A stretch of 64,000 bases of DNA from Clostridia bacterium (GTDB lineage: Bacteria; Bacillota; Clostridia; Oscillospirales; CAG-272): positions 1 to 64,000 of the forward strand of contig JAFUKI010000173.1 of the NCBI GenBank assembly GCA_017467815.1. The letters are read 5' to 3'. Under the pieces are notes generated by a model. The model was not told where the DNA came from, did not search any database, and worked only from the letters and a program-made list of their open reading frames with translations. Shown here one piece after another: positions 1 to 64,000 of this stretch; within the stretch, counting starts at the first letter, position 1, and each line of letters begins with the position of its first letter. A program made the position numbers and the translations under genes.

Positions 1-1039
1 CAACTTCTGCGTGTGCTTCTGCGCTCCTGTAGATGGCGTCCAGGATTCTCTGGATGGTGAGAGCGTCTTCCATGGGGGAGATGGGGGTCTTGTCTTCGTT
101 GATACATTCTATGAAGTGCTTGATTTCTTCTGCAAAGAAGTTGTTGGGTACTACTTCCGGCTGGTATTCGCACAGGTAGCCTTCTTCGTCTTCACCGTAT
201 ACGGTCAGAGGTCCGAATGTACAGCCTGCCTTGGAACCATAGATCTGAGTGGTGTTTACTTCGGGACCGTTGATCGCCCATGCCACTTCCGCGATCATGG
301 TCTTGCCATCCTCGAAGCGAATGAAGATGTTGGCGGAGTCTTCGGTATCGAATACACCATTGCCCATGCCGAAGGGCATCCATCTTTCGATACCCTTGGT
401 CTGGAAATCACCGATGCGGTAGGATACTTCAGCGGATACGGAGACCGGCTTGGGTCTGTCCATCAGATACCATGTACGGTCGATGGCGTGTACACCGATG
501 TCCAGAACGGAACCGCCGCCTGCCAGTGCCTTTTCGGTAAACCAACCACCAGGAGTACCTCTGCGACGGATGTACTGGGTTCTTGCGGCATATATGTCAC
601 CGAATACACCCTGTTCAAACAACTCACGCATTTTGATCTGTTCACCACCGTAACGGGTGACTACAGCCAGCATGAACTGTACGCCGGCTTCCTCTACTGC
701 CTTTTTCATTTCCAGCCCCTGTTCCAGTGTTGCTGCCAGCGGCTTTTCACACAGAATGTGCTTACCTGCCTTTGCAGCGGCAATACATTCCGGTGCGTGT
801 GCTGCAGTCCAGGTGCAGATGTCAATGTAGTCCACGTCCACATTGGCAAGCAGTTCTTCCACGGATGCGAAATAGTGGGGAATGCCGAACTTTTCAGCCG
901 CAGCCTGTGCTCTTTCGGGAACGATGTCCGCGATGGCAACCACTTCCACAATGTCCTTCAGGTCTTCATATGCGGGCAGATGGGCACCTGTACCGATACC
1001 ACCTGCGCCGACAATACCTACTCTCAGTTTCTTAGCCAT
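1..1039 (-). CDS. Gfo/Idh/MocA family oxidoreductase (C-terminus cut by window edge)
   Basis: NAD(P)-dependent sugar or inositol-type dehydrogenase. Reading from 1039 downward, the protein starts MAKKLRVGIVGAGGIGTGAH, a Rossmann fold with the GxGxxG motif at about residues 9-14, followed by the family EKP signature (CEKPL) near residue 95 and a GGGSVLDIGVHAID stretch, where the conserved Asp and His of the C-terminal Gfo/Idh domain lie. The start is supported by AGAGGAAA upstream. The frame stays open to base 1, so the last residues are missing. It is the last seen gene of a minus-strand run beginning with the SGNH genes, about 66 nt after the membrane protein. The substrate cannot be told from sequence. 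Confidence 0.9.
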   Translation of the reverse strand, partial: MAKKLRVGIVGAGGIGTGAHLPAYEDLKDIVEVVAIADIVPERAQAAAEKFGIPHYFASVEELLANVDVDYIDICTWTAAHAPECIAAAKAGKHILCEKPLAATLEQGLEMKKAVEEAGVQFMLAVVTRYGGEQIKMRELFEQGVFGDIYAARTQYIRRRGTPGGWFTEKALAGGGSVLDIGVHAIDRTWYLMDRPKPVSVSAEVSYRIGDFQTKGIERWMPFGMGNGVFDTEDSANIFIRFEDGKTMIAEVAWAINGPEVNTTQIYGSKAGCTFGPLTVYGEDEEGYLCEYQPEVVPNNFFAEEIKHFIECINEDKTPISPMEDALTIQRILDAIYRSAEAHAEV

Positions 1040-1105
1040 ATTCTTTTTCCTCTTTATCGAATATATTCGATAATTCCTTTCTGGAATTAAATTTTTCTGA
1101 ATTTT

Positions 1106-1645
1106 TCAATCTTTTTCAGTCAGTGCAAATGATACGGACAGAAGCGCCGCCATAATGCACAGTACCGATATTTCCGGCAGCCACTCAATGAACGGTACCG
1201 GCGGATCGGCGAAAATATAATATTGGGTGTCCTCCACAAATATGTGGTACACAAGGGGCAGGGCAAACAGGGGATACAGGAGCTTCTTCGTGGGAATTAC
1301 GCCCAGTAAAGTCAGGGAATACACGCTGAGTACCGTCAGATACAGAATCACACACAGGAATGTGTGGATCTGGGTATCAAAGGTGTTGGCTTTCAGGATA
1401 AAAAACACCACACCCAGAAATACCGATACACAGGTAAGACGCACTTCCCTGCCGAAAAAGCATACCACGGCAATGAACAGCACCGCTGCCGCAACCGGGA
1501 AGATGTAATGTATCACAAGATCCAGTCCCCCGATGGGGGTCTTCACAAAATAGACCGTACGGATCACCGCTGCGGCAAGCATGAAAAGCACGGAAAGGAT
1601 CACAGCGGGATGTCCGGGTCTCACGAAATAAGGGGAATACTTCAC
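1106..1645 (-). CDS. hypothetical integral membrane protein
   Basis: I do not recognise the family. The roughly 179-residue product is almost wholly hydrophobic, with about five or six predicted membrane helices, short charged links such as FFGREVR, and a charged end (TEKD). An ATG at 1669 would add eight residues but has no ribosome site, whereas a GTG at 1645 follows AAAGGAG with good spacing, so I chose the GTG. It lies closely downstream of the third SGNH gene and before the oxidoreductase, and is probably co-transcribed with them. Function unknown. Confidence 0.65.
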   Translation of the reverse strand: MKYSPYFVRPGHPAVILSVLFMLAAAVIRTVYFVKTPIGGLDLVIHYIFPVAAAVLFIAVVCFFGREVRLTCVSVFLGVVFFILKANTFDTQIHTFLCVILYLTVLSVYSLTLLGVIPTKKLLYPLFALPLVYHIFVEDTQYYIFADPPVPFIEWLPEISVLCIMAALLSVSFALTEKD

Positions 1646-1682
1646 GGGCAAGGCTCCTTTCGTTTTCATGAGATATTTTCAG

Positions 1683-2489
1683 TTACCACTTCGCGTGGGC
1701 ATTGTGTACGCCGCCCTTGCCGATGAAGCCGACCTGGGAAAAGTCTTCGGGATGATTGCGGATGATGTAGTCTATGTAGGACATAACCATCTGCGCCGTA
1801 AACCAGTAGCCGGCTGCGTTCATGTGTCCGGCAAGATAAAAATTCTCTCTGAACTTTTTATCGTATACCGGGGCATAGGCGGTCAAATCCAATACATACG
1901 CAAACGCAAACATCTCTGCAAGTTCATGGAGCAGTGCTTCGTGTGCTTCCACCTTGGCAGTCCATTCTGCAGAATCCCCTTCGGCACGGGGTATGGTCAT
2001 CATAAAAATGCGGGATTTCGGGGAAATTTCTCTGTATTTCTGGATAATCTTACCGTAATATCCGGCGAAAGTGGGTTTGTTGTTTTCGGGATTGGTGAGA
2101 TCAATATCGGCGGTGGTGCCCAATTCAATCTTGGTGTTGCAGAGATCGTTTAAGCCAAGCGCCAATATGTATGCCTGACAAGCCAATTCCGGATTCCAGA
2201 AATCTCTGTCCGCCGCAAAGCTGTTGCAGTATTCCTCTGCAGTCATGCCGCCGCGGGAAAAATTGTACACCTTTGTACCGGTGGCTCTGGCAATGTACTG
2301 TCCCCAGGAGTATTCATAATAATCATTATACCCTGCTTTTCCGGATTCGTCAAGGGATTCATGTTCACCGGAAGCAAGACTGTCGCCGATACAGCCGATG
2401 GTACGGAAGATTGCCGTCATACCCCCGTCGGGCTTGATGACATCCAGGGGTTTCTCCCCTTCAATGGCGTAGTATTTTGTAATATCCAT
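1683..2489 (-). CDS. SGNH/GDSL-type hydrolase, tandem copy 3 of 3
   Basis: Predicted SGNH-fold esterase or deacylase of about 268 residues, cytoplasmic (no signal peptide). Block I GDS has Ser37 (CIGDSLASGE); the block II Gly sits in NFSRGGM (about residue 80); block III GLND has Asn114; block V has His222 in YLAGHMNAAGY. The Asp normally three residues before the His (DxxH) is absent (Leu here), so the enzyme would use a Ser-His dyad or another acid. It is the last copy transcribed from the promoter near 4200. The first about 42 and last about 60 residues are nearly identical to the other two copies, while the middle differs. The substrate is unknown; sugar acetyl or acyl esters are a guess from the neighbouring dehydrogenase. 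Confidence 0.85.
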   Translation of the reverse strand: MDITKYYAIEGEKPLDVIKPDGGMTAIFRTIGCIGDSLASGEHESLDESGKAGYNDYYEYSWGQYIARATGTKVYNFSRGGMTAEEYCNSFAADRDFWNPELACQAYILALGLNDLCNTKIELGTTADIDLTNPENNKPTFAGYYGKIIQKYREISPKSRIFMMTIPRAEGDSAEWTAKVEAHEALLHELAEMFAFAYVLDLTAYAPVYDKKFRENFYLAGHMNAAGYWFTAQMVMSYIDYIIRNHPEDFSQVGFIGKGGVHNAHAKW

Positions 2490-2512
2490 ATTCTTTCATC
2501 CAATCTGTCAGT

Positions 2513-3313
2513 TTACCACTTGACGTGGGCATTGTGAACGCCGCCCTTACCGATGAAGCCTACCTGAGAAAAATCTTCCGGATGATTGCGGATGATGTAG
2601 TCGATGTAGGACATAAACATCTGCGCGGTAAACCAGTAGCCGGATGCGTTCATGTGGCCGCCGAGGAAGAAGGTTTCGCGGAATTTTTCATCGTAGCAGG
2701 GGGCATACCGATTGAGGTCCAGTACGTAGGTGAACTCGAACATTTCCGCCATGTCATACAGCACTGCCGTATGTTTTTTCACCTTTTCGATACGTTCTTC
2801 CGTATCTGTCACGCTGCGGGGAATGGTGACCAGAAAGAAACGGGATTTCGGCGAGATCTCCCTGTATTTCATGAGAATTCTGCCGTAATATCCGGCGAAG
2901 GTCGGTTTGCTGTTTTCGGGAGCTTCCATATCAATATCCCCGGCGGTACCGATCTCCATCCGCTTCAGGTCATTGACGCCCAGTGCCATAATGTATGCCT
3001 GACTGGCCAGTTCCGGGTTCCAGAAATCTCTTTCCGCCGCAAAACGCTCCCAGTATGCCGCCGCGGTCATGCCGCCTTTGGAAAAATTATACACCTTTAC
3101 GCCGATGGCTCTGGCGATATACTGTCCCCAGGAATATTCGTAATAATCGTGATACCCCTTATCTCCGTCTTCCCTGGTGGATTCCAGTTCTCCGGATGCC
3201 AGGCTGTCCCCGATACAGGCGATAGTACGGAAAATTGCCGTCATCCCCCCGTCGGGTTTGATCACATCCAGGGGCTTCTCCCCTTCGATGGCGTAGTATT
3301 TTGTAATATCCAT
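2513..3313 (-). CDS. SGNH/GDSL-type hydrolase, tandem copy 2 of 3
   Basis: Second of three paralogues (266 residues). It carries GDS with Ser37, the block II Gly in NFSKGGM, block III GVND, and block V as FFLGGHMNASGY, again without the usual Asp before the catalytic His. A 23-nt spacer separates it from each neighbour, and the two spacers are similar (both contain TGACAGATTGGA), so the duplicated unit is gene plus spacer. Differences from the other copies concentrate around residues 43-55, 85-130 and 165-215, which in this fold form the loops around the active site. That pattern suggests diverged substrate range, but this is inference. Confidence 0.85.
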   Translation of the reverse strand: MDITKYYAIEGEKPLDVIKPDGGMTAIFRTIACIGDSLASGELESTREDGDKGYHDYYEYSWGQYIARAIGVKVYNFSKGGMTAAAYWERFAAERDFWNPELASQAYIMALGVNDLKRMEIGTAGDIDMEAPENSKPTFAGYYGRILMKYREISPKSRFFLVTIPRSVTDTEERIEKVKKHTAVLYDMAEMFEFTYVLDLNRYAPCYDEKFRETFFLGGHMNASGYWFTAQMFMSYIDYIIRNHPEDFSQVGFIGKGGVHNAHVKW

Positions 3314-3336
3314 ACTCTTACGTCCAATCTGTCAAT

Positions 3337-4149
3337 TTACCACTTTGCATGGGCATTGTGTACACCGCCCTTACCGATAAAGCCTGCCTGGGTAAAATCT
3401 TCCGGATGATTCCGGATGATGTAGTCGATGTAGGACATGGTCATCTGTGCGGTGAGCCAGTAGCCGGCTGCGTTCATATGTCCGCCCAGATAGAAGTTTT
3501 CCTTGAATTTTTCGTCATACACCGGTGCGTATTTATGGAAGTCCAGTACATAGGTAAATGCAAACAGTTCCGCCATCTGGTGAAGCAGGGCGGCATAGGC
3601 TTCCTTCAGCTGTACGCAGATCTCCGGGTCGGAAGTTTCTTTTGGCATGGTCATCAGGAAGAAACGGGCTTTCGGCGAGATCTCCTTGTATTTCTGGATG
3701 ATTCTGCCGTACCAGCCTGCCAGAGTATGCTTATTGTTTTCCGGGTTTTCCAAGTCGATATCGTCAATGGTTCCCAGATAATTGAAGCTGCGGCCGAACA
3801 TAACTTCATTGTAACCCATGGCAATGATATATGCCTGACTGGCGTATTCTTCACCGTAAAATCCGTTATCCGGTGCAAATCCCTTATGGAAAGCATCCGC
3901 AGTCATACCGCCGCGGGAGAAGTTATATACCTTACAGCCCACAGCTCTTGCGATATGCTGACCCCAGGAATATTCGTACATATCGTGGTAGCCTTTTTCG
4001 CCGTCATCGTTTGTGGATTCAAACTCACCGGAAGCCAGGCTGTCTCCGATACAGGAAATGGTACGGAAAATGCCTGTCAGACCGCCGTCCGGTTTGATGA
4101 CATCCAGGGGCTTTTCCCCTTCCATAGCATAATACTTTGTAATATCCAT
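3337..4149 (-). CDS. SGNH/GDSL-type hydrolase, tandem copy 1 of 3 (promoter-proximal)
   Basis: First transcribed copy (270 residues), with the best ribosome site of the three (AAAGGAG upstream of the ATG). Block I is CIGDSLASGEF with Ser37. Block III is GYNEV, keeping the Asn but with Glu in place of the usual Asp after it, and preceding an insertion of about four residues (MFGRSFNYLG) that the other copies lack. Block V is FYLGGHMNAAGY, without the usual DxxH Asp. A promoter at 4188-4216 reads toward it. Enzyme class is well supported; substrate is not. Confidence 0.85.
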   Translation of the reverse strand: MDITKYYAMEGEKPLDVIKPDGGLTGIFRTISCIGDSLASGEFESTNDDGEKGYHDMYEYSWGQHIARAVGCKVYNFSRGGMTADAFHKGFAPDNGFYGEEYASQAYIIAMGYNEVMFGRSFNYLGTIDDIDLENPENNKHTLAGWYGRIIQKYKEISPKARFFLMTMPKETSDPEICVQLKEAYAALLHQMAELFAFTYVLDFHKYAPVYDEKFKENFYLGGHMNAAGYWLTAQMTMSYIDYIIRNHPEDFTQAGFIGKGGVHNAHAKW

Positions 4150-4187
4150 TGCAAACTCCTTTTCGGGAATTGATTTTATACATGAAC

Positions 4188-4216
4188 AGTATAACAGAAA
4201 TTTCGCCGCTGTGCAA
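4188..4216 (-). promoter_or_regulatory. sigma-A promoter for the SGNH operon
   Basis: On the minus strand TTGCAC and TATACT are separated by 17 nt, about 40 nt upstream of the first SGNH start. Confidence 0.7.
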
Positions 4217-4308
4217 GGGGTTGTCGGATATTGCCGGCATTTTTTCTCGCAGAGAAGGGGTAAAAATACTGCTTTCCGAAAAAATATGTCCGATTTCGTC
4301 CATATCTC

Positions 4309-4337
4309 TTGCTATCTTCCGAAAAATCTGCTATAGT
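4309..4337 (+). promoter_or_regulatory. sigma-A promoter for pyk
   Basis: TTGCTA and TATAGT with a 17-nt spacer, ending about 43 nt before the pyruvate kinase start. Confidence 0.65.
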
Positions 4338-4379
4338 ATATAATAGGTAAATTTTCGAATATGTCAGGAGGACATATCT

Positions 4380-5810
4380 ATGCTGAAAACAAAAATCGTA
4401 TGTACACTGGGACCTGCGTCCAACAGTGAAGAAATGATAGAAAAGCTCATCCGGGCGGGTATGAATGTGGCGCGGCTGAACTTCTCCCACGGTACACATG
4501 AAGAACACGCTGAAGTGATCGACCGATTGAAAAAAGCAAGAACCCGTCTGCAGGTGCCTCTTGCGATCATGCTGGACACCAAGGGACCGGAGATCCGTTT
4601 ATGTAAATTTGCTGATGGGGAAGCAGTACTGCAGACAGGGAACATATTTACCCTGACCACGGAAGATGTGATCGGTGACAGCACGAAGGTTTCCATTACC
4701 TATCCGAATCTGCCGAAAGAACTGAAGGCGGGGGATGCCGTTCTGCTGGATGACGGCAATATTTCCCTGACTGTCCTGGAATGCACGGACAAGGAGATCC
4801 GCTGTACTGTTGCCTATGGCGGCGTGATCAAAAGCGGCAAGGGTGTGAATATCCCAAACATTCATCTGGACATGGTCCATCTCAGCGACAAGGACAAGAG
4901 TGACCTGATCTTCGGTATTGAGCAGGATGTGGACTTTATTGCTGCCAGCTTCATGCGGAACAAGGCGGATGTGATCGGAATGCGGAAATTCCTCGACTAC
5001 AACGGTGGTCACGACATCAAGATCATCTCCAAGATCGAGAATCTGGAAGGTGTGGACAATTTTGACGAGATCCTGAATGAATCCGACGGTATTATGGTTG
5101 CCAGAGGGGACATGGGTGTGGAAGTGAATTTTGAAAAACTGCCGGGTATTCAGAAGCGGTTTATCAAAGCCTGCTACCAAAGCGGCAAAATGGTCATCAC
5201 CGCCACCCAGATGCTGGAGTCCATGATCGAACACTCCAACCCCACCAGAGCCGAAATTTCCGATGTTGCCAATGCGGTATTTGACGGTACCAGCGCCGTA
5301 ATGCTCTCCGGTGAAACTGCGGTGGGCAAATACCCTCTCCGTGCTGTGGCTGCTATGGCAAAAATTGCAGAACAGGCGGAACAGGATGCGGTACTGCTCA
5401 ACGCCTACGACAACATGAGCTACAAAATGGATTACGACGACATCACCAACGCCATCTGCGACGCTGCCTGCACCACCGCCAAGGACAGCCGCGCCGGTGC
5501 CATTATCACCATGACCGCATCCGGCAGAAGCGCCCGCCGTATGTCCAAGTTCCGTCCCACCCAGCCCATCGTCGCCGCTACTCCCATCGAAAAAACCTAC
5601 CATCAGCTGGCGCTCTCCTGGGGTGTTTACCCGGTTCTTGCCAGACTGCAGGAAAGCCAGGAAAACCTGATCCGCCACGCCATCGACTGTGCCAAGCAGA
5701 TCGACGTTGTTTCCGAGGGAGATCGTGTGGTTGTCTGTGCCGGTGTGCCGGTTGGTCTTCCGGGTACCACAAATCTGCTGAAGGTCGAAGTGATCGGCGG
5801 ACGGGAATGA
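4380..5810 (+). CDS. pyk: pyruvate kinase
   Basis: Catalyses the last step of glycolysis, phosphoenolpyruvate plus ADP to pyruvate plus ATP, in the cytoplasm. The 476-residue product begins MLKTKIVCTLGPAS, the typical N-terminus. It contains the substrate-binding MLDTKGPEIR, the active-site signature IISKIENLEGVDNFDEI and the MVARGDMGVE and TATQMLESM segments, then the allosteric C-domain. It has the standard length and lacks the extra PEP-utiliser-like C-terminal domain found in Bacillus enzymes. AGGAGG precedes the ATG by 8 nt. It stands alone, with its own promoter and a strong terminator. Confidence 0.98.
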   Translation: MLKTKIVCTLGPASNSEEMIEKLIRAGMNVARLNFSHGTHEEHAEVIDRLKKARTRLQVPLAIMLDTKGPEIRLCKFADGEAVLQTGNIFTLTTEDVIGDSTKVSITYPNLPKELKAGDAVLLDDGNISLTVLECTDKEIRCTVAYGGVIKSGKGVNIPNIHLDMVHLSDKDKSDLIFGIEQDVDFIAASFMRNKADVIGMRKFLDYNGGHDIKIISKIENLEGVDNFDEILNESDGIMVARGDMGVEVNFEKLPGIQKRFIKACYQSGKMVITATQMLESMIEHSNPTRAEISDVANAVFDGTSAVMLSGETAVGKYPLRAVAAMAKIAEQAEQDAVLLNAYDNMSYKMDYDDITNAICDAACTTAKDSRAGAIITMTASGRSARRMSKFRPTQPIVAATPIEKTYHQLALSWGVYPVLARLQESQENLIRHAIDCAKQIDVVSEGDRVVVCAGVPVGLPGTTNLLKVEVIGGRE

Positions 5811-5870
5811 TCGGAATACGGAGTTTAACCGGAAACAAAGTTTCAAACAGACGGATTGTATAATAAAAAT

Positions 5871-5920
5871 ACTGCAGAAATCACAGTTTGTATTACTGAG
5901 CATTTCTGCAGTGTTTTATT
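5871..5920 (+). terminator. intrinsic terminator of pyk
   Basis: Perfect 11-bp stem (ACTGCAGAAAT with ATTTCTGCAGT) around a 20-nt loop, followed by a T-rich run. Confidence 0.9.
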
Positions 5921-5929
5921 TTTGCATCG

Positions 5930-5970
5930 TAAAACTGCCGGAGAATTTTCATGCAAAAAATCCTCCGGCA
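5930..5970 (-). terminator. probable terminator of the galK-to-SecB-like operon
   Basis: On the minus strand an 8-bp perfect stem TGCCGGAG/CTCCGGCA follows the last gene by 15 nt and is followed by GTTTTACG, a weak T run. Confidence 0.55.
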
Positions 5971-5985
5971 AAAATATTCCATGAT

Positions 5986-6498
5986 TCAGTTCTGCTGCTG
6001 CGGCTGACCGGGCATCATGCCGATGATCACCGGGGGATTGCCGCTGGCGGAGGTGATTTCGCCTACCAGAAGTGCAATACGGGAGGAGATGTTTGCTATG
6101 ATGGGCATACAGTTTTTGCGGAATTCCGCTGCCACGTCCACGGTTTTCCAGTCCACTTCGTCCCTTGTGCCGGGGTTGAATACCAGCATTACCGCAAAGG
6201 ATACGGACAGTACGAAAGGTCCTTCCGGTTCAAATCTGAGGGTACGGTTATAGGTCACTTTCACACCTGTATTGCCCAGCACCTGCGCCACAACTGTATC
6301 CTTGCCGGTCAGCTTGTAGCCCTGTGCGCCGGCTTCGGGTTTGGTGGTTTCGTAGCTTATATTTTCCAGAAATACCCGGCGTTCTGCCAGAAAATAGCGG
6401 TTGAAATCCAGTCCGGACGCTTTGTTCTGTTCCGGCGCGGTACCGGGTGTATTCTGTTCTTCGGGCATTTCGTTATTTTTCTTTCCAAACAGTGCCAT
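5986..6498 (-). CDS. SecB-like fold protein (putative chaperone or export factor)
   Basis: Hypothetical 170-residue cytoplasmic protein. The first about 30 residues are charged and Pro/Gln-rich (PEEQNTPGTAPEQNK) and look disordered. Residues about 30-165 show the strand pattern of SecB-like proteins: a FLENISYETTKP opening strand, LRFEPEGPFVLSVSF, and a closing IANISSRIALLVGEITSASGNPPVI, which matches the SecB helix that contains a conserved Arg followed by a loop ending in PP. The fold assignment is by eye and needs structure prediction. It is the last gene of an operon with the WG-repeat membrane protein 30 nt upstream, so a role in that protein's export is possible but unproven. Confidence 0.55.
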   Translation of the reverse strand: MALFGKKNNEMPEEQNTPGTAPEQNKASGLDFNRYFLAERRVFLENISYETTKPEAGAQGYKLTGKDTVVAQVLGNTGVKVTYNRTLRFEPEGPFVLSVSFAVMLVFNPGTRDEVDWKTVDVAAEFRKNCMPIIANISSRIALLVGEITSASGNPPVIIGMMPGQPQQQN

Positions 6499-6528
6499 GA
6501 TGATCGTTTCCTTTGTCGTTAGTATTTT

Positions 6529-8259
6529 TTATTTTTCCATGATCTGGAATGCCTGCCAGCCCAGTTCGGCATCGTATGCCACAACCAGACCGGAGGATGC
6601 CTGAGAAATATATTCATAGGCAAAGGGGAGCACGATATTCCCTTCCGTGTCGATCATACCCACCCGTCCGTCTGCGGTGGTCAGTGCTGCCAGACCGTCC
6701 ACGAAGGGATCTGCGGCGGCATAGATCGGTTCCGCAATCCAGTTGCCCGTGTAATCCATCACGCCGAATCTGCCGTTCTTTTCCAGAAGGATCATACCGT
6801 CGCTGTAGCCGCGCAGTGTAAATCCGGCAGGCAGGGCGTGTTCCTTACCGTTTCGGTCCACAAGTACATCCTCATCAATGATGACGCGGATCACATTGTA
6901 CACCAGCAGTCCGGAATAGTCGATGATCTGCTTCCGCACCCGTACCAGTCCGTGATCCAGATAGAAGGATCCGATGGATTCAATGCCGTTTGTGAGAGGC
7001 ATACGGTAGGATGATATTACATACCGTTCATAGGCTTCCCAGTAATAGGACTGCACCTGACCCATGACCTTGTTGCCGTATTCATTGATGAAATACAACG
7101 CACCACGGTCGGTGTTTTCCGTTACTGCGGACAGACCGGAGCGGAAATTGAAGGCTTGCATAAACTTATGACCGGTCAGATCCGTTTCGTTTTTATAATA
7201 GGCGATCAGCGGCTTTTCGTACCGGGGGGAATTGATCTCCTCTGCTTTTTCTTCTTGCTGTCTTTCGTAGAACACCCGGTTCCGCTTTTCTTCATTCACC
7301 AGCGTGTCATACCATTCCTGCCATTCTTCATCCTTTTCCTGCTTGGCGTCCGCTTCTTCCTGCAGTCTGGTCTCCAGAGCTTCCTCTTCTTCCCAGACCT
7401 TTGTCAGTGCGGTATTGTCGGTCACGCCGTAGGAGGCAGGATAATCGAAATACAGACCTCTGTTGTCCCGTTCATCGTCATATTCCGCAAATGCAAAGGC
7501 GGAGCCGTCGTAGGACAGTTTGTACCATACCTTGACCATGCCTTCTTCCGCATCCCATTTCCAGCGGTAGAACAGGGGTGTGCCGTATTTGTCCCTGGTA
7601 TACCCCGGCTTGATCTGGGTTTCGTCAAACCGCATCATGGATTTCCCGTTTTTGTACAGCAGCTGGGTGTATTCCCCGTCATCGTACAGCATATAACCCA
7701 TGTACAGGGACAGTACGGGACGTTCTGCCTGTTCGGTTACGGTGCTGACGGTGATTTCGCCGGTATCATCCGGGTATTTGTATACGATTTTCTCCACATC
7801 CATGGTGGAAATGGAGTATGCGTCCGGCAGTTCCATGGGCAGGGTGATCCGTCCGAGGCGCATGGTATCGTGATTCCACGGTTTCTGCGAATCCGCATAT
7901 CCTTCGGCGGCAAGGGATTCTTTGCCGGGAATGTCGGTATGTTCGCCGGAAAGCAGTGCCGTGTCGATCACGTTGACTATGTTTTTGTCTTCTTTCACGG
8001 TTTCCGGCAGAATCGGGGTTGTTTCAGCGGTGGTTTCCGTTGTGTCCGCCGTTGTTTCAGATTCCGGCTCTGCGGTTTCCGTACTGTCCGTTTCCGGGAT
8101 CATCAGCTGGGAATTTGTCTCCACACCTGCCGATTCTTCCGGTTTCTCCCCGTATTTTTCAATCACATGGGGAAATACGGCGAATGCTATCCCGAATACG
8201 ATCACTGCCGCTGCGATCCGGGACAGGTATTTCTTATATTTCTCAATATTGTAACTCAT
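6529..8259 (-). CDS. membrane-anchored WG-repeat protein
   Basis: About 576 residues. A single membrane helix (YLSRIAAAVIVFGIAFAVFP, about residues 11-30) is followed by a Thr/Glu-rich low-complexity stalk (about residues 45-90), and the rest is probably outside the cell. The C-terminal about 100 residues hold WG (KWGF/Y-type) beta repeats such as RFGVMDYTGNWIAEPIY and RVGMIDTEGNIVLPFAY. WG repeats are thought to serve in binding, with no known catalysis. I chose the ATG at 8259, which avoids overlap with rlmH; a GTG at 8334 inside rlmH would add 25 residues. The middle region has no recognised domain. Confidence 0.7.
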   Translation of the reverse strand: MSYNIEKYKKYLSRIAAAVIVFGIAFAVFPHVIEKYGEKPEESAGVETNSQLMIPETDSTETAEPESETTADTTETTAETTPILPETVKEDKNIVNVIDTALLSGEHTDIPGKESLAAEGYADSQKPWNHDTMRLGRITLPMELPDAYSISTMDVEKIVYKYPDDTGEITVSTVTEQAERPVLSLYMGYMLYDDGEYTQLLYKNGKSMMRFDETQIKPGYTRDKYGTPLFYRWKWDAEEGMVKVWYKLSYDGSAFAFAEYDDERDNRGLYFDYPASYGVTDNTALTKVWEEEEALETRLQEEADAKQEKDEEWQEWYDTLVNEEKRNRVFYERQQEEKAEEINSPRYEKPLIAYYKNETDLTGHKFMQAFNFRSGLSAVTENTDRGALYFINEYGNKVMGQVQSYYWEAYERYVISSYRMPLTNGIESIGSFYLDHGLVRVRKQIIDYSGLLVYNVIRVIIDEDVLVDRNGKEHALPAGFTLRGYSDGMILLEKNGRFGVMDYTGNWIAEPIYAAADPFVDGLAALTTADGRVGMIDTEGNIVLPFAYEYISQASSGLVVAYDAELGWQAFQIMEK

Positions 8260-8293
8260 TTTCTGTAGGATTTTCTGTCGAAGATCCGATCCT

Positions 8294-8770
8294 TTACTTA
8301 TGGTATCGAGAACCTTTGTTGATCTCGAAAGCACGGTATACCGCTTCGCTGAGCACCAGTCTGGCTAACTTATGGGGCAGAGTCAGGCGGGAGAGGGACA
8401 GACGGAAATCCGCCGCCTTTTTCACCCGTTCCGACAGACCGTAGGAAGAACCGATGATAAACGCCGCGCCGCTTTTGCCGGACAAAGCCGCATTGTCAAG
8501 CATGGCTGCCAGTTCTTCGGAGGAAGTCTGTTTCCCCTCCACGCACAGGGCAATCACATAATACTGTCTGGGAATTTCCGCCAGTATACGGTCGGCTTCC
8601 TTTTCCAGTGCATTGCGGATCTCTGCCGGAGAGGGGTCGGAGGACAGGGCTTCCGGTTTCAGGTCGCGGGTTTCCACCGTACCGCTGCCCATTCGTTTGT
8701 AATACTCTCCGCACAGGGTCTCGTATCCTTTTTCCGTGGTTCCGCCAAGGGATATGATTTTTATTTTCAT
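8294..8770 (-). CDS. rlmH: 23S rRNA (pseudouridine1915-N3)-methyltransferase
   Basis: SPOUT methyltransferase RlmH, which methylates pseudouridine 1915 in helix 69 of 23S rRNA in assembled ribosomes using SAM. The 158-residue length from the chosen ATG is standard. Diagnostic features are MKIKIISLGG at the start, the SAM-knot stretch FIIGSSYGLSERVKK (normally IGGxxG), and the conserved C-terminus YRAFEINKGSRYHK. A longer open frame upstream lacks family similarity, so the start at 8770 is preferred; it overlaps the end of the preceding gene by ATGA, indicating translational coupling. Confidence 0.95.
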   Translation of the reverse strand: MKIKIISLGGTTEKGYETLCGEYYKRMGSGTVETRDLKPEALSSDPSPAEIRNALEKEADRILAEIPRQYYVIALCVEGKQTSSEELAAMLDNAALSGKSGAAFIIGSSYGLSERVKKAADFRLSLSRLTLPHKLARLVLSEAVYRAFEINKGSRYHK

Positions 8771-9159
8771 GAGAACAGCCACAGCTCTATGTAACTGATT
8801 GCCACGGTAACGACCATGGGCAGCAGAACATATAAGAGCTTCTTTCCTTTTTCTCTGCCGGCAGCCAGCTTGTCTAAATATTCCTGCTTCTGTGCGGTCG
8901 TCCAATCCGCAGGCAGATCTTCCGGCATCACCTTGGGTTTATCAAAGCTGTAGCCGTTCAGAATATAGAAAGCAATGATCAGTCCTGCCAGAGCTACCAT
9001 ATATACAGTGGTACCGATATAATAGATGATCGGCAGCTGCAGTTTTTCGCCGAGGGCAATGATGATACGGAACGCGCCGTACAGCAGGATGAAATTCAGA
9101 AGCAGCGTCCCCAGCTTGCGGAAAACTCCTTTTACGTCTATGTTTTTATCCGGCTTCAT
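8767..9159 (-). CDS. small membrane protein of unknown function
   Basis: A 130-residue protein with three likely membrane helices: about residues 16-35 (LLLNFILLYGAFRIIIALG), 45-67 and 107-127. A charged cytoplasmic or external segment lies between the second and third and contains DLPADWTTAQKQEYLDK. I recall similar small membrane proteins next to rlmH in other Clostridia but cannot name the family. It lies 3 nt after galK and overlaps rlmH by 4 nt, so it is part of the same operon. Confidence 0.75.
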   Translation of the reverse strand: MKPDKNIDVKGVFRKLGTLLLNFILLYGAFRIIIALGEKLQLPIIYYIGTTVYMVALAGLIIAFYILNGYSFDKPKVMPEDLPADWTTAQKQEYLDKLAAGREKGKKLLYVLLPMVVTVAISYIELWLFS

Positions 9160-9162
9160 GGC

Positions 9163-10455
9163 TTATTTCACCACCTGTACAGCACCGGCACGGCGAATAC
9201 ACAGAACATGGCAGGCACCTTCGCCGAATACACCGTTCATGTACGCCGCATATTCTTCGGTCTTGGACATGGGCACAAATGCCTGGATCGTTCCGGCAAA
9301 ACCGCCGCCGTGTACTCTGCACACACCTTCCGTTCCGGCAAGGAATCTTTCCGTCAGGCACAGTGCCAGGGACAGACCCTGTTCATGGACATTCTTGGTG
9401 GTAAATACATTCTGCAGATACTTGAAGCTGGAGTTGCCGCTGGCGACCACGCCGTTTTTGAAGTGGACAAAATCCTTACAGCGCAGGGCGTTTACCTGTT
9501 TGTCAACCCGTTCATTTTCCGCGAAGAAATGCATGGCGCGCATAACGGCTCTGTCACCGCAGGTTCCACGGATGCGGACGATATTCTCAAGCAGTGCTTC
9601 TGCCGTGGTTTCTCTGAGAACGGACACGCCCAGTTCCTTCGCCACGCTCTTCATTTCTGCCGGCACGGAAGCATAATCTTCGTTCAGGTCCGCGTGGTTG
9701 CCGCCGGTGTTGACAATGCACAGCGCATAACCTGCCGCGGTCATGTCAAAGTCCAGTTTTTCGATTACGGGATTTTTCGGATCGGCAAAGTCGATGGTGA
9801 TGAATCCGCCTACCGCGCAGGCTGTCTGGTCCATCAGGCCGCAGGGTTTGCCGAAGTACACGTTTTCCGCATACTGTGCCATTTTTGCGATCTCCACATT
9901 GGATACCTTGCCGTCGTTGTACAGGTGGTTCAGGATATTGCCCACCATGACTTCAAAAGCCGCGGAAGAGCTGATGCCGGATCCCTTCAGTACGTTGGAG
10001 GTGGTATAGGCATCAAAACCGCCTACCGCATAACCGGCATTGAGAAATGCTTTCTGCATACCGGCAATGATGGATGCGGAAGTATAATATTTTGCGGGAT
10101 CGGGATCTTCGATGGCATCGGGGGTTACGATATCTTCCGGGAATCCGGCGGACTGGATGCGGACCACGCCGTTATCGGTGGGTTTGGCAAAAGCCAGGAT
10201 GTCCAGGTTTACGCTGGCTGCAATCACTCTGCCGTGGTTATGGTCGGTGTGGTTGCCGGAAATTTCACTGCGTCCGCCTACGGAATACAGGGATACTTCG
10301 CCGTCATCGCCGTATTTTGCGCCGAAAGCGTCACAGGCGTCGGCATACCGTGTTCTCTGGGCGGCAATATCGGCTTCGTTTACGGACAGATCTTCCAGCA
10401 GTGTGCTGTCAATACCGCCGGAGAGGATATATTCTTTTAAAGCATTGCTTTGCAT
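9163..10455 (-). CDS. galK: galactokinase
   Basis: GHMP-family kinase that phosphorylates galactose to galactose-1-phosphate, first step of the Leloir pathway. The 430-residue protein carries the galactokinase signature as GRSEISGNHTDHNHG (about residue 60), the GHMP phosphate-binding loop LKGSGISSSAAFEV and the C-terminal RVHGGGFAGTIQAFV motif. The ATG at 10455 follows AAAGGGTC; an ATG five codons upstream has a poorer site. No galE or galT is adjacent. It heads a five-gene minus operon whose other members have no clear link to galactose. Confidence 0.95.
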   Translation of the reverse strand: MQSNALKEYILSGGIDSTLLEDLSVNEADIAAQRTRYADACDAFGAKYGDDGEVSLYSVGGRSEISGNHTDHNHGRVIAASVNLDILAFAKPTDNGVVRIQSAGFPEDIVTPDAIEDPDPAKYYTSASIIAGMQKAFLNAGYAVGGFDAYTTSNVLKGSGISSSAAFEVMVGNILNHLYNDGKVSNVEIAKMAQYAENVYFGKPCGLMDQTACAVGGFITIDFADPKNPVIEKLDFDMTAAGYALCIVNTGGNHADLNEDYASVPAEMKSVAKELGVSVLRETTAEALLENIVRIRGTCGDRAVMRAMHFFAENERVDKQVNALRCKDFVHFKNGVVASGNSSFKYLQNVFTTKNVHEQGLSLALCLTERFLAGTEGVCRVHGGGFAGTIQAFVPMSKTEEYAAYMNGVFGEGACHVLCIRRAGAVQVVK

Positions 10456-10506
10456 AACAGACCCTTTCATTTTCCGATTATGGGATAGAATTTACATACA
10501 ATATAT

Positions 10507-10534
10507 ATTATACCATAAAAACCGGATTAGACAA
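10507..10534 (-). promoter_or_regulatory. sigma-A promoter for galK operon
   Basis: On the minus strand TTGTCT, a 16-nt spacer and TATAAT, with an extended -10 (ATGGTATAAT), about 50 nt before galK. Confidence 0.7.
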
Positions 10535-10627
10535 TAGAAAATTTATGAATTCTTATGGGGACTTGTATGGAAATTCTTCCGCAGTCCGAAAATCCCAAAA
10601 AGAATACAGAAAATAAAGCTTCCCCCA

Positions 10628-10656
10628 TTGCAAAATTTCCTGTACTGTGCTATAAT
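10628..10656 (+). promoter_or_regulatory. sigma-A promoter of the TerB-ATPase-helicase-uvrA operon
   Basis: TTGCAA and TATAAT with a 17-nt spacer, about 48 nt before the first start codon and divergent from the galK promoter. Confidence 0.75.
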
Positions 10657-10665
10657 AAAAGAATA

Positions 10666-10679
10666 CGAACTAATGTTTG
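10666..10679 (+). promoter_or_regulatory. LexA-like (SOS) operator
   Basis: CGAACTAATGTTTG matches the Gram-positive LexA box core GAAC-N4-GTTY. It starts 9 nt after the -10 element, over the expected transcription start, where a repressor would block initiation. LexA itself is not in the window. Such a core occurs by chance a few times in 64 kb, so the position in the promoter is the main support. Confidence 0.55.
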
Positions 10680-10704
10680 ATTTTCCGAAAAAGGAGGGGC
10701 TGTT

Positions 10705-12594
10705 ATGTGGGATGAGAAGAAACAATCCGGTGAAAATGCCGATGAAATTACGGAAGATTTCTGGTCGCTTCCCGTGACCCGGACAAAGAGTTACCGTCAG
10801 CCTTCCTTTGAGGGACGTACAACGGATACAGTACCGGTTGATGCGTCTGCCGGTGAAAAAGAGGCTGCGGGTGAAAAGATTCCGCCCCGCAGAGAAGATG
10901 CGCCTGCCGCCCGTCCTGTGCGTTCTGCCGACCGTGTGCCTGCGTACAAAACTTCCGTATATTCCGGTGACGGGTACAAATCCTACGGAAAAGAACAGAG
11001 AGGCTGGAATGGCGGCAAGCAGGGGGAGGATGTGGATTTCAACGATCTTCCCGTCCAGCCGAAACAGAAGTCCACAGCCGGCGAGACCCTTTCCCAGCGG
11101 GACGGAAGCGGCTGGCTGATACGGCAGATCACCATACGCCGGTGGATCAATGATTTTTCCTTCTACGGTCGTTTTGCCCATGACGCACAGATCAGTCACG
11201 GCAGAGCCGGCAGACCCGAAGACGGCAGGGAGCCTGTTCCCTTTTTCGCCTATGTGCCCCAATATGCCCAGATGAACAGCCGGCAGCTGGGGTACTATCT
11301 GTGGTTCCGGGATCAGGCGAAAGCCGGGGTATATCTTCAGGCGGATATGGCGTATATTGTACTGTATGTATTTGAGATTCTGAATCTGCCCCATCTGATT
11401 CCGCCGGCGGAGGGAATTGAGATTCTGTGCCGGTTATGGATTCACTACCGGCAGGCATATCCCCGGCTGGACAGTTACCTCGGAGAATGGGTACCGGATT
11501 ATTCCATGATCCACGATGTCCCCCTGCCCGCCTGTCTGTCAGCCATTCTGCCGGAGATCGTGCGGAAGGCGCAGTTCAAGGAATTTTATCTGGATTTTAT
11601 CAAAGAAGCGGACAAAAGAGATATGGAAACCCTTGCGGATATTCTGATCGAAGCCTATTCGGATTACGATTACCGCAAGAGCCGGTATTACAATGTAAAC
11701 AAGGCGGAATATGACACCGAAATACGGGGTGCGCTCTGCCATGTGCTGATGGATGCGTGGCAGAAAAAACGGGATATTTTCGTTCTGGACCGCACGTACA
11801 GGCTGACCCGTGATGCTTACTGCGGTGCCATTGCCCAGACGGATGTGAAAAGACGGATCGATATTTCCTTTCATTCCTGCATCCGTCCGCCGGAAACACG
11901 GAAATTTGTTACGGATATTGTCAAGTATGCGGAAAACCGGCTGCGGCTGAAGCTGCGGATCAAGTCCAAGCTGGGTGCTGAGGGGATTTCCCCCGCGGAC
12001 AAGCAGCTGGTGGATGCCTATTTCGGGGAAGAACCGGTTGTGGAAAGCAAGCGTCGCAAGGGTATCGGTGCGGAACCGGATTATCTTAAGCAGTACGAAG
12101 CGGATACTTCCGGATTTGATTTTGCTTCCGCCGGAGCGATTGAAGCGGCATCCTGGGGCAATACGGAGCGGCTGACAGACGATATTTCCTTTGCTGTTCC
12201 CCCGGAGGACGTTTTCTGTGACATGGATGATATTCCCCAAGAGGAAGTGTCGGGCGGATTGTCCACCGATACTGCGGAGGAGATCCTGGGAACGGCTGTT
12301 ATGGCGGATCCCGAAGCAGAATTTGCGGCGGCAACAGAAGAAGCCGAGACGATCTCTGCTGTATCGGAAGCGGAATATGCTCTGGAAAAAGCGGCAGTCC
12401 GCGCACTTTTGTCGGGGGATTTCGGCGGATTCTGCAGAGAACGGGACGTTTTCCCGGGACAGGTTGCAGATGCTGTAAACGAAATTTTCTTAGATATGAT
12501 CGGAGATATTCTCATAGAAGACAGCGGAACGGGGAAAGATTTTCATATATTGGATGATTACAGGGAGGAAGCGGAAACGTGGAGCAGAACCTGA
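10705..12594 (+). CDS. TerB-N / TerB-C domain protein
   Basis: First gene of a four-gene operon. Residues 1-135 are low-complexity and charged (probably disordered). Residues about 136-330 form a TerB-N domain, recognised by PFFAYVPQYAQMNSRQLGYYLWFRDQ..., the usual PSYaqL-x-QL-YYLWR pattern, then ADMAYIVLYVFEILN. The last about 65 residues (about 562-625) fit TerB-C: ALLSGDFGGFCRERDVFPGQVADAVNEIFLDMIGD, split here by the reader's 20-residue limit into AVNEIFLDMIGDILIED as the core. Proteins with these domains were predicted by comparative genomics (tellurite-resistance-linked TerB systems) to act with helicases and ATPases in DNA processing. No catalytic residues are evident, so a scaffold or sensor role is inferred. 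GGAGG precedes the ATG. The stop overlaps the next start. Confidence 0.85.
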   Translation: MWDEKKQSGENADEITEDFWSLPVTRTKSYRQPSFEGRTTDTVPVDASAGEKEAAGEKIPPRREDAPAARPVRSADRVPAYKTSVYSGDGYKSYGKEQRGWNGGKQGEDVDFNDLPVQPKQKSTAGETLSQRDGSGWLIRQITIRRWINDFSFYGRFAHDAQISHGRAGRPEDGREPVPFFAYVPQYAQMNSRQLGYYLWFRDQAKAGVYLQADMAYIVLYVFEILNLPHLIPPAEGIEILCRLWIHYRQAYPRLDSYLGEWVPDYSMIHDVPLPACLSAILPEIVRKAQFKEFYLDFIKEADKRDMETLADILIEAYSDYDYRKSRYYNVNKAEYDTEIRGALCHVLMDAWQKKRDIFVLDRTYRLTRDAYCGAIAQTDVKRRIDISFHSCIRPPETRKFVTDIVKYAENRLRLKLRIKSKLGAEGISPADKQLVDAYFGEEPVVESKRRKGIGAEPDYLKQYEADTSGFDFASAGAIEAASWGNTERLTDDISFAVPPEDVFCDMDDIPQEEVSGGLSTDTAEEILGTAVMADPEAEFAAATEEAETISAVSEAEYALEKAAVRALLSGDFGGFCRERDVFPGQVADAVNEIFLDMIGDILIEDSGTGKDFHILDDYREEAETWSRT

Positions 12595-13952
12595 ATGTAA
12601 AGAAAGTACCGAGACGGATTTTGGGCACTTTGCTGTCCGCGCTGTCTGCCGGTGTTGTACCCAGAGCGGGAGCGCCCTATATTGCCATCGGGCGGCTGGA
12701 TGAGGTGGAAGCACTGACCACATCCTTATCCAGAGTTGCCGACGGGGAAGGAAGCTGTAAGTTCATTATCGGGCGATACGGTTCCGGAAAGAGTTTTCTG
12801 ATTCAGCTCGCCCGTGGATATGCCCTGGACAAAGGGTTTCTGACGGCGGACTGTGACCTTTCCCCGGAAAGAAAGCTGTCCGCATCGGGCGGTGCCGGGC
12901 TTGCCACCTACAGAGAACTGATGAAAAATCTTGCCTGCAAGACCCAGCCGGACGGAGGAGCGCTGCCGGTGATCATCAGCCGCTGGTTCAGCCAGATCCG
13001 GGATTCTCTGACCGATGAGGGCATGGACGTGGATTCCGCCGCTTTCGACGAGGCTTTCGGGAAGCGGATCCTTCAGACAGTCCGGGCTTTGGAAAGCGAT
13101 GTGGGCGGATTCGATTTCGCCATTGTCATGCGGGAATACTACAATGCTTACCGTGCGGAGGATGACTTGAAAATGTCCGCTTGTCTGCGCTGGTTCAGGG
13201 GGGAATACAACACCCGGACGGAAGCCAGACAGGCACTGGAGATCCGTTCCATTTCCATCATCAACGATGACAACTGGTACGATCATCTGAAACTGATCAC
13301 CGCTTTTGCCAGACTGGTGGGATATGCCGGACTCTGCATATTCATCGACGAATGTGTGAACCTGTTCAAGATCTCCAACCGGCTTTCCAGAGAAAACAAC
13401 TACGAAAAAATTCTTGCCATGTTCAATGACACCATGCAGGGACGTGCTCCCGGTCTGATGATCGTATTCGGCGGGACGCCTCAGTTTCTGGAAGACAACC
13501 GGCGCGGACTGTTCAGTTATGAGGCATTGCGCAGCCGGCTTTCCGACGGTCGGTTCGGGGGTGAGGGACTGCGGAGTATTATGTCCCCCGTTCTGCGGCT
13601 GAAGCGGCTGTCCGACAGTGAACTGCTGGCACTGGTTATCCGTCTGACTGCCCTGCACGGGGAATACCACGGATACACCCCGACGGTTTCGGAAGAACAG
13701 ATGATTCTGTTTCTGACCGACTCCCTCTCCCGCGCCGGTGCGGATACCATGGTCACGCCCAGAGAAATCATCCGGGATTATGTAACCCTGCTGGATCTGC
13801 TGCTGACCAATCCGGAAAAGGGATTCGCGGAAATTTTCGGCGGCATGGCTCACAGCACAGCCGATCCCAATCAGGCACAGGATGTTCCTGCCGAGAATAC
13901 GCCTGTTCCCTCTCCCGGTGCGAAGATCACCATGGAGGACCTGGAATTTTAA
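12579..13952 (+). CDS. BrxC/BrxD-like P-loop ATPase (DUF2791)
   Basis: A 457-residue AAA-type ATPase of the BREX-associated BrxC/BrxD family. Walker A is GRYGSGKS (residues 65-72); Walker B is LCIFIDE (252-258), followed by CVNLFKI; a sensor-like MIVFGGTPQFLED and the arginine-rich ALRSRLSD stretch follow. The N-terminal RRILGTLLSALSAGVVPRAG is typical of the family. Starts at GTG with GGGAGG upstream, overlapping the TerB gene by 16 nt. In type 2 and 6 BREX loci, BrxD pairs with the BrxHI helicase, as here with the next gene. ATP-driven DNA loading or remodelling is inferred; no nuclease domain is present. Confidence 0.88.
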   Translation: MEQNLNVKKVPRRILGTLLSALSAGVVPRAGAPYIAIGRLDEVEALTTSLSRVADGEGSCKFIIGRYGSGKSFLIQLARGYALDKGFLTADCDLSPERKLSASGGAGLATYRELMKNLACKTQPDGGALPVIISRWFSQIRDSLTDEGMDVDSAAFDEAFGKRILQTVRALESDVGGFDFAIVMREYYNAYRAEDDLKMSACLRWFRGEYNTRTEARQALEIRSISIINDDNWYDHLKLITAFARLVGYAGLCIFIDECVNLFKISNRLSRENNYEKILAMFNDTMQGRAPGLMIVFGGTPQFLEDNRRGLFSYEALRSRLSDGRFGGEGLRSIMSPVLRLKRLSDSELLALVIRLTALHGEYHGYTPTVSEEQMILFLTDSLSRAGADTMVTPREIIRDYVTLLDLLLTNPEKGFAEIFGGMAHSTADPNQAQDVPAENTPVPSPGAKITMEDLEF

Positions 13953-13979
13953 GAAGTGCAGTAATTATGGAGGTATGTT

Positions 13980-16256
13980 ATGTCTGTTTTTGATTCATAT
14001 TCCCCATTTATCCGGGAATTCATCTATGCCCGCGGATGGGATCATCTCAGTGAGATACAGGTTGCGGCAGCGGATGTGCTGTTTCACACGGACAACAACC
14101 TCCTTCTTCCTTCCCAGACGGCATCGGGCAAAACGGAAGCGGCTTTTTTCCCGATCCTGTCGGAATTTTATGAAGATATGCCCCAATCCGTAGGGGCTGT
14201 CTACATTGCGCCGCTGAAATCCCTGATCAACGACCAGTTCGGCAGAATCACGGAGCTGTGCAGTGAGACAGGCATTCCCGTTTATCACTGGCACGGGGAT
14301 GTGGCGGCGTCCCATAAGAATAAGGTAATGAAAGACCCCAAGGGGATTCTGCAGATCACGCCGGAATCCCTGGAAGGTATGCTGATCCACAGAAACAGCG
14401 ATCTTCTGCGGCTGTTCGGGGATCTGCGGTATATAATCATTGACGAAATCCACACCCTGACCGGAACCGACCGGGGAAACCAGATCCTCTGTCAGCTTGC
14501 CCGTCTCAGGGAACGCACCGGTGTATCTCCGCGACGGATCGGTCTGTCCGCCACCATCGGGGATATGGATCGGGCGGCGGCATGGCTGGGTGCGGCAAGC
14601 GGACGGCAGACCATTGTTCCGGAAATCACCCCGGCGAAGATCAAGTGGCGGCTCGGTATGGAGCATTTCTACATCAAGGAAAAGGATGTGGCGGAGATTC
14701 CCTCTGCGGAAAACGCCGGAAATGACGCCATTTCGCTGGATCTGGGGTATGAATATATCTACGACTGCACAAGGGACCGGAAAGCCATTGTGTTCTCCAA
14801 TTCCCGTGAAGAAACCGAATATGTAACCGCTACTCTGCGGCAGATTGCAGAACGTCGGGGAGAGCCGGATGTATTTCTCATCCACCACGGTTTTCTCTCC
14901 GCCTCCATCCGGGAAGAAGCGGAAATGCGGATGAAGGACGATGATCTCCGGCACGTGGTCTGTGCTACTGTGACCATGGAACTGGGGATCGATATCGGTC
15001 GTCTGGAAAGAGTGATCCAGTCCGGCGCGCCCAACACCGTTTCCTCCTTCCTGCAGAGGCTGGGACGAAGCGGCAGACGGGGGGATCCGCCGGAAATGAT
15101 GATGGTATTCCGGGAAGAAAATCCCCTGCCCAACACGCCACTGCCCCAGCTGATTCCCTGGGAACTTCTGAAAGCCATTGCGGTGGTACAGCTGTACATT
15201 GAAGAACGCTTTATTGAACCGCCGAATATCCGTAAGCAGCCGTACAGCCTGATGTTCCAGCAGACTCTGTCCGTTCTGGCGGCTGCCGGTGCTCTGACGC
15301 CTGCCTCTCTTGCGGAACGGGTTATGGCACTGCCGCCTTTCCGGTATGTGACCAAAGAGGATTACAAGACCCTGATGCTCTCCATGATCCAGAACGATTG
15401 GCTGGAAATGACGGAAGACCGCGAACTGATCTTGGGTCTGCGGGGAGAACGGCTGGTGAACTCCTTCAAATTCTACGCCGTGTTCAAGGATACCGATGAC
15501 TATACGGTACGGTGTGAATCGGATGAGATCGGGATTCTCAACAGTCCGCCGCCGGTGGGGGATCGGTTTGCTCTTGCCGGACGGGTCTGGGAAGTGGAAG
15601 ATCTGGATTTGCCCAGACATCTGATTTACGTTAAGCCGGTACGCGGAAAAATGGAAGTTGCCTGGCCGGGAGATTACGGCGAGGTACACACCCGGATTCT
15701 GGAACGTATGCGGCAGGTTCTCAGAGAAGATACTGAATACCCCTATCTGAAAGAAGGCGCCCTGAAGCGGCTGAGAGTGGCCAGAGCACTTGCCCGGAAC
15801 ACCGGTTTGTGCGATCATTCCATTCTGCGGCTGGGCGGTTACACATGGGCATTGTTCCCCTGGCTCGGCACCCGTTCTTTCCGCACCCTCAGACGGTATC
15901 TGGTACGGAATGCCGGTACTTTCCGCCTGTCGGGGCTGGAATTTGAAGGATGCCACTACATGACCTTCAAACTGGAAGGGGGCAGCGGGGACGATCTGAT
16001 CCGTATGCTGGCGGAAAAAACCGCGGCGGAAGGTGTGGATCTGGAATCCCTGATCGGGGAAACGGAAGCCCCTGTTTTTGAAAAATACGATGAATTCATC
16101 CCCTCCGCCCTGCTGCGTAAAGCCTATCGGGATGACAAACTGCGGAGCGACGAAATGATCCCCCGGCTGGCACAGATCGCAGCAGAGGGACGCTCTCCCA
16201 GCACTGCAGTATCTGCGGCGTATCCGGATGGATCGGACGAAACATATGAAAATTAA
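13980..16256 (+). CDS. Lhr/BrxHI-type DEAD/DEAH-box helicase
   Basis: Superfamily 2 helicase of 758 residues. Motifs in order: I SQTASGKT (45-52), Ia APLKSLIND, II DEIH (155-158) in IIIDEIHTL, III SAT (190-192), V ATVTMELGIDIG (about 329-340) and VI QRLGRSGRRG (359-368). DEIH with TGTDRGNQ and the motif V/VI form are typical of Lhr-like enzymes; the C-terminal half (370-758) has winged-helix and Lhr-core-like character but is shorter than full Lhr. It acts on DNA or RNA:DNA by ATP-driven 3'-5' translocation in known relatives. It sits 27 nt after the ATPase gene and 11 nt before uvrA. Confidence 0.92.
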   Translation: MSVFDSYSPFIREFIYARGWDHLSEIQVAAADVLFHTDNNLLLPSQTASGKTEAAFFPILSEFYEDMPQSVGAVYIAPLKSLINDQFGRITELCSETGIPVYHWHGDVAASHKNKVMKDPKGILQITPESLEGMLIHRNSDLLRLFGDLRYIIIDEIHTLTGTDRGNQILCQLARLRERTGVSPRRIGLSATIGDMDRAAAWLGAASGRQTIVPEITPAKIKWRLGMEHFYIKEKDVAEIPSAENAGNDAISLDLGYEYIYDCTRDRKAIVFSNSREETEYVTATLRQIAERRGEPDVFLIHHGFLSASIREEAEMRMKDDDLRHVVCATVTMELGIDIGRLERVIQSGAPNTVSSFLQRLGRSGRRGDPPEMMMVFREENPLPNTPLPQLIPWELLKAIAVVQLYIEERFIEPPNIRKQPYSLMFQQTLSVLAAAGALTPASLAERVMALPPFRYVTKEDYKTLMLSMIQNDWLEMTEDRELILGLRGERLVNSFKFYAVFKDTDDYTVRCESDEIGILNSPPPVGDRFALAGRVWEVEDLDLPRHLIYVKPVRGKMEVAWPGDYGEVHTRILERMRQVLREDTEYPYLKEGALKRLRVARALARNTGLCDHSILRLGGYTWALFPWLGTRSFRTLRRYLVRNAGTFRLSGLEFEGCHYMTFKLEGGSGDDLIRMLAEKTAAEGVDLESLIGETEAPVFEKYDEFIPSALLRKAYRDDKLRSDEMIPRLAQIAAEGRSPSTAVSAAYPDGSDETYEN

Positions 16257-16267
16257 AGGAATAGTAT

Positions 16268-19096
16268 ATGCCTGAAAATATTGTGATCCGTGGTGCACGG
16301 ATGAATAACTTAAAAAATGTGGATGTGACCATTCCCCGGGACAAGCTGGTGGTTATGACCGGTTTGTCCGGATCGGGAAAGTCCTCCCTGGCGTTTGATA
16401 CTTTATATGCAGAGGGACACAGACGGTTTGTGGAATCCCTTTCCTCCTATGCCCGGATGTTCCTCGGTCAGCTGGACAAGCCGGATATTGATTCCATCGA
16501 AGGATTGTCCCCTGCCATTTCCATCGACCAGAAAACCACTTCCAAAAACCCCCGTTCCACCGTCGGAACCGTTACGGAGATCTACGACTATCTCCGTCTT
16601 CTGTACGCACGCCTGGGGATCCCCCATTGTCCCGTATGCGGCAAGGAGATCCGCCAGACCACCACGGAAACCATTATCGACAAGATCATGGAAATGCCGG
16701 AAGGGGAAAGACTGATGATCCTCGCCCCCGTTGTCCGCGGCAAGAAGGGACGGCATGAAAAGGTTTTTGCGGATGCCAGAAAGAACGGTTATGTCCGTGT
16801 CCGGGCGGATGGGATTCTGTATGATCTGAACGAAGATGTGGAGCTGGACAAAAACAGGAAACACAGCATTGAGCTTGTGATCGACCGTATTGTAATCAAG
16901 CCGGAGATACGCACCCGTGTTTCGGATTCCGTGGAATGTGCTCTGCGGGAAGCGGATGGGTTTGTTCTCTGCGTTACCATGCCCAGAGAAGGACAGGGGA
17001 CGGAAATTGAGTTTTCCACCAATTACGCCTGTGTGGAACACGGCATCAGCTTCGGGGAACTGGAACCCCGTATGTTCTCTTTCAACAATCCCTTCGGTGC
17101 CTGTCCCCGCTGTGCCGGGCTGGGTGTCATGCGTTCTGCCACACCGGATAAGATCCTGCCGGATCCTTCCCTTTCCCTGGATGACGGCGCAATCTGTGTG
17201 AACGGCTTCAAGACCCTGACGGAAGACAGCTGGAACGGGCCGGTGATTGCTGCCGTAATCGAACCCCTCGGTGCCAGTCTGCATATGCCCATACAGGATT
17301 TCCCGCCGGCGGCGATGGATGCGCTCCTGTACGGATGGCCCACGCCCGTTACCGCCACACGCTATTTCGGCAACCGTTCCCAGACCCAGACGCTGTACTA
17401 CGCCGGTCTGATCAAAATGATCGAAGAACGGGCACAGCCGGGTGCGTTCAATGCGGAGTATTACGAACAGTTTCTCACCGATACCACCTGTCCCGAATGT
17501 CACGGCGCACGTCTGAACAAAGAGGCTGTTTCCGTAACCATCGGCGGGTTGAATATTGCCCAGTTCTGCGCTCTTTCCGTTACGGAAGCGCTGGAGTTTG
17601 TCAACGGACTTACTTTTACCGATACGGAAATGACCATTGCCAGAGAAATTCTCAAGGAACTGCGCAGCCGGCTTGGATTCCTCATCAGTGTGGGACTGGA
17701 ATACCTCACCCTGTCACGGAGTTCCGGTACACTGTCCGGCGGTGAAGCACAGAGGATACGGCTTGCCACACAAATCGGTTCCAGCCTTGCCGGGGTGCTG
17801 TACATCCTGGACGAGCCTTCCATCGGTCTCCACCAGAGAGACAATACCAAGCTCATCGCCACGCTGAAAAAACTGCGGGATCAGGGCAACAGTGTGATCG
17901 TGGTGGAGCATGACGAAGAAACTATGGCGGCGGCGGATTATCTTGTGGATATCGGTCCCGGTGCTGGTATACACGGCGGCGAGATCATTGCCTGCGGAAC
18001 GCCGGAAGAAGTTGCCGCCAACACAGCATCCCTGACCGGGGATTATCTGTCGGGACGGAAGAAGATCGCTGTGCCCAAGGTTCGCCGTGCCGGAAACGGA
18101 AACTGGCTGAAAATTGTCGGCGCCAGAGAGAACAACTTAAAAAATATTGATGTATCCATTCCTCTGGGGATGTTTGTCTGTGTAACGGGGGTCTCCGGTT
18201 CCGGGAAATCTTCCCTGATCAACAGCATTCTCTACCGGGTTCTCGCCCACGATCTGAACCGCGCCATCACCTACCCCGGCGCCCACACACGGATCGAAGG
18301 GGAGGAGCATCTGGACAAGATCATTGCCATTGACCAGAGTCCCATCGGCCGTACACCCCGATCCAACCCTGCCACCTACACAGGTCTGTTCAACGATATC
18401 CGCACCCTGTTCGCATCCACGCCTTCCGCCAAGCTGCGGGGCTACAATGCAGGACGGTTTTCCTTCAACACCAAGGGCGGACGCTGTGAAGCCTGCGAGG
18501 GTGACGGTGTAAAGCGGATCGAAATGCATTTTCTCTCCGATGTATATGTTACCTGTGATGTCTGCAAAGGCAAGCGGTACAACAGAGAAACGCTGGAAGT
18601 GAAGTACAAGGAGAAAACCATTGCGGATGTACTGGAAATGACAGCGGAGGAAGGGGCGGCGTTCTTCTCGGAAATTCCCAAGATTGCGTCCCGGCTCAGA
18701 CTGCTTTGTGATGTGGGTCTGGGATATGTGAAGATCGGCCAGTCCTCCACCACACTGTCCGGCGGCGAAGCCCAGAGAGTGAAGCTGGCAACGGAACTGT
18801 CCAAGCGTCAGACCGGTCGGACGATCTACATTCTGGACGAACCCACCACAGGTCTGCACACAGCGGATGTGGAAAAGCTGATTACGGTGCTGAACCGTCT
18901 TGTGGAACAGGGGAACTCGGTTGTGGTGATCGAACACAATCTGGACATGATCAAAACCGCGGATTACATCATCGACATGGGTCCCGAAGGCGGTGACAAA
19001 GGCGGCACGGTGATCGCCTGCGGTACGCCGGAGGAAATCTGCGAAGTGCCGGAATCATGGACGGGGATGTATTTAAAGGAAAAGCTGGAAATATAG
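16268..19096 (+). CDS. uvrA: excinuclease ABC subunit A
   Basis: Damage-recognition ATPase of nucleotide excision repair, a dimer that loads UvrB at lesions. Standard length (942 residues) with two ABC cassettes: Walker A TGLSGSGKSS (about 36) and TGVSGSGKSS (about 640), two LSGGEAQR signatures and two LDEP Walker B motifs. One zinc site shows CEACEGDG and CDVCKGKRY. The first zinc module reads CVEHG then CPRCAGLG, with His where many homologues have the second Cys; His can also bind zinc. It begins 11 nt after the helicase stop with AAAGGAATAG upstream, so it is expected to be co-transcribed with the TerB-ATPase-helicase genes rather than with uvrB, the usual partner, which is absent here. 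Confidence 0.98.
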   Translation: MPENIVIRGARMNNLKNVDVTIPRDKLVVMTGLSGSGKSSLAFDTLYAEGHRRFVESLSSYARMFLGQLDKPDIDSIEGLSPAISIDQKTTSKNPRSTVGTVTEIYDYLRLLYARLGIPHCPVCGKEIRQTTTETIIDKIMEMPEGERLMILAPVVRGKKGRHEKVFADARKNGYVRVRADGILYDLNEDVELDKNRKHSIELVIDRIVIKPEIRTRVSDSVECALREADGFVLCVTMPREGQGTEIEFSTNYACVEHGISFGELEPRMFSFNNPFGACPRCAGLGVMRSATPDKILPDPSLSLDDGAICVNGFKTLTEDSWNGPVIAAVIEPLGASLHMPIQDFPPAAMDALLYGWPTPVTATRYFGNRSQTQTLYYAGLIKMIEERAQPGAFNAEYYEQFLTDTTCPECHGARLNKEAVSVTIGGLNIAQFCALSVTEALEFVNGLTFTDTEMTIAREILKELRSRLGFLISVGLEYLTLSRSSGTLSGGEAQRIRLATQIGSSLAGVLYILDEPSIGLHQRDNTKLIATLKKLRDQGNSVIVVEHDEETMAAADYLVDIGPGAGIHGGEIIACGTPEEVAANTASLTGDYLSGRKKIAVPKVRRAGNGNWLKIVGARENNLKNIDVSIPLGMFVCVTGVSGSGKSSLINSILYRVLAHDLNRAITYPGAHTRIEGEEHLDKIIAIDQSPIGRTPRSNPATYTGLFNDIRTLFASTPSAKLRGYNAGRFSFNTKGGRCEACEGDGVKRIEMHFLSDVYVTCDVCKGKRYNRETLEVKYKEKTIADVLEMTAEEGAAFFSEIPKIASRLRLLCDVGLGYVKIGQSSTTLSGGEAQRVKLATELSKRQTGRTIYILDEPTTGLHTADVEKLITVLNRLVEQGNSVVVIEHNLDMIKTADYIIDMGPEGGDKGGTVIACGTPEEICEVPESWTGMYLKEKLEI

Positions 19097-19105
19097 TATC
19101 GTCAG

Positions 19106-19152
19106 GAGACTGTCGGATCGAGAAATCTTTCGGCAGTCTCTTTTGCATTTTT
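19106..19152 (+). terminator. intrinsic terminator after uvrA
   Basis: Ten-bp stem GAGACTGTCG/CGGCAGTCTC (one G-U pair) followed by TTTTGCATTTTT, 9 nt after the uvrA stop. Confidence 0.9.
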
Positions 19153-19221
19153 ACAGGGTACATTACTGTCAGAATGCATGATAACACAGCATATTTGTAT
19201 AAAAATTCATATAATTCCCAC

Positions 19222-19250
19222 TTGACAGACAAAACAGATTGTGGTATACT
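19222..19250 (+). promoter_or_regulatory. strong sigma-A promoter for the T-box acyl-CoA ligase gene
   Basis: Consensus TTGACA, 17-nt spacer and TATACT with TGTGG before the -10. Confidence 0.85.
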
Positions 19251-19257
19251 ATGTAAC

Positions 19258-19572
19258 ATAATAAACGAAATGCAATGACTGGGGAAAACCCATCGGATAA
19301 AAGTCGTCAGAGAACTGTCGGTTGGTGCGAGACAGCGGTCGGTTTCGATGCTCTCACCCCACAGCAGTCATCCGAACTCCCGATTCTTATAACGGTTGAC
19401 AGAGAATCAGGTCAGTAGACATGAACGGCATCCCACCGTTATCCGGGAAAGGCATCGTGTTGTGCCGGTTAAAGTGAGTATATTCTTTACCAAACAGAGG
19501 GGTACCGCGGAAGTTTTGTTCGCTTTTGTCTCTGTCAGAATCTTGTCTGACGGGATGGAGCGTTTTTTATTT
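19258..19572 (+). promoter_or_regulatory. T-box riboswitch leader, specifier probably CUC (Leu)
   Basis: Transcription-attenuating leader that senses uncharged tRNA. Stem I closes with ATGACTG...CAGTCAT, holds CAGAGA and GGTTGGTGCGAGAC (the AG-bulge and apical landmarks), and the T-box core GAGGGGTACCGCGG lies at about 19494-19510. A terminator hairpin starting CGCT at 19521 and ending GAGCG, then TTTTTT, completes it. The specifier-loop pattern seen in known T-boxes (GAA-NNN-specifier-NCC) aligns as GAT-GCT-CTC-ACC, giving CTC at 19353-19355. The valS leader in this window fits the same pattern with a valine codon, which supports the reading, though GAT rather than GAA leaves doubt. It lies directly before a gene that is not an aminoacyl-tRNA synthetase. 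Confidence 0.85.
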
Positions 19573-19616
19573 TCTCTGTATTCCGTATACATCTACAACG
19601 AAAGGACTCTACACAT

Positions 19617-22151
19617 ATGAAACTCTCATTTTCCACATTGGGTTGTCCTGATTTTGCCTGGACGGATATTTATACATTGGCGAAAGATTTCGGCTTCCAC
19701 GGCATTGAAGTGCGCGGACTGGGGAACGATATTTTCTCCGTTCACGCCTCTCCCTTCCTCCCCAAAAACATTGAAGACACCAAAGCTACCCTGAGGCAGC
19801 TGAAACTGGAAATCTGCTGTCTTTCTTCCGGCTGTGCTCTGCGTTTTGCCGACAAGCACGAAGAATCCATCGCGGAACTGAAGGAATATATTGCCCTTGC
19901 CTCTGCCCTCGGTACGCCTTATATCCGTGTTCTCGGTGACCTCACTGCCGAGATTACTACCGATTTTCCCGATGAAAATGTCATCGAACCTATGAGAATT
20001 CTGGCTCCCATTGCGGAAGAAGCCGGCGTTATGCTCCTGATCGAAACCAACGGTGTATATTCCGATTCCGCCCGTCTTGCCGATGTACTTGCACAGATTG
20101 GCAGCGACAGTGTGGGCGCACTCTGGGACTGGAACCATCCCTACCGCTACAATAACGAAATGCCCGAAACCACCATCAACAATCTGGGTGCTTACATCAA
20201 GCACTGCCATATCAAGGACTCCGTGATGGTGGACGGCAAGGTGGAATACCGTCTGGTAGGGGAAGGGGATCTGCCCCCCATGGCGGAATACATGAAGGCT
20301 CTGCGTTCCCTGAATTATGAAGGCTACATTTCTCTGGAATGGCTCAAGCAGTACGATCCCGAACTGTCCGATGCCGGTATCGTATTCCCCCATTACGCCC
20401 ACTTCATGTCCCAATATCTGGGCATGGACAAGGACAACAGCAGACTCCAGACAAGCAAGCGCGGTGACGGATACTATGTATGGGAAAAGGATCAGCTGAT
20501 CGATCTGACCTTCCCTCAGGTACTGGACCGGATGTGTGAAGAATTCCCGGATCAGTACGCCTTCCGCTACACTGAATTTGATTACACCAGAACCTATCCC
20601 GAATTCCGGGATGATGTAGATACCTTTGCCCGTGCTCTGATTTCCATGGGCGTGAAGCAGGGGGACCATGTAGCCATCTGGGCAACCAATGTTCCGGCAT
20701 GGTTCATCACCTTCTGGGCATCCGTCAAGATCGGTGCGGTTCTCGTTACCGTAAACACCGCCTATAAAATCCACGAAGCGGAATACCTGCTCCGTCAGTC
20801 CGATACCCACACACTGGTCATGACCGACGGCTACAAGGACTCTGACTATGTGGGCATCATCAAGCAGCTGGTTCCCGAACTGGAACAGAACGATGAGGTC
20901 AAGCCCATCCACAGCCGCAAGCTGCCCTTCCTGCGCAATGTTATTACCATAGAATCCAAGCAGAAAGGCTGCTGGACCTGGGACGAAGCCATGGCACAGG
21001 CAGAAAAGACCCCTGTGGAAGTTGTATACCGCCGTGCCGCTATGATCAACAAGCATGACGTCTGCAATATGCAGTACACCTCCGGCACCACCGGTTTCCC
21101 CAAGGGTGTTATGCTGACCCATTATAATATTGTAAACGACGGTAAGTCCATCGGTGACCGTATGGATCTGTCCACAGCGGACCGGATGATGATCCAGGTA
21201 CCCATGTTCCACTGCTTCGGCATGGTACTGGCTATGACCGCTTCCATGACCCACGGTGTTACCATGTCTCCCATCTCCGCATTCTCACCCAGAAAGGGAC
21301 TTTACTGCATCAATAAAGAAAAAATCACCTGCTTCCACGGGGTGCCTACCATGTTCATCGCCATGCTGGGACACGAAGATTTCCCCAAGACCGACTTCTC
21401 CCATATGCGTACCGGAATCATGGCTGGTTCTCCCTGCCCTGTCAAGGTCATGGAAGAAGTGGTGGAAAAAATGCACATGAGCGAAATCACCATTGTGTAC
21501 GGTCAGACCGAAGCTGCCCCCGGCTGTACCCAGAGCTCTACCGATGACTCCATCGAAACCCGTGTAAACACTGTAGGACGTGCTTTTTACGGTGTGGAAT
21601 GCAAGATCGTGGATCCCGAAACCGGCGAAGATCTGCCCGACAATGTGGACGGCGAATTTGTGGCGCGCGGCTACAACATTATGAAGGGCTATTACAAGAT
21701 GCCTGCCGCAACCGCTGCCGCTATCGACAAGGACGGTTGGCTCCATACCGGCGACCTGGCAAGACGTCTGCCCGACGGAAACTACAAGATCACCGGCAGA
21801 ATCAAGGATATGATCATCCGCGGCGGTGAAAACATTTACCCCAAGGAAATCGAAGACTTCATCTACACCCATCCAAAGGTATCCGACGTACAGGTTATCG
21901 GTGTACCCGACAAGCAGTACGGTGAGGAAATCATGGCGTGTGTCATTCTGAAGCCGGATGTGGAATGCACGGCGGAAGAGATCAAGCAGTATGTTATGGA
22001 TCACATGGCAAAGCACAAGACGCCCAGATACGTTACCTTCGTGGACAGCTTCCCCATGAATGCTGCCGGAAAGATTCTGAAGTACAAGATGCGCGAAGAT
22101 GCCAAGAATCTGCCCGAATTCAAAGAAGCAGCCAATATTGTTACAGCATAA
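19617..22151 (+). CDS. fusion of TIM-barrel isomerase-like domain with AMP-forming acyl-CoA ligase
   Basis: An 844-residue two-part protein. Residues 1 to about 275 form a xylose-isomerase-like/AP-endonuclease-2 TIM barrel (MKLSFSTLGCPDFAW, then IETNGVYSD, LWDWNHPY and HIKDS, the usual metal-ligand segments of IolE/hydroxypyruvate-isomerase relatives). Residues about 285-844 form an AMP-dependent ligase close to FadD-type acyl-CoA synthetases: P-loop QYTSGTTGFPKGVML, YGQTEAAPG, GWLHTGDLA, the hinge GRIKDMIIRGGENIYPKEIE and the catalytic Lys in NAAGKILKYKMR. It would activate a carboxylic acid as acyl-AMP then acyl-CoA. The acid is unknown; the leader suggests a link to leucine supply. Start is supported by AAAGGA. 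It is a one-gene unit with its own terminator. Confidence 0.9.
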   Translation: MKLSFSTLGCPDFAWTDIYTLAKDFGFHGIEVRGLGNDIFSVHASPFLPKNIEDTKATLRQLKLEICCLSSGCALRFADKHEESIAELKEYIALASALGTPYIRVLGDLTAEITTDFPDENVIEPMRILAPIAEEAGVMLLIETNGVYSDSARLADVLAQIGSDSVGALWDWNHPYRYNNEMPETTINNLGAYIKHCHIKDSVMVDGKVEYRLVGEGDLPPMAEYMKALRSLNYEGYISLEWLKQYDPELSDAGIVFPHYAHFMSQYLGMDKDNSRLQTSKRGDGYYVWEKDQLIDLTFPQVLDRMCEEFPDQYAFRYTEFDYTRTYPEFRDDVDTFARALISMGVKQGDHVAIWATNVPAWFITFWASVKIGAVLVTVNTAYKIHEAEYLLRQSDTHTLVMTDGYKDSDYVGIIKQLVPELEQNDEVKPIHSRKLPFLRNVITIESKQKGCWTWDEAMAQAEKTPVEVVYRRAAMINKHDVCNMQYTSGTTGFPKGVMLTHYNIVNDGKSIGDRMDLSTADRMMIQVPMFHCFGMVLAMTASMTHGVTMSPISAFSPRKGLYCINKEKITCFHGVPTMFIAMLGHEDFPKTDFSHMRTGIMAGSPCPVKVMEEVVEKMHMSEITIVYGQTEAAPGCTQSSTDDSIETRVNTVGRAFYGVECKIVDPETGEDLPDNVDGEFVARGYNIMKGYYKMPAATAAAIDKDGWLHTGDLARRLPDGNYKITGRIKDMIIRGGENIYPKEIEDFIYTHPKVSDVQVIGVPDKQYGEEIMACVILKPDVECTAEEIKQYVMDHMAKHKTPRYVTFVDSFPMNAAGKILKYKMREDAKNLPEFKEAANIVTA

Positions 22152-22172
22152 AACCATACAGCAATACAACAG

Positions 22173-22207
22173 AACCGGAGATACGGATGCACGTGTCTCC
22201 GGTTTTT
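22173..22207 (+). terminator. intrinsic terminator of the fusion gene
   Basis: Stem AACCGGAGA/TCTCCGGTT with a 10-14 nt loop, then TTTTT. Confidence 0.85.
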
Positions 22208-22349
22208 GCATATCGGGTGCGCAGGTCAAAAAAGTTATATTATTCGCCGGAAAAACGGGGGAATTGTGCAATTATATGCAATACTTTTCAAACAATTTAT
22301 GGTATAATAATACTATAAATTCCAGAAATTTTCATCTGTAGAACGGAGG

Positions 22350-22673
22350 TTTTACAGCCGTGAGAATACCATCAAATCCTACAAGGACAGCTTCCTCAGC
22401 GGCGCGGATACCTACCGCAAGATAGCGCTGATCACCACCGACCGTGAAGCCGTCATTCCGGGCAACACCTGTTCTCCCGACGGTGTGACGGATTATTCCG
22501 GATTTGATACGAATCCGGATCTGTTCTACTACGATGCGGTAAACAAGTGCTCCGATGTGGATCTTATGTTTGACACCGATACGATGGGTGCTTTTGCAGC
22601 ATTGGACTGGATGGAAATTCATGTAGGTGCAGGTACAAAAGCGAAAATTGAGCTTGACGGCGATACAAAATAA
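22350..22673 (+). pseudogene. gene remnant with ribosome site but shifted frame
   Basis: A TATAAT box near 22303 and GGAGG at 22344 precede a GTG at 22361, which leads into a frame closed after about 21 codons. A different frame is open through 22673 and reads as plausible protein (KSYKDSFLSGADTYRKIAL ... DYSGFDTNPDLFYYDAV ... DWMEIHVGAG), ending in TAA, but has no start codon with a ribosome site upstream; an internal GTG at 22485 would give only 62 residues. The simplest reading is a decayed or frameshifted secreted or binding protein fragment. I cannot name the family. A sequencing error is also possible. Confidence 0.45.
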
Positions 22674-22694
22674 TATATTTCATGTAAATAGGCA

Positions 22695-22726
22695 AAAAGG
22701 CAGAGGATTTTATGTCTCTGCCTTTT
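22695..22726. terminator. bidirectional terminator
   Basis: AAAAGGCAGAG/CTCTGCCTTTT hairpin with an A run on the left and a T run on the right, between the remnant (plus) and the AraC gene (minus). Confidence 0.85.
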
Positions 22727-22756
22727 CTGTATATATTTGTATCTCTGATTTTCTTT

Positions 22757-23527
22757 TTATCGGAACTTCCGTCTGTATTCTGCCGGGGGGATGCCCATCT
22801 GTTCCTTGAAATTCCGGTTCATGCTCCGCAGGGAATTGAATCCGCATTCGTTGGATACTTCAAGTACCGTCATCTCCCCGTTCTGCAGAAGATAACACGC
22901 CTGGCTGATCCGGTACTGGTTCACATAATCGTTGAAGGAAATCCCTACGTTTTTCTTGAAATACCGGGACAGGTAGGCGTAATCGTAACCCGTGTATTTC
23001 ACCAGGTCCGACAGGGTGCAGTTCCCGGTGTAGTTCTGTTCTATAAACCGGAAAATATTGCAGATCAGGGTCAGGGAGGAGGTGTCCGCTTCTTTGTACA
23101 CCGCATCGGTGTCAAATGCCGCACAGAAATCGTACAGAAGTCCTTTGATCTCCAATATCCCTGCCTGCCGGTACAGCAGCTGCTCCAGTTTGTCCAGATA
23201 AAAGGGATCGGGCGCGAAAAAATTGTCTTCCGGTTTTTTGGCGGCGATTTTTTTCGTATAGGCGCTGACCAGTTTCGGGGAGAACAGAATCAGGACATGA
23301 CGGCTGTGCTCCACGCAATGTAGGGAATGGATCTGGTTGGGGAAAATCATCAGTGTGTCCCCCGGATGCAGGGTATATCTTCTGTCATCCACATCCACCT
23401 GCATTTCCCCTTCCCGCAGGGTCAGCAGCTCAAAACAATGGTGCATATGGGACGGAAAAACCATATTGGTCGCCGACTCTACCTGAAAATAATCCGCGGC
23501 AAGGGAATGCTTCAGTTCATAAAACAT
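22757..23527 (-). CDS. AraC-family transcriptional regulator (probable xyl regulator)
   Basis: A 256-residue regulator. The N-terminal cupin-like sensor (about residues 1-140) has SHMHHCFELLTLREGEM and the LHPGDTLMIFPNQIHSL segment typical of AraC sugar sensors. The C-terminal about 100 residues hold two helix-turn-helix units: LSDLVKYTGYDYAYLSRYFKK and VLEVSNECGFNSLRSMNRNFKE (each slightly over or near 20 residues, named here by their ends only: LSDLV...RYFKK and VLEVS...NFKE). ATG at 23527 has GGAG 7 nt before it. It is divergent from xylA with 140 nt between, so control of xylose genes is the likely job. Confidence 0.9.
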   Translation of the reverse strand: MFYELKHSLAADYFQVESATNMVFPSHMHHCFELLTLREGEMQVDVDDRRYTLHPGDTLMIFPNQIHSLHCVEHSRHVLILFSPKLVSAYTKKIAAKKPEDNFFAPDPFYLDKLEQLLYRQAGILEIKGLLYDFCAAFDTDAVYKEADTSSLTLICNIFRFIEQNYTGNCTLSDLVKYTGYDYAYLSRYFKKNVGISFNDYVNQYRISQACYLLQNGEMTVLEVSNECGFNSLRSMNRNFKEQMGIPPAEYRRKFR

Positions 23528-23542
23528 GGCATAACTCCAAAA

Positions 23543-23557
23543 AGACAAATTTTGTCT
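23543..23557. promoter_or_regulatory. perfect palindrome, possible operator in the araC-type/xylA intergenic region
   Basis: AGACAAA-T-TTTGTCT, 7-bp arms, lies between the regulator's -10 and its start codon, a position suited to self-repression. Its binder is unknown. Confidence 0.4.
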
Positions 23558-23561
23558 ATAA

Positions 23562-23590
23562 ATTATACTGTAAATGACGAGAAAAATCAA
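23562..23590 (-). promoter_or_regulatory. sigma-A promoter for the AraC-type gene
   Basis: On the minus strand TTGATT, 17-nt spacer, TATAAT. Confidence 0.65.
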
Positions 23591-23670
23591 TGGCTATATT
23601 GTAAAATGTAGATAGTACCCAAGTAAATTGGGGTTTTATTGAAATTTTTATTCTACGGAGGACAAAATAC

Positions 23671-24981
23671 ATGAAAGAATTTTTTGCAGACATCCCTTAT
23701 GTAAAGTACGAAGGGGCAAAGAGCACCAATCCCATGGCATTCCATTATTACAATCCCGACGAAGTAATCGCCGGCAAAACCATGCGTGAACACCTGAAGT
23801 TTGCTATGTCCTACTGGCATACCATGTGTGCGGAAGGCTCCGATATGTTCGGTGTCGGTTCCATGACCAAGAACTACGGCGCTTCCGATCCCATGGAAAT
23901 TGCCAGAAACAAGGCATACGCCGCATTTGAATTCATGAACAAGCTGTCCATTGATTATTTCTGCTTCCACGACCGTGACATCGCCCCCGAAGGAAGTTCT
24001 CTGGCAGAAAGCAATGCCCGCCTGGACGAGATCTCCGACCTGCTGGCTGAGCTGATGAAGAAATACGACAAGAAAGTTCTGTGGGGTACTGCAAACTGCT
24101 TCGGCAATCCCCGTTATATGCACGGTGCCGGTACTTCTCCCAATGCGGATGTTTTCGCTTTTGCTGCGGCACAGATCAAGAAGGCTATGGAAATCACCGT
24201 TAAGCTGGGCGGTAACGGTTATGTATACTGGGGCGGCAGAGAAGGTTACGAAACCCTGCTGAACACCGATATGGGTCTGGAACTGGACAACCTGGGCTAT
24301 CTGCTCCAGCTGACCTCCGCTTATGCCCGTTCCATCGGTTTCAAGGGTGACTTCTACATCGAACCCAAGCCGAAAGAACCCACCAAGCATCAGTACGACT
24401 TTGACGCAGCTACCGTTTGCGGCTTCCTGCGCAAGTACGGTCTGGACAAGGATTTCCGTCTGAACATCGAAGCAAACCACGCTACTCTGGCAGGTCACAC
24501 CTTCCAGCATGAACTGGCTACCGCAAGAGTAAACGGTGCATTCGGTTCCATCGACGCAAACCAGGGCGATATGCTGCTGGGCTGGGATACCGACCAGTTC
24601 CCCACCAATGTTTACGACACCACTTTCTGCATGATCGAAGTGCTGAAAGCCGGCGGCTTCACCAACGGCGGTCTGAACTTTGACGCAAAAGCACGCCGCG
24701 GTTCCAACACCTGGGAAGACATCGCATACTCCTACATCGCCGGTATGGATGCATTTGCACTGGGTCTGCGCAAGGCTGCTGCCATCATCGAAGACGGCAC
24801 CATCGACAAGTTTGTAGCTGACCGTTATGCAAGCTACAACGACGGTATCGGCAAGAAGATCATGGACAAGTGCGCTACCATCGAAGAACTGGAAGCCCAT
24901 GCACTGGCTATGGGTGATGTATCCGTAAGCAGCGGCAGACAGGAATATCTGGAAAATGTAATGAACCGCATTCTGTTCTGA
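23671..24981 (+). CDS. xylA: xylose isomerase
   Basis: Converts D-xylose to D-xylulose in the cytoplasm using two divalent metal ions. The 436-residue length is that of the class II enzymes of Firmicutes. It contains [12 protein letters not shown] (catalytic His and Asp pair), the first signature [14 protein letters not shown] with metal-ligand Glu nearby in [16 protein letters not shown], and the distal [15 protein letters not shown] and GSIDANQGD metal-site segments. GGAGG lies 9 nt before the ATG. First gene of xylA-GH3-xylB. Confidence 0.98.
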
Positions 24982-24989
24982 TTGCCGAT

Positions 24990-27089
24990 ATGACCAAAGA
25001 AAATATAAGGATGCGTGCCGCTTCTCTCGTAAGCCGGATGACCGTTGAGGAGAAGATCTCCCAGCTTCTCTACAACTCTCCGGCTATTGAGAGACTGGGC
25101 ATCAGAGAGCACAACTGGTGGAACGAAGCATCACACGGTCTGGCAAGAAGCGGCATGGCTACGGTTTTTCCCCACGCCATTGCCCTTGCTTCCACCTTTG
25201 ATCCCGCACTGATCGGGAAGATCGGTGATGCTGTATCCACGGAAGCACGTGCCAAATACAACAACAGTGCAGAGCACGGTGACTTCGATATTTACAAGAA
25301 TCTGACCTTCTGGACACCCAACATCAATATTTTCAGAGATCCCAGATGGGGCAGAGGGCAGGAGACCTTCGGGGAAGACCCCTATCTCACTGCCATGCTG
25401 GGCGTGTCCTACATCAAAGGTCTGCAGGGTGACGGTGCATTTCTGAAATCCGCCGCCTGTGCCAAGCATTTTGCCGTACATTCGGGACCGGAATCCCTTC
25501 GTCATTCCTTCAATGCCGAGGTCAGTGAACACGATCTGTGGGAAACCTATCTTCCTGCCTTTGAATGGGCTGTGAAAGCGGGTGTCGCCGGGGTTATGGG
25601 TGCCTACAACCGGACCGACGGTGAACCCTGTTGTGCCTCCGGGAAACTTATGCAGGAGATTCTCCGGGATCAGTGGCACTTTGACGGGTATTATGTATCC
25701 GACTGCGGTGCGATCCGGGACATCAGTGAGAACCATCATTTTGTGGAGACCCTTCCGGAAGCGGCGGCGGCGGCTCTGACCAAGGGCTGTCATCTCAACT
25801 GCGGTGAGGCGTATGTACATCTGATGGAAGCGTACGAACAGGATCTCATCACGGAAGACGACATTACCGAAGCGGCTGTGAAGCTCTTTGAGATCCGTCA
25901 TCTGCTGGGTGAATTCGAGGAAGTGCGCCCCTATTCCGACATTCCCTTTGACAAGCTGGACTGTGCGGAACACAGGGAACTGAATCTGACAGCGGCTGAG
26001 CAGTGTCTGGTGCTTCTGAAAAATGACGGATTCCTTCCTCTTGATCCGGATACGTCCTGTAAAATTGCGGTGATCGGTCCCAATGCCATGTCTGTCACGG
26101 CGCTGGAAGGCAACTACAACGGCATGGCTTCGGAATATATTACCGTTGCCGACGGTGTTCGCAGGGTTTTCCGGAATGCCCATGTCCGTGCGGCAAAAGG
26201 ATGCAATATCTGGACAGCCAACAAAAACGACTGCTCCGGGTTTACCAATATGATCAGCGAAGGCGTGGCGTATGCCAAAAATGCGGATATTACCGTTCTG
26301 GTGCTGGGTCTGGACTGTCATATCGAAGGAGAAGAAAACGGTATACAGAACGCATTTTTCGACGGCGGGGACAAGAAGCAGCTTGCCCTTCCCCCCACAC
26401 AGATGGAGCTTGCCGAAAAGGTTTGCGATGTATGTGAGAATGTCATCGTGATCACCCTTGCCGGCAGTGCGGTGGATCTGGGTGAAAAGCTCACCTCCCA
26501 TGCCAGGGCGATCATCCACGGATGGTATCCCGGTGCTGTGGGCGGTCTGGCGGCGGCAAGGCTGATTGCGGGAAAATATTCCCCCAGCGGGAAACTGCCT
26601 CTGACCTTCTACCGCAGCGAAACCGTACTCCCCCCGATCACCGATTATGCCATGACGGAGCGCACCTACCGTTATTTCACCGGCAAGCCGCTCTATCCTT
26701 TCGGATACGGTCTGTCCTACACGTCCTTTGCCTACTCCGATGTAAAGTTAGCTCAGGAAACCGGGGAAGCCTACGAGATCTCCTGCACGCTGACCAACAC
26801 CGGTTCCAGGGAAGGCATCGAAAAAGTGCAGGTATACGCTTCCTATACGGATTCCCGCACGCCTGTACCGCTGTATCAGCTCTGCGGACTTGCTTCTGTA
26901 AAGCTGGATGCCGGTGAGAGTGCTTCCGTTTCGGTGAAGGTGGACAAATACTGGGTCAAGGCTGTTCTGGCAGACGGGACAAGAACCGAGCCGGACGGAG
27001 AAATTGTTTTCCATGTGGGCGGTCACCAGCCAGACACGGTAAGCTGTGAACTGCTGGGTACCGTTCCCGCAAAGCTGAAGAGTAAATAA
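24990..27089 (+). CDS. glycoside hydrolase family 3, probable beta-xylosidase
   Basis: GH3 exo-enzyme of 699 residues without a signal peptide, so it would cut imported xylo-oligosaccharides in the cytoplasm. The N-terminal barrel contains WNEASHGLAR, DPRWGRGQETFGEDP, CAKHFAVHSGPE and the nucleophile Asp238 in YYVSDCGAI, a form common in beta-xylosidases. A GH3-C domain (GLDCHIEGEENG at about 440) and a fibronectin-III-like C-terminal domain (residues about 590-690) follow. The position between xylA and xylB is the strongest reason to prefer xylosidase over glucosidase. Start 8 nt after xylA; spacing indicates one operon. Confidence 0.92.
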   Translation: MTKENIRMRAASLVSRMTVEEKISQLLYNSPAIERLGIREHNWWNEASHGLARSGMATVFPHAIALASTFDPALIGKIGDAVSTEARAKYNNSAEHGDFDIYKNLTFWTPNINIFRDPRWGRGQETFGEDPYLTAMLGVSYIKGLQGDGAFLKSAACAKHFAVHSGPESLRHSFNAEVSEHDLWETYLPAFEWAVKAGVAGVMGAYNRTDGEPCCASGKLMQEILRDQWHFDGYYVSDCGAIRDISENHHFVETLPEAAAAALTKGCHLNCGEAYVHLMEAYEQDLITEDDITEAAVKLFEIRHLLGEFEEVRPYSDIPFDKLDCAEHRELNLTAAEQCLVLLKNDGFLPLDPDTSCKIAVIGPNAMSVTALEGNYNGMASEYITVADGVRRVFRNAHVRAAKGCNIWTANKNDCSGFTNMISEGVAYAKNADITVLVLGLDCHIEGEENGIQNAFFDGGDKKQLALPPTQMELAEKVCDVCENVIVITLAGSAVDLGEKLTSHARAIIHGWYPGAVGGLAAARLIAGKYSPSGKLPLTFYRSETVLPPITDYAMTERTYRYFTGKPLYPFGYGLSYTSFAYSDVKLAQETGEAYEISCTLTNTGSREGIEKVQVYASYTDSRTPVPLYQLCGLASVKLDAGESASVSVKVDKYWVKAVLADGTRTEPDGEIVFHVGGHQPDTVSCELLGTVPAKLKSK

Positions 27090-27107
27090 TATTTGCTGGA
27101 GATTGAT

Positions 27108-28631
27108 ATGAAATATACATTAGGTATTGATGTCGGCACGTCCGGCACAAAAACCGTACTGTTTGATACAAACGGCGTAAAAATCACTTCTTCCACCATC
27201 GAATACCCCCTGTACCAGCCGAAAAACGGTTGGGCAGAACAGGATCCTGCCGATTGGTGGAATGCTGTAAAGGGTACCGTTGCCAATGTTATGAAAGACA
27301 GCGGTATCGCAAAGGAAGATGTTGCCGGTATCGGTATTTCCGGTCAGATGCACGGACTGGTCATGCTGGACAAGGACAACAACATTCTCCGTCCTTCCAT
27401 CATTTGGTGCGACCAGAGAACGGCGGAAGAATGTGCGGAAATCGAAGCGCTGGTAGGTCGTGAACGGCTGATCGCCATCACTGCCAACCCTGCCCTCACC
27501 GGGTTTACCGCTTCCAAGATCATGTGGGTTAAGAAGCATGAGCCGGAAGTGTATGCAAAATGTGCCCACATTCTCCTGCCGAAGGATTACATCCGTCTGA
27601 TGCTTACCGGTGAATATGCCACCGAAGTTTCCGACGCCAGCGGTATGCAGCTGCTGGATGTACCCGGACGCTGCTGGTCCGATGAGGTACTGGAAAAGCT
27701 GGGTATTGACAAGGCGCTGCTGGGCAAGGTTTACGAATCTCCCGAAATTACCGGGTATGTTACCGAAGAAGTTGCAGGTCAGTGCGGTCTGGCAGCCGGT
27801 ACCCCCGTTGTGGGCGGTGCAGGTGACAATGCGGCGGCGGCTGTAGGTATGGGTGTTGTAGCGGACGGTCGTGCGTTTACCACCATCGGTACAAGCGGCG
27901 TTGTATTTGCCCATACGGATGAGATCACCATTGACCCTGCCGGCAGAGTTCACACGTTCTGCTGTGCTGTTCCCGGTGCATGGCACGTTATGGGCGTTAC
28001 CCAGGCAGCCGGTCTTTCCCTGCGCTGGCTGAGAGACACGGTATGCACCCCCGAAATCGCACAGGCAGAAGGAGAAAACACCGATCCTTACGTGATCATG
28101 GACAAGGAAGCGGAGAACTCCCCCATCGGCGCGAACCGTCTTCTGTATCTGCCCTATCTGATGGGTGAAAGAACACCCCATCTGGACCCGGACTGCCGCG
28201 GATGCTTTGTGGGTCTGTCCGCTATGCACAACAGAGGCGATCTGATCCGCTCCGTAATGGAAGGGGTCTGCTACTCTCTGAACGACTGTCTCGGCGTACT
28301 GGATGAAATGGGCGTTGCTCCGGCGGATATGCGTGTCTGCGGCGGCGGCGGCAAGAGTCCTCTGTGGCGCAAGATGCTGGCAGATGTATTCGGTATGCCC
28401 ACCGTAACCGTTACCTCCGACGAGGGACCGGCGCTGGGTGTTGCGATCCTGGCGATGGTCGGTGCCGGTATTTACAAGTCCGTACCCGAAGCGTGTGACG
28501 CGATTGTTTCCACCCGTACCAAGACCGAAAGCGATGGGGAAAACACCGCTCGCTATGATGCATTCTACAACATTTACAAGGGGCTTTACACACATCTGAA
28601 GGAAGACTTCGGCGCACTCGCAAAGCTGTAA
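27108..28631 (+). CDS. xylB: xylulokinase
   Basis: FGGY-family kinase that phosphorylates D-xylulose to xylulose-5-phosphate for the pentose phosphate pathway. 507 residues. Starts MKYTLGIDVGTSGTKTVLFD with the phosphate-1 loop, continues with ISGQMHGLVMLD (catalytic region), the C-terminal AGDNAAAAVGMG and RVCGGGGKSPLWRKMLADV segments. The ATG at 27108 follows CTGGAG by 6 nt; a TTG five codons earlier is less likely. Last gene of the xylose operon, followed by a terminator. Confidence 0.97.
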   Translation: MKYTLGIDVGTSGTKTVLFDTNGVKITSSTIEYPLYQPKNGWAEQDPADWWNAVKGTVANVMKDSGIAKEDVAGIGISGQMHGLVMLDKDNNILRPSIIWCDQRTAEECAEIEALVGRERLIAITANPALTGFTASKIMWVKKHEPEVYAKCAHILLPKDYIRLMLTGEYATEVSDASGMQLLDVPGRCWSDEVLEKLGIDKALLGKVYESPEITGYVTEEVAGQCGLAAGTPVVGGAGDNAAAAVGMGVVADGRAFTTIGTSGVVFAHTDEITIDPAGRVHTFCCAVPGAWHVMGVTQAAGLSLRWLRDTVCTPEIAQAEGENTDPYVIMDKEAENSPIGANRLLYLPYLMGERTPHLDPDCRGCFVGLSAMHNRGDLIRSVMEGVCYSLNDCLGVLDEMGVAPADMRVCGGGGKSPLWRKMLADVFGMPTVTVTSDEGPALGVAILAMVGAGIYKSVPEACDAIVSTRTKTESDGENTARYDAFYNIYKGLYTHLKEDFGALAKL

Positions 28632-28648
28632 TGCCCTAATAAAAATAT

Positions 28649-28684
28649 CGGCTGTCACATTTTTTAATGCGGCAGCCGTTTTTT
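28649..28684 (+). terminator. intrinsic terminator of the xyl operon
   Basis: CGGCTGTC/GGCAGCCG stem followed by TTTTTT, 18 nt after xylB. Confidence 0.9.
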
Positions 28685-28801
28685 ATGGGATTATATCGCA
28701 GTTCCAGTTCGCCCATTGCGGGAAATGCGGGATTACGTCATCCAGGTCGTCGGAATATCAGTAAACAATGGCAGAAAAGCATTTTTCATCAGTTTCCGGC
28801 G

Positions 28802-29578
28802 TTACATGGATACCCGTTCCGCCTTTGTGCATTTCCGGCTTCCCGTGTCAATTTCAAAATAGGCGCCGTTTACCACCGGGGATCCTTCCGCCGGCTCAAA
28901 CACAACCGGAGTTTTCACCCGGAATTTGTGGAGAATACATTCTGTTTTTACCCCCAGTATCCCGGCATCCGAGCCGCACATGCCAAGGTCCGTGATGTAT
29001 CCCGTCCCGCCCGGCAGAATCCGTATATCCGCTGTGGGAATATGGGTGTGTGTGCCCCAGATGGCGGAAAGTCGTCCGTCGGCGTGTCTTGCCAATGCCA
29101 GTTTTTCACTGGTGGCTTCCGCATGGAAATCGCACACCGCAATATCGTACCGTCCGTTTTCCTTGGCGAGAATACGGTCCATGGTCTCAAACGGGGAGTT
29201 CAGCGGTTCCATATACACACAGCCCAGCAGATTCATCACCAGCACCGTGTAGCCTGCCGCTTCCACCAGGGTATATCCCATGCCCGGTGCTTCTGCCGGA
29301 TAATTGGCAGGACGGATCAGGTACTCCCCGTCGTCCAGCATCCGGTACAGATCCCGCCGTTTCCAGGTATGGTTTCCGCCGGTGATCACATCCGCACCGC
29401 ATTCGTACAGCCGTTCTGCGGCATCCTTGCAGAGACCGTTTCCTTCGGCTGCGTTTTCCCCGTTTACGATCACAAGATCCGGCTTGTATTTCCGGTGCAG
29501 GTCACGCATAACGCCGCTTTCCAGATATTCCAGTCCGCATTTGCCCACAACGTCGCCGAGGCATAATAATTTTATCAT
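28802..29578 (-). CDS. ymdB: YmdB-family metallophosphoesterase
   Basis: Di-iron or di-manganese phosphodiesterase that hydrolyses 2',3'-cyclic nucleotides in Bacillus and affects sporulation and biofilm regulation. The 258-residue length fits. Metal-site motifs are LCLGDVVGKCG, VNGENAAEGNG, GGNHTWKR, the CDFHAEATSEK segment and GTHTHIPTAD. AGGAGA lies 8 nt before the ATG. It follows mgsA in the same direction but behind a terminator, so it may have its own weak promoter. Confidence 0.93.
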   Translation of the reverse strand: MIKLLCLGDVVGKCGLEYLESGVMRDLHRKYKPDLVIVNGENAAEGNGLCKDAAERLYECGADVITGGNHTWKRRDLYRMLDDGEYLIRPANYPAEAPGMGYTLVEAAGYTVLVMNLLGCVYMEPLNSPFETMDRILAKENGRYDIAVCDFHAEATSEKLALARHADGRLSAIWGTHTHIPTADIRILPGGTGYITDLGMCGSDAGILGVKTECILHKFRVKTPVVFEPAEGSPVVNGAYFEIDTGSRKCTKAERVSM

Positions 29579-29612
29579 ATTCTATCTCCTATTTGTCCGT
29601 TATCAGATAAAG

Positions 29613-29667
29613 AAAAAAGCTTTCCTGCCATCCGACCGGATCATGGTTCAGACGGATGCGGAAAGCT
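29613..29667 (-). terminator. intrinsic terminator after the mgsA-like gene
   Basis: On the minus strand AGCTTTCC pairs with GGAAAGCT, with an inner CATCCG/CGGATG pair, followed by TTTTTTC. Confidence 0.85.
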
Positions 29668-29682
29668 GTAATTCGGATTGGC

Positions 29683-30120
29683 TCAATAAGACAGACCTCG
29701 TCTGCGGCGGTTGTAGTCGGATTTCGGGTTGACGATTTCACGCCAGTCCAGATCACCGTGATCCAGCGCACAGATCAGCACTTCGGCTGTTGCAATATTG
29801 GTGGCTACAGGAACATTGTGTACATCACACATACGCAGAAGATTATGTTCGCTTTCATCATAAAGCTGCTTGGGGGTTGTGGACCGGAAATACAGAAGTA
29901 CATCAATTTCATTATAGGAAATACGGGATGTAATCTGCTGTTCTCCGCCGTGGGATCCGGGCAGCAATTTCTCAATTTCAAGCCCTGTGGCTTCCTGCAC
30001 ATACTTACCGGTAGTGCTGGTTGCGCAAATGTGGTGCTTGGAAAGAATACCACAGTACGCAATACAAAACTGAGTCATCAACTCTTTCTTGGTGTCATCA
30101 GCGATCAATGCAATGTCCAT
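29683..30120 (-). CDS. mgsA: methylglyoxal synthase-like protein with altered active site
   Basis: Homologue of methylglyoxal synthase (dihydroxyacetone phosphate to methylglyoxal plus phosphate). 145 residues. Overall pattern is clear: ALIADDTKK, ATSTTGKYV, GGEQQ, NVPVATNIATAE and the C-terminal DWREIV. Compared with the E. coli enzyme as I recall it, the catalytic Asp71 is Glu60, Asp91 is Ser80, His98 is Tyr87 and Asp101 is Ser90. Phosphate-binding Thr residues are kept. It may be a slow enzyme, act on another substrate, or be a regulator. It follows the MinD-like gene by 88 nt; mgsA lies near minCDE and rodA in many Clostridia, which fits. Confidence 0.85.
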   Translation of the reverse strand: MDIALIADDTKKELMTQFCIAYCGILSKHHICATSTTGKYVQEATGLEIEKLLPGSHGGEQQITSRISYNEIDVLLYFRSTTPKQLYDESEHNLLRMCDVHNVPVATNIATAEVLICALDHGDLDWREIVNPKSDYNRRRRGLSY

Positions 30121-30208
30121 TGGTTAAACCGTTCCTTTCTCAATACTATATGAATGAATTTCTTACTAACAATATAAAAATCTGCCAATATAAACGATGC
30201 AGAGAGGC

Positions 30209-31006
30209 TTATAATGCCCGGCTACGCTTCATGCCCCGCATTCCGGAGAACAAGGGCACATCATACCCCGTCAGACGGCGTACAATATTGGCGTAAGCTG
30301 TCATGGCTGCGGATCGGGAGGAGGGAACTTTTCCTTTTTCCTGTGCTGCCAGCAGTGTTTTGTCAAGAGGCACAACACCCACGCATTTCAGACCGCTGGT
30401 ATCGATCATGGAAATCATGCCTGCTCTCTGACCTTTGGATGCGGCACGTATATCGAAACTGCAGATGACCAGTCTGGTCAGTTTCACATTCTGCATTCCC
30501 GCCAGCTGGGACGCTGTATAGGATGCCGCGCGGATGGATGTGGGACTCTGTTCTGTACAGACAAGCACTGTATCCGCCAGGGCTGTCAGAGTTTCCGGGA
30601 TATTGTATCCGCTGCCGGTGTCCAGAATGACGATATCAAACCCCTTTGCCAATTCGGTGCATCCATGGAGAATGCCCTTTGCCATGCTGCCGTATTTTTC
30701 GCTGATCTCCTCTTCCTGACGGCGCAGGGGAGAGGCGCAGAAATACAGCGTGGGGTATTTATCGGGTACGGGTGTGAAATATGCCGCTTCGGGGAGACAA
30801 CGCTCCAGGATCACATCCCCCAGGTGGAACAGCGGTGCGTTCTCCATATCGAAAAAAAGTTCCAGACTGCGGGACGCCGTATCACAATCCACAAGAAGGA
30901 CTTTCCTGCCGAGGGCTGCGTACTGCATTGCCGCTCCGGCAGCTGTAGTGGATTTTCCGACGCCGCCTTTTGCGGAAGCGGTCAGCAGAATTCTGGGGAT
31001 ATGCAT
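30209..31006 (-). CDS. MinD/ParA-family ATPase
   Basis: Deviant Walker A ATPase of 265 residues. The start MHIPRILLTASAKGGVGKSTTAAG includes the KGGVGKST motif; LLVDCDTASRSLE is the A' motif and FDIVILDTGSG the Walker B region. These proteins dimerise on ATP and act at the membrane in division-site placement (MinD) or partitioning. The C-terminus (DVPLFSGMRGMKRSRAL) is basic but not a clear MinD membrane-binding amphipathic helix. No MinC or MinE is next to it. ATG at 31006 follows GGAGGG. I name only the family because MinD and related MRP/FlhG-like ATPases cannot be separated by eye. Confidence 0.8.
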   Translation of the reverse strand: MHIPRILLTASAKGGVGKSTTAAGAAMQYAALGRKVLLVDCDTASRSLELFFDMENAPLFHLGDVILERCLPEAAYFTPVPDKYPTLYFCASPLRRQEEEISEKYGSMAKGILHGCTELAKGFDIVILDTGSGYNIPETLTALADTVLVCTEQSPTSIRAASYTASQLAGMQNVKLTRLVICSFDIRAASKGQRAGMISMIDTSGLKCVGVVPLDKTLLAAQEKGKVPSSRSAAMTAYANIVRRLTGYDVPLFSGMRGMKRSRAL

Positions 31007-31069
31007 GAACAAACCGCCCTCCGTGACATAAATGGGCACGAACAAAAAATGAAAAATCCGTGCATATAA

Positions 31070-31099
31070 ATTATACCACTTTACTATGCATATTGTCAA
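31070..31099 (-). promoter_or_regulatory. sigma-A promoter for the MinD-like gene
   Basis: On the minus strand TTGACA, 18-nt spacer, TATAAT with AGTGG before the -10. Confidence 0.75.
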
Positions 31100-31371
31100 T
31101 AGCCACAGAAATATTTTTAATTTAATTTACAGAAACAATGCAAAATGGCTACTATGTTCTGTATATTCATTATGTTTTTTGAAAATGTTTACAAATCAGG
31201 TCAAAAATATTCAAGGATATTTAAAAAACAGAAGGGTTTACGGCTTCCGTCAAAACCGGGATATGCGGTTATTTGCGCATATTTCCCCAAAATAGCGAAA
31301 AGAAGGCAGCTGTTCTCGTCACTGTCCCGGTCGGCTTACAAAAAAATTAAAGATTTATCCTATAATTCATA
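31100..31371. other. AT-rich intergenic stretch without recognised gene
   Basis: Between the MinD-like promoter and the glyA promoter. Much poorer in GC than its surroundings up to about 31240. I find no convincing gene, structured RNA or long repeat. Confidence 0.5.
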
Positions 31372-31400
31372 TTGCAATTTATGTGGATTATTGATATAAT
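31372..31400 (+). promoter_or_regulatory. sigma-A promoter for the glyA operon
   Basis: TTGCAA, 17-nt spacer, TATAAT, about 60 nt before glyA. Confidence 0.75.
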
Positions 31401-31460
31401 AGTATACATAAGAATTATTATAATGCAATACTGTTCAATAGCGGTATCTGGAGGTAGAAA

Positions 31461-32711
31461 ATGAGTGTAGACAAGCAGATCGCACTGCTCTCCCAGATGG
31501 ATCCGGAAATCGGTTCCGTTGTGGCGGAAGAGCTGGCAAGACAGAGAGACGGTATCGAACTGATCGCGTCTGAAAACGTAGTATCCGAAGCGGTCATGCT
31601 CGCAATGGGCAGCCCTTTGACCAATAAATATGCGGAAGGTTATTCCGGTAAGCGTTATTACGGCGGCTGTCAGGTAGTTGACAAGGCAGAAGATATCGCC
31701 ATTGCCCGTGCCAAGGAACTGTTCGGTGCAGAATTTGTAAACGTACAGCCCCACAGCGGTGCCCAGGCCAATACTGCCGTATATTTTGCTCTGCTGAAAC
31801 CCGGTGATACCGTTCTCGGTATGGATCTGGCATGCGGCGGTCATCTGACCCACGGAAGCCCGGTCAACATTTCCGGTATGTATTACAACTTCATTCCCTA
31901 CGGTGTGGACGACGACGGTATTCTGGATTATGCGACTCTGGAAAAGCTGGCGAGAGAACACAAGCCCAAGCTGATCGTTGCCGGTGCATCCGCTTATCCC
32001 CGTGTTATCGACTTCGAGCGCATCTCCAGGGTTGCCAAGGAAGTAGGCGCTTACTTTATGGTGGACATGGCGCACATTGCCGGTCTGGTTGCCGCCGGAC
32101 TTCATCCCTCTCCGGTACCCTATGCCGACATCGTTACCACTACCACCCACAAAACCCTCCGTGGTCCCAGAGGCGGTATGATTATGTGCAGAGAAGAACT
32201 GGGCAAGGCCATCAACAAGGCGATCTTCCCCGGTACACAGGGCGGTCCTCTGATGCACGTGATCGCTGCCAAGGCAGTTTCCTTCGGTGAAGCACTGCAG
32301 CCTGCATTCAAGGCATATCAGCAGCAGATCGTGAAGAATGCACAGGCACTGGCAGAAGGTCTGCTGGCAGAAGGCTTCAAGCTGGTTTCCGGCGGTACGG
32401 ACAACCATCTGATGCTGTGCGACCTGCGTCCCTTCGATCTGACCGGTAAGGAATTCGAACATCGTCTGGATGAAGTGGGCATCACTGTAAACAAGAATGC
32501 CATCCCCAACGATCCCCAGTCCCCCTTTGTTACCAGCGGTATCCGCATCGGTACTCCTGCCGTAACCAGCCGCGGTCTGGTGGAAGAAGATATGAAGACT
32601 CTGGCTCGTCTGATCGGTATGGCTGCCAAGGATTTCGAAGGCAATGCCGACACCATCCGCGCAGAAGTAAAGGCACTTTGCGAAAAGTATCCCCTGTACA
32701 AGGAAAACTGA
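31461..32711 (+). CDS. glyA: serine hydroxymethyltransferase
   Basis: PLP enzyme that interconverts serine and glycine while loading tetrahydrofolate with a one-carbon unit. 416 residues, the usual bacterial length. Diagnostic motifs are [28 protein letters not shown], the PLP-lysine stretch [15 protein letters not shown] and [12 protein letters not shown]. Ribosome site GGAGG 8 nt before the ATG. Followed after 63 nt, without a terminator, by ireB, aldo/keto reductase, ribF and the DacF-like gene. Confidence 0.98.
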
Positions 32712-32774
32712 ACCCGCAAATCATCAACAATCCATCTCCGATTCCCGAAATCGGCTGAAGAATAAGGAGTAAAT

Positions 32775-33035
32775 ATGCAGAAAAATGATATGGAAAAAAC
32801 GATCACTTTCTCCATTCATGAGGAGGATCGTGACAGAGAAAGACGACAGATGCTCCGCGCTGTTTATGATGCTCTGACTGAAAAAGGGCATCAGCCCATT
32901 GACCAGCTGGTAGGATATATTCTTACGGAAGATCCTACGTATATCACCAATCATAAGAATGCCAGAGGTCTGATCCGCCGTATTGACCGGTACGAACTGA
33001 TCGCGGCTCTTCTGAAGGAGTATCTGGGTGTATAA
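32775..33035 (+). CDS. ireB: IreB family regulatory phosphoprotein (UPF0297)
   Basis: Small (86-residue) cytoplasmic protein; in Enterococcus IreB is a substrate of the Ser/Thr kinase IreK and limits cephalosporin resistance. Family features: EKTITFS near the start (Thr phosphosites in IreB), MLRAVYDALTEKGHQPIDQLVGY and the DPTYITNHKNAR... segment. AAGGAG lies 7 nt before the ATG. In most Firmicutes ireB is followed by ruvX and a DUF1292 gene; here it overlaps the aldo/keto reductase by 8 nt instead. Confidence 0.95.
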   Translation: MQKNDMEKTITFSIHEEDRDRERRQMLRAVYDALTEKGHQPIDQLVGYILTEDPTYITNHKNARGLIRRIDRYELIAALLKEYLGV

Positions 33036-34122
33036 AACGGAAAAGCTTGATTTTGCAGCGGGGAGCAGAGTACCGGAAAAACGGATTCTGTCTCCCCGTA
33101 TTCCGCCTGTAACCAGACTTGCGGTAGGTTCCCTTACCGTCGGTCCCCTGCAGGCGAATCTCCCCGCAGACCGTGCCGGAGAGGTTCTGGCTTATGCGTT
33201 TGATAGAGGGATCAACTTTCTGGATACTGCCCAGTATTACCGGAATTACGAACACATCCGGGCAGGACTGAAGAAGTGCCGTCGTCCGGAAGATGTGGTG
33301 ATTTCCTCCAAAAGCTACTGTTATGACAGGGCGGGGGCAATTTCCGCCGTTGAGGAAGCCAGAAAAGCACTGGACAGAGATCGGATCGACATATTTATGC
33401 TCCACGAACAGGAGAGCATCCACACCCTCAGAGGTCACAAAGAAGCGCTGGACTGTTTATTCGAGCTGCGGGAAAAAGGAATCATCGGCGCAGTGGGTAT
33501 TTCCACCCATCACATTGCCGCTGTGGAAGGAGCTTTGCTCCTGCATGAGGAAGGCACGCCGCTGGATGTAGTGCATCCTCTGTTCAACAAAGCCGGCATC
33601 GGTATTGCGGACGGAACTGCGGCGGAAATGGAAAATGCGCTGACCAGACTTCACGCGGTCGGATGCGGTATTTTCGGTATGAAGGCACTGGGTGGCGGAC
33701 ACTTGTACAAAAACGCCGGAGAAGCCTTTGATTTTGTGTTGTCCAAGCCGTTTATAGATTCCGTCGCGGTAGGTATGCAGTCGGAAGCGGAAGTGGATGC
33801 CAATATTGCCTACTTCACCGACGGCGCCTTCCCCGAAGCATCCGTTCATCAGCTGAAAAAGCAGAACCGGCAGCTGCGGATTGAGGAATACTGCGAAGCC
33901 TGCGGAAACTGTGTGAAGCGGTGTCCCCAGAATGCGCTGGTCATTGGGGAAATACAGAACGAAGAAGAAGACAATCCTTACGATTTTTCGGGGGATTTTA
34001 TGGAAATGGCGGAAATTCCGTCAAATACAATCAGAAAACGGGCGCAGGTTGACATGGACAAATGTGTGCTGTGCGGATACTGTACGGCGGTATGTCCCGT
34101 GTTTGCGCTGAAGGTATATTGA
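33028..34122 (+). CDS. aldo/keto reductase with C-terminal 2x[4Fe-4S] domain
   Basis: A 364-residue cytoplasmic oxidoreductase. The AKR barrel (residues about 30-275) has GINFLDTAQYY with the catalytic Asp and Tyr and later MLHEQES and GVSTHH-like GISTHHIAAVE. The C-terminus holds two ferredoxin-type clusters: CEACGNCVKRCP (about 288-299) and CVLCGYCTAVCP (about 348-359). Such fusions can pass electrons between clusters and a carbonyl substrate; the substrate is unknown. Starts at a GTG that overlaps ireB; ends 2 nt before ribF, so translational coupling is likely. Confidence 0.9.
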   Translation: MYKTEKLDFAAGSRVPEKRILSPRIPPVTRLAVGSLTVGPLQANLPADRAGEVLAYAFDRGINFLDTAQYYRNYEHIRAGLKKCRRPEDVVISSKSYCYDRAGAISAVEEARKALDRDRIDIFMLHEQESIHTLRGHKEALDCLFELREKGIIGAVGISTHHIAAVEGALLLHEEGTPLDVVHPLFNKAGIGIADGTAAEMENALTRLHAVGCGIFGMKALGGGHLYKNAGEAFDFVLSKPFIDSVAVGMQSEAEVDANIAYFTDGAFPEASVHQLKKQNRQLRIEEYCEACGNCVKRCPQNALVIGEIQNEEEDNPYDFSGDFMEMAEIPSNTIRKRAQVDMDKCVLCGYCTAVCPVFALKVY

Positions 34123-34124
34123 TC

Positions 34125-35087
34125 ATGCAGATGATTTCGCTGAAAAACAGCGCAGAAAGGGTTCCGAAGGGGGCTGTATGGGCGCTGGGATTTTTTGACG
34201 GTGTACATCCCGGACACAGAAAACTGCTGAATGATGCCGCAGATGCTGCCGGACAGTTGGGTGGGGAATCTCCCTTGCCCGTTGCGGTCTGGAGCTTCAC
34301 TTCCCTTCCCAAAGCCGATGTTCTGCTGACAACCAGGGAGGAATCTGCGGCACTTTTGGAAGAATGCGGTGTCCGGTGGCTGGTTCTGGCTGATTTTGCC
34401 GAGGTATCCCACCTGGACGGAGAGGCATTCTTCCGTGAACATTTGCAGAACGCATTTGCGCCGGCTGCCATTGTATGCGGATTCAATTTCCGTTTCGGAT
34501 GCGGCGGCAGGTGGACGGCGGCGGATCTGGCGGAAATGGGCAAAGCTGCCGGTGTACCGGTGCGGATCGTGGATGCGTATGTGGATGACAGAGGAGAGAC
34601 GGTATCTTCTTCCCGGATCCGTGGGCTGATAACCGCCGGGAACATGGAGGAAGCGGTGTCCCTTCTGGGCGGTCCTTATCGGATCTCCGCCCCTGTTGAA
34701 CACGGGAAGCAGTTGGGTCGTACCATCGGTTTTCCCACCATCAACCAGCGGATGCCCCATGGAAAAGCGGTACCGGCTCACGGTATCTACATCTGCCGGG
34801 TATCCTTCACGGATGAAAACGGGATCTGCCGCGATTATCCCGGTGTGTGCAATATCGGGTCCCGTCCTACCGTAAACAGTGACACGGCGGATATCACGCT
34901 GGAAACCTATATACTCCATTTTCAGGGGGATCTGTACGATCAGAATATACGGCTTTCCCTGTACAAAAGGCTGCGGGATGAGCAGAAGTTCCCCGATGTG
35001 GAGGCACTGTCCCGACAGATTGCCGCCGATGCTGAAGCGGCAGAAGCGTATTTTTCGAATATGGAAGGAGAAGGAATATGTTTCTGA
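34125..35087 (+). CDS. ribF: bifunctional riboflavin kinase / FAD synthetase
   Basis: Makes FMN from riboflavin and FAD from FMN. 320 residues. N-terminal nucleotidyltransferase domain with GFFDGVHPGH and the SSSRIRGLI segment; C-terminal kinase domain with GRTIGFPTIN and the GVCNIGSRPT and LRDEQKFPDVEAL segments. The ATG at 34125, 3 nt after the aldo/keto reductase stop codon, gives the standard N-terminus; the frame is open further upstream inside that gene but without similarity. Confidence 0.96.
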   Translation: MQMISLKNSAERVPKGAVWALGFFDGVHPGHRKLLNDAADAAGQLGGESPLPVAVWSFTSLPKADVLLTTREESAALLEECGVRWLVLADFAEVSHLDGEAFFREHLQNAFAPAAIVCGFNFRFGCGGRWTAADLAEMGKAAGVPVRIVDAYVDDRGETVSSSRIRGLITAGNMEEAVSLLGGPYRISAPVEHGKQLGRTIGFPTINQRMPHGKAVPAHGIYICRVSFTDENGICRDYPGVCNIGSRPTVNSDTADITLETYILHFQGDLYDQNIRLSLYKRLRDEQKFPDVEALSRQIAADAEAAEAYFSNMEGEGICF

Positions 35088-36442
35088 AACCCGGATGCGG
35101 CAGGATGAAACGGATTTTCACCGTTCTGCTTGCGTTTCTTGAGCTGATTTTATGCATGGTTCCCCTTGCCGCCGAAGAAGAGGAAGTCCTTGACGAAAAC
35201 GGTTTGCCCATCATCGAGAACTGCACGGGCGCCTATCTGTATAATTTTGAAAACGACCAGATTCTGTTTGCCAAAGGGGAAACGGAACGGATCTATCCTA
35301 CGGCTACTGCCAAAATCATGGCAGGTATTGTATCCATTGAGCAGTTGGGAAACAACCTGACCCAGAGCGTTCTGATCACGGAAGAAATGCTGAAAGCTTC
35401 CGGCGGAATCAAAATGGGGCTGACAGCGGGTGAGATTGTGACCGTTGAGCAGTTATTGTATGCGGCTCTGGTAAACAATGCCAACGATGCGGTGATTGCT
35501 CTGGCTTACACTGCCGCCGGTTCCGTTGAGGATTTCGTGGCATTGATGAATGAAAAAGCCACACAGCTGGGCGCTTACGACACCCATTACACCAATCCCA
35601 TGGGTCTGCACAGCGATTCCATGGTGACGACCATTGCAGATACGGCGATCATTGCCAGACACGCCTACACCATTCCGCTTTTTATGGAAATCGTTTCCAC
35701 CCCGAAATATGTTATGGAAGCCACCAACCAGAGCGATTACCGGAACCTCTACAACCGCAACAGTCTGATTTCCAAATTCTACAACAGCGGTTATTTTTAC
35801 AAGCGTGCCATCGGCATGAATGCGGGTTCCACCAGTCAGGGCGGCTACTGCATCTGCGCAGTGGCGGAAGATCCGGCGAGCGGTCTGACCTATCTGGCGA
35901 TCGTTATGGGCGGCAAGGAGGTTGAGGGGGAAATCTACAGCTATGCCAACGCCATCCGGTTATTTGACTGGGCATTTGAATCCTTTACATACATCGAAGT
36001 TCTGCGGCAGGACAAGATCGTCTGTGAACTGCCGGTGAATCTTTCCTCTGCACTGGATTATGTAACCCTGGTACCGGAAACCAGTATCACGGTTTACCTT
36101 CCCACCAGCACCATTGTCTCCGAAGACATCCGCTACAGCTACAACACCTATGAGGATTCCCTGAATGCGCCGATTTCCGCCGGTCAGACTGCCGGTACGA
36201 TCACGGTTCTCATGGGGGATCGGATTCTGGGAAGCTGTAATCTGATCACCACATCCAGCGTGACCCGCAGTGAGTTTCTGTATTTCCTTGCCCGTATCCG
36301 GGAATTTTCCAAGGGCAGATTCTTCAAGGCTACGCTGATCTCCATCATTGTGTTCTCCATCGCCTATGTATTCATCAAAGCAGGCTGGCGCGAACATCGG
36401 ATGCGGAAAAGATCCCGGAACATAAACAACAGACCCTACTGA
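35078..36442 (+). CDS. DacF-like D,D-carboxypeptidase homologue lacking catalytic motifs
   Basis: Peptidase S11 (low-molecular-weight PBP) fold, 454 residues, with signal peptide (residues about 10-32) and a C-terminal membrane helix (about 409-430) plus basic tail. Enzymes of this family remove the last D-Ala of peptidoglycan stems. Here the catalytic SxxK is PTATAK (Ala76 in place of Ser, Lys79 kept), SxN is NAN (134-136) and KTG is NAG (248-250). With no nucleophile it cannot act as a carboxypeptidase or bind penicillin covalently. The rest of the fold, including GAYLYNFENDQILFAK and TNPMGLHSD, is well kept, which argues against a decaying pseudogene. GGAGAAGG precedes the ATG, which overlaps ribF by 10 nt. 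Confidence 0.88.
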   Translation: MFLKPGCGRMKRIFTVLLAFLELILCMVPLAAEEEEVLDENGLPIIENCTGAYLYNFENDQILFAKGETERIYPTATAKIMAGIVSIEQLGNNLTQSVLITEEMLKASGGIKMGLTAGEIVTVEQLLYAALVNNANDAVIALAYTAAGSVEDFVALMNEKATQLGAYDTHYTNPMGLHSDSMVTTIADTAIIARHAYTIPLFMEIVSTPKYVMEATNQSDYRNLYNRNSLISKFYNSGYFYKRAIGMNAGSTSQGGYCICAVAEDPASGLTYLAIVMGGKEVEGEIYSYANAIRLFDWAFESFTYIEVLRQDKIVCELPVNLSSALDYVTLVPETSITVYLPTSTIVSEDIRYSYNTYEDSLNAPISAGQTAGTITVLMGDRILGSCNLITTSSVTRSEFLYFLARIREFSKGRFFKATLISIIVFSIAYVFIKAGWREHRMRKRSRNINNRPY

Positions 36443-36515
36443 TCCATCGGATTTTTCCAGGTGGTGTATACGGAAAACAATTCCTTCTGTATTTGTGTGA
36501 ATTCCAGAAAAACTA

Positions 36516-36544
36516 TTGCAATCTGCCGGAATATATATTATAAT
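36516..36544 (+). promoter_or_regulatory. sigma-A promoter for the Rrf2 gene
   Basis: TTGCAA, 17-nt spacer, TATAAT, about 120 nt before the start codon, leaving a long leader. Confidence 0.7.
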
Positions 36545-36664
36545 TATGTTGTATCAAGTAAATGCTGACCGGAATCGTTTTGGAAAAATGCCAAACAGTC
36601 AGGCTTTTTCGGGAAAAATTTCGGGTTTATCGGCATTCACTTCAGGAAAGGACGGTACAGCTGT

Positions 36665-37096
36665 ATGATGATCTCAACAAAAGGTCGGTATGCACTGCGG
36701 GTCATGGCGGACATGGCACAGTACGCCGAAGAAGGTTATCTTTCGCTGGGAGACGTTGCCAAGCGGGAGGATATTTCCATGAAATACCTGGAGGCCATCG
36801 TTGCTTCCCTATGCCACTGCAAACTTCTGGACAGCAAACGCGGAAAATCCGGCGGATACCGTTTATGCAAAGCACCGGAAGAATACACGGTAGGGGAGAT
36901 CATCAAAGCTGCCGAGGGTGGGCTTACTCCTGTCGGCTGTCCGGAATGTGAAGGTGAAACCTGTTCCCGTGCCGGTACGTGCATCACCCTGCCCTTATGG
37001 CGCACCATGGACGCCATGATTGAAAATTATCTGGGAAGCATTACCCTTGCCGATCTGATCAACGGTGTGGTCGAACCGGTAAAAGTGTCTGAATAA
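36665..37096 (+). CDS. Rrf2/IscR-family transcriptional regulator
   Basis: 143-residue winged-helix regulator. Starts MMISTKGRYALRVM, the family start; wing and recognition helix lie at about residues 25-65 (ISMKYLEAIVASL, GKSGGYRL). Cysteines at 92, 95, 100 and 106 (CPECEGETC...C) fit a cluster-binding loop like that of IscR. It would sense Fe-S cluster supply, redox or a similar signal. No isc, suf or cysteine genes are next to it, so the target is unknown; self-control through the long leader is possible. Confidence 0.92.
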   Translation: MMISTKGRYALRVMADMAQYAEEGYLSLGDVAKREDISMKYLEAIVASLCHCKLLDSKRGKSGGYRLCKAPEEYTVGEIIKAAEGGLTPVGCPECEGETCSRAGTCITLPLWRTMDAMIENYLGSITLADLINGVVEPVKVSE

Positions 37097-37194
37097 ATCC
37101 CTGGATCCTGCGGCGGTATTCCGGAACCACCCGTACGATGGGAAAATGCAGGACACGCACGCAAATGCCATCTACCCGACCCATTGTTTCTCTG

Positions 37195-37238
37195 AAAAAA
37201 CAAAAAAAGACTGTCGTATATCACAATACAGACAGTCT
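37195..37238 (-). terminator. intrinsic terminator, minus strand
   Basis: AGACTGTC/GACAGTCT hairpin followed on the minus strand by TTTTTTTG and TTTTTT. It would end the 77-residue gene's transcript and also faces the Rrf2 gene. Confidence 0.75.
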
Positions 37239-37277
37239 GCAATAAACCATATTCCTGTTATCCCCCCCTTTATTCTG

Positions 37278-37365
37278 TTTTTTAAGGGGAAGCGGATACT
37301 GAAGAATTGCTTTAAAAATCTTCGGGAGGGAGAAAGACTTTTTCGCAAAAGTTTTTCTCCCTCCC
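37278..37365 (+). repeat. palindromic repeat family, copy A
   Basis: Long hairpin GGGAGGGAGAAA...TTTCTCCCTCCC (37324-37365) with the shared left flank GAAGAATTGCTTTAAAAATCTTC, whose counterpart stands beside copy D (51328-51421, opposite strand). Lies between the Rrf2 and 77-residue genes. Confidence 0.75.
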
Positions 37366-37385
37366 TGCATTATACAGCAAAACGA

Positions 37386-37619
37386 TTATTTCTTTCCGAA
37401 CAGACCACCCAGCTTACCGAGAACGTCGGATACATCGTCGATGGCCAGTTTTGCTTTGATACCGTCGACGACCGCGTCCAGTTTTTCGTCCGGCAGGTCG
37501 ATCTTCAGCAGTTTTTCCAGAGTCTTTACGGGTTCTTTCTTGAAGTTTTCCAGCAGATTGTCGTCGGCTTTCAGAGCTTCAATCGCTTTTTCGATCAATT
37601 CTTTTACATCAAAATCCAT
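37386..37619 (-). CDS. small acidic helical protein, function unknown
   Basis: A 77-residue cytoplasmic protein, mostly predicted helix, rich in Lys, Asp and Leu. Pattern: DFDVKELIEKAIEALKADD, then FKKEPVKTLEKLLKIDLPDEKLDAV (shown in part), and a C-terminal LGKLGGLFGKK. The DLPDE turn after an EP-K-L-EKLL helix recalls Nif11/NHLP leader peptides, but there is no double-Gly cleavage context or modifying enzyme nearby, so that match is weak. AAAGGAG lies upstream of the ATG. I have seen similar unnamed small proteins in Clostridia but cannot assign a role. Confidence 0.7.
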   Translation of the reverse strand: MDFDVKELIEKAIEALKADDNLLENFKKEPVKTLEKLLKIDLPDEKLDAVVDGIKAKLAIDDVSDVLGKLGGLFGKK

Positions 37620-37707
37620 GGTAAATACACTCCTTTGATAAGATGGTTTTATTGTATCGCATTTTTGGGCAAATTGCAATACCTATCACAAAACATTCAG
37701 AAAATTA

Positions 37708-40020
37708 TCAAAGTTTGTTCCGGATAATCTTGCCGCTTACCGTCTTGGGCAATTCATCCTTGAATACAACGATTCTCGGATACTTGTACGGTGCGGTGTT
37801 GTGCTTGACGTAATCCTGGATTTCCTTTTTCAGTTCTTCCGTAGGCTCTGTTCCCTTGGTCAGAACGATGGATGCCTTAACAACCTGTCCGCGGACTTCA
37901 TCCGGTGCAGCAGATACGCCGCATTCCAGTACGTAGGGCAGTTCCATAATAACATTTTCGATTTCAAAAGGTCCGATACGGTAGCCGGAAGACTTGATAA
38001 CGTCATCAATACGGCCAACATACCACAGGAATTCGTCTTCATCCCGCCATGCCAGGTCGCCGGTGTGATAATAACCGTCGTGCCATACTTCGGCGGTCTT
38101 TTCTTCGTCCAGATAATATCCCATGAACAGACCGCAGGGTACGCCGTCTGCTACGCGGATACAGATTTCGCCGGTCTCACCGTCTGCCGCTTCTTCTCCG
38201 TCGGATGTCAGCAGGTGAATATCGTATACCGGGCAGGGACGACCCATGGAACCGATCTTGTGACTCTGACCGGCAAGGTTCGCGATCATACAGGTGGTTT
38301 CAGACTGACCGAAGCCTTCCATGATCTGCAGTCCCGTTGCGTTTTCAAACTGCTTGTATACTTCGGGGTTCAATGCTTCGCCGGCGGTTGTTGCGTGTTC
38401 CAGAGAACTGAAATCGTACTGGGACAGATCCTGCTTGATCAGCATACGGTACATGGTCGGCGGTGCACAGAAAGTGGTGATATGATATTTGCCGAACATG
38501 GGCAGGATCTTCGATGCATCAAAACGATCAAAGTCGTATACAAAGGTTGCCGCTTCGCACAGCCACTGACCGTATAGCTTACCCCACATGGACTTCGCCC
38601 AGCCGGTATCGGAAATGGTAAAGTGAAGTCCGTCCGGGTCTACGCAGTGCCAGTATTTTGCGGTATGGAAATGACCGAGAGGATATTTGTGATTGTGCAG
38701 TGCGATCTTCGGGTAGCCGGTTGTGCCGGAGGTAAAGAACGCCAGCAGGGGATCGTCGCCGCAGGGAGAATCTTCTTTTCTCTGATAGGAACTGCGGTAC
38801 AGGGCGTATTCTTCGTTGAAATCACGCCAGCCTTCTCTGGTGACAGGATTGCCGGATGCGTCCACCATGATCTTGGCAATCAGACCGTGATAGGATTCGC
38901 AGGCAATATCCACCTGATGGGCGGTATCTCCGTCAGCGGTACACAGAATCGCCGCAACACCCGCTGCTTCAAAGCGATAAGTAAAGTCGTGGGACAGAAG
39001 CTGATTGGTCGCCGGAATGGCAATGGCACCGATTTTGTTCAGACCCAGCATTGCCGGCCAGTACTGCCAGTGACGCTTGAGTACCAGCATAACTCTGTCG
39101 CCTTTTTTGATGCCCAGTGCGGTGAAATAGTTGGCACAGCGCGCACTTTCATGCATCATATCCGCAAAGGTGAACTGACGGGCGGTCAGATCATTGCCCA
39201 CATACTGCATCGCCAGCTTGTCCGGCTTTTCCTTACCCAGTACATCCACCAGGTCAAAGGCAAAATTGAATGTATCGGTATCCTTGAACTGAATGGAGAC
39301 CGGTGTGCCGTTTTCATCTTCGGTGGTTTCGATATACCGGCGGTATACACGTTCATTGCTCTTTTCACCGATACGGCGGGGTTTCTGGGTGGGTTCTGCG
39401 CCGGGAATGGAGAATTCCGGTACAGGCTCGCCGGTGGGGTTCAGAACGATGGCGTAGAACACACAGTTCTGTCCGTCTATGGCGATCATACCGTGGGGGA
39501 TCGAGCTGTCGTAGTAGATCGTGTCGCCGGCGTGCAGGATTTCCCTGTGTTCCCCGATCTGGATCTTCAGCGTACCTTCGATAACAATATCGAATTCCTG
39601 CCCTTCGTGGGTGGTCATTTCAATATCGCGCCAGAGGGCTTCTTCTTTATATTCCAATTCTACGTACAGAGGTTCCGCGATACGGTTACGGAACGAACCT
39701 GCCATATTGTAGTAGGTCATGCCATGCGCATGGTTGATCTCCTGGCCGTCGCCTTTACGGGTCAGGGTATAACCTGCCAGTGTCGGGGATTTACCTTCGA
39801 TAATATCGGTAACGTCTACCCCAAGAACCAGCGCGCAGCGGTAGATAAAGGCAAAGTTCAAGTCACTCAGCCCGGCTTCGCAGGCAATGTATTCTGCCTC
39901 ATCCACGCCGGTTTTTGCCGCCATTTCCGCTGTGGTGAATCCGATGATCTCCCGCAGTTCACGGATACGGCTCGCCATTTCCTGGATCTTGAATTCCAGT
40001 CCGGTAATCTGTTGTTTCAT
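37708..40020 (-). CDS. XRE-cupin-acyl-CoA ligase fusion protein
   Basis: A 770-residue three-part protein. Residues about 8-65 form an XRE-type helix-turn-helix (IRELREIIGFTTAEMA...); residues about 115-185 a cupin (THEGQEFDIVIEGTL, GDTIYYDSSIPHGM); residues about 215-770 an AMP-forming ligase of the acetyl/medium-chain acyl-CoA synthetase type: FFTSGTTGYPKIALH, EGFGQSETTCM, GYYHTGDLAWRDEDE, the hinge GRIDDVIKSSGYRIGPFE and the catalytic Lys in PKTVSGKIIRN. XRE-cupin pairs usually sense small molecules and bind DNA; here they are joined to an enzyme that makes acyl-AMP and acyl-CoA. GGAGG lies 9 nt before the ATG at 40020. Controlled by a T-box leader. Confidence 0.92.
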   Translation of the reverse strand: MKQQITGLEFKIQEMASRIRELREIIGFTTAEMAAKTGVDEAEYIACEAGLSDLNFAFIYRCALVLGVDVTDIIEGKSPTLAGYTLTRKGDGQEINHAHGMTYYNMAGSFRNRIAEPLYVELEYKEEALWRDIEMTTHEGQEFDIVIEGTLKIQIGEHREILHAGDTIYYDSSIPHGMIAIDGQNCVFYAIVLNPTGEPVPEFSIPGAEPTQKPRRIGEKSNERVYRRYIETTEDENGTPVSIQFKDTDTFNFAFDLVDVLGKEKPDKLAMQYVGNDLTARQFTFADMMHESARCANYFTALGIKKGDRVMLVLKRHWQYWPAMLGLNKIGAIAIPATNQLLSHDFTYRFEAAGVAAILCTADGDTAHQVDIACESYHGLIAKIMVDASGNPVTREGWRDFNEEYALYRSSYQRKEDSPCGDDPLLAFFTSGTTGYPKIALHNHKYPLGHFHTAKYWHCVDPDGLHFTISDTGWAKSMWGKLYGQWLCEAATFVYDFDRFDASKILPMFGKYHITTFCAPPTMYRMLIKQDLSQYDFSSLEHATTAGEALNPEVYKQFENATGLQIMEGFGQSETTCMIANLAGQSHKIGSMGRPCPVYDIHLLTSDGEEAADGETGEICIRVADGVPCGLFMGYYLDEEKTAEVWHDGYYHTGDLAWRDEDEFLWYVGRIDDVIKSSGYRIGPFEIENVIMELPYVLECGVSAAPDEVRGQVVKASIVLTKGTEPTEELKKEIQDYVKHNTAPYKYPRIVVFKDELPKTVSGKIIRNKL

Positions 40021-40103
40021 ACAAATATTTCCTCCAAAAGAAGTACAACGTGCCTTCACGTCGGGGGAGTTGTTGAATAAACAGCAAATCAGTGCTTACC
40101 CAA

Positions 40104-40415
40104 CAAAAAAAGCTCCCCTCAAAGTAAACAAGTGTTGCTTTGAGACGAACTTATGTCCGCGGTACCACTCAAATTGCGCCTGTTCTGCTGAACATCGCGC
40201 CCCTCAGGTTCTATCAAACCTTATGCCTTTACGCAGCAGTCACGGAAGGGTTCTACTGACCGGACAGCTGTTATGTACCATTCCGGCTTTCTTCCCTTCG
40301 GCTTGGGAGCTACATTCCGTTATCCCACCTTCAATGGCTCGCACCGTTTGTCCCTGGGGACACCGCCACTTCTCTGAGAAGGCTTCGGGATACGGACCTC
40401 TCCGTCATCGCCTTT
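40104..40415 (-). promoter_or_regulatory. T-box riboswitch leader, specifier probably AGC (Ser)
   Basis: Minus-strand leader with CAGAGAAG and GGTGCGAGCC landmarks of Stem I, T-box core GAGTGGTACCGCGGACA (plus coordinates 40154-40170), and a terminator hairpin CTCAAAG/CTTTGAG followed by GGGAGCTTTTTTT (40104-40143). The specifier pattern aligns as GAA-TGT-AGC-TCC, placing AGC at 40309-40311, a serine codon. The ligase gene starts about 85 nt past the terminator. Serine T-boxes normally control serS, which is not here. Confidence 0.87.
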
Positions 40416-40420
40416 ACAAT

Positions 40421-40449
40421 ATTGTATCGTAAATGAAATGGTTTGTCAA
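40421..40449 (-). promoter_or_regulatory. strong sigma-A promoter for the serine T-box transcript
   Basis: On the minus strand consensus TTGACA, 17-nt spacer, TACAAT. Confidence 0.85.
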
Positions 40450-40506
40450 GGTCTTTTTTTGAATTATTTTCGTTTTTTGCCTATGAATACCGCCTATTTT
40501 CTGTTT

Positions 40507-40905
40507 TTACGTAAATTCTTCCATAGCTGCCGTTCCCTGCGCTGTATTCTCCGGACGGGGCGCAAGCCCAAAACTGACGGTTATGGCATCGTCCACCGCA
40601 CGCATTACCTCGTCGTCCAGATGTCCCATTTTCTCCCCCAGCCGCTTCTTGTCTATCGTCCGGATCTGTTCCAGCAATACCACGGAATCTTTCGCCAGTC
40701 CCACACGGTTGGCATATACATCAATGTGGGTGGGCAAACGTGCCTTCCCCAGCTTGCTTGTGATCGCCGCCGCTATCACAGTCGGACTGTACCGGTTCCC
40801 CACATCATTCTGAATGATCAGCACAGGACGCACGCCACCCTGTTCACTGCCCACAACCGGACTCAGATCCGCATAATATATATCCCCACGCTTGACGGTC
40901 ATCAT
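40507..40905 (-). CDS. MazF/PemK (EndoA)-family endoribonuclease toxin
   Basis: 132-residue mRNA-cutting toxin of the MazF/NdoA type. It opens [28 protein letters not shown] (in part), with the catalytic-site RPVLIIQND segment and [13 protein letters not shown], then [15 protein letters not shown], all typical of the Bacillus EndoA group. It starts at one of two tandem ATGs with GGAGG 7-9 nt upstream. The partner antitoxin, normally directly upstream, is absent: the 130 nt before the gene encode nothing suitable. Length extends about 15 residues past EndoA at the C-terminus ([17 protein letters not shown]). Confidence 0.92.
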
Positions 40906-41037
40906 ACACATCCTCCCTTTCATCTTCCCCGATCTCTGCCCTTAGTATACCCCGCCGTGCTCCGTTTAATCACAGGTCACGAACGATTTCTGTCGCGGAT
41001 ACTATAAGTGTATGCGCGGGAGGAGGATGTGTGCTGC

Positions 41038-42156
41038 TTATTCTATATCTTTGCCGGCGGACTTGCTTTCCGTGTTTTTCCCTGTACCGTTCTGGAACAG
41101 GAGACGGATGAACCGAAGCATTTCGCTTTTCTGTTCGGGTTCAAGGTCACGGATGGTGCGGATCATGGCAGAGATGGATTTGAAGGTGTCATCGGTAAGA
41201 TCGCGGAGCGTTTCGGCGCCGGTAGCTTCCAGAACATGGAAGAGGGTATCGGTGAAAACGCGGCGGTCTTCGTGGCTCATACTTTTCAGCCATTTGCGGA
41301 TGCGGCGGCTGTTGCGTTCCCCTTCCTCCGACAGACCGCGCATGGTTTCAAACCGCGGACCCAGGACCTGCCAGGAACCGGGGTCGTGCTGCAGGAGCAT
41401 GGGAGAGGTGCTTTTTACCACGCGGTAACTCCCGTTAATGGCAAGAAGCATTCCCACAATGGACGACTGGGGTACAAAGGTTACGATGCGTTTTTCCATG
41501 GAGATATATTCTTCACGGGATACGATTTCTTCATTGAAACCGGGTCCGTCGTTGCTGTAGGCGGTGATGATCCGTTCTTTTACGGACGGACTGCTGAATG
41601 CAGCGGCAAATACAGCCAGATTGCCCCCTTTGGAATGTCCGCCGAGACGGATCTTGCCCCGATACAGCCGGCTGATTTCCTGTACATACTTCACAGCACT
41701 TTCCTGGCTGGGTACGGGTGCGGTAAAACTCAGCTGAAAATCTTCACGCCAGCCGACAAGTGTGTCATCCGTTCCCCGGAAGGCGATGAACAGGGAATTA
41801 TCCGGCAGAATAAAAGTAACTGCCGCAAACTGCTTTCCTGCCGCTTCATCCACTTCATCCCGGTAGCCGGTCACGTATACTTCCCCGAACCGGGCAGATG
41901 CGGCGGTTTTCAGAAGCAGATCGTTGATCTTCTGCGGAACGATCACGCCGTAGTCCCGTCCGTCGGGATACATGGTGAAAAACTTTTCTCCGCAGTTGGA
42001 CAGGCGTACCGGTCCGTCCATCGGGTCGTCGGACACTATGCCTGTAAAATCCACGAATGCGAGCATGGAAAAGATCAGGTTATCCACCTCGCAGAAAGGG
42101 GACGCTTCAAAGGTCAGATCTCCGCGCCACTCCAAATAATCCATCATATTTGCCAT
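41038..42156 (-). CDS. DUF2974 / Mbeg1-like alpha/beta hydrolase
   Basis: 372-residue cytoplasmic lipase-like protein. The nucleophile elbow is GGHSKGG (Ser about residue 197), the same GHSKGG form as in DUF2974; IAFRGTDDTLVGW forms the oxyanion-side strand and NDGPGF follows. Substrate unknown, likely an acyl ester. The last about 80 residues are charged and helical. Upstream, GGAGGTGACAGT precedes the ATG. It precedes mazF on the same strand with a 132-nt gap. Confidence 0.88.
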   Translation of the reverse strand: MANMMDYLEWRGDLTFEASPFCEVDNLIFSMLAFVDFTGIVSDDPMDGPVRLSNCGEKFFTMYPDGRDYGVIVPQKINDLLLKTAASARFGEVYVTGYRDEVDEAAGKQFAAVTFILPDNSLFIAFRGTDDTLVGWREDFQLSFTAPVPSQESAVKYVQEISRLYRGKIRLGGHSKGGNLAVFAAAFSSPSVKERIITAYSNDGPGFNEEIVSREEYISMEKRIVTFVPQSSIVGMLLAINGSYRVVKSTSPMLLQHDPGSWQVLGPRFETMRGLSEEGERNSRRIRKWLKSMSHEDRRVFTDTLFHVLEATGAETLRDLTDDTFKSISAMIRTIRDLEPEQKSEMLRFIRLLFQNGTGKNTESKSAGKDIE

Positions 42157-42340
42157 ACTGTCACCTCCATGGGCAGGATGTATTTTTAAAACAGGTTTCC
42201 TTCTGTATTAAGGATACCACAGAATTGTGAACAGCACAAGGGGGAGTCTGTGTCTGTTTTATGATTTTAGTATGTAGGAATTTTTACAAAATCATTCCCT
42301 GTTCCGGCGGGCGGAAAAGAAACCGATTTTCGAAAAATCA

Positions 42341-42369
42341 TTTACAAAATCCCCATTTTGTGCTATACT
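42341..42369 (+). promoter_or_regulatory. sigma-A promoter for the EamA transporter gene
   Basis: TTTACA, 17-nt spacer, TATACT. Confidence 0.65.
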
Positions 42370-42435
42370 ATTTCATATTTCTTCCGTTCCCGTCAAACTT
42401 GCGGTTACGGAAATTTCAGCAAAGGATTTGCAGTA

Positions 42436-43350
42436 ATGGAAAAGAAAACAACGGTCAAGGGACTTGTATTTCTCATCGTTACCGCCGTGGTCTGGGGATT
42501 CGCTTTTGTAGCGCAGACTGCCGGCAGTGATCATGTAGGTTCCTTTTTATTCAATGCCATCCGGTTCGCTCTGGGTACTATTTCCCTGATTCCGGTCATC
42601 TGTCTTTTTGAGAAAAATGCCGATGATCCCGCTATGAAGAAAACCACGCTGATCGCCGGCGTTGTCTGCGGTGTGGTGCTGTTTTCCGCATCCTCCCTCC
42701 AGCAGCTGGGAATCGCGCTGTTCAATGCTGCCGGATATTCCGATTCCTCCGGGAGAGCGGGGTTCCTTACGGCTTTGTATATGGTCATCGTACCCATCAT
42801 CGGTCTGTTTATGAAAAAACGTCCCAGCGTGTTCACATGGTTCGGTGTGGCTTTTGCGGCGGTGGGACTGTTCTTTGTTTCCGTATCGGAAAGCTTTACC
42901 GTCAGCGGTGAGGATCTTGTGGTGATCGGCTGTGCGGTACTTTTTGCGGTGCATATTATTGTGATCGACCGTTTCGGCGACCGGATCTATTCCCTGCGCT
43001 TTGCCATGACCCAGTTCGCGGTCTGTGCCATTCTCAGCGGTGTGTTCCAGTTCGGCGGTCAGCTGCTGGGACTGATTGAACCGAATACGCTGGCAGATGT
43101 ACAAATGGCGCTGATCCCCATTCTCTACGGTGGTCTGATGTCCGTGGGAGTGGCGTATACCTGTCAGATTCTGGGGCAGAAAAATGCGGAACCTGCGCTG
43201 GCGTCGGTGATCCTGTCCACGGAAGCCATGTTCAGTGCCATCGGCGGTGCGCTGATCCTGCAGGAAAGAATGACGTCCAGAGGATACCTTGGCTGCGGTC
43301 TGATCTTCATCGGTGTACTGCTGACACAGGTTCGTTTCCGCAAAGGGTAA
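42436..43350 (+). CDS. DMT-superfamily (EamA) transporter
   Basis: 304-residue membrane protein with about ten helices and two EamA repeats. The first repeat begins GLVFLIVTAVVWGFAFVAQ, with the conserved Trp-Gly; the second repeat begins near residue 155 and ends with EAMFSAIGGALILQERMT, the usual EamA finish (E-P/A-M..A.....E). These carriers export or import amino acids, nucleosides or other metabolites; the cargo is unknown. Start at 42436 follows AAAGGA; the frame is open upstream but lacks a ribosome site. Single-gene unit. Confidence 0.93.
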   Translation: MEKKTTVKGLVFLIVTAVVWGFAFVAQTAGSDHVGSFLFNAIRFALGTISLIPVICLFEKNADDPAMKKTTLIAGVVCGVVLFSASSLQQLGIALFNAAGYSDSSGRAGFLTALYMVIVPIIGLFMKKRPSVFTWFGVAFAAVGLFFVSVSESFTVSGEDLVVIGCAVLFAVHIIVIDRFGDRIYSLRFAMTQFAVCAILSGVFQFGGQLLGLIEPNTLADVQMALIPILYGGLMSVGVAYTCQILGQKNAEPALASVILSTEAMFSAIGGALILQERMTSRGYLGCGLIFIGVLLTQVRFRKG

Positions 43351-43374
43351 GGTGAAAGTATTTCGCAAACTGTC

Positions 43375-43404
43375 TTGACAAAATGCACGTCAGCGTGGTA
43401 TAAT
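43375..43404 (+). promoter_or_regulatory. sigma-A promoter for valS
   Basis: TTGACA, 18-nt spacer, TATAAT with GTGG before the -10, immediately after the EamA gene. Confidence 0.85.
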
Positions 43405-43411
43405 ATTTGTA

Positions 43412-43664
43412 CATATTGGAAAAACAATGACGGGAATGAGTATGTCCGGAAGCATACTGCAGAGAGCAGACGGGTGGTGTGAGTCTGTGTGTGTGAGGGC
43501 AGAAGTCGTCCCTGAGTTTTTCGCCTGAATTTTTTCAGTAGGGCGGAACGTATCGTCTGCGTTAAAGACACGAGTGCGCTTCTTACCAGGCGAAATCGGG
43601 TGGTACCGCGTTTTTTGCGTCCTGATGCAGTGGGGTCTCCTGCGGCATTGGGATTTTTGTTTTT
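43412..43664 (+). promoter_or_regulatory. valine T-box riboswitch leader
   Basis: Contains CAGAGAGCAG and GGTGGTGTGAGTC of Stem I, the specifier region GAA-GTC-GTC-CCT with GTC (Val) at 43508-43510, the T-box core GGGTGGTACCGCG at 43598-43610 and a terminator hairpin from 43620 with a T run at 43653. Uncharged tRNA-Val would favour the antiterminator and valS expression. Confidence 0.93.
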
Positions 43665-43712
43665 CCGGGCTTATTTATATATTATTTATTATATTATTTT
43701 TGAGGTATGATT

Positions 43713-46343
43713 ATGAGAAAAGAACTGCCAAAGACCTATAATCCGGCGGATTTTGAAGACCGGATTTATGGGGAATGGTGCGAAAAAGGGCTGTTTACGC
43801 CTACCATCGACCATTCCAAGCCCCACTATTCCATCGTTATTCCCCCGCCGAACATCACCGGTCAGCTGCACATGGGTCATGCACTGGACAACACCCTCCA
43901 GGATATTCTGATCCGTTACAAGAGAATGAAAGGCTTCTCCACCCTGTGGCTCCCCGGTACCGACCATGCTTCCATCGCAACCGAAGCAAAAATTGTGGAA
44001 GCTATGCGTAAGGAAGGTCTGACCAAGGAAGATCTGGGTCGTGACGGCTTCCTGACCAGAGCATGGGCATGGAAGGAACAGTACGGCGGACGGATCATTT
44101 CCCAGCTGAAGAAGCTCGGTTCTTCCTGCGACTGGTCCAGAGAACGCTTTACCCTGGACGAAGGCTGCAGCGAAGCGGTTCGCGAAGTATTCCAGCGCCT
44201 CTATGACAAGGGTCTGATCTACCGCGGTGAACGTATCATCAACTGGTGTCCGCACTGCAAGACCTCCATCTCCAATGCGGAAGTGGATTATGAGGAACAG
44301 CAGGGTCATTTCTGGCATCTCCGTTATCCCCTGGTTGGCGGCGGCGGATATGTGGAAGTTGCTACAACCCGTCCCGAAACCATGCTGGGGGATACTGCCG
44401 TTGCCGTAAACCCCAATGATGAACGATACAAGCATATGATCGGCAAATACGTTGTTCTGCCGCTGGTCGGACGCCGTATTCCCATCGTTGCCGATGAACA
44501 CGCGAAGCTGGACAAGGGTACCGGTTGTGTTAAGATCACCCCTGCCCATGACCCCAACGACTTTGAAGTAGGTCGCCGTTGTCATCTCCCCATGGAAGTT
44601 GTACTGACGGAAGACGCCAAGATTACCGAAAATTATCCGAAATACGCCGGCATGGACCGTTATGAAGCCCGCAAAGCCATTCTGGAAGACCTGCGCGCCG
44701 GCGGTTATCTGGCAGAAATCGAAGATCTCACCCACGAAGTAGGTACCTGTTACCGCTGCGGCACCACCATCGAGCCTATGATCAGTCTCCAGTGGTTTGT
44801 CCGTATGATGCCTCTGGCTGAGCCTGCCATTGAAGCGGTTCGTGACGGCAGGATCCGTTTCGTTCCCGATCGTTTCGACAAGAACTATTTCCACTGGATG
44901 GAAAACAGCCAGGACTGGTGTATCTCCCGTCAACTGTGGTGGGGTCACCGTATCCCGGCATATTACTGCGACGACTGCGGCGAAACCGTGGTTGCCAAGA
45001 ACGGCTGCACCGTTTGTCCCAAGTGCGGCGGTCATATGACCCAGGACCCCGATACCCTGGACACCTGGTTCTCCTCCGCTCTGTGGCCTTTCTCCACCAT
45101 GGGCTGGCCTCATGAAACGGAAGATCTCAAGTATTTCTACCCCACCAACACCCTCGTTACCGGCTACGATATCATCACGTTCTGGGTATCCCGTATGATC
45201 TTCTCCGGTCTGGAATATACCGGTCAGGTTCCCTTTGACACGGTTCTGATCCACGGTCTGGTAAGAGACGCACAGGGCAGAAAAATGTCCAAGTCCCTGG
45301 GCAACGGTATTGACCCCCTGGAAATCATCGACAAATACGGTGCGGATGCTCTGCGCTTCGCTCTGGCTACCGGCAACAGTCCCGGAAACGATATGCGTTT
45401 CTCCGATGAAAAGATCGAAGCTGCCCGTAACTTTGCCAACAAGCTGTGGAATGCGGCGCGTTTCGTAATGATGAATCTGGAAATTGACAAGATCGAGCTG
45501 CCGGATGCCGATGCGCTTTCCGCTGCCGACAAGTGGATTCTGACCAAGTTCGAAGAATGCGTTCAGTCCGTTTCCGGCAACATTGAACGCTATGAAATCG
45601 GTATCGCTCTGTCCGTCCTGTACGACTTCATCTGGGACATCTACTGCGACTGGTACATTGAACTTTCCAAGGCTGCTGTATCCGACAAGGGCAGCGCACA
45701 GTCCATCGCGGCACAGAATGTTCTGGCGTATGTACTCCGCGAAACCCTCAAGCTGCTCCATCCCTTCATGCCCTTCATCACCGAAGAAATCTACAACGGT
45801 CTGCCCGGTGAAGACGGCTATATCATGGTCAAGGATTTCCCGGAATACAACGAATCCCTGGTATTCACCGATGCGGCTGCCGGTATGGAAAAGGTGATTG
45901 ACGCCATCCGTGCCATCCGTGCCCGTCGTGCGGAAATGGGTGTAGTTCCTTCCCGCAAGGCGAAGGTCTACATCCAGACCAAGTACACCGACACCTTTGC
46001 TTCCGCCGGTGCTTACTTTGAACGTCTTGCTTCCGCCGCTTCCGTGGAACTGGTGGACAGCTATGCGGACGACACCGCTGTACAGATCATCACCGACGCG
46101 GCTGCCATCTATATTCCTCTGGCAGACATGATAGACTTCGCGGCTGAACTGAAGCGTCTGGAAGGCGAAATGAAGACTGTGGAAAGCGAAATCGCCAGAG
46201 CACAGGCAAAGCTTGCCAACGAAGGCTTTATCGCCCGCGCACCTCAGCAGGTTGTAGACGGCGAAAAAGCAAAACTGGAAAAGTATCTGGAAAAGAAAGC
46301 CGGTATCGAAGCGGCACTTGCTCAGGTTAAGAGCATGATGTAA
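43713..46343 (+). CDS. valS: valyl-tRNA synthetase
   Basis: Class I synthetase that charges tRNA-Val and edits misacylated threonine. About 876 residues. HIGH-type motif PPNITGQLHMGHAL (about 43-56), editing domain with TTRPETMLGDTAVAVNP, KMSKS motif as GRKMSKSLGNG (about 524), anticodon-binding domain and C-terminal coiled coil (about residues 810-875) as in bacterial ValRS. I prefer the ATG at 43713, with GAGG 7 nt upstream, over the ATG at 43707, which abuts that site. Followed by a strong terminator. Confidence 0.98.
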   Translation: MRKELPKTYNPADFEDRIYGEWCEKGLFTPTIDHSKPHYSIVIPPPNITGQLHMGHALDNTLQDILIRYKRMKGFSTLWLPGTDHASIATEAKIVEAMRKEGLTKEDLGRDGFLTRAWAWKEQYGGRIISQLKKLGSSCDWSRERFTLDEGCSEAVREVFQRLYDKGLIYRGERIINWCPHCKTSISNAEVDYEEQQGHFWHLRYPLVGGGGYVEVATTRPETMLGDTAVAVNPNDERYKHMIGKYVVLPLVGRRIPIVADEHAKLDKGTGCVKITPAHDPNDFEVGRRCHLPMEVVLTEDAKITENYPKYAGMDRYEARKAILEDLRAGGYLAEIEDLTHEVGTCYRCGTTIEPMISLQWFVRMMPLAEPAIEAVRDGRIRFVPDRFDKNYFHWMENSQDWCISRQLWWGHRIPAYYCDDCGETVVAKNGCTVCPKCGGHMTQDPDTLDTWFSSALWPFSTMGWPHETEDLKYFYPTNTLVTGYDIITFWVSRMIFSGLEYTGQVPFDTVLIHGLVRDAQGRKMSKSLGNGIDPLEIIDKYGADALRFALATGNSPGNDMRFSDEKIEAARNFANKLWNAARFVMMNLEIDKIELPDADALSAADKWILTKFEECVQSVSGNIERYEIGIALSVLYDFIWDIYCDWYIELSKAAVSDKGSAQSIAAQNVLAYVLRETLKLLHPFMPFITEEIYNGLPGEDGYIMVKDFPEYNESLVFTDAAAGMEKVIDAIRAIRARRAEMGVVPSRKAKVYIQTKYTDTFASAGAYFERLASAASVELVDSYADDTAVQIITDAAAIYIPLADMIDFAAELKRLEGEMKTVESEIARAQAKLANEGFIARAPQQVVDGEKAKLEKYLEKKAGIEAALAQVKSMM

Positions 46344-46358
46344 TTCTTCAATATTTCC

Positions 46359-46406
46359 AAAGCTGTCATAGGCAGATATATATGTCTGTCTGTGACAGCT
46401 TTTTTG
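46359..46406 (+). terminator. intrinsic terminator of valS
   Basis: Stem AAAGCTGTCA/TGACAGCTTT extended inward by further pairs, followed by TTTTTT. Confidence 0.9.
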
Positions 46407-46456
46407 TGTTCTTTCGACGTGGGTAACTACTTTTTTACAAAATTCACGAAATTACG

Positions 46457-46485
46457 TTGCATAGAACTTTATATTGTGGTATAAT
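46457..46485 (+). promoter_or_regulatory. sigma-A promoter for the SbcD/YhaO-YhaN pair
   Basis: TTGCAT, 17-nt spacer, TATAAT with TGTGG before the -10. Confidence 0.75.
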
Positions 46486-46536
46486 AAATATGTATAGATG
46501 TTTCACGAATTTTATTTCCAGAAAAAGGAAAATTAT

Positions 46537-47643
46537 ATGAAAATACTCCACACAGGTGATCTCCATCTGGACAGTCCTTTTGCTTCCCTGGACGAGCGTC
46601 GGGGGGAGATCCGTAAAAATGAACTGCGGGCGGCATTCACATCCATGATGACCTATGCCCGTATGAATGAAGTTGATATTGCCCTTTTTGCCGGCGATTT
46701 GTTTGACGGGCGCTACATTACCCGTGAGACCCTGTCGCTGGTGGATAAGGAACTGGAGAAATTCGCAAAACCCGTGTTTATCGTCACCGGTAATCACGAT
46801 TATGCCGATGAAAAAAGCATCTGGCGGAAGCATACCTTCCCGGAAAATGTGCACGTTTTCATGGAAGAAGAACTGGAAAATGTGCGTTTGCCCGAACTGG
46901 GGGTTACGGTATGGGGATTCGGTTACCGGTCTCCTGCGGTATATGAAAACCCCGTAATCGGACACCGGGTTGCCGAAAGCGATCATCCGTCGGATATCCA
47001 TATTCTGCTGGCACATGCAGAAGTAACCGATTCTGCCGGCAATTATGCTTCCCTGTCCGAAAGTCAGCTTTCCTTCTTCGGTGCGGATTATGCGGCACTG
47101 GCACATATTCACGTTCCCTCCGCCTTCGGTGACAAAGCGGCATACTGCGGCTGTCTGGAACCCCGTGATTTTACGGAATGCGGTCCCAGAGGTGCCTGCA
47201 TTGTGGATATCCAAAAGGAAAACGGTGTTTCCGCAGTGAAAATCAAGCGTGTCCGGTTCTCCAAGCGCCGTTACGAAACTGCGTCCGTGGATCTGACCGG
47301 ATGTACGGTTATGGAAGAGGTCAAGGAACGCATTGCCGCCCTGATCGCCCAGATGAAATACGGCGAGGACACCTTGCTGCGGCTCCAGTGCGCGGGTACT
47401 CTGGCAGAGGGTCTGGTATTGTCTCCGGATTATCTGGGGGACATGGGACTGTTTCTCCTGAAGCTGGAAGATGCCACACTCCCGGATGAAGCACAGCTTG
47501 CCGCCGATACGGGAATCCGCGGTGCCTATTACCGCCGACTTGCCCCTGCTCTCCATGATCCCGATCCCCAGAAGCGTGAAGTGGCGCTCCGTGCTCTGCG
47601 GTACGGTCTTGCCGCTATTGCCGGGGAAAATATCACGGACTGA
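46537..47643 (+). CDS. SbcD/YhaO-like DNA repair exonuclease (metallophosphoesterase)
   Basis: Mre11-type nuclease subunit of 368 residues. Metal-binding motifs in order: GDLHLDSPF (residues about 7-15), FAGDLFDGRY, TGNHDYAD, LLAHAEV and AALAHIHVP (the GHxH-type motif as AHIH). Length and order fit YhaO of Bacillus more than SbcD of E. coli. It would act with the SMC-like ATPase encoded 95 nt downstream on DNA ends. Start at 46537 follows AAAAAGGA. Confidence 0.9.
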   Translation: MKILHTGDLHLDSPFASLDERRGEIRKNELRAAFTSMMTYARMNEVDIALFAGDLFDGRYITRETLSLVDKELEKFAKPVFIVTGNHDYADEKSIWRKHTFPENVHVFMEEELENVRLPELGVTVWGFGYRSPAVYENPVIGHRVAESDHPSDIHILLAHAEVTDSAGNYASLSESQLSFFGADYAALAHIHVPSAFGDKAAYCGCLEPRDFTECGPRGACIVDIQKENGVSAVKIKRVRFSKRRYETASVDLTGCTVMEEVKERIAALIAQMKYGEDTLLRLQCAGTLAEGLVLSPDYLGDMGLFLLKLEDATLPDEAQLAADTGIRGAYYRRLAPALHDPDPQKREVALRALRYGLAAIAGENITD

Positions 47644-47738
47644 AGATAAACAGTGTCAACTATGGCAGTGGGAATACTGTTCCGCACTGTCGGAAATTTC
47701 TATTTTTCGCCGCGTGACTGCGGCAGATGGAGATTATT

Positions 47739-49901
47739 ATGAATCTGAATACCATACATATCAACCGGTTCGGCAAGCTGTCGAATCTGGAAATACAGCT
47801 GACCGGCGGTCTCAATGTTCTGGAAGGCTGTAATGAATCGGGGAAAACCACGATTGCCGCTTTTATCAAGTACATTTTCTACGGACTTTCCGGCAGAAGC
47901 GACCGTGACGGCATCAGTGAGAAGAAACGCTATGTTTCCGGCAGTGAGATCGGCGGTTATATTACCGTCACCACCGACGACGGCGTTCCCTACCGTATTG
48001 AGAGAAGCTCCGCCTATTCCGGTGAAAGCTGCAAGGAAACCGTACAGGTCTGCCATCTGCAGAATCATGTGGTAAAAAGCGTGCCCTGTCCCGGCGAAAT
48101 GTTTTTCGGTGTGCCGGAAAATGTGTTTGTGAATACGGCGTATGTGGGACAGCTGGCGGCTGTTCGTCCGGATGGCAGCAGTCTGACAGGTGCGGTGGAA
48201 AACATCCTTTTCTCCGCCGATGAAAATGTGAATCTGAAAAAAGCCGCAGATCGGATCAATCAGGCAAGACGGGAGATCGCACCCAAAAACAGCGGCGGTC
48301 TGCTCCGTGAAAAAACAGCGGAACGGGACGCCATTGCTCTGCAGCTGGAAAAAGCAAGGGAAAGCGAACAGTCCGTACTGGAATCCGAAACCGCGCTGGA
48401 TGATGCCCGTCGGAAGCGTATTGCGCTGGAAGAAAAGAAGGAGCAGCTGGACCGCATCCACAAAGCCGCACAGGTAGTTACCATCAAACGGTATATGGCT
48501 GCCGCCAAGGAAACCGCGGAAAAATGCGAGGCATACCAGAATGCACTGAAAGTTCTGGAAAGTCCGCCGTACAGTACCCTTTCTGAACAGGTGGATCAGC
48601 TGAAGGACAGTCTCGCCGAAGAAAATGCCGCAACCTATTATGACAAGCACACCCAGTCCGCAGAACAGGCACTGGAAGAAGGGGAATATCTGGAATCCAA
48701 GAGCCGGCTGAATCTGGCGCTGGGCATTTCCATGATCATTGCCGGCATTACAGGACTTCTTGCTTCTCTGGTGATGGTATATTTTGCCTTCCCGGTACAG
48801 CAGTATATGATCCCCGTATGTGCGACCGTGCTTTTTGTGATTCTCGGAATCGTCTTTTATGTGAAGCAGGGACGGTATCTGCGGGAGTTGACCGAGCTTC
48901 TGGATGAATGGGATCTGGAGACCCTGGATGATCTGGATGATATTGTTGCCACCGGTGCCAACGGGCGTCCCGATATCGGTGGTGTATCCGAATATTCCGA
49001 CGATGCTGTTGAACGGTTGAATGCTCTGGCGAAAGCCTGCGGTATTCCTGCCCGGACGCCGGAAGAAACCCTTGATGCTCTTGCCAAGAAAGCACAGAAA
49101 GTTGTGGCTGACCGGGATATGGTACGGGGCAAGGTGGAAAACCTTACCGGCAGACTGTCCGCCATTGACGCACAGCTGAAAACCATGGACACCCAGAATA
49201 TTGAAGCACGGTACAAAGCGCTTGCAGAAACGCCGGAAGGCAAGGCGGCTATGCATCTGGACAACGAAGGTCTGAAAAAAGTACTGCGGGAAAAGGAATT
49301 CACCGAAAGTGCCTGGAAGACCCAGTATCAGCGTGAAATGGAACTGGAAAAAGCCTGTGCATCCGTTCACGGTGAAACAAAGTCCCCCGATGTACTGGCA
49401 AGCAGGCTCAGCGCTTTGGATGCAGAAATCAAGGAACTGCAGATGAAAGCCGACGGATATGCCATGGCTTACGATACTCTGCTGGTTGCCGGTGAGGAAA
49501 TGCGCTCCGGTGTGATTCCTACGGTAACTGCCAAGGCTTCTGCTTTCATGGCTGCCGCTACCGGCGGTAAGTATCCCGAGATCGCCATGGACCCCGGATT
49601 CAGTGCTGTGTTTACCACGGATGCGGGAACGGCGGATTGTGCGCTGCTCTCCCGCGGTACTGCCGATCTGGCATATGTGGCACTGCGCCTGGCACTTACG
49701 GAAGTTCTGTTCGCCTCTGCTGAACGACAGGTTCCGCCCATGTGCTTTGACGAAACCTTTGCTGCCGTGGACTGTGACCGTCTGCAAAGTGCTATGCAGG
49801 CTCTCAGCAAATCGACTGTACAGTCCCTGCTGTTCACTTGCCGCGGCGACGAAAGCTCCATCGCAGAATTTTTAAACGCCAATGTGATTCGGTTGGATTG
49901 A
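47739..49901 (+). CDS. YhaN-like SMC/Rad50-type ATPase with central membrane segment
   Basis: 720-residue ABC-type ATPase. Walker A is EGCNESGKTTIAAF (about 32-45) in an N-terminal AAA-23 lobe; a coiled-coil arm follows (about 180-300); two membrane helices lie at about residues 326-372 (ALGISMIIAGITGLLASLV and YMIPVCATVLFVILGIVFY); a second coiled coil returns; the C-terminal lobe has the signature LLSRGTADLAYVALRLAL and Walker B MCFDETFAAVD. The membrane hairpin inside the arm is the hallmark of YhaN, unlike soluble SbcC. Partner of the nuclease upstream; a role in DNA repair or competence is known only in part for Bacillus. Confidence 0.9.
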   Translation: MNLNTIHINRFGKLSNLEIQLTGGLNVLEGCNESGKTTIAAFIKYIFYGLSGRSDRDGISEKKRYVSGSEIGGYITVTTDDGVPYRIERSSAYSGESCKETVQVCHLQNHVVKSVPCPGEMFFGVPENVFVNTAYVGQLAAVRPDGSSLTGAVENILFSADENVNLKKAADRINQARREIAPKNSGGLLREKTAERDAIALQLEKARESEQSVLESETALDDARRKRIALEEKKEQLDRIHKAAQVVTIKRYMAAAKETAEKCEAYQNALKVLESPPYSTLSEQVDQLKDSLAEENAATYYDKHTQSAEQALEEGEYLESKSRLNLALGISMIIAGITGLLASLVMVYFAFPVQQYMIPVCATVLFVILGIVFYVKQGRYLRELTELLDEWDLETLDDLDDIVATGANGRPDIGGVSEYSDDAVERLNALAKACGIPARTPEETLDALAKKAQKVVADRDMVRGKVENLTGRLSAIDAQLKTMDTQNIEARYKALAETPEGKAAMHLDNEGLKKVLREKEFTESAWKTQYQREMELEKACASVHGETKSPDVLASRLSALDAEIKELQMKADGYAMAYDTLLVAGEEMRSGVIPTVTAKASAFMAAATGGKYPEIAMDPGFSAVFTTDAGTADCALLSRGTADLAYVALRLALTEVLFASAERQVPPMCFDETFAAVDCDRLQSAMQALSKSTVQSLLFTCRGDESSIAEFLNANVIRLD

Positions 49902-49918
49902 ATGGAATGGAATATTTT

Positions 49919-49981
49919 CGGGGGAAGGAAAACTTTTTGAAAAAAGTGTTCCTTCCCCCGAACCTCTATCTTTTCAAAAAC
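49919..49981 (-). repeat. palindromic repeat family, copy B
   Basis: CGGGGGAAGGAA...TTCCTTCCCCCG hairpin (49919-49960), then CTTTTCAAAAAC, the flank found in copies D, E and F. Minus orientation, just after the YhaN-like gene and before the lysis cassette. Confidence 0.75.
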
Positions 49982-50109
49982 TTTTATGGAAGTTTTTTGT
50001 GACGGGGATATGGTTCGCTTGGGCTTGTTTTGTGGATCCAAGCGTTTTTTTATTTTGGCTTAGAGTTTCTCGTCCGATCTGCACTGTTGCAAATGCCACA
50101 TTCAGCTTA

Positions 50110-50138
50110 TTGACAGAACAAATGTTCTGTTGTATACT
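50110..50138 (+). promoter_or_regulatory. sigma-A promoter of the lysis cassette with embedded operator
   Basis: TTGACA, 17-nt spacer, TATACT. The spacer is almost filled by the palindrome at 50113-50130. Confidence 0.85.
50113..50130 (+). promoter_or_regulatory. LexA-like (SOS) operator
   Basis: ACAGAAC-AAAT-GTTCTGT, perfect 7-bp arms, fits GAAC-N4-GTTC of Gram-positive LexA boxes and lies between -35 and -10, the classic position for repression. Confidence 0.7.
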
Positions 50139-50171
50139 ATATGTACGAAAGCCTTATGAAAGGAGAAAACT

Positions 50172-50390
50172 ATGGCATACATAACCGAGATTGTCATTGC
50201 ACTGATCGCTTTGCTTGGGTCTGCGATCGGGTCCTACAGCGGATTCCGCCTGACTGCCTATCGGGTGGAGCAGCTGGAGGTCAAGGTGGACAAGCACAAT
50301 AACTTTGCCACAAGAATTCCGTTACTGGAAGAAAAGTGCAGGCATATACTGGAACGTATCGAGAAGATCGAACAGACAAAAGACGAATAA
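50172..50390 (+). CDS. phage XhlA-like/holin-associated small membrane protein
   Basis: 72 residues: an N-terminal membrane helix (about 5-25, IVIALIALLGSAIGSYSGF) and a C-terminal coiled coil (YRVEQLEVKVDKHNNFATRIPLLEEK in outline). The VEQLE-KVDKHNNF-RIP pattern is common in small proteins encoded beside holin and endolysin genes of Clostridial phages. It would help membrane opening or endolysin release. AAAGGAG precedes the ATG. First gene of a three-gene lysis cassette. Confidence 0.8.
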   Translation: MAYITEIVIALIALLGSAIGSYSGFRLTAYRVEQLEVKVDKHNNFATRIPLLEEKCRHILERIEKIEQTKDE

Positions 50391-50435
50391 GAAAAACTTT
50401 GTACGGATGTACAACAGCAAAGAGAGGAGAAATCT

Positions 50436-50993
50436 ATGCTTCCTTATAAAAATGGAACCGTTCGGGTCACCAGCACTTACGGAAACCGTATCCGGAACGG
50501 AAAAACAGAATTTCACAAAGGGATCGACTTAGTGGGAAGTCAGAAACAGATCGCTGCCATTGCGGACGGTGTTGTTGCCGCATCAGCGATTCTGGACAAA
50601 GCATCGGACACCAGCCGCACGTGGGAATGGGGGAATTATATCCGCATCGACACTGCTGACGGGCACAGGATGTTTTACTGCCATCTTTCCGCACGTTATG
50701 TACAGAAGGGTGCGGTGGTTCATGCCGGGGATGTGATTGGATTGGAAGGCAGTACGGGACTCAGCACCGGCAGTCATCTGCATTTTGAAGTGCGGAATTC
50801 CCTGGGGCAGAGTCTGGATCCCACAGCCTTTCTGGGGATCGACAACCGTCTGCAGTCCGTCGACGCCGCATCATCCTATTACGGGAAACTGGTCTGTGAT
50901 CGCTGTGGGCTGGAAGAAGCCACGCGCCGGTATCTGGACCAGTACAAATACGCTCCCGATCTGTGGCGCAAGCTATGGAACGCCATGCAGTGA
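50436..50993 (+). CDS. M23-family endolysin (peptidoglycan endopeptidase)
   Basis: 185-residue LytM-type zinc peptidase. Zinc and catalytic residues: His27 and Asp31 in FHKGIDL, His83 in YCHLS, and His114/His116 in GSHLHFEV. The opening TSTYGNRI is also typical. No signal peptide, as expected for a phage lysin released by a holin. The last about 45 residues are a separate tail with CDRCG and a YLDQYKYAPDLWRKLW helix, perhaps a wall-binding or regulatory module I do not recognise. AGAGGAG lies before the ATG, and it sits 45 nt after the XhlA-like gene. Confidence 0.92.
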   Translation: MLPYKNGTVRVTSTYGNRIRNGKTEFHKGIDLVGSQKQIAAIADGVVAASAILDKASDTSRTWEWGNYIRIDTADGHRMFYCHLSARYVQKGAVVHAGDVIGLEGSTGLSTGSHLHFEVRNSLGQSLDPTAFLGIDNRLQSVDAASSYYGKLVCDRCGLEEATRRYLDQYKYAPDLWRKLWNAMQ

Positions 50994-51002
50994 GGGATGG
51001 GC

Positions 51003-51296
51003 ATGAAAAATTCTGATGGCAGCAAGCAGATGCAATACAGCAAAAAAATTCTGACCGCCATGATCCGGCTATGGTTTGCAGGGGCGGTATTTGGAATGAT
51101 TTTTGTTTCGGTACAGCTGTGTATCCTGCTTCTTGTGCCGGAAATTACGCTGAACATGCCCCTTTCCCTGGATGCAATTCTGAACTATATCGGCATCCCC
51201 ATGACCGGCGGTACGGTCGGCTATCTGCTGAAATCTGCCATTGAGAACAAAGAAAAGATTCAGCACGGTACTTCTGATGAGGATCATCCCCTGTAA
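51003..51296 (+). CDS. probable holin
   Basis: About 97 residues from the ATG at 51003 (a GTG-less alternative ATG lies at 50997). Two membrane helices (about 18-45, LWFAGAVFGMIFVSVQLCILL, and 60-80, LNYIGIPMTGGTVGYLLKSAI) with a charged C-terminal tail, the class II holin layout. GGGATG precedes the start. Immediately follows the endolysin gene. Its family is not certain; position and topology support holin. Confidence 0.65.
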   Translation: MKNSDGSKQMQYSKKILTAMIRLWFAGAVFGMIFVSVQLCILLLVPEITLNMPLSLDAILNYIGIPMTGGTVGYLLKSAIENKEKIQHGTSDEDHPL

Positions 51297-51327
51297 TCTT
51301 AAGAAAGAGACTGTTTCATTTACGCAG

Positions 51328-51421
51328 AGGAGGGAGAAAAACTTTTTGCCAAAAAGTCTTTCTCCCTCCTGAAGATTTACAAAGCAATTCTTCGGCACCC
51401 CCTCCCTCTTTTCAAAAAAAC
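51328..51421 (-). repeat. palindromic repeat family, copy D
   Basis: AGGAGGGAGAAA...TTTCTCCCTCCT hairpin (51328-51370) followed by GAAGATTTACAAAGCAATTC, the reverse complement of copy A's flank, then CCTCCCTCTTTTCAAAAAAAC as in copies B and F. Faces copy E. Confidence 0.8.
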
Positions 51422-51508
51422 TTCAGGAGAATGGGTCTCGCGTCAGAAATATAGAGTTGCTTTAAGGACAGTGGCACATGTATCATAATTCTGTGCCCTT
51501 TTTTCATA

Positions 51509-51570
51509 GTTTTTGAAAAGTAAGGGGCTTGGGGGAAGGAAAGCTTTTTTCAAAAAGTTTTCCTTCCCCC
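51509..51570 (+). repeat. palindromic repeat family, copy E
   Basis: GTTTTTGAAAAG flank then GGGGGAAGGAAA...TTTTCCTTCCCCC hairpin (51531-51570). Together with copy D it fills most of the 307-nt gap after the lysis cassette. Confidence 0.8.
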
Positions 51571-51602
51571 AAAAATTTTACTTGCCATAACCGCTTTTCT
51601 AC

Positions 51603-53930
51603 TTATTTCTGTTTCGGTTTGATATGGTAGATTTTTACGGTGCGGATTTCTTTCATGATGTATCTTGCCATATCGTCGGTATCGGTGGTGTAGCGGATTC
51701 TGTCCCACACCATATTACGCATATTGGGCAGTACATCTCCCGTACAGTGGGCGATTGTCTTCAGGTTGAAGTCTTTATCATAGATATACAGCTCGTCGCC
51801 GCCGTAATATTCCAGATAATCTCCGCCTTCTGCCTGGATATCCCACTTCATGTTTTTGATCTGCAGGTTTTCCAGATAGCCGTGACCCGGTTCGCCTACG
51901 CGGATACGGAGATGCAGCGGTTCGTCCACGCCGGGATATGCTTCGTCGGCGACGAAAAAGGCGGAATGGTCGCGCTTGGTGATATCGGCGTTTACGGTGG
52001 CTTTATTGTCCACAACACCGGCTTCTGCCTGGATGGGACGGTCACCGTATGCCAGATCCTGGGTACGTACGATCAGATAATGGAGATCCCAGCCGTCATC
52101 CATTTTTTCCAGATGCCAGTTGCTGTTTTCGTCCTGCATTTTCTCACGCAGATCATCGGGGATATCCGCTTCTTCCCGGAAATCGCCCCACAGCTTGATC
52201 AAATCCATGTATTTATGGATGAAGCCGTGTTTCTTTGCCACATTTTCCGCTACGTGTATGGCGGCACCTGCGTCGTATGCCACTTCTCTGGACAACATAT
52301 ATTCCATATCTTCCGGCGGGGTGGCTTCGAAATGACCGTCGTTGCCGTAAATGGAATACCATCCCAACATACAGGGCAGCAGGTTACGGCGGAAATACTC
52401 CATGTGATTGGCGCGGTAAACGTACATTCCGCCCCGTCTTGCCGAATCATACCAAGGTTCGCCCCAGTTTGCGTAAGCGTAGGCGTGCCACAGATAATGG
52501 GAAAGACAACTGCCGTCGCATACCACTTCATGACCGGCGGTTTCCAGGGTCTTTTTCACATATGCTGCACGGGCATATTCCGGATAACCGGTATAGTCAC
52601 AGCCCTCTACGCCGTCGAAAGAGAAACGGTGAATCTTTGCCTCTTTTACAAAGTTACCCAGGCATTCCGCCATTTCAGACTGCAGTTCGATATTCGGGAA
52701 CAGTGTATGGTACCCGTGATCCCACAGGCGGTCCACTGTATCACCTGCGGTATGGGCGGTTTCCACGGTTTTATACGCACCGCGGGTACATCCGGTCAGG
52801 CAGAGACGTTCCTTATCGAATCCGCTGAACTGAATCAGCTCATTGCCGATGCGGACTACGTTCAGGGTACTTCTTCTGGGGAAGTTGTTGACGTCCGCCA
52901 CAAAGATTTCGGTTTCGCCCTTCTGCAGATCCTTGGTCAGCTTGGTTTTGTCCATGACCAGCAGTTTTTCATGGGGTACGGGGGTTACGTATTCATCGTC
53001 GGTGGTGATAAAGTTACTCAGAGAATGGGCGCCGAGGTGTACACCGTATTCCTTCACCTTATCGGAATAATAGGCAACCTCTGCTGCACCGCCGGGGAAG
53101 TTTACCTTATCGGCAGTAAAGTGACCCCATTTTTCGATAACGCCGGCAAAATACACACAGCTTACCCCGGCACGTCCCGCCAGTTCCACCCGTTCATCAT
53201 TGGTGAGTCCGGATCCGTCGAAGATCAGGTAATGGGCGGAGGCACGGCGGCATTTTTTGGCAAACTCGCCGTTATGGGTGGGGTGGGGGAGGTCTTCCGC
53301 CAGTTCCACTTCACCGATGCTGTCCAACAATGCATCTGCGGAATCCGCTGTCAGCAGTGCGATGGAAGCATTGTCGATCAGCGCATCCGGCATGGGGGCA
53401 GGTTCCGCGATCACGTTCTGCATACCCAGGAAATTCTTGGTTGTGTACTTCGTCCGGTCGGAGGCAGCCAGCTTCAGGTATACTTTTCCCTTATACTCGG
53501 ATGCCGCATCGTCTGCCATACCCAGATCCAGTCCGGTTTTGTTTTCCGCAACAGGTCCCGCAAAGCCGCTGATTACCTTGGGCATCAGAGACTGGATACA
53601 GACCACGGAACCATCGTCATACCAGCCTGCACCGATCACTTCACCGAAAGAAACCGCTTCGGTGGCATAGGGACCGAAAATAAACCGTTCCGTTCCCGCA
53701 GGCACTTCTTTTACAGTGATCTTATAGTATTTTCCGCAGTCCTGCACAGTGAGCTTACAGGTACCGGGTTCGAATGTCAGGGTAATCTCTTCCCCGTCCC
53801 TGTCAGCGGACACAGGGGCATATGCGCATCCCTGCGTCACCAGCAGACCGATGGGCGAGGGAGTGATATAGGTTTTGTTCCCATCCGCAAGTGTCATAAG
53901 ACCTGCGTGATCCAGAGAAAGTTTTGTCAT
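51603..53930 (-). CDS. large conserved-looking protein of unknown function, possibly glycoside-hydrolase-like
   Basis: 775 residues, cytoplasmic (no signal peptide). I do not recognise it. Residues 1-230 are strand-rich; residues about 240-560 look like a barrel, with IFDGSGLTNDERVE, GVSCVYFAGVIEKWGHF, HRFSFDGVEGCDYTG (acidic pair) and several conserved-looking Trp/Tyr runs (SHYLWHAYAYANWGEPWY); residues about 620-775 are again strand-rich. This order resembles multi-domain glycoside hydrolases acting on decorated sugars, but no family can be named. GGGAGGAAAATT precedes the ATG. It follows, after a terminator, an oxidoreductase that may modify the same sugar. Confidence 0.7.
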   Translation of the reverse strand: MTKLSLDHAGLMTLADGNKTYITPSPIGLLVTQGCAYAPVSADRDGEEITLTFEPGTCKLTVQDCGKYYKITVKEVPAGTERFIFGPYATEAVSFGEVIGAGWYDDGSVVCIQSLMPKVISGFAGPVAENKTGLDLGMADDAASEYKGKVYLKLAASDRTKYTTKNFLGMQNVIAEPAPMPDALIDNASIALLTADSADALLDSIGEVELAEDLPHPTHNGEFAKKCRRASAHYLIFDGSGLTNDERVELAGRAGVSCVYFAGVIEKWGHFTADKVNFPGGAAEVAYYSDKVKEYGVHLGAHSLSNFITTDDEYVTPVPHEKLLVMDKTKLTKDLQKGETEIFVADVNNFPRRSTLNVVRIGNELIQFSGFDKERLCLTGCTRGAYKTVETAHTAGDTVDRLWDHGYHTLFPNIELQSEMAECLGNFVKEAKIHRFSFDGVEGCDYTGYPEYARAAYVKKTLETAGHEVVCDGSCLSHYLWHAYAYANWGEPWYDSARRGGMYVYRANHMEYFRRNLLPCMLGWYSIYGNDGHFEATPPEDMEYMLSREVAYDAGAAIHVAENVAKKHGFIHKYMDLIKLWGDFREEADIPDDLREKMQDENSNWHLEKMDDGWDLHYLIVRTQDLAYGDRPIQAEAGVVDNKATVNADITKRDHSAFFVADEAYPGVDEPLHLRIRVGEPGHGYLENLQIKNMKWDIQAEGGDYLEYYGGDELYIYDKDFNLKTIAHCTGDVLPNMRNMVWDRIRYTTDTDDMARYIMKEIRTVKIYHIKPKQK

Positions 53931-53963
53931 AATTTTCCTCCCGTAACAGTTTTGGGTCGGTTG

Positions 53964-54000
53964 TAAAAAACAGGGGACCACCAATGCGGCAGTCCCCTGT
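53964..54000 (-). terminator. intrinsic terminator of the oxidoreductase gene
   Basis: On the minus strand ACAGGGGAC/GTCCCCTGT stem followed by TTTTTT. Confidence 0.88.
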
Positions 54001-54011
54001 CATGGAGTCAA

Positions 54012-55181
54012 TTAAACACCGTAGGAGCCTTCGGTAGAGAATACGATACCGGCATCTTCTTTTGCCTTGGATGTTTTGATCTTTTCCTGCAGCATTGTCC
54101 AGAATTCTTCGCCGTCGTTCACTACGTCAACCCATTCGTTCTTCCAGGAAGAGAGCATCATAGCGTTGGCGATGGACAGTCCTCTGATACCTTCAATACC
54201 GGGAGCCAGCAGTTCTTCGCCCTTCAGCAGATGGTTGGTGAAGTTCTTCAGAATACCAACGTGCTGTTCGCCTGTGCCGCCTTCCACTTCGATGTTGATC
54301 TGTTCCTTTTCGATCTTGCCGAAACCGGCACTGCTGTTCTTTGTGAATTCTCTTTCGTCAACAGACAGCTTGGTATAAACTAACTTTTCGTTCTCGTAAA
54401 CCAGCTTACCCTTGGAACCGGTGATCTCCAGACGGTTGGTGCCGGGGAATTCGCCGGTACTGGTGATGAATACGGCGGTAGAACCGTTTTCGTATTCAGC
54501 CATTGCGGTTACGTCGTCTTCTACTTCGATATCGTGGTACTTACCGATATCGCACTTGGCAAAGATCTTCTTGGGCATACCGAAGATCCACTGCCACAGG
54601 TCGAGCTGGTGCGGACACTGGTTCATCAGAACGCCGCCGCCTTCGCCTGCCCAGGTTGCTCTCCATCCGCCGCTGTTGTAGTATGCCTGGGTACGGTACC
54701 AGTCGGTGATGATCCATACGCAGCGCTTCAGTTCGCCCAGTTCGCCGCTCTGTACCATATCACGCATCTTCTGATAGTATGCGTTGGTTCTCTGGTTGAA
54801 CATGATACCGAAGGTTACGTCGGGTCTGCTCTTTACTTTTTCGATCAGTTCGTATACTTTCTTTGTATATACGCCGATGGGCTTTTCGCTGATTACGTTG
54901 ATGCCGGCATCGATTGCGTCCATAGCGATGATGGGGTGGAGATAGTGGGGGGTTGCGATGATGACAGCGTCCACTGTACCGGATGCCAGCAGTTCCTTAT
55001 AATCGGAGAAGAACTGTACACCCTTATCCGCACAAACGCCCTTCGCCCATTCCAGACGGCTTTCCTTAATGTCACAAATCGCAGTCAGAACTGCACCGGG
55101 AACATAATTGTTCAGGAAAGAATACATATGACCGGAACCCATATTACCGATCCCAACAATGCCAAAACGTACCTGTTCCAT
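54012..55181 (-). CDS. Gfo/Idh/MocA family oxidoreductase
   Basis: 389-residue NAD(P)-dependent dehydrogenase. Rossmann motif GIVGIGNMGSGH (residues about 6-17), ATPHYLH, the EKP signature SEKPIG and, in the C-domain, MNQCPHQLDLWQWI with the conserved His and Asp. Start at 55181 has AGGAGG 6 nt upstream; the longer frame upstream is AT-rich and not similar to the family. Probably acts on a sugar or cyclitol. It differs clearly from the homologue at 1-1039 and is a neighbour of the unknown 775-residue protein. Confidence 0.93.
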   Translation of the reverse strand: MEQVRFGIVGIGNMGSGHMYSFLNNYVPGAVLTAICDIKESRLEWAKGVCADKGVQFFSDYKELLASGTVDAVIIATPHYLHPIIAMDAIDAGINVISEKPIGVYTKKVYELIEKVKSRPDVTFGIMFNQRTNAYYQKMRDMVQSGELGELKRCVWIITDWYRTQAYYNSGGWRATWAGEGGGVLMNQCPHQLDLWQWIFGMPKKIFAKCDIGKYHDIEVEDDVTAMAEYENGSTAVFITSTGEFPGTNRLEITGSKGKLVYENEKLVYTKLSVDEREFTKNSSAGFGKIEKEQINIEVEGGTGEQHVGILKNFTNHLLKGEELLAPGIEGIRGLSIANAMMLSSWKNEWVDVVNDGEEFWTMLQEKIKTSKAKEDAGIVFSTEGSYGV

Positions 55182-55332
55182 ATTGCCTCCTATAGTAAAA
55201 AATGAATTTTCGTCCCAAAGACTTGATTTTATTTTATCATACTGCAGCCTGAATTGCAATATAAATATATAAATTTTCCACAGGGAATCCCGCTTTTTCT
55301 TTTTCATCAGACCGCTAACAGGAAAAACAAAA

Positions 55333-55367
55333 GCCTGTTTTATCCGTTTTTCACAGATAAAACAGGC
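55333..55367. terminator. bidirectional terminator
   Basis: Twelve-bp perfect stem GCCTGTTTTATC/GATAAAACAGGC with T runs on both strands, after the DtxR-type gene. Confidence 0.9.
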
Positions 55368-55379
55368 AATTTTTCTTTC

Positions 55380-55754
55380 TCACAGAACATCATTATCCTG
55401 CAGAAACTTTCGGATCGCATTGAAGCTCTTGTCGCTCAGATCGTGTTCGATCTTGCAGGAGTCTTCGTAGGCTGTTTCCGCATCCACACCCAGCTTCATC
55501 AGCACCTTCGCAATGGTTTCGTGACGCTCGTACATATGGGTCGCCACTTCCAGCCCCGTTTCCGTCAGGGTGATGAATCCCCCTTCGTCCATGTTGATGT
55601 AGCCGCTCTCACGCAGATTCCGCATCATTACGCTGATGGTCGGCTTGGAATATCCCATTTCCCTGCTGACATCCACGGAACGGCAGGAACCTTTCCGGCG
55701 CAGGAGCATAAAAATGGTTTCCAAGTAGTTTTCCGCTGCTTCGTGTATGACCAT
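55380..55754 (-). CDS. DtxR/MntR-family metal-dependent regulator
   Basis: 124-residue repressor that binds DNA when loaded with Fe2+ or Mn2+. N-terminal winged helix (ENYLETIFMLLRRKGSCRSV in outline; recognition helix YSKPTISVMMRNLRESGYI) and dimerisation domain with AYEDSCKIEHDLSD, holding the Cys, Glu and His metal ligands. No SH3-like third domain, as in MntR. ATG at 55754 follows AGG by 8 nt; a GTG two codons earlier is the alternative. No metal transporter is adjacent, so the regulated genes are elsewhere. Confidence 0.92.
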   Translation of the reverse strand: MVIHEAAENYLETIFMLLRRKGSCRSVDVSREMGYSKPTISVMMRNLRESGYINMDEGGFITLTETGLEVATHMYERHETIAKVLMKLGVDAETAYEDSCKIEHDLSDKSFNAIRKFLQDNDVL

Positions 55755-55789
55755 ATTCACATCCTGCCTTTCTTTCAGTTATTTTTAAT

Positions 55790-55818
55790 AGTATACCACA
55801 AAAGTGGGGTTTTGTCAA
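55790..55818 (-). promoter_or_regulatory. sigma-A promoter for the DtxR-type gene
   Basis: On the minus strand consensus TTGACA, 17-nt spacer, TATACT with TGTGG before the -10. Confidence 0.8.
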
Positions 55819-55848
55819 AGGGATTTTTTCGACAAGAAAAACCGGCTC

Positions 55849-57045
55849 TTATGCCCCGTTGCCCGTTTCCAGAAGGAGGGCTTCGTAATCCCGGACACAG
55901 ATGACGATATCCGGCTTGTATTCCAGAATCAGCTCCTCCACGGTCTTCTCACCGTAGTGGCGGAAATCGTACGTATACATGGTATCAAATCCCACCCATG
56001 CCACGGATTCCATTGCGTTGGTGAAGCTGTCGCCGTAGATGAGAATATCCGGCAGGTTCTCTCTGTCCGTCTCGATTCTGGTTTCCCGGTTATCCCCGCC
56101 CATGTACAGGGAATACAGCACATCCGATGTATCGTCTGCCGGGAGAGCGTATACGGTACCCGCGATCTCCTCTCCGTTTTCGTACCGGCGGAAGGGGATA
56201 TTTTCCTTCGGGGTCATAATGTGCAGTTTTTCCCCGGATGTCCACAGTCCGCACAGCTTACGGGTACGGGAACCCAGGTACGGGTTGGGAAGGGCGGTGG
56301 TTTCGTAGGAGGATGCATCGGGGATGGGGTAATCACTGCCGGTATCCGCGTTCCATTTTTCCACGGCAGCACGATAGGCAGCGAAGGCGCCGGAAATGGA
56401 GTAGTGGTTATCCACAAGGGAGCTGGATGAACGGAGAATTCCCTGCTCTTTGTATACCGCAAGCATATCCAGATACGGTACGTCCATTTCCGTCAGTCTG
56501 GCAAACAGGGCTTCGCCGGATTTTTCGGTATAGTCGGCGCGATTGTTCAGATAATCGGGGTATGCGTCCTCATAGCACACATACTGACAGGGTATGGCTG
56601 CATACAGGAAATAGCCGCCGTAGGATCGGGTAACTTCCGCGTGGCTTTTCAGATTTGCCGCAACGGTATCCGCTTTTTCTTCGATCCAGGCGGTATCGCA
56701 GGGGTATTCATAGGCATTCCAAGGCAGGAGCAGATCGTCCTCTGCAATAACCACTTCATTGACCACGGGACGGCGAAATACCCGCAGATCCAGCCATGTT
56801 TTGATCTTCAGTGCCACATTCCGTCCGGCGGCGTGATCCTGCAGGCTGGTTTCCACATCGGAGAACCAGGATCCGTCCAGCATCCCGGACACGGTGAATG
56901 CCGGTATTTCCGCCAGATTCCGGTTTTCGTAGAAGGAATAGCTCTCGTCCATGCTCATCACCGTAAATGCCATTGCCCCGAAGAGAAACAGCAGGACGGC
57001 GCAGACAAAGAGAATATCCGGTATATGTAATCGGGATTTCTTCAT
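55849..57045 (-). CDS. DHHW-type SGNH-like protein, partner of MBOAT acyltransferase
   Basis: 398 residues with an N-terminal signal anchor (about 10-33) and an extracellular domain. It has the DHHW-protein layout: LLLPWNAYEYP, then VDNHYSISGAF (the DxHxS-type pair) and GDSF in LIYGDSFTNAM (Ser nucleophile), making a possible Ser-His-Asp site like AlgJ/AlgX. These proteins take acyl groups handed across the membrane by the MBOAT partner and put them on a secreted polymer. The chosen ATG follows TGAGG and lies 17 nt after the MBOAT stop. Confidence 0.85.
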   Translation of the reverse strand: MKKSRLHIPDILFVCAVLLFLFGAMAFTVMSMDESYSFYENRNLAEIPAFTVSGMLDGSWFSDVETSLQDHAAGRNVALKIKTWLDLRVFRRPVVNEVVIAEDDLLLPWNAYEYPCDTAWIEEKADTVAANLKSHAEVTRSYGGYFLYAAIPCQYVCYEDAYPDYLNNRADYTEKSGEALFARLTEMDVPYLDMLAVYKEQGILRSSSSLVDNHYSISGAFAAYRAAVEKWNADTGSDYPIPDASSYETTALPNPYLGSRTRKLCGLWTSGEKLHIMTPKENIPFRRYENGEEIAGTVYALPADDTSDVLYSLYMGGDNRETRIETDRENLPDILIYGDSFTNAMESVAWVGFDTMYTYDFRHYGEKTVEELILEYKPDIVICVRDYEALLLETGNGA

Positions 57046-57061
57046 AGATTGCCTCATTGTA

Positions 57062-58495
57062 TCAGAATTGGAAATAGATAAAGGGATTGAAGCTGCCGGT
57101 GACCAGCCAGATATAGGAAACCACAAACACGCCGAAAGCGAACACCATGGACAAGACCCGGCAGACGGGTCCGCACCACGGTCTCGTGCTGTTCTGCACC
57201 CGTTCTTTCAACCACGGCACGATGGGCATTGCGGCAATTATGCACACCACCCATTCGATCCAGTGCTGCTTCAGCAGGTACACAACCTGTCCGCCCGACA
57301 CCGCCGCATCTGCCGCCGATACGGGATTGCAGCCGATCATGGCAGTCAGGTAGTGCAGTGCGTGGGATGTGTTGTCTGCCCGGAAAAACACCCATGCGGC
57401 AATGACCACCAGCATGGTACAGCTCCATCGCAGCAGTTTCGGCAGTTTTTCCAAAAGGTTCTTCAGCAGATATTTTTCGAGGATCAGGAAAACCGCGTAA
57501 TACACTCCCCACAAAATGAAGCTCCACTCTGCACCATGCCACAATCCGGTGAGCATCCAGACCACAAACAGGTTGCGCACGGCTTTTCCCGTACTGCAGC
57601 GGCTGCCGCCAAGGGGAAAGTACACGTAATCCCGGAACCAGGTGGAAAGGGATATATGCCAGCGCCGCCAGAAATCCGTTACGGATACTGCCACGTAGGG
57701 ATACCGGAAGTTCTCCGCAAAATGGAAACCGAAGATCTGCGCCAGCCCGATCGCCATGTCCGAATAGGCGGAAAAGTCAAAATAGATCTGGAACGTATAG
57801 GCAAACGCACCGACCCATGCCAGTCCTGCAGTCAGGTGCGCGTCCCCTGCGGAAAAGGCTATGTCGGCAATTTCGCCCATTGCACCTGCCAGCAGCATCT
57901 TTTTGCCGAATCCCAGCATGAAGCGGATCATACCGTCCGTGAAACCGGTCAGGGTATGTTCTCTGTGGTGCAGTGCTTCTTCCACATCCACATAACGCAC
58001 AATGGGACCTGCCACAAGCTGGGGGAAAAAGGAGATATACAACAGCAGATACGCGGGATTTTTCTGGATTTTACAGTTGCCCAGATAAGCGTCGATGACG
58101 TAGCTCATGCCCTGGAATGTGTAGAAGGATATGCCGATGGGCAGGACGATGGAAGGTACCGTTATATCCGCACCCAGGGACGCGATAATGGATGCACCAA
58201 AACCGAAATATTTATAGTACCCCAAAAGTCCCAGATTCCCTGCCATGGCAAGAATGAAAATCAGTTTTTTCAGTCCCGGACGGGAGATATTCATACACAG
58301 TCCCGCCAGATAGTTGATGCCTACGGACACCAGCAGAAGCCACAGGTATTTCACACCGCCGAATCCGTAAAACAGGATACTGAACACCAGCAGTACCATA
58401 TTGCGCGCAGGAAGAAACCGCTTCGGAATGCAGAAATATACTGCAATCAGAACCGACAGAAAAAAGCCAATAAATACTGTACTGCTGAATACCAT
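57062..58495 (-). CDS. MBOAT-family O-acyltransferase (AlgI/DltB-like)
   Basis: 477 residues with about eleven membrane helices. Family motifs: RRWHISLSTWFRDYVYFPLGG (in part: WHISLSTWFRDYVYFPLGG) and the catalytic His in LTGLWHGAEWSF. Starts MVFSSTVFIGFFL, typical. It moves acyl, usually acetyl, groups across the membrane to a cell-wall or capsular polymer together with the DHHW protein encoded next. No polymer-synthesis genes are present in the window, so the target is unknown. Confidence 0.95.
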   Translation of the reverse strand: MVFSSTVFIGFFLSVLIAVYFCIPKRFLPARNMVLLVFSILFYGFGGVKYLWLLLVSVGINYLAGLCMNISRPGLKKLIFILAMAGNLGLLGYYKYFGFGASIIASLGADITVPSIVLPIGISFYTFQGMSYVIDAYLGNCKIQKNPAYLLLYISFFPQLVAGPIVRYVDVEEALHHREHTLTGFTDGMIRFMLGFGKKMLLAGAMGEIADIAFSAGDAHLTAGLAWVGAFAYTFQIYFDFSAYSDMAIGLAQIFGFHFAENFRYPYVAVSVTDFWRRWHISLSTWFRDYVYFPLGGSRCSTGKAVRNLFVVWMLTGLWHGAEWSFILWGVYYAVFLILEKYLLKNLLEKLPKLLRWSCTMLVVIAAWVFFRADNTSHALHYLTAMIGCNPVSAADAAVSGGQVVYLLKQHWIEWVVCIIAAMPIVPWLKERVQNSTRPWCGPVCRVLSMVFAFGVFVVSYIWLVTGSFNPFIYFQF

Positions 58496-58602
58496 AATTC
58501 CCTCTGTTTTTACTTCAACATATTTCTATTATTATACCACAACACAGCACGGAAAGCCATGTTTTTTGACAATTTTACAGAATAGTGACGGATTTCATGC
58601 TT

Positions 58603-59967
58603 TCACTGCAGTTTCCGCAGCAGCTGTTCTCCGGTTGCATACCATTCTGCCGGAATCCGCTTCAGAAGGGTCAGACTGTCTCCCACGGCGATGCGGGATA
58701 CGCCCTGCGCTACGGTTACGGTAACTTTGTATCCGGCAGATGCAAGCCATGCTTCACTCTCCGGTGAATGTTTTCCGTAGGGGTAGACGAATACCTTTTT
58801 CATCATGGGAAACCTATCCCCGGCTTCAGCGGCGATTTTCTCATAATCCTCCTGCAAAGTGGACGCGTATCCATCTTCCGTCATGTTCAGGTTTACCGCA
58901 CCGTCCAGGTAGCTTCCGGAAGCGTGCAGTCCCCAGGAGTGGGATACCAGCTCAATACGCCCTTCCGTATCCGCCGCACTTACCTCTTCCAGTGTAAAGT
59001 GGGACAGCGTACCTTCCCCGCGGCTGCCGATCAGGTTCCCGATCACCGCAACACTCATTTTCATATCAAATTCCGCAAGCAACGGCAAAGCGATGTCCAG
59101 CACACCGCTGTATCCGTCATCGGATGTCAGGAGTACGCATTTTTCCGGCAGGGGGATTCTGCCTTCGGTGTACAGGAGCAGTTCCGCAAAGGTGATGCTC
59201 TCGTAACCGGCGGCGGACAATGCCCGGAGGTGGCTGCGGAATGTCGCGGGGGTTACGGTGTAGTCTGCCGGCTGTTCGGCGAAATTGTGATACATCAGAA
59301 TGGCTGTTTCGACCTGCTCAGGGACATGAAAGGTATGGGATACCCTTTTGTCTTTATCCAGCATTCGCACCGCCACAGCCGCCATTTCGCTCCTGCAGAT
59401 CTCTCCATCCGGACGGAAGCGGTACGTATCGTCTCCCACCATAATACCGCATCCGTACATACGGTATACATCGTCATAATACCAAGCATTCTCATCCGCC
59501 GCATCCCGGAAACAAAGATTCCCCGGTGTATTCAGAATCGGTTCTTCTTCGGCAAGTACCGCGGAAAAGATCTGCGCGATCCGGGCACGGCTGGCGTATG
59601 CGTTATAATCGGTACACGGTTCTGTCAGAATCCCCTTGGCAAGGGCGTACTGCACATACGGGTCGTACCAGATCTCGCTGCCGTTTGTAAGGGTAACTTC
59701 CCCATCCGTTTTCACCTGTACAATGCAGGAAGCCAGTTTGATGCATTCCGCCACGGTAACACAGCCGTCCGGATCGTACCGGTTTTCGGTTTTTCCGTCG
59801 ATAATCCCCATCTCGTATGCGGCAGACACGTATTCGTGATACCATGCATCTTTGGGGACGTCGGTGAATCCATCGGTATAGGTTCGGGCACCGGCGGGAA
59901 GGATCAGCAGAAAAATAAGCAGGGGAAACAGAAATATATACATTCGTTTTGGAATTGTGTGGTTCAT
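58603..59967 (-). CDS. SLH-domain polysaccharide deacetylase
   Basis: 454-residue exported protein. Signal peptide (about residues 6-26), three SLH domains (about 30-90, 95-150, 150-210; e.g. FTDVPKDAWYHEYVSAAYEMGI in outline and YRFRPDGEICRSEMAAV) that hold it to the wall polymer, then a NodB/CE4 domain (about 220-450): LLTSDDGYSGVLD with the catalytic Asp pair and SHSWGLH with the metal His residues. It would remove N-acetyl groups from peptidoglycan or another surface glycan. AAAGGAAG precedes the ATG at 59967. Possibly works beside the acylation pair downstream. Confidence 0.92.
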   Translation of the reverse strand: MNHTIPKRMYIFLFPLLIFLLILPAGARTYTDGFTDVPKDAWYHEYVSAAYEMGIIDGKTENRYDPDGCVTVAECIKLASCIVQVKTDGEVTLTNGSEIWYDPYVQYALAKGILTEPCTDYNAYASRARIAQIFSAVLAEEEPILNTPGNLCFRDAADENAWYYDDVYRMYGCGIMVGDDTYRFRPDGEICRSEMAAVAVRMLDKDKRVSHTFHVPEQVETAILMYHNFAEQPADYTVTPATFRSHLRALSAAGYESITFAELLLYTEGRIPLPEKCVLLTSDDGYSGVLDIALPLLAEFDMKMSVAVIGNLIGSRGEGTLSHFTLEEVSAADTEGRIELVSHSWGLHASGSYLDGAVNLNMTEDGYASTLQEDYEKIAAEAGDRFPMMKKVFVYPYGKHSPESEAWLASAGYKVTVTVAQGVSRIAVGDSLTLLKRIPAEWYATGEQLLRKLQ

Positions 59968-60178
59968 GGCGGAGACTTCCTTTTGTTGGGATTGTGTTAT
60001 CCTTATCATTATACCACATTTTACCGAAAAATACTATGGGTAATACTGCATCTGTGAAATGACATCGCAGTATTCTCAGTATCCCCTTCCCAAACAGAAT
60101 TAAGGACACAAAATTACTATTCCAAAACCGCCACCCTTAAACCAATCCAATATTTCTGTCGCAAAACCATTTTTCAAT
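59968..60178. other. intergenic stretch without recognised gene
   Basis: Contains a minus-strand TATAAT (extended, TGTGGTATAAT, at about 60011-60021) that may serve the SLH-deacetylase gene. Otherwise nothing recognised up to repeat copy F. Confidence 0.45.
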
Positions 60179-60255
60179 GTTTTTGGAAAAGAGGGAGGGG
60201 GTCGCAGGGGGAGGGAGAAATACTTTTTCGCAAAAAGTGTTTCTCCCTCCCCCTG
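60179..60255 (+). repeat. palindromic repeat family, copy F
   Basis: GTTTTTGGAAAAGAGGGAGGGG flank, then CAGGGGGAGGGAGAAA...TTTCTCCCTCCCCCTG hairpin (60205-60255), the longest stem of the family. Lies between the oppA terminator and the SLH gene. Confidence 0.8.
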
Positions 60256-60271
60256 CTCAATTATAACAACC

Positions 60272-60306
60272 AAAAAAAGAGCCTGCCATCCTAAGACAGC
60301 AGGCTC
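60272..60306 (-). terminator. intrinsic terminator of the opp operon
   Basis: On the minus strand GAGCCTGC/GCAGGCTC stem followed by TTTTTTT, 12 nt after oppA. Confidence 0.9.
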
Positions 60307-60317
60307 AAATTTAAGGA

Positions 60318-62120
60318 TTAGTTGTGGCAGTACATGAAGTACTTGTAGCCGAGGGGGTTGGAGAAGAAGCCTTCAACGGCGTCGTCTACCATGTACAGGT
60401 CGGTGTAGAAGTACAGGGGAACGATACAGCCGGTGGACATCAGGATGTCTTCAGCCAGGTGCATCATTTCGTAACGGGTTTCGTTATCGGTGCAGGACTT
60501 GATGGTGGAGATCAGAACGTCGTAGGTTTCTGCCCAGGTACCGTCGGTAACCTTTACATCATAACCGTAAGCGGTCAGATCCAGGTCGTACATAGCCAGG
60601 TCAGCGTGTTCGCCCTTACCGTACTGAACGTCGTTGTTACCGGAGTTGGAAGTCCACATATCCAGGAAGCAGATCGGATCGTTGTAGTCAGCCAGCCAGC
60701 CGTTACGTGCAACGGAGTAGTCGCCTTCCTTACGGGTGTTCAGGAAGGTAGCCCATTCCTGGTTTTCCAGAGTCATGGTGATACCGATGGAAGCCATAGC
60801 GGACTGCAGGTATTCACCGATAGCCTTGTGAGAGTCGGAAGTGTTGTACAGATAGGTCAGAGCAGGAATGTCAGTGAACTTCTGTCCAGCTTCGTCGTAG
60901 GTGTAGTACTTCTTCAGAGTTTCAACAGCGGATGCATAGTTAGCTTCCAGAGCTTCAGCAGCTACGTTGTAGTAACCGTCGAATTCTTCGCTGGAACCGG
61001 CAGTCTTGTAGAATTCAGTACCGTCGGGGTTGGTCATACCCATAGCAACGAAGGAGGATGCAGCAACCTGACCGCCCTGTGCGATAGCTTCTACGATGTA
61101 GTTACGGTCGTAGATCAGAGCGATAGCGTTACGGATCTCAGCTTCTGCAGCTTCAGCTTCTGCACCGGTCAGGGTGCTGGTAGCGGGCAGCAGGTTTTCG
61201 TTTACATTCCAGCATACATAGTAGGTACCGATCTGACCTGCAACTACGAATTCGTCAGCATAGTTCTTCTTCAGGTTTGCGATCTCGTTGGTGGGAACAT
61301 CGTCAATCAGCTGCCAGCTGCCGTTTTCGAAGTTGGTCAGCATATTGTTGGAGTCGTCGGAGAGGTAGCAGTTGATCTTGGGCATGGTTACAGAAGCTGC
61401 ATCGTGGTAGTTTTCGTTCTTAACCAGGGTGATCATGCTGTCGTGTGCCCAGGATTCCATCTTGTATGCACCATTACATACGTAGGTAGCAGGATCGGTT
61501 GCCCATGCTTCGTTGGCAACAACATCTTCACGTACCGGGAAGTAGGTGGGGAATGCAAGCAGTTCGTTCCAGTAGGAGATCGCGTTGGAAATGGTTACTT
61601 CCAGAGTCTTTTCGTCGATTGCCTTAACATTCAGCTTTGCATCGGGGTTCAGCGCGTTGCCTTCTTCATCGGTTTCCCACATTTCAGCATAGCCGTCAAC
61701 AACTTCGAACATGTAGCAGTAGTCAGCAGCGAGAGCTACGGATGCTGCACGGTTCCATGCGAATTCGAAGTCAGCTGCGGTAACAGGCTGACCGTCGGAC
61801 CACATTACGTTGTCTTTCAGGGTGTAGGTGTAGGTTACGGTGCCGTCAGCGTTTACAACGCCTTCGGGAAGAGCGGCTGCAACGTCAGGAACGATAACGA
61901 GATTGCCGTTTTCATCCTGAGCCCACTTTGCCAGACCTGCGAACAGGTGGCTGACCATAGTAGCGCCGTCAACTGCAGAGTTGAGCGCAGGGTCAAGGGT
62001 GTCCGGTTCAGAACCGATACATACGTTTATGGCGCTTCCGTCAAAGGTACTTTTGCTGTCACATGCAGGCAGACATAGCAGCATGGCAGACGCCAGAAGG
62101 AGTGCAAGGAGTTTCTTCAT
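60318..62120 (-). CDS. oppA: oligopeptide ABC transporter substrate-binding lipoprotein
   Basis: Family 5 solute-binding protein (OppA/DppA type), 600 residues. Lipoprotein signal peptide with lipobox LPAC (Cys20), then SEPDTLDPALNSAVDGATM and the signature WSDGQPVTAADFEFAWNRA; the C-terminal lobe contains NGWLADYNDPICFLDMW. Captures peptides outside the membrane for the OppBC channel. Last gene of the operon, 71 nt after oppF; the codon choice here is stronger than in the neighbours, suggesting high expression. No opp membrane subunits are visible because the window ends in oppD. Confidence 0.95.
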   Translation of the reverse strand: MKKLLALLLASAMLLCLPACDSKSTFDGSAINVCIGSEPDTLDPALNSAVDGATMVSHLFAGLAKWAQDENGNLVIVPDVAAALPEGVVNADGTVTYTYTLKDNVMWSDGQPVTAADFEFAWNRAASVALAADYCYMFEVVDGYAEMWETDEEGNALNPDAKLNVKAIDEKTLEVTISNAISYWNELLAFPTYFPVREDVVANEAWATDPATYVCNGAYKMESWAHDSMITLVKNENYHDAASVTMPKINCYLSDDSNNMLTNFENGSWQLIDDVPTNEIANLKKNYADEFVVAGQIGTYYVCWNVNENLLPATSTLTGAEAEAAEAEIRNAIALIYDRNYIVEAIAQGGQVAASSFVAMGMTNPDGTEFYKTAGSSEEFDGYYNVAAEALEANYASAVETLKKYYTYDEAGQKFTDIPALTYLYNTSDSHKAIGEYLQSAMASIGITMTLENQEWATFLNTRKEGDYSVARNGWLADYNDPICFLDMWTSNSGNNDVQYGKGEHADLAMYDLDLTAYGYDVKVTDGTWAETYDVLISTIKSCTDNETRYEMMHLAEDILMSTGCIVPLYFYTDLYMVDDAVEGFFSNPLGYKYFMYCHN

Positions 62121-62191
62121 GGTTGCTTTCCTTTCTCTAAAAAAGATAAAATAATATTTTCACACCGCTTTCGCGGAAATGAACAAAGTAA

Positions 62192-63181
62192 TCAGTTTTC
62201 CTCATCCACCTTATGACAGGCGACGAAGTGTCCGGGCTTGATCTCCTTGAATGCAGGCATCTCCGCCGCACACTTTTCTGTGGCGTAGGGACATCTGGTG
62301 CGGAAGGGACAGCCGGAAGGTGCGTTCAGGGGACTGGGAATATCGCCGGACAGGGCAATACGCTGGTTGGCACGGGCAATCTTGGGGTCCGGTACCGGTA
62401 CAGCGGACAGCAGGGACTGGGAATAGGGGTGCAGGGGGTGATCGTAAATCTCATCCGCATCTGCCAGTTCCACCATCTTGCCGAGATACATAACGGCAAT
62501 ACGGTCGCTGATGTGGCGGACTACCAGCAGGTCGTGGGCAATGAACAGATAGGTCAGACCTAACTTTTCCTGCAGTTCGTCCAGCATATTGATTACCTGC
62601 GCCTGAATGGATACGTCCAGGGCGGATACAGGTTCATCACATACGATAAATTCCGGGTTGATGGCCAGTGCGCGGGCGATACCGATACGCTGTCTCTGAC
62701 CGCCGGAAAATTCATGGGCATAACGGGCAGCGTGTTCACTGTTCAGTCCGACGTGCCCCATCAGCTCCAGAATCCGCGCGTTTCTTTCCTCTTTTGTCTT
62801 GTACATCTTGTGGATGTCCAGAGGTTCGCCGATGATGTCCGCTACCGTCATACGGGGGTTCAGGGAGGAATAGGGGTCCTGGAACACCATGGTGGCTTTC
62901 CTGCGGAATTCGGCTATGTCCGCTCTGGTCTTTACCGGCTTTCCGTTGTACAGAATTTCACCGGCGGTGGGCTTGTACAGGTTCAGGATGGTTCTGCCGA
63001 CGGTGGTTTTGCCGCAGCCGGATTCGCCTACCAGACCCAGTGTTTCCCCCTTGCGGATGGAAAAGGATACGTTGTCTACAGCCTTCAGAGGTTTTGTGCG
63101 GAAAAGGCCGACGTTGATATTAAAATACTCCTTGAGATTTTTCACCTCAATCAACGGAGTTTCCTTCTGCAGTTCACTCAT
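62192..63181 (-). CDS. oppF: oligopeptide ABC transporter ATP-binding protein OppF
   Basis: Second ATPase of the peptide importer, 329 residues. Walker [10 protein letters not shown] (about 55), ABC signature [15 protein letters not shown], Walker [15 protein letters not shown], and the C-terminal oligo-HPY domain [15 protein letters not shown] with [14 protein letters not shown] (Cys cluster typical of OppD/F/DppD/F). Overlaps the end of oppD by 8 nt. Energises uptake together with OppD. Confidence 0.96.
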
Positions 63182-64000
63182 TGGTCGTCTCCTTTCCCTC
63201 GTCGATATAGCTCAGATCATCAATTTCAAAGGAAATCTGACCGTCTTCGCTGCGGGAGATGCTGCCATCGTCCACACCTGCCTTGACATTCATCCAGCAG
63301 GCAGCCTGATGTTCGTTGTTGATCTCCATACGGATCGGTTTGTTCTTGATGCAGACCTTCATAGCCGCATCGCATCGGGGGGCAAAAGGACAGCCTGCCG
63401 GCATATTCAGAAGGTCAATGGGGGTGCCGGTGATGGGCTGCAGCTTGGAGCCTGCCGTATTTGCAGTGGGGATGGAGCGCAGAAGTCCTTTGGTATATTC
63501 GTGGCGGGGATTGTAGAAGATCTCATCCGCTGTACCCTGTTCGCAGATGGAACCGGCGTACATAACGATAACTTCATCACACATCTGTGCCACAACGCCC
63601 AGGTCGTGGGTGATCATGATGATCGCCATACCCAGTTCTTCCTGCAGGGACTTCATCAGTTCCAGAATCTGTGCCTGAATGGTTACGTCCAGAGCAGTGG
63701 TGGGTTCGTCAGCGATCAGAATGTCCGGTTCGCATGCCAGTGCCATGGCGATCATAACTCTCTGACGCATACCGCCGGAAAACTCGAAGGGATACTGCTT
63801 CATACGCTTTTCCGGTTCGTTTACATTGACCAGACGCAGCATTTCCACCGCTCTGTCCCACGCTTCCTTCTTGGTACGGTTGGTGTGAAGCATGATGGCT
63901 TCCATCAGCTGCTTACCGATGGTGTATGTGGGGTTCAGAGATGTCATGGGGTCCTGGAAAATGATGGATACTTTATTACCGCGGACGGTTTTCATGACCT
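63174..64000 (-). CDS. oppD: oligopeptide ABC transporter ATP-binding protein OppD (N-terminus outside window)
   Basis: First ATPase of the importer; 275 residues visible and about 60 missing, including Walker A. The visible part begins within [23 protein letters not shown] (Q-loop region in part), then signature [15 protein letters not shown], Walker [15 protein letters not shown] and the HPY domain [12 protein letters not shown] with [14 protein letters not shown]. The Met at 63995 is internal, not the start. The frame is open to the window edge. Confidence 0.95.

Follow-up and report, generated by a model that had tools for sequence, protein, structure and literature searches.

Phage-derived lysis genes that bacteria have domesticated are already known from PBSX, pyocins, and type 10 secretion systems (T10SSs). 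In Bacillus subtilis, the PBSX lysis genes lead to the release of membrane vesicles on DNA damage (PMC5589764). In Pseudomonas aeruginosa, the pyocin Hol/Lys proteins bring about explosive cell lysis, by which vesicles and DNA are released after damage, independently of particles (PMC4834629). SOS-triggered lysis and vesicle release are usually credited to resident prophages or tailocins. In the open-access literature, we found no stand-alone, directly LexA-boxed lysis cassette in Clostridia; word searches returned no holin in a paper on the C. difficile LexA regulon and no lysis or holin term in one on the gut SOS meta-regulon.

Here we describe a three-gene locus in a window of 64,000 nucleotides from a Clostridia bacterium (contig JAFUKI010000173.1 of assembly GCA_017467815.1). 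Like xhlA-xhlB-xlyA of PBSX, it combines a small membrane protein with lysis genes and is phage-derived, damage-dependent expression being measured for PBSX (PMC5589764) and predicted here. The PBSX genes, however, are part of a defective prophage that includes structural genes, and are driven by its late promoter, whereas the present cassette lies outside any prophage, encodes an M23 peptidase, and has a LexA-type box directly in its promoter. It resembles pyocin Hol/Lys as an endolysin with a holin (putative here) under SOS regulation (predicted here), with a lytic role that in the pyocin case is separable from particles (PMC4834629); Hol/Lys lies inside the R/F-pyocin cluster of a Gram-negative bacterium, whereas the cassette stands alone. 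With the T10SSs of Yersinia, Serratia, and Salmonella, it shares the domestication of a phage lysis cassette by its host (PMC10101115, PMC10847048), but T10SSs are tied to a released cargo and to other regulators, and this cassette has no cargo candidate. In Enterococcus phage phiEf11 and Streptococcus phage CHPC1109, a homolog of its first protein (72 aa) is encoded directly upstream of holin and endolysin, although these are complete phages with other endolysin types and gene order. The nearest relatives are cassettes beside tRNA-Leu/tRNA-Gly, one on another contig of the same genome (C61) and two in genomes G199 and G210, with endolysins of a sister clade and, in C61 and G199, a LexA-type spacer box. 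They differ from the cassette described here in having fibre-like genes and a canonical holin, to which C61 and G199 add a gene for a small regulator. We consider it probable (about 0.7) that our cassette is a domesticated lysis unit that LexA would repress and DNA damage would release.

Results

Positions 50110–51296 of the window form a promoter and three-gene operon with good Shine-Dalgarno sites at all three ORFs. The features, with an element just upstream, are:

50085..50100, + strand: upstream element TGTTGCAAATGCCACA, an imperfect inverted repeat with a 4-nt spacer, ∼50 bp 5′ of the likely start of transcription
50110..50138, + strand: near-consensus sigma-A promoter TTGACA-N17-TATACT (11/12 consensus positions)
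50113..50130, + strand: predicted LexA-type operator ACAGAACAAATGTTCTGT, a perfect palindrome ACAGAAC-AAAT-GTTCTGT filling the promoter spacer
50172..50390, + strand: 72-aa membrane/coiled-coil protein with an N-terminal transmembrane (TM) segment (1–19) and a coiled-coil-like charged tail; predicted phage lysis-module accessory protein
50436..50993, + strand: M23 metallo-endopeptidase endolysin, 185 aa (Pfam Peptidase_M23, E=2.5e-22)
51003..51296, + strand: holin-like membrane protein, 97 aa (99 aa from an alternative start at 50997)

The 72-aa protein matches PHROG 1863 (E=1.9e-8), a family of unknown function. It has no match to any Pfam family, XhlA (PF10779) included, and a homolog from a third species scored E=0.6 against XhlA, below the cut-off. 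The sequence-only reading had described an XhlA-like protein, an M23 endolysin, and a holin-like protein as one unit. The three ORFs and the M23 assignment hold up; "XhlA-like" fits the layout and position and does not denote a proven family membership. The analogy drawn with PBSX is likewise one of design, no homology to xhlA having been shown.

The endolysin also matches PHROG endolysin families and keeps the metal-binding pattern of its class, HxxxD (H27/D31) and HxH (H114/H116). Neither a signal peptide nor a TM segment was detected in it, so that it combines the lack of a signal with an intact catalytic motif, as in a lysis module. At its C terminus (50890–50990) is an unnamed wall-binding-like repeat of ∼35 aa (DRCGLEEATRRYLDQYKYAPDLWRKLW) that is doubled in some relatives (L004, L005, L007). 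The 97-aa protein has a TM segment at residues 27–45 and a weaker second hydrophobic stretch, and its counterparts in other cassettes have one or two TMs. It gave no significant family match, holin families included, and its AlphaFold model, all-helical at pLDDT 65, is of low confidence and uninformative. The canonical holin of the tRNA-type relatives is missing here, and from its membrane character we take the 97-aa protein to be a putative holin.

The palindrome reported for the promoter spacer is present and perfect. Its rarity was dropped as evidence for a LexA site, since the window holds four perfect 7+4+7 palindromes against about 3.9 expected (64000/4^7) and GAACANNTGTTY occurs at 7 places genome-wide against 5 for the reversed control, both at chance level. 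What lifts the box above chance is that it sits in the spacer, matches the lexA operator, and is conserved in a sister species. A GAAC-N4-GTTC core lies inside the spacer in 1 of the 15 promoter-like sites of the window; this core is the Bacillus LexA operator, a motif applied to clostridia too (PMC4234289).

The SOS context of the genome supports the LexA-like promoter proposed earlier. One clear LexA is encoded and predicted to be cleavable: its cleavage site has the Ala-Gly context, and the S24 peptidase Ser and Lys motifs are intact. The cassette box shares its core with the lexA operator of the same genome (AGAACAAGTGTTTAC), and (A/C)GAACAAGTGTTTAC precedes lexA, just upstream of the −10, in seven of the eight genus genomes examined (the exception is G201). 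Set against each other, the spacer box (GAACAAATGTTC) and the lexA operator (GAACAAGTGTTT) place the genus-specific operator type in the cassette promoter, as in a member of the SOS regulon. A Y-family (pol IV-type) polymerase gene has a promoter of the same design, TTGACA..TATAAT with GAACANNTGTTY in the spacer, and recA has a box, CGAAA-N4-GTTCG, one mismatch from consensus, just downstream of the −10 and conserved in four species. The seven GAACANNTGTTY places include the lexA and pol IV promoters, the cassette, a site upstream of an antitoxin gene, and one prophage region. At the antitoxin site (C91:6607-6618, L188), the LexA-type box lies ∼66 bp upstream of a RelB/DinJ-like gene; in the prophage region (C55:61451-61462, L171), GAACATATGTTC lies near a terminase-like gene, beside a strong promoter.

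Upstream of the promoter, TGTTGCAAATGCCACA is identical in the sister species G197, within a conserved 20-bp block, and the remaining upstream spacer has diverged. Its copies are weakly enriched over control genome-wide; copies with one mismatch occur over a Crp/Fnr-like gene's promoter and also ahead of a gene for anaerobic ribonucleotide reductase. A regulon for this 16-bp element was not accepted, as the case is weak and several copies lie inside genes. It is a possible second regulator site, perhaps of Crp/Fnr type. The cassette is flanked by three long inverted repeats that resemble one another (GGGGGAAGGAAAAC...CCTTCCCCC type; 49920–49965, 51327–51372, and 51529–51572). They are either terminators or a dispersed palindromic repeat, and none was seen in G197, where the spacers are shorter.

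These data bear on the view that the palindrome arose by chance, that the operon is constitutive or otherwise governed, and that the M23 protein is a cell-wall remodelling enzyme. The chance-level counts agree with it, and the second conserved element suggests other control. It leaves the spacer position, the lexA operator match, and the conservation in G197 unaccounted for, and a strong constitutive promoter on a lytic operon would be deleterious. Moreover, the M23 protein clusters with endolysins of phages and lacks a signal peptide. We regard this view as very unlikely.

The neighbours of the cassette are sbcD/sbcC-like genes and a convergent gene for an uncharacterised 775-aa protein. It had been claimed that no integrase, terminase, capsid, or tail gene lies within tens of kilobases, and the gene list of the whole 71-kb contig bears this out; the rest of that contig holds metabolic and housekeeping genes only. 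A comparison of the ten neighbouring genes with PHROGs gave no credible phage structural match; the matches found were a local tail-fibre match in the 775-aa gene (E=4e-6) and weak matches to DtxR-type regulators. The adjacent structural genes of a PBSX-like defective prophage are absent from both the 71-kb contig and the 31-kb contig of G197.

In G197, which belongs to a sister species in the same genus, the same three genes, promoter, and box lie between the sbcC-like and 775-aa genes. These flanks are about 81% identical to those of the window, and the whole 31-kb contig, about 30 kb of housekeeping, non-phage genes, is collinear with it. The promoter region is identical at 26 of 29 positions (TTGACAGAACAGATGTTCCGATGTATACT). 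The same isolated cassette at the same place in a relative is the kind of synteny that the sequence-only reading had asked for. A full prophage at this locus in close relatives, which that reading named as its own refutation, was looked for and not found, and the collinearity of G197 rules against it.

All three cassette genes are under purifying selection. Between the window and G197, dN/dS (Nei-Gojobori) is 0.063 for the 72-aa gene, 0.106 for the M23 gene, and 0.244 for the 97-aa gene, the fastest-evolving of the three; the flanking sbcD, sbcC, and 775-aa genes gave 0.167, 0.135, and 0.127. The near-saturating dS of about 0.6–1.1 would have left ample time for decay, a mark of selection and not of recent arrival. 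Collinearity and purifying selection together support the earlier idea of a domesticated cassette without a prophage. The sbcC locus as its ancestral site was rejected: G210, G205, G199, and G198 have sbcD/sbcC without the cassette, and the insertion there, therefore, looks specific to the lineage of this genome and G197.

The same evidence weighs on a passive remnant: a prophage would have lost everything but its right end, which is kept by chance while it decays. All cassette parts have phage homologs in similar order, prophage ends commonly hold lysis genes, and related cassettes adjoin tRNA genes, which are typical integration sites. Against this, the genes are intact in two species at the dS and dN/dS given above, the promoter is conserved while the spacer diverged, and no other phage gene was seen nearby. 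The remnant reading is, therefore, disfavoured, and we give it little weight. An SOS-gated, T10SS-like pair of holin and peptidoglycan hydrolase, exporting a specific protein instead of killing the cell, is also improbable. In its favour, T10SSs are lysis cassettes of phage origin that now serve in release (PMC10101115, PMC10847048), and a small membrane protein with a signal-less hydrolase is the layout seen here. However, no candidate cargo gene is cotranscribed with or adjacent to the cassette, between its sbcD/sbcC-like and uncharacterised neighbours, and the regulation is of the SOS type, not that of a cargo gene.

A third species (G205, goat caecum MAG RGIG1810) carries an isolated three-gene cassette beside tRNA-Leu, between rubrerythrin-like and phosphatase-like genes. 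Its box, AAACGGATGTTT, lies 5′ of TATACT and is related, weaker, and a poorer match (AAAC-N4-GTTT). In a profile search across the genus, the 72-aa type turned up in the present genome (G000), G197, and G205 and nowhere else, apart from one distant match in G185. In a maximum-likelihood tree, the endolysins of the window, G197, and G205 form one clade (98/88), and those of the three tRNA-Leu/tRNA-Gly cassettes form its sister (100/97); both clades lie within a wider set of phage and prophage enzymes. Besides the lysis position of the real phages named above, homologs of the 72-aa protein occur in prophage-like regions of the family. By homology and tree position, the cassette genes descend from phage lysis modules. 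The best endolysin relatives in viral contigs (IMG/VR) have 55% identity or less. A search for close relatives in annotated phages got no further than Listeria tape-measure proteins, at about 34% identity.

The tRNA-type cassettes of C61 and G199 open with TTGACGAACG(T/A)ATGTTTG...TATAAT, a LexA-type box in a promoter spacer, followed by a small regulator, fibre-like genes, a membrane protein, M23, and a holin. The one on C61 (L113, 6144-9860), next to tRNA-Leu and tRNA-Gly, is the second LexA-type boxed lysis cassette of the genome. The G199 cassette is flanked on both sides by chromosomal genes. The one on C61 may belong to a prophage, since phage-like genes are found across the tRNAs and the contig stops close to the promoter. 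We found no LexA-type box upstream of the fibre-type cassettes of G202, G201, and G208.

This second boxed cassette, together with phage DNA in the same genome (C61 and the C55 terminase region with its GAACATATGTTC box), would suit a helper lysis unit that frees another SOS-induced prophage, satellite, or bacteriocin. Phages usually bring their own lysis genes, however, and the cassette is collinear with that of G197 whatever elements are present, those of G197 having been surveyed without detail. We think such a helper role unlikely.

Discussion

Our preferred reading is that a phage lysis module of accessory membrane protein, M23 endolysin, and holin became part of the chromosome in a gut Clostridia genus and came under the direct control of the host's LexA. 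As long as the cell is undamaged, this repressor would sit on the promoter-spacer box and block RNA polymerase. On DNA damage, active RecA would trigger self-cleavage of LexA and the strong promoter would fire. The two small membrane proteins might then permeabilise or depolarise the membrane, the signal-less endolysin would reach and cut peptidoglycan, and the cell would lyse or bleed vesicles, DNA, and cytoplasm. We infer LexA binding, damage induction, holin function, and lysis; for the population, the unit may serve vesicle formation, DNA release, abortive/altruistic death, or the export of a cargo. A lytic unit is costly; its benefit would, therefore, have to be at the population level, or the unit may act sublethally.

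A wider proposal is more tentative, and we put it at somewhat below even odds: that the genus repeatedly keeps virion-free, LexA-repressed lysis cassettes, in at least two lineages and at three loci, with two cassettes in this genome. They would serve the host as its own SOS programme for suicide or vesicle release, and a second regulator, binding at TGTTGCAAATGCCACA, might gate it too.

The locus suggests that a phage self-destruct unit has become a bacterial property in two sister species of gut Clostridia. If this is true, bacteria can dispense with the particle and still hold on to the lytic arm, as a lysis-only cassette under host LexA that is conserved between species. DNA-damaging drugs and diet compounds would then be linked to the release of DNA, vesicles, and antigens by gut commensals, and the cassette would offer a small, clean system in which to ask whether such lysis is altruistic, defensive, or secretory.
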